This document shows positions 1-33,505 of a DNA stretch of 33,505 nucleotides, in pieces. The position numbers were made by a program, and so were the translations under genes. The notes below the pieces were generated by a model that ran no database searches, was not told the origin of the DNA, and was given only the letters and a program-made list of their open reading frames with translations. This DNA comes from Acidimicrobiales bacterium. Its GTDB lineage: Bacteria; Actinomycetota; Acidimicrobiia; Acidimicrobiales; RAAP-2. Location of the stretch: positions 1 through 33,505 of the forward strand of contig JADGOG010000017.1 in assembly GCA_017883065.1 (NCBI GenBank). Direction: 5' to 3'. Numbering within the stretch: the stretch's first letter is position 1; every line of letters begins with the position of its first letter.

Positions 1-73
1 TCAGACAGTCCGAAACCGACGTCGGTGGCTGGTCCATGCACCGATGCAACCGACGTCACTAGAAGGAGCCTTG

Positions 74-2332
74 ATGACCTGGGTCCCGTGGATTGGTATC
101 TCCACTCTCGTCTTCGTTGTCGCCGTTGGTGCTGCTGTCACCCTGCGGCGCCGTGGCGACAGGGGCCATCGCCACTCCGCGGGCATCAGCCAACTGACCC
201 GGAGAACCCGCCGGATCGCAGTGGTGGTCGGTGCTGCTCTTGTCGCCTTGGCCAGTGTGCTCATTGCACCGGCATTCGCGAGTGGGAGTTCGGTCACGGC
301 GGGGGCCGTCTCCGTCTCCTCGACGATCGCAGGGGGCCCGGCGACGTACACCGTCAGCTTCACGACGAGCCCCGGTGGTGCGTTGGTCGCCGTGAACAAT
401 GACTCCATCACGCTCGTCGGACCCGGCAATACGTCGTTTTCGAGCTCTCCCGGTGACTACGCCGTCAACGGGGTCGCCGCAACATCAGCATCCACCTCGC
501 CTCACAGCGTGACGATCGTCACTCCCGTTGACGTGGGGTTGTCGACTTCGGTCACCGTCGTGGCGAGCAACACGACCAACATCTCGACAGCCGGAGGGTC
601 GTACTCCCTGTCGGTGAACACGTCGGTAGACACGACTCCGACCACGATCGGCACCTACGCGATCGGAGCGGGCCCCGCCTTCCAGGTCCAGCTGCTCGCC
701 GGCAACCATCAGACCGCACCTGACGGAACGGCGTTCGCACAGACACTGAGCGCCACGGTCGAAGACCAGTTCCACAATCCCGTCGCCGGGGCATCCGTGC
801 AGTTCACACCGGTGGCCGGAGGTTCAGGCTCCAACGGTGCATTCGCGGGGACGAGCCCCTACATCACGACCTCGGACTCGGCCGGGCTGATCACCTCCTC
901 TGCACTGACCGCCAACGGGATTCCTGGTTCCTTCACTGTCCAGGTGCACTCGGGCGCAACCACCTTGAACAACCCTTTCACCGAGACCATCCAGACCGGA
1001 GGGGCCAGCCAGCTGCTGCCGACCGAAGGGTCGCTCCAGAGCGCCGTGCTGGGCACCGGATTCTCCACGCCCTTCAGCGTCACACTGCAGGATCCGTTCG
1101 GAGTCCCGATACCCGGCACCCCCGTGACCTTCACCGCTCCGTCGACCGGAGCGAGCGGCACCTTTGCCAACGGCACCAACACGGTGACGATCACCACCAA
1201 CGGTTCCGGCGTGGCCACTGCCACGCCATTCACGGCGAACGGGATCTCAGGTGCGTACCCGGTGTTCGCGACGACGGGCACGCTCACCACCGGCTTCGTG
1301 GCCAGCAACATCACTCTGCCCGGTCCGCCGACCATCATCACCGCCACCCCGCTCGACGCCAGCGTCCGGATCCGGTGGGCTGCTCCCGTGTTCACCGGAG
1401 CCAGTCCGATCACCGCCTACGTCATCACGCCGTCCTCCGGACCCGCGGTGACGGTCAGCAGCACCACCACGATGGCGGTGGTCGGTGGGCTGGTCGACGG
1501 GACGCCCTACTCCTTCACCGTCTCCGCCATCAACGCGGTGGGGACCGGACCACCCTCGGCTCCCTCCAACCCGGTCACGCCGCGCCTGGCCGGCTACTGG
1601 CTGGTCGCCTCCGACGGCGGCATCTTCACCTTCGGCAACCACCACTTCGACGGTTCCACCGGCGCAGTGCACCTGAACAGTCCGATCGTGGGCATGGCGG
1701 CCACACCCGACGGCAAGGGCTACTGGCTGGTCGCCTCGGACGGCGGGATCTTCGCCTTCGGCGATGCCAAGTTCTTCGGTTCGGCGGGCCGGCTGCCCCT
1801 CAAGAAGCCGATCGTGGCGATGAACAGCACCGCTGACGGCCTGGGCTACTGGCTGGTCGCCTCCGACGGCGGCATCTTCGCCTTCGGCGATGCCAAGTAC
1901 CACGGCTCGGGCGGGTCCCACCATCTCAACAAGCCGATCGTGGGCATGGCTTCAACCCCGCAGGGGGCCGGCTACTGGCTGGTCGCCTCCGACGGCGGCA
2001 TCTTCTCCTTCGGTACGGCCAAGTTCCACGGCTCCACCGGAGCGATCGCCCTCAACAAGCCGATCGTGGGCATGGCCGGCACCCCGGACGGCAAGGGCTA
2101 CTGGCTGGTCGCCTCCGACGGCGGCATCTTCACCTTCGGCGGCGCACCGTTCTTCGGTTCGACCGGGGCGGTGACCCTGCAGAAGCCGATCGTGGGCATG
2201 GTGCCATCCCCGACGGGCAGGGGCTACTGGTTGGTGGCGGCCGACGGCGGCATCTTCACCTTCGGCGACGCCAGCTTCTACGGATCCACCGGCGCCCTCC
2301 ACCTCCGGGCGCCGATCGTCGGGCTCGGCTGA
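74..2332 (+). CDS. Secreted/anchored Ig-like, Fn3 and GYW-repeat surface protein
   Basis: Protein of 752 aa. The ATG at 74 is preferred to the in-frame ATG at 44 because AGAAGGAG at 61-68 sits 5 nt before it. The N-terminus has a hydrophobic segment (about residues 3-24), an Arg-rich stretch, and a second hydrophobic segment (about 48-69) ending in AFA-S, which could be a signal peptide or anchor. Next come beta-rich Ser/Thr/Gly modules: two resemble bacterial Ig-like (Big_1/invasin) domains ('VEDQFHNPVAGASVQFTP', 'LQDPFGVPIPGTPVTFTA'), followed by a fibronectin type III domain ('ASPITAYVITPSSGP', 'GTPYSFTVSAINAVG'). The C-terminal third is six 42-residue repeats beginning GYWLVASDGGIF, probably a beta-propeller-like fold. 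No catalytic motif is visible. I infer an exported adhesin or cell-wall protein. Protein repeats of this kind are, to my knowledge, common in Acidimicrobiia; the ligand is unknown. Confidence 0.8.
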   Translation: MTWVPWIGISTLVFVVAVGAAVTLRRRGDRGHRHSAGISQLTRRTRRIAVVVGAALVALASVLIAPAFASGSSVTAGAVSVSSTIAGGPATYTVSFTTSPGGALVAVNNDSITLVGPGNTSFSSSPGDYAVNGVAATSASTSPHSVTIVTPVDVGLSTSVTVVASNTTNISTAGGSYSLSVNTSVDTTPTTIGTYAIGAGPAFQVQLLAGNHQTAPDGTAFAQTLSATVEDQFHNPVAGASVQFTPVAGGSGSNGAFAGTSPYITTSDSAGLITSSALTANGIPGSFTVQVHSGATTLNNPFTETIQTGGASQLLPTEGSLQSAVLGTGFSTPFSVTLQDPFGVPIPGTPVTFTAPSTGASGTFANGTNTVTITTNGSGVATATPFTANGISGAYPVFATTGTLTTGFVASNITLPGPPTIITATPLDASVRIRWAAPVFTGASPITAYVITPSSGPAVTVSSTTTMAVVGGLVDGTPYSFTVSAINAVGTGPPSAPSNPVTPRLAGYWLVASDGGIFTFGNHHFDGSTGAVHLNSPIVGMAATPDGKGYWLVASDGGIFAFGDAKFFGSAGRLPLKKPIVAMNSTADGLGYWLVASDGGIFAFGDAKYHGSGGSHHLNKPIVGMASTPQGAGYWLVASDGGIFSFGTAKFHGSTGAIALNKPIVGMAGTPDGKGYWLVASDGGIFTFGGAPFFGSTGAVTLQKPIVGMVPSPTGRGYWLVAADGGIFTFGDASFYGSTGALHLRAPIVGLG
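1592..2329 (+). repeat. Six tandem 126-bp repeats coding for GYWLVASDGGIF units
   Basis: In-frame tandem repeats of 126 bp (42 aa) begin at about 1592, 1718, 1844, 1970, 2096 and 2222; the last is cut short by the stop codon. Each encodes GYWLVA(S/A)DGGIF, then a G-rich turn, F(F/H/Y)GS, and PIVGM. The DNA is strongly conserved over the first 35 bp or so of each unit, so unequal recombination could change copy number. Confidence 0.9.
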
Positions 2333-2460
2333 GCCCCGATCCACGGGCACCGGTGGCCGGTTCCGTGGTATGAGTTCCGTGTCGCTTCAGGCACTGTCGG
2401 GGGGATCTGACGGTTGCCCGGAGGCGAACGGGACCAAGGACGACGACTCAGGGGGGATCG

Positions 2461-3903
2461 ATGCGAGCACGCCAGAGGGCAGCCGTTCTCACGGCGCTGT
2501 CATTGGGGATTGCCGCCACCGTCAGCACAATGCCGAGCACAGTCGGAGCCAAGGTGCTGTCCGCCCCGGTCTTCTCCAGCAAGTCCGTGGCCAAGGCCAA
2601 GGCGCTCCGACCCTTCTCCTTCACCATCAAGGCCAAGGGCAACCCGGTCCCGACCGTGGCGGTCACCAGCACACTTCCCACCGGCGTCACCTTCACCCCC
2701 GGGGTGAAGGGGATGGCCACCCTCAGCGGCACCGTGCCCTTCAGGGAGTCGGTGCCGATCTCACTCCAGGCCGCCAACAGTCAGGGGACCACCACCCAAT
2801 CCCTCTCGCTGGTCGCCACCGGGCTTCCCGGGATTCGCCACGTCTTCGTGATCATGCTGGAGAACGAGGGGTACAACGACACCTTCGGCTCGCCGTCGAG
2901 TGACCCGTACCTCGCCACCACCTTGCCCTCGCAGGGCGCGTTGCTCGAGAACTACTACGGGGTCGGCCACTTCTCCAACGACAACTACACGGCCTTCGTC
3001 TCGGGCCAGCCGCCCAACTCGGCCAATCAGAACGACTGCATTGGCGGCTTCGTCAATTTTCCGGCGGGCTCCAATCTCGACGCCAACGGCATCCAGCAGG
3101 GCGCCGGGTGCGTCTATCCCGCCGACGTCCCGACGGTGACCGGTCAGCTCACCGCCAAGGGGTTCGACTGGAAGGGCTACATGGAGGACATGGGGAACAT
3201 CCCCACCCGCGAGTCCGCCACGTGCGCGCATCCGACGATCGGATCAGGTGACCCCACGTTGGCCGCCACCGCCGGCGACGGCTACGCCACCCGGCACGAC
3301 CCCTTCGTCTACTTCCACTCCGTCATCGACAACACCACGTCGTGCGGCCAGAACGTGGTGCCACTGGGCACCACCGTGGGTTCGTTGCCGGCAGGGACGC
3401 CGGTCGGTGTGACCGGCCTGGCCACAGACTTGCAGTCCATCGCCACCACCCCCAACCTGAGCTTCATCTCGCCCAACCTGTGCAACGACGGGCACGACTA
3501 CCCATGTGCCAGCCAGGCGTCGGGGGCCTCGCGACTGGCCGACGTGGACACGTTCCTGCAGACCTGGGTACCCCTGATCGAGGCCTCGCCGGCCTTCTTG
3601 AAGGACGGCCTGCTGGAGGTCACCTTTGACGAAGCCGACGTCTCGCCCATCGACGCCACCTCCTGCTGTGGCGAGACCCCGGGGCCGGCGGCACTGGCCG
3701 GTGGGAACGGCCGGTCGGGACCCGGCGGCGGTCGCACCGGGACGGTACTGATCTCGCCGTTCATCACACCGGGCGTGCTGGTCAAGGGGAAGTACAACCA
3801 CTACTCGTCCCTGGCCTCGATCGAGGATCTCTTCAACCTGCCTCGCCTGGGCGAGGCGAAGACGGTCACCTCCAACTTCGACAAGAACATCTACCTGAAG
3901 TAG
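2461..3903 (+). CDS. Secreted phosphoesterase (phospholipase C / acid phosphatase family)
   Basis: Protein of 480 aa. The ATG is preceded by AGGGGGG at 2450-2456. An N-terminal signal peptide probably ends near TVGA-K (residue 30). Residues about 48-120 look like a putative Ig (He_PIG) domain ('PTVAVTSTLPTGVTF...GMATLSGTVP'). The catalytic part resembles the PF04185 phosphoesterase family (phospholipase C, AcpA-type acid phosphatase): 'HVFVIMLENEGYNDTFG' (metal-binding E/N at about 134-136), then 'GHDYPC', 'EVTFDEADVS', 'GRTGTVLISPFITPG' and the closing 'YNHYSSLASIEDLFNLPRLG'. Cysteines are frequent, as in exported proteins. The enzyme probably hydrolyses phosphomonoesters or phosphodiesters outside the cell; the substrate cannot be told from sequence. 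It lies 128 bp after the repeat protein on the same strand, so the two may be co-expressed. Confidence 0.85.
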   Translation: MRARQRAAVLTALSLGIAATVSTMPSTVGAKVLSAPVFSSKSVAKAKALRPFSFTIKAKGNPVPTVAVTSTLPTGVTFTPGVKGMATLSGTVPFRESVPISLQAANSQGTTTQSLSLVATGLPGIRHVFVIMLENEGYNDTFGSPSSDPYLATTLPSQGALLENYYGVGHFSNDNYTAFVSGQPPNSANQNDCIGGFVNFPAGSNLDANGIQQGAGCVYPADVPTVTGQLTAKGFDWKGYMEDMGNIPTRESATCAHPTIGSGDPTLAATAGDGYATRHDPFVYFHSVIDNTTSCGQNVVPLGTTVGSLPAGTPVGVTGLATDLQSIATTPNLSFISPNLCNDGHDYPCASQASGASRLADVDTFLQTWVPLIEASPAFLKDGLLEVTFDEADVSPIDATSCCGETPGPAALAGGNGRSGPGGGRTGTVLISPFITPGVLVKGKYNHYSSLASIEDLFNLPRLGEAKTVTSNFDKNIYLK

Positions 3904-3939
3904 CCGTCCGTCGGGAGGGCGCGTCGCCGACCTGCGGCG

Positions 3940-3957
3940 GGTCACTCCGGGATGACC
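3940..3957. terminator. Weak hairpin between convergent genes
   Basis: GGTCA (3940-3944) and TGACC (3953-3957) can pair around an 8-nt loop in the 58-bp gap between the phosphoesterase and GH43 genes. The stem is only 5 bp and there is no T-run, so a terminator role is tentative. Confidence 0.25.
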
Positions 3958-3961
3958 GCGC

Positions 3962-5776
3962 TCAGTCGGCCCCGAAGAAGGGTGCTCCGAAGGAGAAGAT
4001 GCCTCCGTCGGAGGCCACCATCCAGTAGCCCCCGGTGGCCGGGTCAGTGGCCATGCCCACGATGGGCTGGTTGAGTCGGGACCCGCCCATCGACCCGTGG
4101 AACCGGGCGTCACCGAACGAGAAGATCCCCCCGTCGGAGGCCACGAACCAGTAGCCGTTGCCGCTGACCGTGGCGGACATGCCGTTCACCGGTCGATTGA
4201 GTCGGAGATTGCCGGTCGAACCCCGGAAGGGCGCTCCGAAGGCGAAGATGCCGCCGTCGGTGGCCACCTCCCAGTACCCGCCGGTGGCGTTGTCAGCGCT
4301 GATCCCCACCACCGGCTGGTTGAGGTGCCGTCCACCCATCGACCCGTGGAACCGGGCGTCGCCGAAGGCGAAGATACCGCCGTCGGTGGCCACCAGCCAG
4401 TAGCCCCGACCGTCGGGGGTGGGGGCCAGATCGACCACGGGAGCGTTGAGGTGCCGCCCGCCCATCGATCCGAAGAATCCTGCGTCTCCGAAGGTGAACG
4501 TCCCCCCGTCGGAGGCCACCAGCCAGTAGCCCCGACCGTCCGGCGTGGCCACGATGTGGTCGATGGGGGCGTTGAGGTGCAGGCCGGCCAACGAGCCGAA
4601 GCTCTGCGCCGCTCCGTGCACCGAGACGTCACCCTGGGCATCCACCAGCCAGTAGCCCGATCCCGACGGTGTGGAGGCCATGCCGGTCACCGGGAACGAG
4701 AGTGGGGTCACGCTGAGGGGGGAGACGAACAGCCGGCGGGCCCCGCCGCACGCGTAGTCCGTGCACCCCGGTCGCCACGCCGCGTACCCGACCTGCCAGT
4801 GGCCGGACTGGTCGGCGAAGAGCGAGCCACCCCCCGGACCCGACGCCGAGCCGCCGGACGTGAGCAACGGGCCCCGAGCGTCGGGGGTGCACGGGCCGGC
4901 CGGACCCGCGCAGGTGGCGAACGCCTCGGCGTAGGACGGCGAGTTGTAGGCCCCCACCGAGAACATCAAGAGGTAGGAGGATCCGACCAGGGCCAGGCTC
5001 GGGTTCTCGATGGTGGTCTCCCAGGGGAAGTGGACCGTGTCCTGGCCCAGCACCAGGGTCGGCGATCCCACCAGCGACACGCCGTCCGGGCTGAGCTGTT
5101 GGGACCACAGCCGTGCCGGTTGGCCGGAGCCACCGTCGTTGGACTTCCAGATGAGATAGGCACGCCCGGTGGCCGGATCGACGAACGGGCTCGGATCGAT
5201 GGCCCCACCCAGGCCCGGCTGGCAGAGGAGCGGGCCCGACGAGTTGTCGGTGAACACCGGATGGGACGTGTCGAGCGTGGGTGCGGTGGCCACGGACAGG
5301 CAGTCGTAACCGGTGTCGCCACCGTGTCCGACCTGGGCGGCGTCGTAGTAGAGGAGCCAACGTCCGCCCCAGGCGAAGACGCCCGGCGAGGTCTGGGTGT
5401 CGGGCTGCTCCCACCCCGGGGTGATGGGCAGGGCGCTCGAGCCGTGCGAGGTGTGGGTGTAGGCCCCCCACCCGGACAGCGGGGAGCCCGAGGTGTCCAC
5501 CAGGACCTGCAGGTTGTTCCCCAGCACGGTGCCGGTGGTGAAGGCGAAGTAGGTGGAGCCGACCCGCACCAGGTCGGGATCGGGGGCGTCGGCGTCGAAG
5601 ACCGGTGCGCCGGGTGGTTGGACGGCGATGGCGTGGGAAGGAACGGGCGGGCTCGACGCCCCGGCGGCCGCGCTCTGGTCGACCACCGATCCGGAGGCGA
5701 CCAGGAGGACGAGGCCCAGGGCCGGCGCCCACCCCCGGACTCGTGGACGGTGAGGGCCCGGGGTGTGATCGCTCAT
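3962..5776 (-). CDS. Secreted GH43-like five-bladed propeller protein with GYW repeats
   Basis: Protein of 604 aa. The ATG at 5776 (MSDHTPG) follows GTGGGGACA; an in-frame ATG 36 nt further upstream has no better support. The signal peptide covers about residues 17-40. Residues 55-360 resemble glycoside hydrolase family 43 (arabinanase/xylosidase type). The three family acidic positions are visible: D66 in 'APDPDLVRVGSTYFAF' (base), D194 in 'GAIDPSPFVDPATGRAYLIW' (pKa modulator) and E257 in 'TIENPSLALVGSSYLLMF' (acid). Residues about 374-604 are six GYW(L/E/F/M)VA(S/T)DGGIF repeats like those of the protein encoded at 74-2332. Fusion of a GH43 module to these repeats suggests polysaccharide binding or degradation at the cell surface. 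Substrate specificity is not assignable. The gene converges on the phosphoesterase gene, with a 58-bp gap. Confidence 0.8.
   Translation of the reverse strand: MSDHTPGPHRPRVRGWAPALGLVLLVASGSVVDQSAAAGASSPPVPSHAIAVQPPGAPVFDADAPDPDLVRVGSTYFAFTTGTVLGNNLQVLVDTSGSPLSGWGAYTHTSHGSSALPITPGWEQPDTQTSPGVFAWGGRWLLYYDAAQVGHGGDTGYDCLSVATAPTLDTSHPVFTDNSSGPLLCQPGLGGAIDPSPFVDPATGRAYLIWKSNDGGSGQPARLWSQQLSPDGVSLVGSPTLVLGQDTVHFPWETTIENPSLALVGSSYLLMFSVGAYNSPSYAEAFATCAGPAGPCTPDARGPLLTSGGSASGPGGGSLFADQSGHWQVGYAAWRPGCTDYACGGARRLFVSPLSVTPLSFPVTGMASTPSGSGYWLVDAQGDVSVHGAAQSFGSLAGLHLNAPIDHIVATPDGRGYWLVASDGGTFTFGDAGFFGSMGGRHLNAPVVDLAPTPDGRGYWLVATDGGIFAFGDARFHGSMGGRHLNQPVVGISADNATGGYWEVATDGGIFAFGAPFRGSTGNLRLNRPVNGMSATVSGNGYWFVASDGGIFSFGDARFHGSMGGSRLNQPIVGMATDPATGGYWMVASDGGIFSFGAPFFGAD
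3965..4657 (-). repeat. Six GYW repeats in the C-terminus of the GH43-like protein
   Basis: Read on the minus strand, six units start with GYWLVDAQGDV, GYWLVASDGGTF, GYWLVATDGGIF, GYWEVATDGGIF, GYWFVASDGGIF and GYWMVASDGGIF. Unit length is about 40-42 aa and the last unit is truncated. The units are more divergent from each other than those at 1592-2329, especially the first. Confidence 0.85.
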
Positions 5777-5816
5777 TGTCCCCACTATCGGCAGGAAGTC
5801 GGCCCGACCCAAGGGC

Positions 5817-5822
5817 TACTGT
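5817..5822 (+). promoter_or_regulatory. -10 box for the VOC gene
   Basis: TACTGT fits TANNNT and would start transcription near 5829. That leaves a leader of about 20 nt holding GAGGGGAGG before the ATG at 5849. No clear -35 box is visible. Confidence 0.4.
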
Positions 5823-5848
5823 GGCCCTGCGAACGAGGGGAGGTGGCC

Positions 5849-6406
5849 ATGTCGTCGTCGGAGCGGGGCTTCGAATTCAGGGGGATCAATCACCTGGCAC
5901 TGGTCTGCGCCGACATGGCCCGCACCGTGGACTTCTACTCCGGCGTGCTCGGGATGCCGTTGGTCAAGACCATCGAGCTCCCCTTCGGCATGGGCCAGCA
6001 CTTCTTCTTCGACTGTGGAGGAGGAGACTGCCTGGCGTTCTTCTGGTTCCCCGACGCACCCGCCGCCGCCCCGGGGATCTCCGCACCGGCCGGTCGCCCC
6101 GATCAGGGCAGCCTGGCCAGCGCCGTCGGGTCGATGAACCACGTCGCCTTCGCCGTGCCCCCCGAGCGCATGGAGGAGTACCGGGATCGGCTGCGTGCCG
6201 CCGGCGTGGACTGCACCGAGGTGGCCAACCACGATGACAGTGAGCTGGGGATCGCCGACCACCTCCACCCCGGGGTCTTCGTCCGGTCGATCTACTTTCA
6301 GGATCCCGACGGCATCCTGCTCGAATTCGCCTGCTGGCTCCGGCCCTTCGAAGCCGGTGACGTCGCCCACCTGCCCTCGGCTGCGGCCGATCCGGCCGGG
6401 GCGTGA
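5849..6406 (+). CDS. VOC-superfamily (glyoxalase/dioxygenase fold) protein
   Basis: Protein of 185 aa. The ATG follows GAGGGGAGG at 5835-5843. The frame is open far upstream, but only because of GC-rich codon bias. Vicinal oxygen chelate signatures: 'GINHLALVCADMARTVDFYSGVLGMPLVKT' at the N-terminus, 'SMNHVAFAVPPERMEEYRDRLRAAGVDC' in the middle and 'SIYFQDPDGILLEFACW' at the end. The two His of the HLAL and HVAF strands and the Glu of LLEF are the usual metal ligands. Families with this layout include extradiol dioxygenases and glyoxalase-like lyases; the exact reaction cannot be assigned. It opens a + strand series of four enzymes (5849-8798) and is divergent from the GH43-like gene. Confidence 0.85.
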   Translation: MSSSERGFEFRGINHLALVCADMARTVDFYSGVLGMPLVKTIELPFGMGQHFFFDCGGGDCLAFFWFPDAPAAAPGISAPAGRPDQGSLASAVGSMNHVAFAVPPERMEEYRDRLRAAGVDCTEVANHDDSELGIADHLHPGVFVRSIYFQDPDGILLEFACWLRPFEAGDVAHLPSAAADPAGA

Positions 6407-6466
6407 TCCACCCGACACCCACGGCCCGGATGACCCGCCGTGCCTGACCTGATCCCTGGAGGCCCC

Positions 6467-7411
6467 ATGCCCCTCACCCGTCCCTACGATGTCGATCCCG
6501 CCGACGAGCAGCTGCACCGGCCCGACAACGAGACCCTCTGGAACGAGTCCTACTATCTCGACTTCGTCACCGGGGACGGCGCCCTGGCCGGCTACGTCAG
6601 GATCGGCCTCTATCCGAACCTGGGGGTGACCTGGTGGACCACCATGGTGGTGGGGCCGGACCGACCGGTGACCGCCTCGGTCGCCTACGACCTGCCGGCG
6701 GGATCCGGACCCGGTCTGGTGCTGGACTCGAAGGGGGTCGCCGTCTCCGGGGAGATCGTGCGTCCTCTCGAGACGATGCGCGTGCACGGCTCGGCCCCGG
6801 CGGTCGACCACGCGGGCCCGACCGGCGTCTACCAGGGGGATCCGGGCCGGCCGACCACCGTCGGACTGGATCTGACCTGGACCACCGACGGCGTGCCGTA
6901 CCACTACGACGTGACGACCCGCTACGAGATCCCTTGCCTGGTCAACGGCGAGGTGACCGTCGGGGGCAGTCGGTTCGAGGTTGTCGGCCAGGGTCAACGG
7001 GACCACTCGTGGGGGGTGCGCGACTGGTGGGCGTTCGGCTGGTGCTGGGCCGCGGCGCGGCTGGATGACGGGACGCGCCTGCATGTGGCCGACATCAGGA
7101 TCCCGGGGAGCCCACTGGCCTTCGGCTACATCCAACCCCCGGGTGGCGGTGTGCTCCCGGTGTCCTCGCTCTCGGTCTCCGAGGAGCTCGGGGACGAGGG
7201 CATGCCACGGTCGGCCCGCATGCTGGTCGAGCCGGGAGGCATCGAGCTCGACATCCGGCCGGTGGCCTTCGGCCCCCTGGTGCTGACCGCGGACGACGGA
7301 CGGGTGAGCCGGTTCCCGCGGGCGGCGGCCACCTTCGCCGCGGCCGACGGTCGGACGGGCACCGGGTGGATCGAGTGGAACCAGCCGGAGCACGCGATGC
7401 CCGGGCACTAG
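6467..7411 (+). CDS. CrtC/lipocalin-like (DUF7064/7065-type) protein
   Basis: Protein of 314 aa. The start MPLTRPYDVDP is chosen because GGAGG (6458-6462) lies 4 nt before this ATG; an in-frame ATG at 6440 lacks a ribosome site. Near the N-terminus 'DNETLWNESYYLDFVTGDG' and later 'GQRDHSWGVRDWWAFGWCWAAARLDDGTRLHVADIR' resemble the lipocalin-like folds of hydroxyneurosporene-synthase (CrtC)-related proteins of actinobacteria. No signal peptide or membrane segment is seen. Proteins of this kind are thought to bind or hydrate hydrophobic ligands, but I cannot assign a reaction. The neighbours (VOC protein, thioesterase, LLM oxidoreductase) suggest degradation of a lipid or terpenoid-like compound; that is inference. 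Only 9 bp separate it from the next gene. Confidence 0.65.
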   Translation: MPLTRPYDVDPADEQLHRPDNETLWNESYYLDFVTGDGALAGYVRIGLYPNLGVTWWTTMVVGPDRPVTASVAYDLPAGSGPGLVLDSKGVAVSGEIVRPLETMRVHGSAPAVDHAGPTGVYQGDPGRPTTVGLDLTWTTDGVPYHYDVTTRYEIPCLVNGEVTVGGSRFEVVGQGQRDHSWGVRDWWAFGWCWAAARLDDGTRLHVADIRIPGSPLAFGYIQPPGGGVLPVSSLSVSEELGDEGMPRSARMLVEPGGIELDIRPVAFGPLVLTADDGRVSRFPRAAATFAAADGRTGTGWIEWNQPEHAMPGH

Positions 7412-7414
7412 GTT
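7409..7414 (+). promoter_or_regulatory. -10 box for a leaderless thioesterase transcript
   Basis: TAGGTT fits TANNNT, and the GTG start at 7421 comes 6 nt later with no Shine-Dalgarno sequence. The first three bases are the stop codon of the preceding gene. This predicts an internal leaderless start, though read-through from upstream is also likely. Confidence 0.45.
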
Positions 7415-7420
7415 CACGTC

Positions 7421-7864
7421 GTGCGCGTCTCGCTGATCCCGTCGACCGACCCCGGTGACTACACCTTCGTGCACCGGATCCGGACCCGCTTCGCTGAGAC
7501 GGACGCCATGGGCGTCATCCACCACGGCGCCTACGCCCCCTATCTCGAGGAGGCACGGGTCGAGCTGCTGCGGGCGGCGGGATTCCCCTACGACAAGGTC
7601 CGCTCCGGCGGTATCGAATTCGCCGTGCTCGAGCTCTACGTGCGCTATCGCCAACCGCTCCACTTCGACGACGTCGTCGACATCTCGGTGGCGGTCGGCA
7701 AGGTCACCCGAACCACGTTTCAGATCGCGTATCTCCTGCAGGTCGCCGGTGGGACCCGTGCCACCGCGGTGACCGTCCACGGGGCGGTCGACTCCGCCGG
7801 GCGCCCGGCGCGCCTCCCGGCGTGGCTGTCCGGGATCGTACCGTCGGCCGACCCGGCGGCATAG
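7421..7864 (+). CDS. Hotdog-fold acyl-CoA thioesterase (4HBT/YbgC type)
   Basis: Protein of 147 aa starting with GTG. It shows the 4-hydroxybenzoyl-CoA thioesterase pattern 'RFAETDAMGVIHHGAYAPYLEEARVELLR', with Asp28 as the likely catalytic acid, then 'VLELYVRYRQPLHFDDVVDISVAVGKVTRTTFQIAYLL'. Length and motif order match the YbgC/FadM group, which hydrolyses acyl-CoA thioesters in the cytoplasm. It lies 9 bp after the CrtC-like gene and 10 bp before the LLM oxidoreductase gene, consistent with an operon, although a TAGGTT box 6 nt before the GTG could give it a leaderless transcript of its own. The acyl substrate is unknown. Confidence 0.85.
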   Translation: MRVSLIPSTDPGDYTFVHRIRTRFAETDAMGVIHHGAYAPYLEEARVELLRAAGFPYDKVRSGGIEFAVLELYVRYRQPLHFDDVVDISVAVGKVTRTTFQIAYLLQVAGGTRATAVTVHGAVDSAGRPARLPAWLSGIVPSADPAA

Positions 7865-7874
7865 GAAGGCTCGG

Positions 7875-8798
7875 ATGCAGATCTCCTATGGACTCCCGAC
7901 CCATCGTGTCGACCGCCCCGACGAGTTCCTCACCGCCGGGGCGATCGCCGAGCTGGCGGCCGCAGCCGAACAGGCCGGGTTCGCCGCCGTCTACACCACC
8001 GAGCACCCCTTTCCCGGGGACCAGTGGCTGGCCCACGGCGGCCACCACGCCGTCGACCCGATGGTGGCGCTCTCCTTCGCGGCGGCGGCCACGTCGACCA
8101 TCCGCCTCCACACCAACTTGTTCATCCTGGCGTACCGGAACCCCTTCGTGGCGGCCAAGTCGGTGTCGACCCTCGACGTGCTGAGTGGGGGCCGGGTCAT
8201 CCTCGGCGTGGGCGCCGGCTATCTGGAGCCGGAGTTCGAGGCCCTCGGTGCGACGTTCGCCGAGCGCAACGACCGGACCGACGAGGCCATCGTGGCCATG
8301 CGCGCCGCATGGACGGGGGAGAGTGTCACCTTCGAGGGATCGGGCTACCGCGCCCGGGGCAACACCATGCTGCCCCGACCCCTCCAGCGCCCCGGACCCC
8401 CGCTGTGGGTGGGGGGCAACAGCAAACGGGCCATCCGCCGGGCGGTGGAGCTGGCCGACGGATGGTGCCCGTTCCCCAACCCGGCCAGGGTGGCCGCCCG
8501 GACCCACACCGCTCCGCTGGAGACCCATGAGCAGCTGGCCGAGGCGCTGGCCTACGCCGGTGCCCACGCCGAGTCGATCGGGCGGGCGGATCCCCTCACC
8601 GTCTGCTTCATCCCCGAAGGCCTGACCATGGGCGGGGGAGTTGTCGACGATCAGGCGGTGATCGCCTCCATCGTGTCGTTGGCATCCATCGGCGTGTCCT
8701 GGGTGACGGTGGCCCTGCCCGGGGAGACCCGTGCCGCGCAGCTGTCCGCCATCGAGCAGTTCGGAGCCGCGGTGGTCCGCCGGGTGGCCGACCGCTGA
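7875..8798 (+). CDS. LLM-class flavin (probably F420-dependent) oxidoreductase
   Basis: Protein of 307 aa. The ATG is preceded by AGGAAGG. It has the luciferase-like monooxygenase TIM-barrel layout: 'AEQAGFAAVYTTEHPF', 'IRLHTNLFILAYRNPFVAAKSVSTLDVLSGGRVILGVGAGYLEPEFEALGATFAERNDRTDEAI' and 'PPLWVGGNSKRAIRRAVELADGWCP'. The combination TLDVLSGGR/GVGAGYLEPEF is typical of actinobacterial F420-dependent members, which transfer hydride between F420H2 and an organic substrate; FMN use cannot be excluded. It is the last gene of the 5849-8798 set and is followed directly by a hairpin. Confidence 0.85.
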   Translation: MQISYGLPTHRVDRPDEFLTAGAIAELAAAAEQAGFAAVYTTEHPFPGDQWLAHGGHHAVDPMVALSFAAAATSTIRLHTNLFILAYRNPFVAAKSVSTLDVLSGGRVILGVGAGYLEPEFEALGATFAERNDRTDEAIVAMRAAWTGESVTFEGSGYRARGNTMLPRPLQRPGPPLWVGGNSKRAIRRAVELADGWCPFPNPARVAARTHTAPLETHEQLAEALAYAGAHAESIGRADPLTVCFIPEGLTMGGGVVDDQAVIASIVSLASIGVSWVTVALPGETRAAQLSAIEQFGAAVVRRVADR

Positions 8799-8799
8799 G

Positions 8800-8816
8800 C
8801 GGAGCGACGCGCTCCG
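8800..8816 (+). terminator. Hairpin after the LLM oxidoreductase gene
   Basis: CGGAGCG (8800-8806), loop ACG, CGCTCCG (8810-8816): a perfect 7-bp stem starting 2 nt after the stop codon. There is no T-run, as is common for terminators in high-GC actinobacteria. Confidence 0.5.
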
Positions 8817-8872
8817 ATCCACGGCCGGCATCCACGCCCGAGGTGTGGCGCAGGGAGTGGTGCTCCCCTCGG

Positions 8873-8878
8873 TACGGT
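8873..8878 (+). promoter_or_regulatory. -10 box upstream of nhaA
   Basis: TACGGT fits TANNNT. A start about 7 nt downstream falls at 8885, exactly on a GTG that opens a five-codon frame (V-E-R-P-S-stop, 8885-8902). Its stop TGA overlaps the GTG of nhaA at 8899. Confidence 0.45.
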
Positions 8879-8898
8879 GGTCGGGTGGAGCGTCCCTC

Positions 8899-10164
8899 GT
8901 GAGCCGGACCCGGTCGGCCCGACCGGGGAGGTCGAGCGCGCAGTTGCTGCGCTTGTTCTTCGGCTCGGACATCGGCGGCAGTTGGGTCCTGGTGGTGGCG
9001 GTGGGTGCCGCACTGCTGTGGGCCAACAGCCCGGCGGGCTCGTCCACCTACGAGGCGGTGTGGGGTCACCCCACCCATCTCGGCGGTAGCACGTTCTCCG
9101 ACTTCACCACCGTCCGGTCGTGGGTCAACGGCGGGCTCATGGCCGTCTTCTTCTTCGTGGTGGGACTGGAGATCGGCCGTGAGCGACGGACCGGCGAGCT
9201 GGGTGACCCCCGGACGGCGGTGGTCCCGGTGGTGGGTGCGCTCGGGGGGATGGCCGGTGCCGGACTGGTCTATGCGTGGTTCAACCACGGCACCCCCGGG
9301 TCGTCGGGGTGGGGGATCCCCATGGCCACCGACATCGCCTTCGCCCTCGGGGCGCTGGCCCTGCTCGGACGCCACGTGCCGCCGGGCCTCCGCCTGTTGC
9401 TGTTGACCCTGGCCGTGGCCGACGACATCGGCTCGGTCCTGGTCCTTGCCGTGTTCTACTCCGGCCAGGCCCACCTTCCGGCCCTGCTCGGTGCCGGAGC
9501 GGTCACGGCGGCCATGATCCTCCTGCGCCGGTGGACCCGGCTCCCGGCCTGGCCGCTGCTGGTTCTCGGTGTCGGATTGTGGCTGCTGTTGGCGGCCGGC
9601 GGGGTGGAGCCGGCCCTGGCCGGGGTGGTGGTGGGCGTGCTGGTCCCGAGTGCGATGGCCGGGTCGAGGCGGAACCCGGCGGAACTGCTCGAGGAGCGGG
9701 TGGCCCCGATCTCCGCCTTCGTCGTGCTCCCGCTCTTCGCCCTGGCCAATGCCGGGATCACGTTCCATGCCGGCATGCTCGTCCCGGCCGGCGCCTCCAA
9801 GGTCTTCTTCGGGATCGCCGCGGCCCGGGTGGTGGGCAAGCTGGCGGGTATCACCCTGGCCTGCTTCGTGGTGGTGCGGCTCGGCCTCGGTCGTCTGCCG
9901 GCAGGTGTGCTGTGGAGCCACGTGGCCGGAGGGGCGGCGGTAGCGGGAATCGGCTTCACCGTCCCGCTGCTCGTCGCCGAGCAGGCCTTCGCCCACGACC
10001 CACCGCTGGTGGTGGCCTCCGAGCTGGGTCTGCTGGTCGGTTCGGTGGCCGCCTTCGTGGTCGGTGCGGTCCTGTTGGTCGTGGTGCACCGGAGGATGGC
10101 GGTCTCCATCGAGGAGTCCGGCGGACCGGGTCCCGACGACGGGGCTCCCTTCATCCCCTGGTGA
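8899..10164 (+). CDS. nhaA: Na+/H+ antiporter NhaA
   Basis: Protein of 421 aa. The GTG at 8899 is chosen because GGTGGAG (8884-8890) is 8 nt upstream and the protein then begins close to the NhaA domain; the frame is open further upstream. About twelve membrane segments are visible. The NhaA functional residues are present: 'ATDIAFALGALALLG' (D145, equivalent to E. coli D133), 'LAVADDIGSVLVL' (D175-D176, equivalent to D163-D164, with the same 30-residue spacing) and 'RVVGKLAGI' (the conserved Lys, K300 in E. coli). It exports Na+ in exchange for protons across the inner membrane and serves pH and salt balance. It has its own promoter signal, and a tiny overlapping frame precedes it. It stands apart from the LLM gene by a terminator-like hairpin. 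Confidence 0.95.
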   Translation: MSRTRSARPGRSSAQLLRLFFGSDIGGSWVLVVAVGAALLWANSPAGSSTYEAVWGHPTHLGGSTFSDFTTVRSWVNGGLMAVFFFVVGLEIGRERRTGELGDPRTAVVPVVGALGGMAGAGLVYAWFNHGTPGSSGWGIPMATDIAFALGALALLGRHVPPGLRLLLLTLAVADDIGSVLVLAVFYSGQAHLPALLGAGAVTAAMILLRRWTRLPAWPLLVLGVGLWLLLAAGGVEPALAGVVVGVLVPSAMAGSRRNPAELLEERVAPISAFVVLPLFALANAGITFHAGMLVPAGASKVFFGIAAARVVGKLAGITLACFVVVRLGLGRLPAGVLWSHVAGGAAVAGIGFTVPLLVAEQAFAHDPPLVVASELGLLVGSVAAFVVGAVLLVVVHRRMAVSIEESGGPGPDDGAPFIPW

Positions 10165-10199
10165 CCATCGCAACGCGTCGGCCATCCCCGGCCTCGCCG

Positions 10200-10205
10200 T
10201 ATGCT
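10200..10205 (+). promoter_or_regulatory. Possible -10 box for the peroxiredoxin gene
   Basis: TATGCT in the 107-bp gap after nhaA would give a leader of roughly 60 nt before the ATG at 10272. No good -35 hexamer is seen, so this is tentative. Confidence 0.3.
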
Positions 10206-10271
10206 GCTGACACGACCACCCCACCCGGTGACCCCGCCGAGGGGTCGTACCGGAGGACAAGGAGATCCATC

Positions 10272-10754
10272 ATGGCGATTGCCGTCGGCGACAAGATTCC
10301 CGATATCCAGGTGATGACCACCGGCCGCGGTGGTCCGGTCCACGTCCAGACCGGCGAGGTCCTCGGATCGGGGAAGGTGGTGCTGTTCGCCGTCCCGGGT
10401 GCCTTCACCCCGACTTGCTCGGACTACCACCTGCCCAGCTACGTCATCCGTCAGGACGAGCTGAAGGCCAAGGGGGTCGACACCGTGGCGTGCATCTCGG
10501 TCAACGACCCCTTCGTCATGGACGCCTGGGGCAAGGACCAGAAGGTGGGTGACGCGGTGGTGATGCTGGCCGACGGGAACGGTGAGTTCACCCGGGCCGT
10601 CGGGTTGGAGATGGACGGGAGCGGCTTCGGTCTTGGTACCCGCTCCCAGCGCTACGCCATGGTCATCGACGACGGTGTGGTCACCACCCTCAGCGTGGAG
10701 CCCGGTGCCGGCATGACCGTCAGCGCCGCCGACGCCATTCTCGAACTTCTGTAG
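10272..10754 (+). CDS. Peroxiredoxin, Prx5 (AhpE/PRDX5-like) type
   Basis: Protein of 160 aa. AAGGAG at 10259-10264 fixes the ATG at 10272 rather than any upstream start in the long open frame. The Prx5 active-site motif 'VPGAFTPTCSDYHLPSY' contains the peroxidatic Cys49; the Thr (T46) and Pro (P47) of the PxxxTxxC motif are present. The only other cysteine is C74 in 'VACISVND', a position that is also Cys in PRDX5 and is not the resolving residue there. The enzyme is therefore likely 1-Cys, recycled by an external thiol such as mycothiol, thioredoxin or glutaredoxin. It reduces H2O2 and organic hydroperoxides in the cytoplasm. It stands between nhaA and a nitroreductase on the same strand. 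Confidence 0.9.
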   Translation: MAIAVGDKIPDIQVMTTGRGGPVHVQTGEVLGSGKVVLFAVPGAFTPTCSDYHLPSYVIRQDELKAKGVDTVACISVNDPFVMDAWGKDQKVGDAVVMLADGNGEFTRAVGLEMDGSGFGLGTRSQRYAMVIDDGVVTTLSVEPGAGMTVSAADAILELL

Positions 10755-10814
10755 GAGCGGACTCCGGCCGGGTCGACACCGGGCGCCGGTGAGGCGGCGG
10801 GGCCCGGGTCCCGC

Positions 10815-10820
10815 TACCGT
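10815..10820 (+). promoter_or_regulatory. -10 box for leaderless nitroreductase mRNA
   Basis: TACCGT fits TANNNT; the GTG at 10828 follows after 7 nt. This supports that GTG as the true start. The G-rich stretch between them is too close to act as a normal ribosome site. Confidence 0.5.
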
Positions 10821-10827
10821 CGGGGAG

Positions 10828-11520
10828 GTGGAACTCATCGATGCCCTCCGCACGACCGGGGCGGTGCGCGACTTCCGCGACACCGAGGTCTCCGACGACA
10901 CCGTCCACCGCGTGCTGGACACGGCCCGGTTCGCTCCCAACGGAGGCAACCGCCAGGCCTGGCGGGTGGTCCTGGTCAAGGACCCCGGCCTGCGGGCCGC
11001 GCTGCGGGACGTCTACCTGCCCGGATGGTACGAGTACCTCGCCCAGGCGGCGGCCGGGCTCACCCCGTGGGCGGTGGTCACCGATCGGCGACTGGAGCAG
11101 GAGTCGGTGGCCCGTGCCCCTGAGGTGGCGCGGGCGGCGGCGGAGGGACCGGGCGGATTCGCCGAGCACTTCGATCAGGTCCCGGTGATGCTGGTCCTGT
11201 TGGCCGACCTGTCCCGGCTTGCCACCGTCGACCGAGATGCCGACCACTACACCATGGTGGGTGGGGCCTCGATCTACCCGTTCGGGTGGAGCATCCTGCT
11301 CGCAGCCCGCGAGGAGGGGCTGGCCGGGGTGATGACCACCATGGTGGTGCGGGACGAGGACGCGGTGAAAGAGCTCCTCGGCGTGCCCGATACCGTGTCG
11401 GTGGCCGGGGTGTTGGCCCTCGGTCATCCGGTCAAGCAGCCGACCCGGCTCCGGCGCCAGCCGGTGGAATCGTTCGCCACCATCGACCGCTTCGACGGTC
11501 CGCCCCTGGGGCCGGCGTGA
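10828..11520 (+). CDS. Nitroreductase-family FMN oxidoreductase
   Basis: Protein of 230 aa if started at GTG 10828 (VELIDALRTTG); an in-frame GTG at 10789 would add 13 residues but has no start signal. The nitroreductase fold is recognised by 'LRTTGAVRDFRDTEVSDDTVHRVLDTARFAPNGGNRQAWRVVLVKD' (FMN phosphate binding and the N-R-Q-x-W motif) and, in the C-terminal half, 'GGASIYPFGWSILLAAREEGLAGVMTTMVVRDEDAVKELLGVPD'. Such enzymes reduce nitro groups, quinones or enones with NAD(P)H. No specific substrate can be given. It is followed after 25 bp by another oxidoreductase gene of the LLM class. Confidence 0.85.
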   Translation: MELIDALRTTGAVRDFRDTEVSDDTVHRVLDTARFAPNGGNRQAWRVVLVKDPGLRAALRDVYLPGWYEYLAQAAAGLTPWAVVTDRRLEQESVARAPEVARAAAEGPGGFAEHFDQVPVMLVLLADLSRLATVDRDADHYTMVGGASIYPFGWSILLAAREEGLAGVMTTMVVRDEDAVKELLGVPDTVSVAGVLALGHPVKQPTRLRRQPVESFATIDRFDGPPLGPA

Positions 11521-11545
11521 CGGCAGGGGCTCGGAACGGGGTCCG

Positions 11546-12436
11546 ATGAAGGTCCGGATCGGGGTGGGCCTGGGTGCCGCCCCGATGGGTGACGCCGCCG
11601 GCTTCGCCCAGCTGATCGACGACATCGACGAGTTGGGATTCGACTCGATCTGGCTGCCGGAGGTCCTGACCGCACCCACGCTCGACCCGCTCGCCGGGCT
11701 GGCCTTCGCCGCCGCCCACAACAGTCACCTGAAGCTCGGGACCACCATGCTCCTCCCCGGGCGGAACCTGGTGCGGCTGGCCAAGGAGCTGGCCACGCTC
11801 GACGTGCTCTCCGCCGGTCGGCTCCTGACCACGTTCGTCCCCGGGCTGCCCCGCCTTCCCGAGTCCGGGGCGATGGGAGTGACCGGTGCGACCAAGGGGG
11901 CGCTGATGGACGAGATGCTCCCGGTCCTGCGCAGCCTGTGGGCGGGGGAGACGGTGTCCCACCACGGGGACGCCGCCGAATTCGACGAGGTCACGCTCGC
12001 CCCGCTGCCCGTCCAGCAGCCCCTCGAATGCTGGACCGGGGGCATGGTCCCGGCCGCCCTGCGACGATGCGGGCGGTTCGCCGACGGCTGGCTGCCCTCC
12101 GCCTGCACGCCCGAGGAGGTGGCCGTGGCCAAGGTGGTGATCGACGAGGAGGCGGAGGCCGCGGGCCGAGCCATCAGCCCCGAGCACTTCGGGGTGTCCG
12201 TCGCCTACGCCGCCCGCCCGCTCGAAGCCAAGGTCATCCGGGCCCTGTCCGCCAACCGCCGTGGTGTGGACCCCGAGCTCGTCGTCCCGGTGGGCATCGA
12301 CGGCCTGCGTTCGTTGCTCGAGGGATTCCTGGCCGTCGGGTTCTCCAAGTTCGTGGTGCGCCCGTTGGAGACGCCCGACTCCTGGCGCGCTCAACTGGAG
12401 GCGTTGGCCGACGGCGTCCTCGACCTCCAGACATGA
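11546..12436 (+). CDS. LLM-class flavin/F420-dependent oxidoreductase
   Basis: Protein of 296 aa. The ATG at 11546 has GGGG a few bases upstream. Luciferase-like TIM-barrel motifs: 'LIDDIDELGFDSIWLPEVLTAPTLDPLAGLAFAAAHNSHLKLGTTMLLPGRNLVRLAKELATLDVLSAGRLLTTFVPGLP', 'KGALMDEMLPVLRSLWAGE' and 'GRFADGWLPS'. It differs clearly from the protein encoded at 7875-8798, so it is not a recent duplicate. It probably uses F420, as do many actinobacterial relatives; the substrate is unknown. Its stop overlaps the start of the next gene as ATGA. Confidence 0.85.
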   Translation: MKVRIGVGLGAAPMGDAAGFAQLIDDIDELGFDSIWLPEVLTAPTLDPLAGLAFAAAHNSHLKLGTTMLLPGRNLVRLAKELATLDVLSAGRLLTTFVPGLPRLPESGAMGVTGATKGALMDEMLPVLRSLWAGETVSHHGDAAEFDEVTLAPLPVQQPLECWTGGMVPAALRRCGRFADGWLPSACTPEEVAVAKVVIDEEAEAAGRAISPEHFGVSVAYAARPLEAKVIRALSANRRGVDPELVVPVGIDGLRSLLEGFLAVGFSKFVVRPLETPDSWRAQLEALADGVLDLQT

Positions 12437-12918
12437 CCCGGGCGCGGCCGGTGGAACTCGAGTTCGGGACCGCGGACGACCCCGAGCTGGTCGGTTTCCT
12501 GGCCACGGTGAAGGCGGGAGGCACCGGGTGGATCAACATCGAGCCGATCATCGAGGAGGAGAACGAGCCGCCCCAGCCGGGACCGTTCGCCTTCCTCGGA
12601 GGTTCGACCCACAAGGTTCCCAACATCACCTGGATGCCCGCCAAGCCGGCATCGGACGGAACAGGCCGTCCGACCACCGTCGGTATCCAACATGCCGCCG
12701 GTCCCCGTCTGGCCTGGAAGCTCCGCGATCTCGGTCTGCCGGTCCCCGAGGGCTGGCGGATCACCCAGGACCATCCGAGGCGGGGATTGGTGGCCCAGGT
12801 GCCCGCCGACGCCGACGACCGCTCGGTGATGGGCTGGCTGCTGCAGGCGGCCACCGCGGCCTGCGCCGTGCCCACCACCGGCCGGTGGCGGGCCTCGGTC
12901 TTCGCCGGGCTGGCGTAG
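12433..12918 (+). CDS. Conserved-looking protein of unknown function, coupled to the LLM gene
   Basis: Protein of 161 aa, not assigned to a family. The ATG overlaps the preceding TGA (ATGA), which indicates translational coupling with the LLM oxidoreductase gene. The sequence is soluble and proline-rich: 'GGTGWINIEPIIEEENEPPQPGPFAFLGGSTHKVPNITWMP', then 'PTTVGIQHAAGPRLAWKLRDLGLPVPEGWRITQDHPRRGLVAQVPADADD', and a more hydrophobic C-terminus 'GWLLQAATAACAVPTTGRWRASVFAGLA'. There is no signal peptide or metal motif. The codon use matches its neighbours, so it is a real gene. A partner or accessory role to the oxidoreductase is suggested only by position. Confidence 0.75.
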   Translation: MTRARPVELEFGTADDPELVGFLATVKAGGTGWINIEPIIEEENEPPQPGPFAFLGGSTHKVPNITWMPAKPASDGTGRPTTVGIQHAAGPRLAWKLRDLGLPVPEGWRITQDHPRRGLVAQVPADADDRSVMGWLLQAATAACAVPTTGRWRASVFAGLA

Positions 12919-12977
12919 GGTCGAAACGGGTTCACCACCCAGAGCAGGATTCGACCAGTGAGGGAGACGCGATCGCC

Positions 12978-13403
12978 ATGGTGAAAGAGTTCAAGGAGTT
13001 CCTGCTGCGGGGCAACCTGCTCGACCTGGCCGTGGCGGTGGTCATCGGTGTCGCCTTCACCGCGGTGGTCAACGCCTTCGTCAGCAATCTGATCACGCCG
13101 CTGATCAAGGCCCTCTTCGGGGGCAGCACGCAGTTCAAGGGCCTGTCGTTCACCCTGCACGGCTCGACGTTCATCTACGGCGCCTTCCTCAACGCGCTGG
13201 TGTCGTTCATCATCATCGCCGCGGTGATCTTCTTTCTGGTGATCAAGCCGGTCAACGCGCTGATGGACCGCATGGGCATGACGCCCAAGGAGGACCCGCT
13301 CCGCGAATGCCCCGAGTGCCTGAGCAAGGTCCCCGAGGCGGCGACCCGCTGCGCCTACTGCACCTCGGCGCTGGCCCCCACCGGTTCCGGCTCGGGGACC
13401 TGA
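12978..13403 (+). CDS. mscL: Large-conductance mechanosensitive channel MscL with zinc-ribbon tail
   Basis: Protein of 141 aa. GAGGGAG (12960-12966) is 11 nt before the ATG. The MscL N-terminus 'MVKEFKEFLLRGNLLDLAVAVVIGVAFTAVVNAFVSNLITPLI' (amphipathic helix and TM1) and TM2 'LNALVSFIIIAAVIFFLVIKPVNAL' are typical, and length and order fit the family. It opens as a pentameric pore on membrane stretch to release solutes under hypo-osmotic shock. After the usual end, about residue 104, the protein carries CPEC (C111, C114) and CAYC (C125, C128), a four-cysteine zinc-ribbon-like knuckle in the cytoplasmic tail. Similar tails occur in other actinobacterial MscL proteins, as far as I recall. The last 49 bp overlap the end of the opposite MFS gene. 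Confidence 0.95.
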   Translation: MVKEFKEFLLRGNLLDLAVAVVIGVAFTAVVNAFVSNLITPLIKALFGGSTQFKGLSFTLHGSTFIYGAFLNALVSFIIIAAVIFFLVIKPVNALMDRMGMTPKEDPLRECPECLSKVPEAATRCAYCTSALAPTGSGSGT

Positions 13404-14719
13404 GCCGGAACGTCCCGTCCGCCGGGACGCGTCGACGCCGCCGGCCCCGATGGCGGGGCCGATCCAGTCACGACCGGGGCGTGTTCCACCGTGGCGTGCC
13501 GCACGCGTCCGGGGACGGAGCGCCAGACCACAGCGGCCACGGCCAGGCCGACGAAGACGATGGCGGCCACGGTGACGAAGGGAAGCCACGAGGCGACGGC
13601 GAAGGCGGCCCCCGCCGCAGCCGCGGCGATGGCGGTGCAGGCGGTCTGACTGGTGGCGAAGATCCCCTGGATCCGACCGACCTCGCTGGTGGCCGAACCC
13701 TGGGTGAGCAGGGACTGCACCGCCGGCATGGCGGCGGCGAACCCGAGGGCCTCCGACGCTCCCAGCACCACCAGGAGGGGCACGTTGTGGATGAACGGAT
13801 AGGTGGCGCACAGGGCGGTGGAGACCCCCAGTCCGGCCAGCACCAGGATCCTGCGGTCCATGTGGTCGGCCAGCCATCCCGACGGCTTGGCCACCGCCAC
13901 GAACGGCACGGCGAAGAGCGTCCACGAGATGCCGATGGCCAGCCCCGACGCACCCCGGGCCAGGAGCAGCAAGGTCCAGCAGATGTCGTACACGCCGCTG
14001 GACAGCCCCAGAGCGGCCCCGCAGATGAGGGCGCCGGTCATCGACCGGTTGACCCGGACGCGGGCCAGCGGTGCATGGGTGCCGTCAGGACGGCGTCGCG
14101 CCGCACGCTCGGCGGCACGGTGACCTCCCTCGTGGATGGCCAGAGCGGGGATGCAGGCGGCGAAGGACAGGATCCCCGAGGCGAGGAACATCACCCACAT
14201 GAACCGGATGCCGACGATGCTGCCGACCAGCGGGCCGACGGCCATGCCGGCCAGCTCGGCGCCGTAGACAGCGGCGAAGGCACGTCCACGTCGCCTCTCG
14301 CCGACCGAGCTGGACACGATGGCCAGTGCGGCGACGATGGCGGCCCCGGCGCCCACGCCCTGCATCGAGCGCAGGACGATGGCGGCGTACGCGGTGATGG
14401 GGAGCAGGAAGGCGAAGCTGGCCAGGCCGTAGGTGACCAGGCCGCCGATCAGCACCGGGCGACGTCCGATCCGGTCGGCCAGACGCCCGATCGGGTACTG
14501 CGACAGGACGCCGGCGGCGAAGAAGGAAGCCATCACCACCCCGGCGAGGGCGTCGGTCCCACCCAGGTGCCGGATGTAGACGGGCAGCATGGGAATGATC
14601 GAACTGGCCCCCATCCACTGGATGAAGACGGTCAGGGTGAGCGTGCGGATGAGGCGACGCGAACCATCGGTGCGGCCGGCCTCCGTCTGGTCGACGGTGG
14701 CCGGCGAGGTGGTGGTCAT
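13355..14719 (-). CDS. MFS transporter (probable drug/metabolite exporter)
   Basis: Protein of 454 aa starting at MTTTSPATVDQTEAG; the ATG overlaps the stop of the upstream tetR gene (ATGA). About twelve membrane helices are visible. The helix 2-3 loop motif A of the major facilitator superfamily is clear, 'GVLSQYPIGRLADRIGRRPVLIGG', and the second-half copy is 'AKPSGWLADHMDRRILVLAG'. Coupling to a TetR repressor gene suggests a substrate-induced efflux pump in the inner membrane. The C-terminal tail is Pro/Gly-rich and poorly conserved in appearance; its last 49 bp overlap mscL on the other strand. Confidence 0.9.
   Translation of the reverse strand: MTTTSPATVDQTEAGRTDGSRRLIRTLTLTVFIQWMGASSIIPMLPVYIRHLGGTDALAGVVMASFFAAGVLSQYPIGRLADRIGRRPVLIGGLVTYGLASFAFLLPITAYAAIVLRSMQGVGAGAAIVAALAIVSSSVGERRRGRAFAAVYGAELAGMAVGPLVGSIVGIRFMWVMFLASGILSFAACIPALAIHEGGHRAAERAARRRPDGTHAPLARVRVNRSMTGALICGAALGLSSGVYDICWTLLLLARGASGLAIGISWTLFAVPFVAVAKPSGWLADHMDRRILVLAGLGVSTALCATYPFIHNVPLLVVLGASEALGFAAAMPAVQSLLTQGSATSEVGRIQGIFATSQTACTAIAAAAAGAAFAVASWLPFVTVAAIVFVGLAVAAVVWRSVPGRVRHATVEHAPVVTGSAPPSGPAASTRPGGRDVPAQVPEPEPVGASAEVQ
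13411..13429. terminator. Hairpin between mscL and the MFS gene tail
   Basis: CGTCCCG (13411-13417), loop TCCGC, CGGGACG (13423-13429): a perfect 7-bp stem 8 bp after the mscL stop. It lies inside the 3' end of the opposing MFS coding region. There is no T-run. Confidence 0.45.
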
Positions 14720-15315
14720 GACGGTTCCTCGACCAGTCGCTCGAGACGATCGGCCACGCCGGCCCGCAGGGCCGGGCCGGGCACGGCCAGGCCGAACAGG
14801 TCGCACATCCACAGACCGTCACAGGCCAGCCGGAGGACCGTGGCCAGCGCCGGGTCGATCCCGTCGTCCTCGAGCCGGGCCTGCCAGCGGTCGGCGGCTT
14901 CCTGCAGGGGGGTCAGGAGCGACGGCTGGGCGGCCGCCGCGGCGATGAGCGCTGCACCGAGGCGGTCCTCACGGTCGGGGCGGGCCGAGGCCGGTGCCAG
15001 GGTGGCCCGGATGTAGGCGCGGGTGAAGCTGCCGGGCCCGTCGTCCCCGAGCAGCCGGTCGTCGATGTCCCGGTCGAACTCCTCGATGATCTTGTCGACC
15101 ATGCCGGCCACCAGGGCGTCACGGGTGGGGAAGTGGTAGAGGACGCCGCCCTTGCTCAGTCCGGCCTCGGCGGCGGCGGCGTCGAGGGTGAGGCGGGAGA
15201 CGCCGTTGCGCAGCACCACTTCTTCGGCGGCGCAGATGATGCGCTCCTTGGTGCCCTGGGTCCTCTGTGTCCTCTGAGTGGTGGCGCGGCTCGCCACCGC
15301 GGTTCCCCTCGGCAT
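14716..15315 (-). CDS. TetR-family repressor of the MFS gene
   Basis: Protein of 199 aa. The N-terminal helix-turn-helix reads 'RIICAAEEVVLRNGVSRLTLDAAAAEAGLSKGGVLYHFPTRDALVAGMVDKI', a textbook TetR DNA-binding domain; the remainder is a helical ligand domain that resembles the TetR_C_33-type group ('RPDREDRLGAALIAAAAAQPSLLTPL'). The ATG at 15315 lies 6 nt after a TACACT -10 box, so the mRNA is predicted to be leaderless. That -10 box overlaps a perfect 9-2-9 palindrome, so autorepression is likely. The stop overlaps the MFS start, so regulator and pump are made from one transcript. The inducer is unknown. Confidence 0.9.
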   Translation of the reverse strand: MPRGTAVASRATTQRTQRTQGTKERIICAAEEVVLRNGVSRLTLDAAAAEAGLSKGGVLYHFPTRDALVAGMVDKIIEEFDRDIDDRLLGDDGPGSFTRAYIRATLAPASARPDREDRLGAALIAAAAAQPSLLTPLQEAADRWQARLEDDGIDPALATVLRLACDGLWMCDLFGLAVPGPALRAGVADRLERLVEEPS

Positions 15316-15323
15316 GGCGACAG

Positions 15324-15343
15324 TGTACCGTCTGGACGGTACA
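15324..15343. promoter_or_regulatory. Palindromic TetR operator and tetR promoter
   Basis: TGTACCGTC (15324-15332), TG, GACGGTACA (15335-15343): perfect 9-bp inverted repeats with a 2-bp centre. On the minus strand the -10 hexamer TACACT (15327-15322) overlaps the palindrome by 4 bp and lies 6 nt before the ATG of tetR. A bound repressor would block the promoter. Size and symmetry match TetR-family operators. Confidence 0.75.
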
Positions 15344-15381
15344 GTTGGTGCGGCAGAGCGCCCACTACCGACGAGCTGGGA

Positions 15382-15612
15382 CTACTCCTGCCGGTTGCCC
15401 AGATGCCATCCTCCGCAGAACGAGCAGCGGTAGGGATCGAGGTCGGCCCCCTCCTCCAGCCGGAGCCGCAGTGACGAACGGTTGGCGTCGTCCTGGTGGT
15501 CGAACCGGGTCTTGGGCTGACCGTCGGCTCTCCAGTGCTCCCGTGCGGAGCCCCCGGGATCGGGGTCTCCGGTGGGCGGTGGGCGCTTGCGCCCGCGTCG
15601 GGCCTTGGCCAT
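15382..15612 (-). CDS. Small CxxC-GGWH protein of unknown function
   Basis: Protein of 76 aa, basic and polar at the N-terminus (MAKARRGRKRPPP). It ends with 'DPYRCSFCGGWHLGNRQE', where C-x2-C and a following His suggest a small zinc-binding knuckle. Similar short actinobacterial proteins with a CxxCGGWHLG ending exist as far as I recall, but none has a function I can name. The start follows the crotonase stop by 21 bp on the same strand, with GAGG about 10 nt before the ATG, so the two are probably co-transcribed. Confidence 0.6.
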   Translation of the reverse strand: MAKARRGRKRPPPTGDPDPGGSAREHWRADGQPKTRFDHQDDANRSSLRLRLEEGADLDPYRCSFCGGWHLGNRQE

Positions 15613-15633
15613 CGGCGGTAGTCCTCGGACGTC

Positions 15634-16434
15634 CTACTCGGTGTACACGGGAGGCCGCTTCTCGCGGAAGGCGGCCGACGCCTCGGTGAGGTTGCCCGTG
15701 TGCCCGGCGAGCAGCTGGGTCCTGTTCTCCAGGTCGACGGCCGCCCTCAGGCTGCTCACTTCGAGCGACGCCCAGATGGTGTCCTTGGTCAGGGCCAGCC
15801 CGAACGGGCTGAAGGCGCACATCCCCTCGGCCATGTCGAGGGCCAGGTCGACGACCTCGTCGTCGGCCACCACCCGGGAGACCAGCCCGATCCGGTGTGC
15901 CTCCTCGGCGTGGACCTTCCTTCCGGTGAGGAGGATCTCCGCCGAGTTGGAGATGCCCACGGCCCGCGGCAGGAGCCAGGTCACGCCCAGTTCGGCCCCG
16001 GTCAGCCCGTTGCTGATGCCGGCCCCGCAGAAGACGGCCGACGCGCCGGCCAGCCGGATGTCCGCCCCCAGGGAGAGGCACATCCCACCGCCGTAGGCCG
16101 GCCCCTTGATGGCGGCGATGATCGGTTGGGGGATGGCCCGCATGGCCGGGACGATGCCGCCCATGAACTCCATGGCCCGCATCCCCATCCGATGGCGGCC
16201 GAGGTTCTCGGTCCCGGGCGGCAGTCCGGCGTGCTCCAGTTCGAGGCCCGAGCAGAAGGCACGGCCGGCACCGGTCAGGACCACCACCCGGCAGTCGTTG
16301 TCGGCGCCGACCTCGGCCAGCGCGTCATAGAGATCGGACACCAGTGCGAACGACATCGAGTTGAGCCTCGACGGATTGTCCAGGGTGACCACCCGCACGT
16401 GGGGACGGATCGATTCGACGGAGACCAGAGGCAT
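15634..16434 (-). CDS. Enoyl-CoA hydratase/isomerase (crotonase) family protein
   Basis: Protein of 266 aa starting MPLVSVESIRPHV; a GTG two codons upstream is an alternative. Crotonase signatures: 'VVVLTGAGRAFCSGLEL' (first oxyanion-hole strand) and 'PIIAAIKGPAYGGGMCLSLGADIRLAGASAVFCGAGISNGLTGAELGVTWLLPRAVG'. In rat enoyl-CoA hydratase the segment GGGCE supplies catalytic Glu144; here that position is Cys. The pattern around 'GLTGAELGVTWLLPR' matches the actinobacterial EchA subgroup, in which the acidic residue sits in the GAEL segment (GCDM in others). It acts on an acyl-CoA, but hydratase versus isomerase or hydrolase activity cannot be decided. It is divergent from the AlgH-like gene. 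Confidence 0.85.
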   Translation of the reverse strand: MPLVSVESIRPHVRVVTLDNPSRLNSMSFALVSDLYDALAEVGADNDCRVVVLTGAGRAFCSGLELEHAGLPPGTENLGRHRMGMRAMEFMGGIVPAMRAIPQPIIAAIKGPAYGGGMCLSLGADIRLAGASAVFCGAGISNGLTGAELGVTWLLPRAVGISNSAEILLTGRKVHAEEAHRIGLVSRVVADDEVVDLALDMAEGMCAFSPFGLALTKDTIWASLEVSSLRAAVDLENRTQLLAGHTGNLTEASAAFREKRPPVYTE

Positions 16435-16500
16435 GCCCACAGCCTCACCGACCGGGGCTCCCGGCGCCACTCCTCCCCCCGATTGGGCCATCATCGGGAC

Positions 16501-17136
16501 GTGCCGATCGAACCGTTCAGCGCCTTCGAGCCCTACGGGGGCGCCATGCCCCCCGACGTCCTCGTCGGTCAACTGCTCGTGGCCACACCCCAGTTGGCCG
16601 ATCCCAACTTCGCCCGCCGGGTCCTCCTGGTGCTCGACCACGGCGACCACGGTGCCCTCGGCGTGGTGATCGACCGTCCCGGCGGGGTGCCGGTGGGCGA
16701 ATTGATGGCTCCGTGGCATCCCCTGGCCACACCGCCGGCCGAGCTCTTCACCGGAGGGCCGGTGGCCCGCAACGCACTGATCGGACTGGTCCGCCTGCGG
16801 GGCCGACCCGGCGCCGAGCCCGGAGCACCCGAGGGACCACTCGGGTGGCGCCTGCTGGTGGACGACCCCCGCCCGCTGGGCATCGTGGATCTGGCCGTGG
16901 ACCCCTCGTCGCTCGACGACGCCGTGGTCGGTGCCCGGCTCTTCTCCGGGTATGCGGGGTGGGACTCGGGACAGCTCGAGGAGGAGATCGACGAAGGCTC
17001 GTGGTACGTCGTGCCGGCCGAGGCCCGCGACCCGATCTCGGCCGACCCCGAGGGACTGTGGCGCCGGGTGCTCAGGCGCCAGGGCGGTGCGCTCGCCCTG
17101 GTGTCGGGATTCCCGCCGGATCCCGCCTTGAACTGA
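16501..17136 (+). CDS. AlgH/UPF0301 (DUF179) family protein
   Basis: Protein of 211 aa from GTG 16501, or 196 aa from ATG 16546 (MPPDVLVGQ), which has a GGGGG stretch 4 nt upstream. Neither start can be excluded. The family motifs are clear: 'LVGQLLVATPQLADPNFARRVLLVLDHGDHGALGVVIDRP', 'LFTGGPVARNALIGLVRLRG', 'LFSGYAGWDSGQLEEEIDEGSWYVVPA' and the C-terminal 'LWRRVLRRQGG'. Members are widespread soluble proteins; in Pseudomonas AlgH was linked to alginate regulation, but the biochemical function is not settled. Divergently arranged with the crotonase gene, with 66 bp between the two starts. Confidence 0.9.
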   Translation: MPIEPFSAFEPYGGAMPPDVLVGQLLVATPQLADPNFARRVLLVLDHGDHGALGVVIDRPGGVPVGELMAPWHPLATPPAELFTGGPVARNALIGLVRLRGRPGAEPGAPEGPLGWRLLVDDPRPLGIVDLAVDPSSLDDAVVGARLFSGYAGWDSGQLEEEIDEGSWYVVPAEARDPISADPEGLWRRVLRRQGGALALVSGFPPDPALN

Positions 17137-17194
17137 CCGATCGGACCCGGGGTGCGACCCTCCCCGGAGAGCGGACTGCGCACGAGTGGACGGC

Positions 17195-17200
17195 TACCAT
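17195..17200 (+). promoter_or_regulatory. -10 box for the leaderless GNAT gene
   Basis: TACCAT fits TANNNT and the GTG start at 17207 follows after 6 nt. There is no ribosome-binding sequence between them. Confidence 0.55.
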
Positions 17201-17206
17201 CGCGGC

Positions 17207-17830
17207 GTGCAACCAGCAGCGGGCCGCCCCGTGGTCCGTCCGGTCACCGGGTCGGACATCCCCGGCCTGGCCGACATGCTGGTGCGTTCGTTCGACGACG
17301 ACCCGGTGGCCAACTTCATGTTCGGAGGGGACCGCCGGCGCCGCCGGGGTCTCCATTCGTTCTTCACGTCGCAGATGCGCCGCCAGTACCTCCCCCACGG
17401 GCACATCTACACGGCGGGCCATCTCGAGGGTGCAGCCATCTGGGGCCCGCCGGGACGCAGGCGCGACGGCCTCCGCGAGTTGGTCCAGCTACTTCCCACG
17501 GCCCCGTTCCTGGTCAGCTCCCGCATGCATCGGGCGCTCCAGCTCCTCTTCGAGATCGACGGGCTCCATCCGACCGAGCCCCACTGGTACCTGGCCACCC
17601 TCGGCACCGCGCCCGAACGCCAGGGCCACGGCGTGGGCTCCGCGCTCCTCGAGTCCATGCTGAGCCGGGTCGACGAGGCGGGGGAGCCCGCCTACCTCGA
17701 GTCGTCCAAGGAGCGCAACGTGGGCCTCTACGCCAGGTTCGGGTTCGAGGTCATCGACGAGCTGCACTCGAAGGTGGGCAGCCCGCCCATCTGGAGGATG
17801 TGGCGCGAGCCCAGGGTCCCCGAGCACTGA
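17207..17830 (+). CDS. GNAT-family N-acetyltransferase
   Basis: Protein of 207 aa from the GTG at 17207. An in-frame start 21 nt upstream (17186) lies before the predicted -10 box and is unlikely. The acetyl-CoA binding motif A is 'HWYLATLGTAPERQGHGVGSALLESML' with the R-Q-x-x-G-x-G loop; motif B is 'PAYLESSKERNVGLYARFGFEVIDEL'. The N-terminal part, 'VRPVTGSDIPGLADMLVRSFDDDPVANFMF', matches the subgroup of small-molecule acetyltransferases. The acceptor is unknown. It ends 23 bp before the convergent LysR gene. Confidence 0.85.
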   Translation: MQPAAGRPVVRPVTGSDIPGLADMLVRSFDDDPVANFMFGGDRRRRRGLHSFFTSQMRRQYLPHGHIYTAGHLEGAAIWGPPGRRRDGLRELVQLLPTAPFLVSSRMHRALQLLFEIDGLHPTEPHWYLATLGTAPERQGHGVGSALLESMLSRVDEAGEPAYLESSKERNVGLYARFGFEVIDELHSKVGSPPIWRMWREPRVPEH

Positions 17831-17835
17831 TCCCC

Positions 17836-17850
17836 GCCTGGTGATCAGGC
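17836..17850. terminator. Short hairpin between convergent GNAT and LysR genes
   Basis: GCCTG (17836-17840), loop GTGAT, CAGGC (17846-17850) fills most of the 23-bp gap between two convergent stops. The stem is short and there is no T-run. It could serve both strands. Confidence 0.35.
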
Positions 17851-17853
17851 CGG

Positions 17854-18768
17854 TCAGTCGGCGGCGTGGACTCCTTCAGGCCGGCCCTCGGGCATCGCCA
17901 CCACTTCCTTCAACAGGTCGTTGAGCGCCCGGGTCGGAGCGGACGGCAGGCCCCGGCTCCGCTGGGCCACGCCCACCCGACGGCGGGGCAGTCCCTCGAC
18001 GGTCATCCCGTGGAACTGCGAACGGAGGGAGGACGGGATGGCGGTGGCCGGAAGGATGGCCGGGCCGTACCCTTCGAAGGTGAGGGATGCGATCAGCCGG
18101 AGTCCGTCGATCTCCGCGGCCGGCAACAGGGTGATCCCGAGCGGCCGGGTCACCGCGTCGAGCTCGTCGCGGAAGGCGGTGCCCGGCACCGGTAGGAGCA
18201 GCTCCAGGTCGGCCAGGTCCTCGAGGGCGAGGGAGCCCTCCACCGCGGCCATGGCGTGGCCACCGGGCACCACCAGCATGAGGTCCTCCTCGAAGAGGAG
18301 GCGCGCCACCAGGTCCCGCCCGGTCACCGGCAGGTGGAGCACGGCCAGGTCGAGCTGCCCGCTGGCCAGTTGGGGCTCGAGTCCGGTGGTGTTGCCCTCC
18401 ACCACCACCAGCCGGAGCTTGGGGTGGCGCTTCCGGGCCAGATCCATCAACCGGGGCACCAGCCAGCGGGCTGCGGTCCCGATCATCCCGACCCGCACCG
18501 TCCCGGTGACCTCGTCCCTGCAGGCGGCCACGTCGGAGACCAGGGCGTCCAGCTCGGACAGGATCCGCCGGGCCCTGGTCACCACCACCCTGCCCTCCTC
18601 GGTCAGTGTGCCGTCGGCCCGGTCGATGAGCGGTGTGCCCAACTCCCGCTCGAGACGGGCCACGTGGGCCGAGATGTTCGACTGGACGGTGTTGAGGTGC
18701 TCCGCGGCGGCAGAGAAGGTCCCGTGGTCGCTGATGGCGGTCAAGGCTTGCAGGTGTCTCAGCTCCAT
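17854..18768 (-). CDS. LysR-family transcriptional regulator
   Basis: Protein of 304 aa, normal length for the family. The winged helix-turn-helix is at residues 1-60: 'MELRHLQALTAISDHGTFSAAAEHLNTVQSNISAHVARLERELGTPLIDR'. The periplasmic-binding-like effector domain follows ('GTVRVGMIGTAARWLVPRLMDLARKRHPKLRLVVVEGNTTGLEPQLASGQLDLAVLHLPV'). A TATCAT box on the minus strand ends 8 nt before the ATG, suggesting a leaderless or nearly leaderless mRNA. It is divergent from the small RNA and the HAD-PlsC operon. LysR proteins often control the divergent unit, so either could be a target; no effector can be predicted. Confidence 0.9.
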   Translation of the reverse strand: MELRHLQALTAISDHGTFSAAAEHLNTVQSNISAHVARLERELGTPLIDRADGTLTEEGRVVVTRARRILSELDALVSDVAACRDEVTGTVRVGMIGTAARWLVPRLMDLARKRHPKLRLVVVEGNTTGLEPQLASGQLDLAVLHLPVTGRDLVARLLFEEDLMLVVPGGHAMAAVEGSLALEDLADLELLLPVPGTAFRDELDAVTRPLGITLLPAAEIDGLRLIASLTFEGYGPAILPATAIPSSLRSQFHGMTVEGLPRRRVGVAQRSRGLPSAPTRALNDLLKEVVAMPEGRPEGVHAAD

Positions 18769-18776
18769 CGCTAAAG

Positions 18777-18782
18777 ATGATA
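18777..18782 (-). promoter_or_regulatory. -10 box for the LysR gene
   Basis: Minus-strand TATCAT (18782 to 18777), 8 nt before the ATG at 18768. It lies in an AT-rich pocket (about 18770-18860) that is unusual for this window. Confidence 0.45.
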
Positions 18783-18803
18783 GCAGGTATCGATATAAGC
18801 TGC

Positions 18804-18833
18804 TTGACTGATTGCTCGCGATCGTTTTACAAT
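18804..18833 (+). promoter_or_regulatory. Strong vegetative-type promoter for the small RNA
   Basis: TTGACT (18804-18809), 18-bp spacer, TACAAT (18828-18833): the best -35/-10 pair in the window, each one base away from the consensus hexamers. Transcription should begin near 18840. No open reading frame with a start signal follows before the C-loop hairpins. Confidence 0.75.
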
Positions 18834-18839
18834 CTATTC

Positions 18840-18924
18840 AGACCACAGGATCTAAGGAATCCCCCTCCTATCCTTGTTGAGTCAGTGCGAAGGGACCGCC
18901 TACCCCCCCTGGCGGTCCCTTTGC
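18840..18924 (+). ncRNA. Candidate 6C small RNA (two C-rich hairpin loops)
   Basis: About 85 nt between a strong promoter and a strong hairpin. Hairpin 1 (18847-18874): AGGAT pairs with ATCCT and the inner AGGA with TCCT, leaving loop ATCCCCC. Hairpin 2 (18887-18924): AGGGACCGCC pairs perfectly with GGCGGTCCCT, extended to 14 bp with one G-T wobble, around loop TACCCCCCCT with seven C. Two hairpins with C-rich loops are the hallmark of the actinobacterial 6C RNA (B11 in Mycobacterium tuberculosis, about 93 nt), which regulates targets through the C loops. I recall that the mycobacterial and Streptomyces copies lie next to HAD-type phosphatase genes; here a HAD-PlsC gene follows. Hairpin 2 probably also acts as terminator. 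The 3' end is estimated. Confidence 0.72.
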
Positions 18925-19022
18925 CGCGTCCGGGGACGAGTTTCCCCGTCCGGCACACCCCGGGGGTACCCGGATCCCGAAGATCGGCCCTCCAACCGGC
19001 GTCCCGACCCGGTGGTCGGCGG

Positions 19023-19028
19023 TAGCGT
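19023..19028 (+). promoter_or_regulatory. -10 box for the leaderless HAD-PlsC operon
   Basis: TAGCGT fits TANNNT and the ATG at 19035 follows after 6 nt without a ribosome site. It would drive the three coupled genes to 22584, separately from the small RNA promoter upstream. Confidence 0.5.
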
Positions 19029-19034
19029 GAGGGC

Positions 19035-20414
19035 ATGTCCGATGCCGCCGGGGCCGTCTTCGTCGATCTCGACCGCACGCTCCTCCGTTCGGCCAGTGGC
19101 CCGGTGTTCCAGGCGGCGCTGGAGGCCGAGGGCGTGGTGGCCAAGGGACACCATCTCCCCGGCGATCAGTTGATGTACGGCTTCTACAACCGGTTCGGGG
19201 AGTCGGTGCCCTTCATGGGGCTGGCCCGGGCCGCCGCTCCCTTCATGCGGAACCGCTCGGTCAAGGCCACCCGTCAGGCCGGGAAGCGGGCGGTGGGCCC
19301 CCTGATGGACCTGGTCCAGCCCTGGGCCCTCGAACGGCTGGCCGCCCACAGGGACGAAGGCATGCCTCTGGTCCTGGCCACCACGTCGCCCATGGACCTG
19401 GTGTCGCCCCTGGCCAAGGCGCTCGGATTCGATGCGCTCATCGCCACCCGCTACGGGCGTGCGGGCGGGGTCTTCACCGGTCGGATCGAGGGCGGGTTCG
19501 TCTGGGGTGTGGGCAAGCGCGCCGCCGTGGGTCAGTGGGCGGCCGAAAACGGCATCGACCTGCAGGCATCCCATGTCTACTCCGACAGCTTCTTCGACCT
19601 TCCGTTGTTCCTGTCGGTCGGGCATCCGCACCCGGTCAACGCCGATCCCCGGCTGTTGGCGGTGGCCCTGGCCCGCCGCTGGCCCCTCGATCACTGGGAC
19701 CGTCCTCCGGGGGTCCCCTCGCTGGTGGGCCTCGAGCCCTACCACCTGCTCCGGCACCTGTTCCGGCCCGAGGCGTTCCCCTACGCCCGATTCACCATCG
19801 AGGGGATGGACCACATCCCGTCTTCGGGTCCGGTGCTGCTGGCCAGCAACCACCGCAGCTACTTCGACGTGGCCGCCCTAGGTCTGGTGGCCGCCCGCCT
19901 GAAGCGACCGGTGCGGTTCCTGGGCAAACAGGAGGTGTTCGACGCGCCGGTGGTCGGCCAGCTGGCCCGGGCACTCGGCGGCATCCCGGTCGACCGGGGC
20001 AGCGGCTCGGGCGACTCCATGCGTCGTGCCGCCGCAGCCCTTCGGGCCGGCGAGGTGGTCATCGTGCTCCCGCAGGGAACCATCCCCCGGGGAGTCAGCT
20101 TCTTCGATCCGGTGCTCCACGGCCGGACCGGGACGGCCCGCCTGGCGGCGGAGACCGGGGCACCGGTCGTTCCCATCGGATTGTGGGGCACCGAGAGGGT
20201 ATGGCCCCGCTCGTCCAAGGTGCCGACCATGGCCACGCTCCATCCACCCCGGGTCACGGTGACCGTGGGCCCACCGGTTCCACTCGGGCTCGAGGACGCG
20301 GTTGCCGACACGGCGACGCTGATGGGGGCCATCGTGGGCCTGTTGCCGGACGAGGCGCGGGTGGAGAGGCTCCCCACCGAAGAGGACCTGGCCCGCACCC
20401 GACCGTCGGCGTGA
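19035..20414 (+). CDS. HAD-IB phosphatase / 1-acylglycerol-3-phosphate acyltransferase fusion
   Basis: Protein of 459 aa with two domains. Residues 5-215 are a HAD subfamily IB phosphatase: motif I 'FVDLDRTLLR' (D11, D13), motif II 'LATTSP' (T116), motif III Lys161 in 'GVGKRAAV', motif IV 'YSDSFFDLPLF' (D184, D188); all key residues are present. Residues about 245-440 are a PlsC acyltransferase: 'SNHRSYFD' (H273-x4-D278), 'GGIPVDRGSG', 'LPQGTIPRG' (345-353) and 'VVPIGLWGTE'. The usual FPEGT motif has Gln instead of Glu here. M. tuberculosis Rv2483c has the same fusion. It probably makes phosphatidic acid from lysophosphatidate; the role of the HAD domain is not known. It overlaps murT by GTGA. 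Confidence 0.88.
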   Translation: MSDAAGAVFVDLDRTLLRSASGPVFQAALEAEGVVAKGHHLPGDQLMYGFYNRFGESVPFMGLARAAAPFMRNRSVKATRQAGKRAVGPLMDLVQPWALERLAAHRDEGMPLVLATTSPMDLVSPLAKALGFDALIATRYGRAGGVFTGRIEGGFVWGVGKRAAVGQWAAENGIDLQASHVYSDSFFDLPLFLSVGHPHPVNADPRLLAVALARRWPLDHWDRPPGVPSLVGLEPYHLLRHLFRPEAFPYARFTIEGMDHIPSSGPVLLASNHRSYFDVAALGLVAARLKRPVRFLGKQEVFDAPVVGQLARALGGIPVDRGSGSGDSMRRAAAALRAGEVVIVLPQGTIPRGVSFFDPVLHGRTGTARLAAETGAPVVPIGLWGTERVWPRSSKVPTMATLHPPRVTVTVGPPVPLGLEDAVADTATLMGAIVGLLPDEARVERLPTEEDLARTRPSA

Positions 20415-21778
20415 CCGTCTCCACCAGCCCGTCCACCGAACCCCCGCCCCGCCCCCTGTCCCTGCGGTCGTCGGTCGCCGTCGGGTCGCTCCGACTGGTC
20501 AACCGGCTGTCGCGGCGCCTGGGCCGGGGCAGCGGCACCGTCGCCGGTGGCCGGGTGGGACTGGCTATCGATCCCCGCCTGTTGACCGTGCTGGCCGGTG
20601 GCCTGCAGGTCGCCCTGGTCAGCGGTACGAACGGGAAGACCACCACCACCCGGATGCTGGCGGCGGCGCTCGCCGGACCCGACGACCCACCCGTGGCCAG
20701 CAACCAGACCGGGGCCAACATGCCCGCCGGGCACGTGGCGGCCCTGGTCGAGTCCCCGGCGGCAGTGGTGTGCGTGCTGGAGGTGGACGAGGGCTACCTC
20801 GGTCGGGTGATCGAGGAGGCCCGTCCCCGGGTGGTGGTCCTGCTCAACCTGTCGCGGGACCAATTGGACCGGATCGCCGAGGTGCGCATGCTGGTGGATC
20901 GGTGGCGTACCGCCCTGTCGGGTTTGCCGGCAGGCACCGGATCGGCAGGGGCTCCGACCGTGGTGGTGGCCAACGCAGACGATCCGATGGTGGCCTGGGC
21001 GGCCATGACGGCTCCCGAGGTGGTCTGGGTGGGCGCCGGCCAGGTCTGGCGCAACGACGCGGTGGGCTGCCCGGCGTGCGGCGGGCGGATCGAATTCGCG
21101 GATCAGGGCGGGTGGGCGTGCGACCGGTGCACGTTCCGGCGTCCGGACCGGAACGCCTGGCTGGACGGCACGACCCTGGTCATGGCCGACGGGACCCGTC
21201 TTGCCGTCGACATCGCCCTGCCCGGGCAGTTCAACCGGGCCAATGCGGCGATGGCGGCCATGGCCGCACCGATCATGGGCACCCACGCCGGGTACCCGAC
21301 GGGGGAAGGTACTCCCCTGACGACGGCCGTGGCCCTCGAACGGGTGGCCTCGGTCGACGAGGTGGCCGGGCGATTCGCCGCGACGGTGCACCGCGGTCAT
21401 CCCGTCCGCCTCCTGTTGGCCAAGAACCCCGCCGGGTGGACGGCCATCTTCGACCTCCTGGACGAGACCAGTCCGCCGGAGACGCCGTTGGTCCTGTCCA
21501 TCAACGCCCGCATCGCGGACGGCCTCGACCCCAGCTGGCTCTGGGACGTCCCCTTCGAACGGTTGGTCGCTCGTACCGTGGTGGTCACCGGGGACCGGCG
21601 GCGCGATCTGGACGTCCGGCTCCGCTACGCCGAGGTGGCCTGCACGGTGGTCGACGACCCGGTGGCCGCGGTGGAGCGCGCCGTCTCCCTCGCCGCCCCG
21701 GCCGACGGGGCATCGTCACCGGCGGTCGACTTCCTGGGCAACTACACCGCCTTCGCCGAACTGCGGGGCCGGCTGTGA
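20411..21778 (+). CDS. murT: Lipid II isoglutaminyl synthase, Mur-ligase subunit MurT
   Basis: Protein of 455 aa starting with a GTG that overlaps the previous stop (GTGA). It has the Mur ligase ATP-binding loop 'VSGTNGKTTTTR' (G72-T78) and the MurT-specific zinc ribbon inserted in the middle domain, CPAC (C220, C223) and CDRC (C237, C240). The C-terminal DUF1727 domain contains 'LLLAKNPAGWTAIFDLL'. With GatD it amidates the alpha-carboxyl of D-Glu in lipid II to D-isoglutamine, using ATP and glutamine-derived ammonia, on the cytoplasmic side of the membrane. The next gene is gatD, with a GTGA overlap, so the two subunits are made together. Confidence 0.95.
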   Translation: MTVSTSPSTEPPPRPLSLRSSVAVGSLRLVNRLSRRLGRGSGTVAGGRVGLAIDPRLLTVLAGGLQVALVSGTNGKTTTTRMLAAALAGPDDPPVASNQTGANMPAGHVAALVESPAAVVCVLEVDEGYLGRVIEEARPRVVVLLNLSRDQLDRIAEVRMLVDRWRTALSGLPAGTGSAGAPTVVVANADDPMVAWAAMTAPEVVWVGAGQVWRNDAVGCPACGGRIEFADQGGWACDRCTFRRPDRNAWLDGTTLVMADGTRLAVDIALPGQFNRANAAMAAMAAPIMGTHAGYPTGEGTPLTTAVALERVASVDEVAGRFAATVHRGHPVRLLLAKNPAGWTAIFDLLDETSPPETPLVLSINARIADGLDPSWLWDVPFERLVARTVVVTGDRRRDLDVRLRYAEVACTVVDDPVAAVERAVSLAAPADGASSPAVDFLGNYTAFAELRGRL

Positions 21779-22584
21779 CCGCGGCTTCGCCGCGGTCGGC
21801 ACTGGCCATCGCCGTGGTCTTCCCCGACCTGCTCGGCACCTACGGTGACGGCGGGAACGGCTTGGTCCTGGCCCGCCGGGCGGCGTGGAGAGGTATCGAC
21901 GTCGACCTGGTCCAGGCCGACTCGGGTCGACCGCTGCCCTCCGCCGACCTGTACTGCATCGGCGGCGGGGAGGACGGTCCCCAGGTGCGGGCGGCCACCG
22001 CGCTCATCGCCGAGGGGACGATCCGACGGTCCTTCGACCAGGGTGCAGTGGTGCTGGGCGTCTGCGCCGGGTACCAACTGCTCGGCCAGCGCTTCCCCGA
22101 CAGCGCCGACCGCTCCCAGGACGGCCTCGGCCTCCTGGATGTGACCACACGCAAGGGCACAGGACCGCGGGCGGTGGGCGAGGTGATCGCCGAGAGCCTG
22201 CCCGAGGCACCCCGTCTGCCTGGTGGTCGGATCCTGCCCCCACTGACCGGGTTCGAGAACCATGGCGGGGTGACCGTGCTCGGGCCGGCGGCCCGCCCGG
22301 TCGGACGCGTGGTGGCCGGTGTCGGCAACGGCGGGGGTGACGGCACCGAGGGGGCGTGGAGCGACCGGGTGGTGGGGACCTATCTGCACGGACCGCTCCT
22401 GGCCCGGAACCCCGACCTGGCCGACCTGTTGCTCGGATGGGCGATCGCACCCGGGGGATCCGACCGACCGCTCGACCCGTTGGACGATGCCGCCGAGCTC
22501 GCCCTGCGCACCGAGCGGCTGACCTCGGTCCCGCGCACCGGCCGGGCCGGGCTGGTGCGCCGGCTGATCGGGCGTCGGGCCTGA
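21775..22584 (+). CDS. gatD: Lipid II isoglutaminyl synthase, glutaminase subunit GatD
   Basis: Protein of 269 aa; the GTG overlaps the murT stop (GTGA). It is a class I glutamine amidotransferase of the CobB/CobQ type. The nucleophile is Cys97 in 'VLGVCAGYQLLG' and the catalytic His is His205 in 'VGTYLHGPLLARNPDLAD', matching C94 and H189 of S. aureus GatD. The N-terminus 'VVFPDLLGTYGDGGNGLVLARRAAWRGIDVDLV' is characteristic. It hydrolyses glutamine and channels ammonia to MurT. The C-terminal extension of about 40 residues is Arg-rich. It ends 25 bp from the convergent acyltransferase gene. Confidence 0.95.
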   Translation: MTAASPRSALAIAVVFPDLLGTYGDGGNGLVLARRAAWRGIDVDLVQADSGRPLPSADLYCIGGGEDGPQVRAATALIAEGTIRRSFDQGAVVLGVCAGYQLLGQRFPDSADRSQDGLGLLDVTTRKGTGPRAVGEVIAESLPEAPRLPGGRILPPLTGFENHGGVTVLGPAARPVGRVVAGVGNGGGDGTEGAWSDRVVGTYLHGPLLARNPDLADLLLGWAIAPGGSDRPLDPLDDAAELALRTERLTSVPRTGRAGLVRRLIGRRA

Positions 22585-22609
22585 GCCCGACCGGGTCAGG
22601 CGGTACCGC

Positions 22610-23656
22610 TCACGTGGAGCGCCGTGGCCACCGGTTCCCGTCGTCGGTCTCCCGGAGCTCGGGAGCCGGCGAGAGCATCCATGACCGCCGCCAGGCGGCG
22701 ACATCGGGACCCTGCAGCGGGGGAGTGGTCCCCCGGGCCGCCTGCTTGCGGGCTGTCCACCAGTCGGTGGAGGCCTCGTCGGCCATGGTGGCCACGGCTG
22801 TCTCGATGCGGGCGCCGAACGAGCGTGCGTCCTCGCCCTCCTCCGGCCACAAGGGCGTGCCGAAGGTCACGGTGGTCCGGGCCCTCCGGACTCCCTTGCC
22901 GCCCTTGGGCAAGAGGTGGCGGGTGCCGTCGAGGTGCACGGGCACCACCGGCCGCCGGGTCCTCGAGGCCAGGTAGGCGGCACCTCCCCGGAAGGTCTGG
23001 GCCCATCCGTCCGGGGAGCGCCCACCCTCGGGGAAGATCACCAGGTTCCAGTCGTCATCGAGCAAGGAGGCGGCCAGGTCGGCCGATCGGCGGTTCACCT
23101 TGGTCCGCTCGATGGGGATGGCGGCCAGAAGGAACGACCAGGCGTCGGCTTTCCACCGTCGATCGAAGAAGTAGTCGGCGGCCGCAGCCACCACCGTCCG
23201 ATGGCGGAACCGGAGGGGAAGGCAGCTCAACAGGAGCGGCGTGTCGGCGTGACTGGCATGGTTGGAGGCGAAGATGACCGGGCCCTCCAACCCGATCAGC
23301 GATTCGTCGCCGCGGATCTGGGGCGAGGCGATCACCCGGGCCAGGGGCCTGGTCACGTTGTCGAGCACCAGGGCCCGGGCCAGGCGCACCGGATACCGAC
23401 GGGACCACTCGGTGTCGTAGTGGACGCCCAGCTCGGGGGTGGGGGCGGGCCGGGGCACCGACTCGGGCCAGCTGGGGGCGGCCAGCGGGAACCGTGCCCG
23501 ACCGGCCCGGGATCCGAGGGCGGACGGGGTGAGGCGGTGCAGCCAGGTGGAGGGTCCTGGTGGACCTCCGGTGCGGTCCGACCGACCCAGGGCGGCGTCG
23601 GTCCTGACCGACCGCCACCCACGCAGCGAGTTGGACGAGCCCGAGGTCCGGCTCAT
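22610..23656 (-). CDS. PlsC-like lysophospholipid acyltransferase, last gene of the FAR-LarA operon
   Basis: Protein of 348 aa. The ATG overlaps the stop of the LarA-like gene (ATGA). A Pro/Arg-rich N-terminus of about 75 residues precedes the PlsC domain: 'ASNHASHADTP' (H133-x4-D138), 'IPIERTKVNRRS', 'IFPEGGRSPDG' (208-216) and 'VVPVHLDGTRHLLPKGG'. All four acyltransferase motifs are present. It transfers an acyl group from acyl-CoA or acyl-ACP to an acceptor, typically lysophosphatidate. Being the last gene of an operon with a fatty acyl-CoA reductase, it may act on an unusual acceptor such as an alcohol or ether-type lipid; that is inference. It differs from the HAD-PlsC protein encoded at 19035-20414. 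Confidence 0.85.
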   Translation of the reverse strand: MSRTSGSSNSLRGWRSVRTDAALGRSDRTGGPPGPSTWLHRLTPSALGSRAGRARFPLAAPSWPESVPRPAPTPELGVHYDTEWSRRYPVRLARALVLDNVTRPLARVIASPQIRGDESLIGLEGPVIFASNHASHADTPLLLSCLPLRFRHRTVVAAAADYFFDRRWKADAWSFLLAAIPIERTKVNRRSADLAASLLDDDWNLVIFPEGGRSPDGWAQTFRGGAAYLASRTRRPVVPVHLDGTRHLLPKGGKGVRRARTTVTFGTPLWPEEGEDARSFGARIETAVATMADEASTDWWTARKQAARGTTPPLQGPDVAAWRRSWMLSPAPELRETDDGNRWPRRST

Positions 23657-25242
23657 TGCACGTCGGCCATCAGGATCGGCGGTGCGTGGAGATGGGTGAG
23701 CGACGGCGAGGGCCCCACCACGTCGGCCGCCATCTCCAGGGCGTCGGCCAGGGTGGACGCCGCACGGAAGCCGAGCCGGTGCACGGCGGCGGGGTCACCC
23801 CCGACGATGATCACCGCACCGAGGTGCTGGAGGGCGTGCGCGCACCAGTACCACATGTAGAACGGATGGACCCCGTGGTAGGCGTGCCCGGTCCGGTAGA
23901 GGTGGATGTACCAGGGATCGGTGGCGAAGGACTCCTCGAACCGGTCGGCCACCTCGATCGGATCGGTGGTCTGGCTGAGCACCTGTTCGAAGAAGTCGAT
24001 GTAGCTCGGGTGGTGCACCGGGTTGAACTCCCAGGGCGTGGGGTGGGTCATGATCAGCACCCCGCCCTCGCGCACCAGCGGCTTGCCCCGGTACATGTTG
24101 AACAGGTAGCCGAGCCCGAGGCAGGCCACCAGGATCGGATTGAGGACCGAATTCACGTTGTAGGGGCTGATATAGGGGAGCCCCATGGTCAAGATGTCGG
24201 TCTGACCCTCGACCACCACGCCCTGTTGGGCCCATACGTTGTCGGTGGTCAGCTTGTGGACCGCCTCCACCTCGCCGGCCTGGACCGAGGTCATCCGGTG
24301 GGGGGCCTTCACCGAGTGGAAGATCTGGCGGGCGTAGCGGGCAGGGGTGCGGTCGAGGGCCTTGGACGCGGCCAGGTAGCCGAGCCGGTCCTTGGCCTTC
24401 CACTCCCACTCCCGCTTCTGGAGGAACTTGAAGGCGGTGGGGAACGTGTCGTTGTTGAGGGTGGTCTCGATCTGGAAGACCTTGACCCCGCTCTCGGCGA
24501 TGAGCCGGCCCATCCTCCAGTTGGACGAGTGGAGCTCGGAGCGGTGCTGGTCCATGAACGAGCGGCTCTGCTGCATGGTCTGCGGATTGTGGTGATGACG
24601 GAGGCTCTTGTAGCTGGAGAGGCCGGTGGCCACGCTCTTGTGCCCGCCGTCCATGGCCACCAGGTTGATGTTGACGTAGACCAGCAGGTCGCTCTCGGCG
24701 GCCCGCTTGTTGATCTCGACGTCCTCCCCCTCTTCGGTCTGTCCGAGGTGGACCAGGGCGTCGGGGTCCTCGGCGTCGTGCTGGGTCAACAGTCCGTTGG
24801 GGGCGAAGGCGTCGTAGATCCGATCGCCCAGCGCATGGCGCAGCTCCGGTTCGGTCATCCGCCGGTGGAGGGCCAGGGCCACGATGAGGGCAACGTCGTC
24901 CACGCCGGCCTCGGCGGCCATGTCCAGCACCTGCTCGATGACCAGTTGGCGGATGTCTGGTCGCTCCATCGGGGGCAGAGGCAGGGAGATGTCGTCGAAG
25001 GCGATGGTCAGTTGCATCCCGGGGCGGAGCTGTTCGGGAAGCGGATCCTGGTCGCCCACCGGGTGGGTGAGCGCGGCACGGATGGCGGCGGAGGGGTCCT
25101 TCAGCGGGTCGATGGGCTCAGGGGCGTAGATGACCCGGCTGCCCTCGGGCAGCTTCTCGAGGCTGAACCTCTCGCCGTGCCAGAACAGGGTCGGTGGCGT
25201 GGAGCGGTCGACGTCGAGCACGAATCCGGGCCTGGGGCTCAT
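23653..25242 (-). CDS. Divergent LarA-superfamily (DUF2088) protein
   Basis: Protein of 529 aa, about 100 longer than lactate racemase LarA. AAGGAAG precedes the ATG, which overlaps the ADH stop as ATGA. The LarA N-terminal domain is recognised by 'AFDDISLPLP', 'VALALHRRMTEPELRHALG' and 'NINLVAMDGGHKSVATGLSSYKSLRHHHNP'. His126, Lys202 and His218 correspond to LarA His108, Lys184 (tether of the nickel-pincer nucleotide) and His200 (nickel ligand), with identical spacings of 76 and 16 residues. The position of the second catalytic His (LarA 174) is Ile192, and the D-x-T-R-P motif with the substrate Arg reads DISLP. It probably binds the nickel-pincer cofactor and acts on a 2-hydroxy compound or alcohol, but is unlikely to be a simple lactate racemase. 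larB, larC and larE are not in the window. Confidence 0.75.
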   Translation of the reverse strand: MSPRPGFVLDVDRSTPPTLFWHGERFSLEKLPEGSRVIYAPEPIDPLKDPSAAIRAALTHPVGDQDPLPEQLRPGMQLTIAFDDISLPLPPMERPDIRQLVIEQVLDMAAEAGVDDVALIVALALHRRMTEPELRHALGDRIYDAFAPNGLLTQHDAEDPDALVHLGQTEEGEDVEINKRAAESDLLVYVNINLVAMDGGHKSVATGLSSYKSLRHHHNPQTMQQSRSFMDQHRSELHSSNWRMGRLIAESGVKVFQIETTLNNDTFPTAFKFLQKREWEWKAKDRLGYLAASKALDRTPARYARQIFHSVKAPHRMTSVQAGEVEAVHKLTTDNVWAQQGVVVEGQTDILTMGLPYISPYNVNSVLNPILVACLGLGYLFNMYRGKPLVREGGVLIMTHPTPWEFNPVHHPSYIDFFEQVLSQTTDPIEVADRFEESFATDPWYIHLYRTGHAYHGVHPFYMWYWCAHALQHLGAVIIVGGDPAAVHRLGFRAASTLADALEMAADVVGPSPSLTHLHAPPILMADVQ

Positions 25243-26474
25243 CGGATGCTTCCTTTCGGTTTACGGAGATCGAAGACCACCTTGACCGCGCCCCGGCGAC
25301 CGGCGGCGCCGGCGTGGGCGATGGCCTCCTCGTAGCGCTCGAGCGGGTAGGCGGCGGAGACCAGCGAGCCGAGGCCGGCGTCGGCCACCACCTCGAGGGC
25401 CAGCTCGAAGGTGCGACGCGGCGTGGTCCCCGAGGTCGGTCGTTCGTCGCCGTAGGCGTAGGCGCCGACCAGGGTGAGCTCCCGGTGCCAGAGGGGGGCC
25501 AGATCGACGGCCACCTTGCCCGGCATGCCCACCAGCACCACCTTGCCCCGGGGCCGCACCATGGACAGGGCCTGGGTGAGGGACTCCGAGCTCCCCACGC
25601 AGTCGAAGACCACGTCGGCCCCACCGGTCAGGCGGCCGGCGAGCACCAGGGACCCGGCCTGTCGCCGGATGGCCCGGGCCAACTGGTCGGGGGAGACCAC
25701 GGTGTCCGCACCCAGGGCGGCGGCCAATTCTCGTTGATGTGGGTGCTTGGCCCCGACCATCACCGTGCAGCCGGAGTCCGGTCGGCTGATGCGGTCGAGG
25801 GCGGCCACCGTGGCCAGGCCGAGCGTCCCGGCCCCGAGCACGGCCACCAGGTCGTCGGGCGCGATGCCGGCGGAGAGGACGGCATGGACGGCGCACGCGG
25901 TGGGCTCGACGATCACCGCATCCTCGTCCGAGAGGGCGTCGGGGACCGCGTGGAGCTGGGAGCTGTGGGCGACCAGAGGAGCGGTGGACCACCCCCCGCC
26001 GGTATCGGTGCAGAACCCGGTCTGCAGCCCGGGTTCGAGGGTGCCGAAGGCGATGTTGCCGCACAGGCCGGTGTGGCCTAGAGAGCACTGGGGACAGGGC
26101 GGGAGGATGTGCCGGGGCGCGCAGCCGAGCACCGGTTCGATCACCGCCCGGGTGCCGGGCTCGAGCCGGCGACCGGCATGATCGAGACCGCCGTCGTCGA
26201 GCACGCCGACCACCTCGTGTCCAGGAACGAAGGGGAAGCTGACCATGTCCTCGAAGTAGCGCGAGCTGCGTCCGTCCAGCGTGGCCAGATCGGATCCGCA
26301 GATCCCCGACAGCAGCGGGCGCAAGCGGAACCAGTCCTCGGCGGGCAGCTCGGGTGCGGTGGCATCGAGGAGTTGGAGGGGGCCGATGCCCGCTCCGCGC
26401 CCCGAACCGAACACCGAGGCCACCCGCGACGCGGCGAAGCGGGCGATGTTCCGCTCGAAGACCAGCGCCTTCAT
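25239..26474 (-). CDS. Zinc-dependent alcohol dehydrogenase (MDR family)
   Basis: Protein of 411 aa; the ATG overlaps the stop of the upstream reductase gene (ATGA). Medium-chain dehydrogenase motifs: catalytic zinc ligands Cys59 ('SGICGSDLATLDG'), His86-Glu87 ('VPGHEVVG') and Glu190 ('IVEPTACAVHAVL'); structural zinc cysteines C118, C127, C130 and C138 ('CPQCSLGHTGLC'); and the Rossmann loop 'VLGAGTLGL' (about 212-220). A roughly 30-residue N-terminal extension ('ARFAASRVASVFGSGRGAG') sits just before the usual start of the fold. It oxidises an alcohol or reduces an aldehyde/ketone with NAD(P). With an acyl-CoA reductase upstream, a fatty aldehyde/alcohol or a hydroxylated lipid is a reasonable substrate class, by inference. 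Confidence 0.88.
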   Translation of the reverse strand: MKALVFERNIARFAASRVASVFGSGRGAGIGPLQLLDATAPELPAEDWFRLRPLLSGICGSDLATLDGRSSRYFEDMVSFPFVPGHEVVGVLDDGGLDHAGRRLEPGTRAVIEPVLGCAPRHILPPCPQCSLGHTGLCGNIAFGTLEPGLQTGFCTDTGGGWSTAPLVAHSSQLHAVPDALSDEDAVIVEPTACAVHAVLSAGIAPDDLVAVLGAGTLGLATVAALDRISRPDSGCTVMVGAKHPHQRELAAALGADTVVSPDQLARAIRRQAGSLVLAGRLTGGADVVFDCVGSSESLTQALSMVRPRGKVVLVGMPGKVAVDLAPLWHRELTLVGAYAYGDERPTSGTTPRRTFELALEVVADAGLGSLVSAAYPLERYEEAIAHAGAAGRRGAVKVVFDLRKPKGSIR

Positions 26475-28915
26475 CGTGCGCCCTCGCCGGCCGATCGTCG
26501 GGCCGCACCGGCCAGGGCCGCAGCGCTGGTCCGTCCTCGCCCGAGCGAGCCCCGGCGGTCGAACGGCCCCAGGGGAAGCAGCGGAGAGGAGCCTCCTTCG
26601 GCCTTGTGCCAGTGCTCCACGTGCCAGCCGCGCCGCCGGGCGATGGCGGCCAGCTTGGCCTCCGGATTGACGGCCACCGGAAAGCCCACCGCCTCGAGCA
26701 TGGGGAGGTCGCTGGCCGAATCGGCGTAGGCCATCGACTCGCCGAGGTCGAGCCCTTCGGCCTCGGCGTACTCCTCGAGCACCAGGGCGCGGGCTTCCCC
26801 GATCGGGGGGAGCACGTCCAGGCGACCGGTGAACATCCCGTCCTGTTCGCCCAGTCGGGCGCAGACGATGTCGTCGAAGAGGGGTCGGAGCGGTTCGACC
26901 ACCAGGTCGAGGGCGCCGGTGATCAGGATGGTGCGATGGCCGAGGGCCCGGTGCTCGCGGACCCGGGCGATGCCGGCGGGGAACGACTTGGCCAGCAACA
27001 GGTCGTAGAAGAGCTCCCACCCGTCGTCTCGCAGGCGATCCACCGGCGCACCCTCGTAGCGACGGTAGAAGGAGCGGAGGAAGTCCCCGCGGTCGCGGCG
27101 GTCGAGGAGGAGCAGGGAGGGGGCCTCACGCATCAGGTCGGCCACGAAGGCCGCCCGCTCGGCCGGAGGCAGGTGACGGGAGGCCAGCCAGGCGTAGGAG
27201 TCGACCACGTTGGAGGCGATGAGGGTGTTCTCCAGGTCGAATGCAGCCAGATGGCGATCGGGGGAGAGGATGTTCTTGCGAGCCCGGTCGGCCCGGTTGG
27301 GCTTGGTCGACTTGCCCGCTGAGGTCTTGACCCGGGCGTGCTCGATGATGGAGGGGAGGTGGATCTCCCGGACGTAGGTGTCCCAGTCGACGGCGGCGGG
27401 GTCGAGGCAGAAGGTCCGGCGGTCGTCATCGTCCATCCGGTCCCACAGGGCGAGGAGCCGATCCACCCGGTAGAGGGCCTCGGTCTCGGTGTAGGCCCCG
27501 TACAGCTCGACGTACCCGAGTGCGCGGTCGGCCAGCAGGTGCTGCTCCTCGAGGGCGGCCATCCAGGCGGCCTGCTTGCCCCGGATCGGCAGTGACCCGA
27601 CCACCTTCTCAGCCAGATCCATGGCCTTGGAGGCACGGGACAACTGACGTTGTACCCGGCCGCGACCGGGGAACGACCACTCCGGCACCACGATGGGCTG
27701 GCCATCTGCGTCGTACAGCGGGTGCTCGGTGAACCAGGCGGTGACCAGCTCGACCAGGCGCCCGTAGCGGAACGGATTCCGTACCCCGGAGGCCACGTGG
27801 TACACCGAGGGACCCTGGTACTCCTGGGGCGGGGTGAGCAGCGCCTCGCCGGACACGACGATGATGGCCGCCACCACCAGATCCACCGGGATCACGTCGG
27901 TCACGCCTTCGGGCACGCCGGGGAACTCGCGCAGCAGCCCCCGGGCGTAGGAGATGATGATCGGCTCGGCCATCCGGAAGCCGCGGATCCACCCGGGCCG
28001 GGGCTCGGCCAGCGCCGACTCGATGATCGAGGGCCGGACGATGGTCATGGGGACGGTGTCGGCGTACTGGGCCACCAGAGCCCGTTCGCCGAGCGCCTTG
28101 GTGTACGGGTAGGCATCGGGCCAACCGAGCGACTGGGCCCTGGCCTGCCCCACCACCACCATCTGTTTCTTGACCCAGTCCTCGCGGATCCTTTCGGCCC
28201 GCTCGGCCAACAGGTGCAGTCCGGCACCACCAAGCTCGCTGCGGGCCTGCTTGGTGAACCCGGTGAGGCGCTCGGGACGCCGGGAGTCGGCATCGAGGTC
28301 GCTGCGTTGGCGACGTGCCGCGTCCACCTCGTCACGCCAGTCGACGGAGACGGTGAACCGATTCCCGTCGAGCAGCTCCTCTTTGGCCTCGCCCTGGTGG
28401 GTGCCGGCCACGTACGCGGTGGACACGGGCACCAGGTGGACCGGTCCGGTCCGGCCCTGCTCGGCGGCCAGGCGCCTGGCCGACTCCACCTCGGCGGCCA
28501 CTCTCGAGGGGCCGAGCAGGTTGACTTCGACGGCGGAGTCGAGGGGAGAGTCGAAGCTGACAGCGGCGGCCGAGTGGATGACGATGTCGCACTCCGACAG
28601 TCGCTGCCGTCCGTCGTCGTCGAGCCCGAGCCCGTCGGTGGCCACATCGCCGGCCACCGCCTCGACCCGGGCGGCCATCTCGGAGTCGAACCGGTCGCCC
28701 AACTCCTGGCGCAGCCGGTCGAAGCAGTCGTTCTTGATGATCTCCTTGGTGGCCCGTTGCAGGGGGGTGGCCCGCCGGCCCGGACGGATCAACAGGACGA
28801 CCTGGCTGTCGGGAACGCTACGGAGAATGCGTTCGACCAGGGCTGTTCCCAAAAAGCCGGTGGCGCCGGTGATGAAGAACCGCCGGCCGGCAAGGGCGTC
28901 ACGAACGCGCGTCAC
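26471..28915 (-). CDS. Fatty acyl-CoA reductase fused to a HAD-IB-like domain
   Basis: Protein of 814 aa from GTG 28915. Residues 1-400 are an extended short-chain dehydrogenase of the FAR/thioester-reductase type: 'FFITGATGFLGTALVERIL' (NADP loop), 'VHLVPVSTAYVAG' and 'YPYTKALGE' (Y269-x3-K273). A FAR_C ('sterile')-like segment follows at about 460-530 ('DWDTYVREIHLPSIIEH'). Residues about 555-765 form a HAD-IB domain: 'AAFDLENTLIASN', 'ILITGALD' and 'YADSASDLPML'. In motif I the second Asp is Glu562, and the motif III Lys position reads 'PPIGEAR' (Glu707), so phosphatase activity is uncertain. The FAR part would reduce acyl-CoA to aldehyde or alcohol. First gene of a four-gene coupled operon; divergent tetR gene 23 bp away. 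Confidence 0.85.
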   Translation of the reverse strand: MTRVRDALAGRRFFITGATGFLGTALVERILRSVPDSQVVLLIRPGRRATPLQRATKEIIKNDCFDRLRQELGDRFDSEMAARVEAVAGDVATDGLGLDDDGRQRLSECDIVIHSAAAVSFDSPLDSAVEVNLLGPSRVAAEVESARRLAAEQGRTGPVHLVPVSTAYVAGTHQGEAKEELLDGNRFTVSVDWRDEVDAARRQRSDLDADSRRPERLTGFTKQARSELGGAGLHLLAERAERIREDWVKKQMVVVGQARAQSLGWPDAYPYTKALGERALVAQYADTVPMTIVRPSIIESALAEPRPGWIRGFRMAEPIIISYARGLLREFPGVPEGVTDVIPVDLVVAAIIVVSGEALLTPPQEYQGPSVYHVASGVRNPFRYGRLVELVTAWFTEHPLYDADGQPIVVPEWSFPGRGRVQRQLSRASKAMDLAEKVVGSLPIRGKQAAWMAALEEQHLLADRALGYVELYGAYTETEALYRVDRLLALWDRMDDDDRRTFCLDPAAVDWDTYVREIHLPSIIEHARVKTSAGKSTKPNRADRARKNILSPDRHLAAFDLENTLIASNVVDSYAWLASRHLPPAERAAFVADLMREAPSLLLLDRRDRGDFLRSFYRRYEGAPVDRLRDDGWELFYDLLLAKSFPAGIARVREHRALGHRTILITGALDLVVEPLRPLFDDIVCARLGEQDGMFTGRLDVLPPIGEARALVLEEYAEAEGLDLGESMAYADSASDLPMLEAVGFPVAVNPEAKLAAIARRRGWHVEHWHKAEGGSSPLLPLGPFDRRGSLGRGRTSAAALAGAARRSAGEGAR

Positions 28916-28925
28916 CGGATCTGTC

Positions 28926-28937
28926 TACCATATGGTA
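28926..28937. promoter_or_regulatory. Palindromic divergent promoter/operator between the FAR operon and tetR
   Basis: TACCATATGGTA is a perfect 12-bp palindrome in the 23-bp gap. Read on the + strand, TACCAT (28926-28931) is a -10 box 7 nt before the GTG of tetR (28939). Read on the minus strand, TACCAT (28937-28932) is a -10 box that would give the FAR operon a leader of about 10 nt. One symmetric site thus holds both -10 boxes and is a natural TetR operator. Confidence 0.65.
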
Positions 28938-28938
28938 A

Positions 28939-29637
28939 GTGAGCAAGTCGAGCATTGACGAAGGATCGTCCGACCGGAACGGCCCGGCCCGGGACCGCAG
29001 CCGTCCCCGTGCGGTCCCCGGGTCGGGAGGACGGGGGGATGCGGGCTCGAGTACGTCCGAACGGATCCTCGACGCCGCTCTGGTCTCCTTCGCCACCCGT
29101 GGCTACGAGGCGTCGTCGCTGGACGCACTGGCCCAGGGCCTCGAGATCCGCAAGCAGACCATCCTCTACTGGTTCCCGTCCAAGGAGGTCCTCCTCGAAG
29201 CGGTGATCGACCGGAGCGCCATCGAGCTCTCGGCGGCCCTGGAGGATTCGCTGACGTCGGCGGGCAGTGGGTGGTCCCGGATCGAGGCGGTGGTGCGCTC
29301 GGTGTTCCGGCTGGCGGCCCGCCGGCCCGAACTGGTCGGCCTGGTGCGGGAGATGGGTCGGCTGGGAACCCCGGCGGCCACCCGGCTGGTGACCGCCCTC
29401 GAACCGCTGGTGCACCGGGCATCCGAGTTCCTCGAAGCGGAGATGGACGCGGGCCACATGCGTCGGCACGAGCCCCGCTTGTTGTTGCTGGCCATCTACT
29501 CGACAGTGATCGGCATGCTCACCGAGGTGGAGGTGCTGCGGGCGTTCGGCGAGGAGCCCACCGCCCGTTCCCTGGTCCGCCGCCGCAACGAGATCCTGGA
29601 GCTCCTGCGCTCGGCCCTGGTGACCGAGCCGGCCTGA
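28939..29637 (+). CDS. TetR-family regulator, probable repressor of the FAR-LarA operon
   Basis: Protein of 232 aa from GTG 28939, predicted leaderless. A disordered Ser/Arg/Gly-rich stretch of about 38 residues precedes the TetR helix-turn-helix: 'SERILDAALVSFATRGYEASSLDALAQGLEIRKQTILYWFPSKEVLLEAVIDR'. The ligand domain follows ('RPELVGLVREMGRLGTPAATRLVTALEPLVHRASEFLEAEMDAGHMRRHEPRLLLLAIYSTVIGML'). Divergent placement over a shared palindrome strongly suggests that it controls the 28915-22610 operon and itself. The effector might be an acyl-CoA or other lipid, as for many TetR regulators of lipid genes, but that is not shown by the sequence. Confidence 0.9.
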   Translation: MSKSSIDEGSSDRNGPARDRSRPRAVPGSGGRGDAGSSTSERILDAALVSFATRGYEASSLDALAQGLEIRKQTILYWFPSKEVLLEAVIDRSAIELSAALEDSLTSAGSGWSRIEAVVRSVFRLAARRPELVGLVREMGRLGTPAATRLVTALEPLVHRASEFLEAEMDAGHMRRHEPRLLLLAIYSTVIGMLTEVEVLRAFGEEPTARSLVRRRNEILELLRSALVTEPA

Positions 29638-29669
29638 GCGAGACTCGCTCTCCGGCCTCTCCGGCCGGA
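29636..29669. terminator. Double hairpin after tetR
   Basis: GAGCGA (29636-29641) pairs with TCGCTC (29645-29650) over loop GAC, and TCCGGCC (29651-29657) pairs with GGCCGGA (29663-29669) over loop TCTCC. The first overlaps the tetR stop. The pair lies between convergent genes, so it may work for both; there are no T-runs. Confidence 0.45.
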
Positions 29670-29688
29670 AGCTCGGCCAGAGGTCCGG

Positions 29689-30408
29689 TCAGTCTGAGGT
29701 CTTGGCCGCCTTGCGGTCCCGACGGGAGGGCTTGGGCGCCGGTGGCGGGGGGCGCTTGGGGGTGAAGCGCTTGTTGGCCTCGGGCCCGACCGGTCCCTTG
29801 GATCGGGTGGTGCGCTGGGAGGCTTTGGCCGAGGTCACGGCAGCCCGGGTCACCGACGGCTTCGCCTTGGCCGCCTCCGCGTTGGCGGCCCGGAGGTTGG
29901 CCGCCGCTTCCCGCTGGAACTTGTAGGAGCGGTAGAGGAGCCAGACGGCGAGGAAGAGGAACGGGGCACCGAGGAAGATCGTGGAGGTGCCATAGGCCAG
30001 AAAGGTGAAGAGGGCCACGAAGCCGACCGGGGCCCGACGGCCGATGATGGTGGTCACCACCAGCAGTCCGGCACAGACGAAGCCCAGGACCAGGGTGGTC
30101 TGCGGAGTCACCTGGCTCTTGGACAGGCGGAAGCTGGCGTTCTGGGTCTCCAGCAGGTAGATCAGGACCCCGAAGAGCAGGGCACCTCCGGCGGCTGCGA
30201 AGGAGAACCGCTTCTCCCGTTCGTCCAGCCGGTCGATCTGCCACTTGGTGGACATGTCGCGGGTCTCGGGGGTGCTGTTGGCCGACTGGACGCTGGACCG
30301 CATCCGCTCGAAGCGGCTCACCTTGGCCTTGGGTTGCCCGCCGGACGCCTGTCCGACGGCGCCGTCGTCGACGTCGCTCTGGTCCTCATCGGGGGTTCGG
30401 TCGGCCAT
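29689..30408 (-). CDS. Membrane protein of unknown function
   Basis: Protein of 239 aa, not assigned. An acidic N-terminus (MADRTPDEDQSDVDDG) is followed by a soluble segment and then about four hydrophobic helices between residues 68 and 160 ('FSFAAAGGALLFGVLIYLL', 'TTLVLGFVCAGLLVVTTIIG', 'PVGFVALFTFLAYGTSTIF', 'PFLFLAVWLLYRSYKF'). The C-terminal 75 residues are Ala/Lys-rich and end in a basic Pro-rich tail ('NKRFTPKRPPPPAPKPSRRDRKA'), a type of tail I have seen on small actinobacterial membrane proteins. A TAGCCT box lies 8 nt before the ATG. No enzymatic motif is seen. Confidence 0.75.
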   Translation of the reverse strand: MADRTPDEDQSDVDDGAVGQASGGQPKAKVSRFERMRSSVQSANSTPETRDMSTKWQIDRLDEREKRFSFAAAGGALLFGVLIYLLETQNASFRLSKSQVTPQTTLVLGFVCAGLLVVTTIIGRRAPVGFVALFTFLAYGTSTIFLGAPFLFLAVWLLYRSYKFQREAAANLRAANAEAAKAKPSVTRAAVTSAKASQRTTRSKGPVGPEANKRFTPKRPPPPAPKPSRRDRKAAKTSD

Positions 30409-30416
30409 CGGGGCAG

Positions 30417-30422
30417 AGGCTA
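30417..30422 (-). promoter_or_regulatory. -10 box for the leaderless membrane-protein gene
   Basis: Minus-strand TAGCCT (30422 to 30417) fits TANNNT and ends 8 nt before the ATG at 30408. No ribosome-binding sequence is present. Confidence 0.4.
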
Positions 30423-30492
30423 CCTGGCCTGGCGGTCCGTTTCGATTCCGGTCAGCGCGGGCGGGCTGGTCCGGACCAGGCCGGTCCGGGGG

Positions 30493-31446
30493 TCACTCTC
30501 GGGGGCGCACCACCAGGCGCAGCCCGCCGTTGTCTTCCGGCGGGACCTCCCAGGCGACGAGATCGGTGTCGCTACCCGCCATGGCCAGGTGATCCTCGGT
30601 CGGAACCGCACCGGCGATCCCCTCCGGCTCGGCTGCCGAGAAGTCGAGATGATGGACACGACCCGGCCGTCCGGCCAGCCAGGTGCCGAGCGGAGTCGAC
30701 GGTCGGTCGTCCACCGGCGCCAGGAGGCGGAGTCCGAGGGGACCGCTCCACGACAGCTCGATCCAACGCACGCCGTCGAGCGATCCCTCGCCCACCGCCT
30801 CTCCGCCCAGAAGGCCGGCGAAGAGCGAGACGGCGCTGTCCAGATCGGCCACTGCGTGGCTGACCCACCGGAGTGCCCCCGGCGGGACCGGCCCCGAGCC
30901 GTCGCTCCGCCGGCGGTACCCGACCGGGTAGTCAGGAGGTGGGGGGCTGGACCAGGGGACCGGAGCCTCGGCCAACTGGACCACCACGCCGGTGGCCTGC
31001 TTGGGGTGGAGGAAGGCCTCCAGCCATTCGGGATGGGAGAGATCGATTCCCACCGGATCGAACCCGGCCGCACGCACCTGATCGAGCGCACCGGCCAGGT
31101 CGGGGACCTTGAAGGTGAGGTGGTGGGGACCGGGCCCGTTGGCGGCGAGGAACCTGGCCAGAAAGTCGTTCACCTCGACGTCGTTGGGCATGAGGACCTC
31201 GACTCGGGCGCTGTTGGCGAACCGGAGTTGGGCGGGGGCGAAGCCGGGTCCCGGACCTCCCGAGTTCCATACCGCCCCGAGGTCGACCGCGTAGCGGTTC
31301 CAGACGTCCTGCCAGCGCGGCACGGCGTGGGCCACGTGGTCGAGGACGACTCCGTCGATGGGCGATCCGGTGGGGCTGGCCATGACCACAGACTGCCCCG
31401 AGCGCCGGTGGTTGTAGAAATCGACGGCTGGGGAAGGTGTCATCAC
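30493..31446 (-). CDS. Two-domain VOC-superfamily (glyoxalase-like) protein
   Basis: Protein of 317 aa from GTG 31446; ATG 31443 and ATG 31383 (MASPTGSPIDG) are alternatives, and none has a convincing ribosome site. The first half has a VOC domain resembling methylmalonyl-CoA epimerase: 'VVLDHVAHAVPRWQDVWNRYAVDLG', 'PGPHHLTFKVPDLAGALDQVRAAGFDPVGIDLSHPEWLEAFLHPKQATGVVVQLAE'. His of LDHVAH, His of HHLTF and the closing Gln/Glu strand are the probable metal ligands. The second half ('ALRWVSHAVADLDSAVSLFAGLLGGEAV', 'RVHHLDFSA') is a second, more divergent VOC module. A lyase, isomerase or dioxygenase role is possible; no substrate can be named. Divergent from the amidase gene. Confidence 0.78.
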   Translation of the reverse strand: MMTPSPAVDFYNHRRSGQSVVMASPTGSPIDGVVLDHVAHAVPRWQDVWNRYAVDLGAVWNSGGPGPGFAPAQLRFANSARVEVLMPNDVEVNDFLARFLAANGPGPHHLTFKVPDLAGALDQVRAAGFDPVGIDLSHPEWLEAFLHPKQATGVVVQLAEAPVPWSSPPPPDYPVGYRRRSDGSGPVPPGALRWVSHAVADLDSAVSLFAGLLGGEAVGEGSLDGVRWIELSWSGPLGLRLLAPVDDRPSTPLGTWLAGRPGRVHHLDFSAAEPEGIAGAVPTEDHLAMAGSDTDLVAWEVPPEDNGGLRLVVRPRE

Positions 31447-31474
31447 GACGGTTGTGGCCCGGGGGACCCGCCGG

Positions 31475-31480
31475 TACGGT
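31475..31480 (+). promoter_or_regulatory. -10 box for the leaderless amidase gene
   Basis: TACGGT fits TANNNT; the ATG at 31488 follows after 7 nt with no Shine-Dalgarno sequence. This supports 31488 over an in-frame start upstream. Confidence 0.55.
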
Positions 31481-31487
31481 CGGTGCC

Positions 31488-32918
31488 ATGGACTTCCGCG
31501 AGGTGACCGTGGTGGGGCTGGCCGATCAGGTGCGGGCCGGCACGGTGTCGGCCAGGGAGGTGGTCGAGCATGCCCTGGACCAGATCTCGCAGCACAATGC
31601 CGATATCAACGCCTTCGTCGCCGTGGACGCGGGCAGGGCGCGAGCCGCCGCCGATGTCGTCGACCGGAAGGTGGCTGATGGAGTGGACCCGGGTCCGTTG
31701 GCCGGCATTCCCCTGGCGGTGAAGGACCTGGAGGACGCGGCCGGCTATGTCACCACCCACGGCTCGGTCGCCTTCGCCGATAGTCCGCCGGCGGCCGACG
31801 ACTCCCCGTTGGTGGCCAGACTGGTGGCGGCGGGCTGCGTGGTGATGGGCAAGACCAACACACCAGAACTGGGATGGAAGGCCGACACCGACAACCCGCT
31901 GTTCGGACCGACCAACAACCCGTGGAACCTGGCCCACACCCCGGGGGGCTCGTCGGGCGGGAGCGCGGCGGCCATCGCTGCGGGCATGGTGCCGTTGGCC
32001 ACCGGCTCCGATGGGGGAGGGTCCCTTCGGATCCCCTCGTCGTGCTGTGGGCTCTCCGCGATGAAGCCGTCGCTCGGCAGAGTCCCGAGTGGTGGTCTGC
32101 ACGCGCCCGATTGGCAGCACCTCTCGACTAAGGGCCCGATGGCCCGGCGGTTGTCCGACGTGGTGGCTGCCCTCGACGTGGCGGTGGGACCGGACCCCAG
32201 TGACCTACGGTCGCTTCCGCGACCAGAGGCCTCGTGGATGGCGGCGATCGAGGATCCGAGACCGCCGCGCAAGGTGGCCTGGTCGCCCACGCTCGGCTAC
32301 GCCGAGGTCGATGCCGAGGTGTTGGCGGTCTGCGAGCGGGCTGTCGAAGTGATGGCGTCGCTGGGTACCGAGGTGGTGGAGATCGACAGGGTGTTCGACA
32401 AGGACCCGGTCGACGAGTGGTTGATCCTGTCCGGGGTGTACAACCTGCGCACCCACGCCGATATCCGGGGCACGTCGATGTGGGACCAGGTCGATCCGGT
32501 CCTGGCCATGGTCATCGACGGCGCTGCGGAGACCAGCGCCCTGGACCTGGTCCGGGCCGAGGACACCTGCCATGAGCTCAACCTCCGCCTGGTCGAGCTG
32601 TTTCACGACGTCCGCCTCCTGATCACGCCGACCATGGCTGCCGCTCCGCCGCCGCGGTCGCTCGGGGGATCGGGGTTGATCAACGGCACGCCCGACTTCA
32701 ACTGGGTGAAATTCACCTACCCGTTCAACCTGACCCGGTCGCCGGCGGCGTCGGTCTGTGCCGGCCTGTCCGCCTCGGGACTCCCGGTCGGACTCCAGTT
32801 GGTGGGGCCCCAGCACGGTGACCTGGTGGTGCTCCGATCGGCCGCGGCTCTGGAGGCCGCCATCGGCTTCGACACACTGGCGCCGAACCCGGCGAGTTCG
32901 GCAAGCTCGGCACGTTGA
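31488..32918 (+). CDS. Amidase-signature family hydrolase
   Basis: Protein of 476 aa. The Ser-cisSer-Lys triad is recognisable: Lys in 'GIPLAVKDLEDAAGYVTTHGS', the glycine/serine-rich signature 'HTPGGSSGGSAAAIAAGMVPLATGSDGGGSLRIPSSCCGL' and 'KPSLGRVPSG'. The C-terminal 'FTYPFNLTRSPAASVCAGLSASGLPVGLQLVGPQHGDLVVLRSAAALE' is typical of the family. It hydrolyses an amide bond in the cytoplasm. The pattern is that of general amidases; GatA is unlikely because gatB and gatC are not adjacent. The C-terminal tail is Ser-rich and short. Confidence 0.92.
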   Translation: MDFREVTVVGLADQVRAGTVSAREVVEHALDQISQHNADINAFVAVDAGRARAAADVVDRKVADGVDPGPLAGIPLAVKDLEDAAGYVTTHGSVAFADSPPAADDSPLVARLVAAGCVVMGKTNTPELGWKADTDNPLFGPTNNPWNLAHTPGGSSGGSAAAIAAGMVPLATGSDGGGSLRIPSSCCGLSAMKPSLGRVPSGGLHAPDWQHLSTKGPMARRLSDVVAALDVAVGPDPSDLRSLPRPEASWMAAIEDPRPPRKVAWSPTLGYAEVDAEVLAVCERAVEVMASLGTEVVEIDRVFDKDPVDEWLILSGVYNLRTHADIRGTSMWDQVDPVLAMVIDGAAETSALDLVRAEDTCHELNLRLVELFHDVRLLITPTMAAAPPPRSLGGSGLINGTPDFNWVKFTYPFNLTRSPAASVCAGLSASGLPVGLQLVGPQHGDLVVLRSAAALEAAIGFDTLAPNPASSASSAR

Positions 32919-32956
32919 CCCGGCGAGGTCGAGGTTCGGCCTGTCCCAGGTCGGGC

Positions 32957-32962
32957 TACCAT
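32957..32962 (+). promoter_or_regulatory. Possible -10 box of the tRNA gene
   Basis: TACCAT 44 bp upstream of the tRNA. TTCGGC at 32935-32940 could be a weak -35 with a 16-bp spacer. A precursor leader of about 40 nt would result. Confidence 0.35.
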
Positions 32963-33006
32963 GTCCATCTGCTTGTCGGCGGCACCGGTTGCCGCGACCT
33001 GCGTAC

Positions 33007-33080
33007 GGGCGTTTAGCTCAGTTGGTTAGAGCGCAGCCTTCACACGGCTGAGGTCGGAGGTTCGAGTCCTCTAGCGCCCA
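33007..33080 (+). tRNA. tRNA-Val (CAC anticodon)
   Basis: Cloverleaf of 74 nt. Acceptor GGGCGTT (33007-33013) pairs with AGCGCCC (33073-33079) with one G-T pair; D stem GCTC/GAGC (33016-33019, 33029-33032); anticodon stem CAGCC/GGCTG (33034-33038, 33046-33050) around loop TTCACAC with anticodon CAC (33041-33043), reading GUG valine codons; T stem GGAGG/CCTCT (33056-33060, 33068-33072) with loop TTCGAGT. The discriminator is A33080; the CCA end is not encoded. Confidence 0.95.
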
Positions 33081-33463
33081 CTCGTTGCCAGAACTACGAC
33101 GCTTGCCCTGGTCGGAAGTGGGTGTGAAATAGAACCCGAAGGTTGAATTCGCCATGGTGAATGGCAATCACGACTCAAGGCAATGCTCGGGATGGTTGCC
33201 TGCCATCCAGCGGAACTTCTGCCAGACACCCAACTCAGCAGTCTCTCGTTTCGCTCGGGTGGTCCCGACGTGCCCCAACCAGATCCAGCCCAATGGTTGG
33301 CGGAGATTGGATCACATCTCCGACTCGAAACCACGGGCATCGTTCATCTTCCCGAACAAGGCCAAGTCCTAACTGACACCCCGGCGGCCAAGACTCCTGG
33401 TGAGTCAGCGCACATCTGATGCCCAGCCTGCCGTCCGGTGCTGGCTGTTCCGCCTCGCGTGGC
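33081..33463. other. Lower-GC stretch after tRNA-Val with no convincing gene
   Basis: By eye the GC content falls to roughly 55 % over about 33085-33420, with codon-position bias lost. Three short overlapping + strand frames of about 71-78 codons (starting 33154, 33161 and 33183) exist, none with a good ribosome site or recognisable motif. The 33183-33419 frame (78 codons, ending in 'TPGESAHI') is the least implausible. No second copy of the tRNA 3' end and no integrase are visible. It may be a decayed insertion or simply non-coding. Confidence 0.4.
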
Positions 33464-33505
33464 TCAGCCCCCGATCGGGATGACCCCGTCGGTCAGCAGC
33501 TGCCA
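33464..33505 (-). CDS. C-terminal end of a minus-strand gene cut by the window
   Basis: Reading in from the right edge on the minus strand gives 13 codons, WQLLTDGVIPIGG, then TGA at 33466-33464. The return to high GC supports coding, but the piece is too short to identify. Confidence 0.35.
   Translation of the reverse strand, partial: WQLLTDGVIPIGG

Follow-up and report, generated by a model that had tools for sequence, protein, structure and literature searches.

What does a relative of lactate racemase LarA do in an operon of lipid enzymes? The window analyzed here, a 33,505-bp stretch of an Acidimicrobiales genome, carries four genes encoding a fatty acyl-CoA reductase fused to a HAD domain (FAR-HAD), a zinc-dependent dehydrogenase (ADH), a LarA-like protein and a PlsC-type acyltransferase, beside a divergent tetR gene (Table 1). 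Many Actinomycetota families have kept this four-gene set together, and its probable role is making or remodeling an unusual lipid of the fatty alcohol type. From its residues, the LarA-like protein is likely a nickel-pincer nucleotide (NPN) enzyme with a single catalytic histidine.

Organization of the Locus

Neighboring genes overlap by 4 bp at all three junctions, the ADH gene beginning at an ATG that lies inside a longer in-frame ORF. The preliminary description of this DNA as a four-gene coupled operon with tetR divergently beside it is borne out: the ORFs are as given there, the overlaps are found at every junction, and the Pfam domains agree, including TetR_N in the plus-strand ORF. A HAD-PlsC fusion is encoded separately from the operon, at positions 19035-20414 of the window.

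Table 1. Features of the operon region (window coordinates) and lar genes elsewhere in the host genome (contig:coordinates).
Feature	Position	Strand	Size	Basis or remark
FAR-HAD fusion	26471..28915	minus	814 aa	ORF; Pfam NAD_binding_4 + HAD
Zinc-dependent MDR dehydrogenase (ADH), polyol/sorbitol dehydrogenase-like	25239..26474	minus	411 aa	Pfam ADH_N + ADH_zinc_N
LarAH14/15/16-family protein	23653..25242	minus	529 aa	Pfam Lar_N; NF052592
PlsC-type acyltransferase	22610..23656	minus	348 aa	Pfam Acyltransferase
TetR-family regulator, divergent	28939..29637	plus	232 aa	Pfam TetR_N
Palindrome TACCATATGGTA between tetR and FAR-HAD	28926..28937	no strand		Probable TetR operator
larC	C215:7024-8202			Host genome
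larB	C215:8256-8966			Host genome; two pieces of one frame; adjacent to larC
larE	C106:6127-6903			Host genome

Conservation of the Gene Set

The gene-neighborhood comparison suggested in the preliminary description revealed a real, conserved unit. Of the 121 loci with sufficient flanking sequence, 118 encode FAR-HAD and a dehydrogenase at most 7 kb upstream of a LarAH14-type LarA; PlsC adjoins LarA in 126/136. The window is among the loci in both counts, and three contigs enter twice, as the named and unnamed collections overlap. The named-genome loci were drawn from the best 80 of 569 confirmed locations. For other families 40 loci were fetched, and the 30 forming a strong LarA group, hand-picked from 61 such genomes, were counted, with 10 more distant ones left out. 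Overlaps of 4 bp occur at the FAR–ADH junction in 96/136 loci, at ADH–LarA in 57/145 and at LarA–PlsC in 57/137; a single overlap of this kind is by itself ordinary. Among 198 genomes of the class, the 38 with FAR-HAD (E ≤ 1e-60) are exactly those with LarA, and the 160 others have no FAR-HAD (the co-occurrence P values were computed without regard to phylogeny). Synteny and co-occurrence together rule out a chance juxtaposition of the four genes. The gene order is also kept in Actinomycetota families outside the order, at LarA identities of 55-64%. Among 10 loci fetched for distant LarA proteins (25-43% identity), none has FAR upstream; family III CoA-transferases adjoin such FAR-less relatives (40-43% identity) in two of the five loci examined (L217 and L218).

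Two loci (L056 and L060) have no ADH, and PlsC is missing next to LarA in ten, namely eight loci of one family (f67), L138, where it lies 9 kb away, and L187; therefore, neither ADH nor PlsC is indispensable. In family f67, a PlsY gene is located directly upstream of FAR-HAD in all seven loci covering that stretch, and it is the sole PlsY of the genome in four of the five f67 genomes tested. Neighborhood clustering, with the other neighbors annotated in part, detected no gene recurring widely across families besides the operon genes and tetR. A tree built from 42 LarA rows sets the order, and likewise family f67, on one side of a branch. LarA and FAR distances are correlated (0.84; 95 loci), and mean divergence is lowest for LarA among the three proteins compared (0.30 versus 0.41 and 0.46). 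As for plasmid spread, only nine LarA matches were obtained, all partial and weak.

The LarA-like Protein and Its Cofactor Genes

The LarA-like protein matches NCBIfam family NF052592 (LarAH14/15/16) over its full length (residues 7-529; 903.5 bits, cut-off 740). The family bears the name hydroxyacid isomerase and, going by its LarAH designation, probably corresponds to groups 14–16 of PMC7583248; no assigned reaction for this group was found in the literature searched. Residues K202, H218, H126 and D84 are invariant in 148/148 rows, K202 and H218 being the equivalents of cofactor-binding Lys184 and Ni-ligand His200 of the NPN-dependent LarA superfamily. The second catalytic histidine position (193) is occupied by Asn in 147 rows and Cys in one, and the equivalent of carboxylate-binding Arg75 (position 87) by Leu in 140, Ile in 6 and Cys in 2, never by Arg or Lys (residues mapped by phmmer in pairwise alignments, which have a gap of one residue next to the second histidine). 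Thus, of the residues expected in a two-histidine 2-hydroxyacid racemase, the first histidine (H126) is kept and the equivalents of H174 and Arg75 are both replaced, a pattern that speaks against simple racemization of 2-hydroxy acids. Positions 194/195 are mainly apolar (L194/V195).

The characterized LarAs described in PMC7583248 and in the available sections of PMC11770544 act on 2-hydroxy acids. LarAH14 from Frankia showed none of seven tested activities (PMC7583248), a result that fits a different substrate but also an inactive or badly loaded enzyme; group 16 was set aside in the same paper as possibly not NPN-dependent. For single-histidine LarAs, the 2020 and 2025 papers name no substrate and suggest other hydride chemistry or one-way racemization.

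The host genome, in which one Lar_N protein was found, carries larB, larC and larE, whose presence the preliminary description had singled out as worth checking. LarC is encoded in 35 of the 38 class genomes with LarA (carriers G075, G087 and G177 have no match) versus 2/160 without. Among 41 relatives, LarB above cut-off was found in 34 of 37 genomes with LarA and none of four without, LarC in 35/37 and 0/4, and LarE above cut-off in 35/37 and 1/4; G227, 96% complete, is without LarB and LarC. The three proteins are mostly kept in genomes where no LarA match besides the operon one was found. In a phylum-wide draw, LarC is present in 75/85 carriers, yet also in 158/311 other genomes (hand count). 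The conserved residues and the co-occurrence with LarC support the earlier suggestion of a nickel-pincer enzyme in a lipid operon.

Partner Enzymes

FAR-HAD comprises a fatty acyl-CoA reductase domain (residues ~5-534; Pfam NAD_binding_4, 2.4e-58) and an HAD-IB phosphatase-like domain (~556-754; Pfam HAD, 6.1e-26), and it scores 98.7 bits against TIGR01490 (cut-off 98.3). PDB entry 7eoz, a fatty acyl-CoA reductase, matches over residues 5-534 (1.9e-60), covering the 7eoz length; the full FAR domain including YxxxK is common to both, and the operon protein adds the fused HAD-IB. The Rossmann GxxGxxG and YxxxK motifs are kept in 123-124 of 124 rows (YxxxK in 124/124). In the HAD domain, motif I nucleophile D560 and motif IV D732/D736 are found in 124/124 rows and R709 is invariant; the second acid of motif I (DxD) is Glu in 110 rows and Asp in 14.

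The nearest solved relatives of ADH are 4ej6, ketose reductase 1e3j, and xylitol and sorbitol dehydrogenases; its best NCBIfam match, scyllo-inosose 3-dehydrogenase, lies far below cut-off. Residues C59, H86 and E87 are present in 136/136 rows. PlsC matches Pfam Acyltransferase (7.7e-18) and 5kym (6.3e-10), with motifs HxxxxD and [FY]PEG in 117/119 rows, the remaining two being gapped. A Pfam search of the four operon proteins detected no acyl-CoA synthetase, ACP or AGPS-type domains.

Regulation

A divergent tetR match is found in 24/32 order and class loci (window included), in 43/56 named loci (from the best 80 of 569) and in 3/26 other-family loci with enough flank, one of the three being weak; in 8/30 loci of other families, a TetR match is instead encoded behind the operon and on its strand, ~2.5-3 kb beyond the start of LarA. 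The palindromic site (at least 10 of 12 positions matching) occurs in 66/71 divergent promoters, window included, versus 17/1200 random 250-bp windows, suggesting that TetR probably acts at TACCANNTGGTA as its predicted operator. The exact TACCANNTGGTA is found once in the window's genome, at the tetR/FAR-HAD palindrome, and 62 times over 41 relatives, versus 41 times for a backwards control (hand sums); therefore, most non-operon sites may be background. In four of eight further places examined, a different TetR-like gene (recognized by eye) adjoins the site, and none of the eight revealed an additional pathway gene. On these observations, a wider TetR regulon was rejected.

Proposed Pathway and Alternatives

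The gene linkage is well supported. Tentatively, we propose that the operon encodes one locally regulated lipid-alcohol pathway, in which a one-histidine nickel-pincer hydride-transfer enzyme acts on a neutral, apolar compound; its substrate, product and direction are what we infer from the data above. Judging from its family, the FAR domain would reduce a long-chain acyl-CoA to an aldehyde or alcohol. NPN-carrying LarAH14 would abstract a hydride from a hydroxylated chain, accepting one enantiomer and using H126 as the sole histidine acid/base, and may put the hydride back elsewhere on that molecule. Given the loss of the carboxylate-binding arginine and the mostly apolar loop that follows the replaced histidine, we expect a substrate that is probably aliphatic and uncharged, such as a 2-hydroxyaldehyde, ketol or diol, and not a free hydroxy acid; the NCBIfam name hydroxyacid isomerase speaks against this. 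The polyol-type dehydrogenase would interconvert a secondary alcohol and a ketone, and the HAD domain with PlsC (PlsY in one family) would incorporate the product into a polar lipid bearing acyl chains. Making or breaking down an alcohol-, ether- or hydroxy-lipid, the role put forward in the preliminary description, is plausible, and the evidence fits both directions alike. We further speculate, as a long shot, that LarAH14 catalyzes a nickel-pincer reaction of a new kind, moving a hydride within a long-chain 2-hydroxyaldehyde or ketol (aldose-ketose-like, on a lipid), making a so far undescribed ketol- or diol-based membrane lipid class across Actinomycetota.

LarAH14 could instead be a one-way racemase of 2-hydroxy fatty acids, with FAR converting 2-hydroxyacyl-CoA to 1,2-diols that PlsC acylates into long-chain-diol membrane lipids. 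We regard this as possible but unlikely. It agrees with the substrates of characterized LarAs (PMC7583248; available sections of PMC11770544), with the family name and with the CoA-transferases beside distant FAR-less LarAs, and Thermomicrobium roseum has long-chain 1,2-diol membranes, their synthesis being not known according to the available part of PMC2615216. It is opposed by the replaced arginine in 148/148 rows, and no diol lipid from Acidimicrobiales appears among the literature matches listed, which are narrow. Synthesis of a glycolipid seems to us improbable; here FAR and PlsC would provide the lipid tail, and LarAH14, the dehydrogenase and the HAD domain would act on its head group, a phosphate of a sugar or polyol. 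The LarAs closest among solved structures have been proposed to work on carbohydrates (PMC12611868), and the dehydrogenase is closest to ketose, sorbitol and xylitol enzymes; however, positions 194/195 are mainly Leu/Val versus polar pairs in malate and gluconate enzymes (PMC7583248), and the partly annotated neighborhoods hold no further widely recurring gene.

About as unlikely as the racemase is an operon that degrades or detoxifies external fatty aldehydes, alcohols or hydroxy-lipids upon induction through TetR. A TetR gene beside a local palindrome, conserved here, is common in catabolic and detoxification operons, and the direction of the dehydrogenase is not set by its sequence; against this, FARs of the operon's type work in the reductive direction, and known pathways use PlsC or PlsY acyltransferases for biosynthesis. 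Finally, the LarA protein could be a degenerate or structural homolog lacking the nickel cofactor in an ordinary fatty-alcohol or wax-ester operon, as the lost histidine and arginine, the doubt over NPN in group 16 (PMC7583248) and the carriers missing LarC might suggest. We rank this very low because LarB, LarC and LarE are kept, mostly where no other LarA match was found; the invariant cofactor lysine and nickel histidine and the low divergence of LarA also speak against it.

For single-histidine LarA enzymes, the operon context (118/121 loci) with the retained cofactor genes points the search for a function to lipid alcohols and aldehydes. If the lipid-alcohol pathway is correct, it would place a nickel-pincer enzyme in lipid metabolism and might account for a lipid of membranes or storage that has gone unrecognized in many uncultured members of the phylum. 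The operon supplies partner enzymes for reconstituting the LarAH14 reaction.

Comparison with Known Systems

No published pathway with the FAR-HAD, ADH, LarA and PlsC set was found among the literature matches listed (supplements and subscription papers lie outside them), in line with the preliminary description, which knew of no characterized pathway with this combination; nor did these matches hold a precedent for a nickel-pincer enzyme in lipid metabolism. To the LarAH14/15/16 family, which the protein matches in full, the operon adds a conserved lipid-enzyme context, although this context of groups 14–16 may already stand in Table S1 of PMC7583248. The myxobacterial elb ether-lipid operon likewise combines a FAR domain, an HAD protein and an acyltransferase domain, but it adds acyl-CoA synthetase and ACP domains in another architecture, and no mention of LarA was found in the available part of its description (PMC9131029). 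Actinomycetota PlsC-HAD neutral-lipid clusters likewise link an HAD domain to a glycerolipid acyltransferase; the term "Lactate racemase" does not occur in the text of PMC10351704.

Among LarA proteins, the Lactiplantibacillus plantarum lactate racemase shares the N-domain by sequence; equivalents of its D72, H108, K184 and H200 are kept in the operon LarA, and those of its H174 and R75 are lost. The Phytophthora enzyme called LarAH15 in the available part of PMC11770544 is a gluconate epimerase, apparently under another numbering. The nearest solved relatives, single-histidine LarAs from Blautia wexlerae and Streptococcus plurextorum (9q2u, 9q3j; PMC12611868), were assigned in that paper to the metabolism of carbohydrates and not of lipids, as a proposed link. 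They have the same Asn at the second histidine and the same Lys/His cofactor ligands, and Tyr361, Asn368 and His459 are common to both by alignment. However, they carry Lys at the arginine position and have sugar genes nearby, unlike the Leu and lipid genes of the operon, and the structure's His306 corresponds to Pro360 in the operon LarA.

Gene organization

The locus had been described from the sequence as four genes with a 4-bp overlap at every junction and a divergent tetR gene, a layout that open reading frames and Pfam domains bear out (see the table). Third-position GC agrees with the coding status of the operon frames, the dehydrogenase being scored within the longer ORF of its frame. 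The window is Acidimicrobiales-like, its nearest named matches being Acidimicrobiales MAGs (among the best 80 of 569 confirmed places).

Features of the operon and its flanks
Feature	Position	Strand	Basis or remark
HAD-PlsC fusion	19035-20414	+	both domains by Pfam
MurT-like ligase (start uncertain) and GATase_3 amidotransferase	~20480-22584	+	directly convergent with operon
PlsC-type acyltransferase	22610-23656	-	ORF, Pfam domains
LarA-like protein	23653-25242	-	ORF, Pfam domains
Zinc dehydrogenase (ADH)	25239-26474	-	ORF, Pfam domains
Fatty acyl-CoA reductase-HAD fusion (FAR-HAD)	26471-28915	-	ORF, Pfam domains
TACCATATGGTA	28926-28937		between divergent starts of tetR and FAR-HAD
tetR	28939-29637	divergent from operon	ORF, Pfam domain

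The convergent pair includes a ligase which we take to be MurT-like; such a ligase and a GATase_3 amidotransferase together are known to amidate lipid II. The HAD-PlsC fusion lies about 2.2 kb past the 3′ end of the operon, and a HAD match recurs in several relatives 3-10 kb past LarA, in the opposite orientation.

Conservation of the gene set

Linkage was compared in three sets of loci: an unnamed order/class set (the window and 38 loci; LarA is nearly full in 37 of these 39, the remaining two being parts of a single gene broken across two contigs), a named set (80 loci, the best 80 of 569 confirmed places) and an other-family set (30 Actinomycetota loci whose LarA is 55-64% identical, chosen by hand out of 61 such genomes). 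Three contigs are shared by the named and unnamed sets and are counted twice. In the neighbourhood search proposed by the preliminary description the genes proved to be kept together: where 4.2 kb of upstream DNA was available, FAR and ADH both lie within 7 kb upstream of LarA on the same strand at 30/32 order/class, 63/63 named and 25/26 other-family loci. In the other-family miss, L208, ADH stands 7.7 kb upstream and FAR, farther out still, is cut off by the end of the fetched DNA; ADH is absent from two loci (L056 and L060). Among the 198 genomes of the class searched, LarA matches occur in 39 (38 strong and one weak, G142), and FAR-HAD (E <= 1e-60) is present in exactly the 38 with a strong match.

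PlsC comes next after LarA at 37/37 order/class, 70/71 named and 19/28 other-family loci, the ten exceptions being eight loci of one other Actinomycetota family (f67), L138 (PlsC 9 kb away) and L187. In seven f67 loci (L209-L215), where PlsC is missing, a PlsY gene (PF02660) directly precedes FAR-HAD; the corresponding part of the eighth locus, L208, falls outside the DNA fetched. This PlsY is the sole one in 4/5 f67 genomes tested, and a search of the window's own genome found none. Given the locus counts and the f67 PlsY, FAR-HAD and LarA form the core of the operon, ADH is almost always with them, and some form of glycerolipid-type acyltransferase is provided.

At ten loci with a more divergent LarA (25-43% identity), no FAR was seen upstream. 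Five of these relatives without FAR (L216-L220, 40-43% identity) adjoin an SDR-type epimerase (L216), a family III CoA-transferase (L217, L218), a glycyl radical enzyme (L219) or a 3-hydroxyisobutyrate dehydrogenase-like protein (L220), neighbours in keeping with chemistry on hydroxy acids or diols across the wider LarA group.

At L198 FAR and HAD match as two separate pieces (4-505, 514-781), by frameshift or natural split. Acidimicrobiales-like operons also occur on contigs filed under Bifidobacterium breve (L136) and Acidobacteriota (L091, L141), which suggests mislabelled or contaminated MAGs.

The LarA-like protein and its cofactor genes

The window LarA scores above the cut-off of NCBIfam LarAH14/15/16 (hereafter LarAH14), named there hydroxyacid isomerase. 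Its nearest solved chains are two reported single-histidine LarAs for which no substrate was found; LarA groups 14 and 15 lack a His174 equivalent (PMC12611868). Over 148 LarA rows (these take in the window and three duplicate contigs), the equivalents of Asp72 (D84), His108 (H126), Lys184 (K202) and His200 (H218) are invariant, as are Tyr361 and Asn368, with His456/His459 kept in 147. The His174 equivalent (N193) is Asn in 147 rows and Cys in one, while that of Arg75 is Leu (140), Ile (6) or Cys (2). Directly after the lost histidine stand mainly Leu (131) and then Val (141); this loop has apolar residues in the lactate enzyme and polar ones in the malate and gluconate enzymes (PMC7583248).

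The larB, larC and larE genes, whose presence the preliminary description had left to be checked, were all found in the window's genome (94.9% complete), larC with larB beside it and larE on another contig, together with one Lar_N protein. In the class, LarC occurs in 35/38 genomes with LarAH14 (exceptions G075, G087 and G177) vs 2/160 without (G004, G090). LarAH14 is present in 37/41 relatives (the G222 copy split over two contigs), of which 35 have LarC, 34 LarB and 35 LarE, the last two over cut-off; the four others have 0, 0 and 1, respectively, and Fisher tests of such co-occurrence ignore shared ancestry. Exceptions among the 37 carriers include G206 and G209, 71-76% complete, but also G227, 96% complete. 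Across the phylum, where the family exceeds the cut-off in 85/396 genomes, LarC occurs in 75/85 carriers vs 158/311 others (hand count), a comparison confused by other LarAs.

Four genomes (G075, G087, G177, G227) carry LarAH14 and have no LarC match though 95-98% complete; the G075 operon (L060) lacks ADH as well. A second, weak LarA match is found in G193, G209, G210 and G211.

Partner enzymes and proposed function

The FAR domain matches 7eoz across its length and keeps YxxxK in 124/124 rows, and PlsC carries its motifs. In the HAD domain the nucleophile and motif IV are kept and the second acid of motif I varies (Glu in 110 rows; Asp in 14, all 14 of them from other families), which makes a phosphatase activity likely though not certain. 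The dehydrogenase is closest to polyol dehydrogenases, which usually act on secondary alcohols.

The best-supported reading, still a tentative one drawn from sequence comparison, is that the operon encodes a lipid-alcohol pathway with a one-histidine nickel-pincer hydride-transfer enzyme. To the observed operon linkage, LarA residues and cofactor genes we add an inferred substrate, product and direction: the reductase would make a neutral apolar hydroxy compound, on which the nickel-pincer enzyme would transfer hydride, and secondary-alcohol redox and then acylation would follow. The sharpest version would interconvert a 2-hydroxyaldehyde and a 1-hydroxy-2-ketone by an intramolecular shift on the way to ketol or diol lipids; it is improbable as a specific proposal. 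Thermomicrobium roseum has long-chain 1,2-diol membranes, their synthesis being unclarified in the passage cited (PMC2615216).

The operon enzymes all come from known families. The literature matches listed, supplements excluded, include no published account of the conserved gene combination or of a lipid context for the LarAH14 group. The elb operon shares the FAR, HAD and acyltransferase parts; unlike the window operon, it has no LarA named in the portion of its description cited here (PMC9131029).

Regulator and palindrome

A site matching the palindrome at >=10/12 positions occurs in 66/71 comparable promoters (window included) vs 17/1200 random 250-bp windows, some of the promoter stretches exceeding 250 bp. 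The exact TACCANNTGGTA pattern has one occurrence in the window's genome and, over 41 relatives, just 62 vs 41 for a backwards control. Another TetR-like gene, recognised by eye, adjoins in 4/8 of the extra places examined (L260, L261, L263, L266); in L261 and L263 the divergent small protein looks SRPBCC-like.

Most loci of the order have a divergent tetR (24/32 order/class and 43/56 named loci), and few outside it do (3/26 loci, one weak). At 8/30 other-family loci (L188, L190, L192, L194, L198, L199, L203, L205) a TetR match (35-44% identity) instead lies downstream of the operon in the same orientation.
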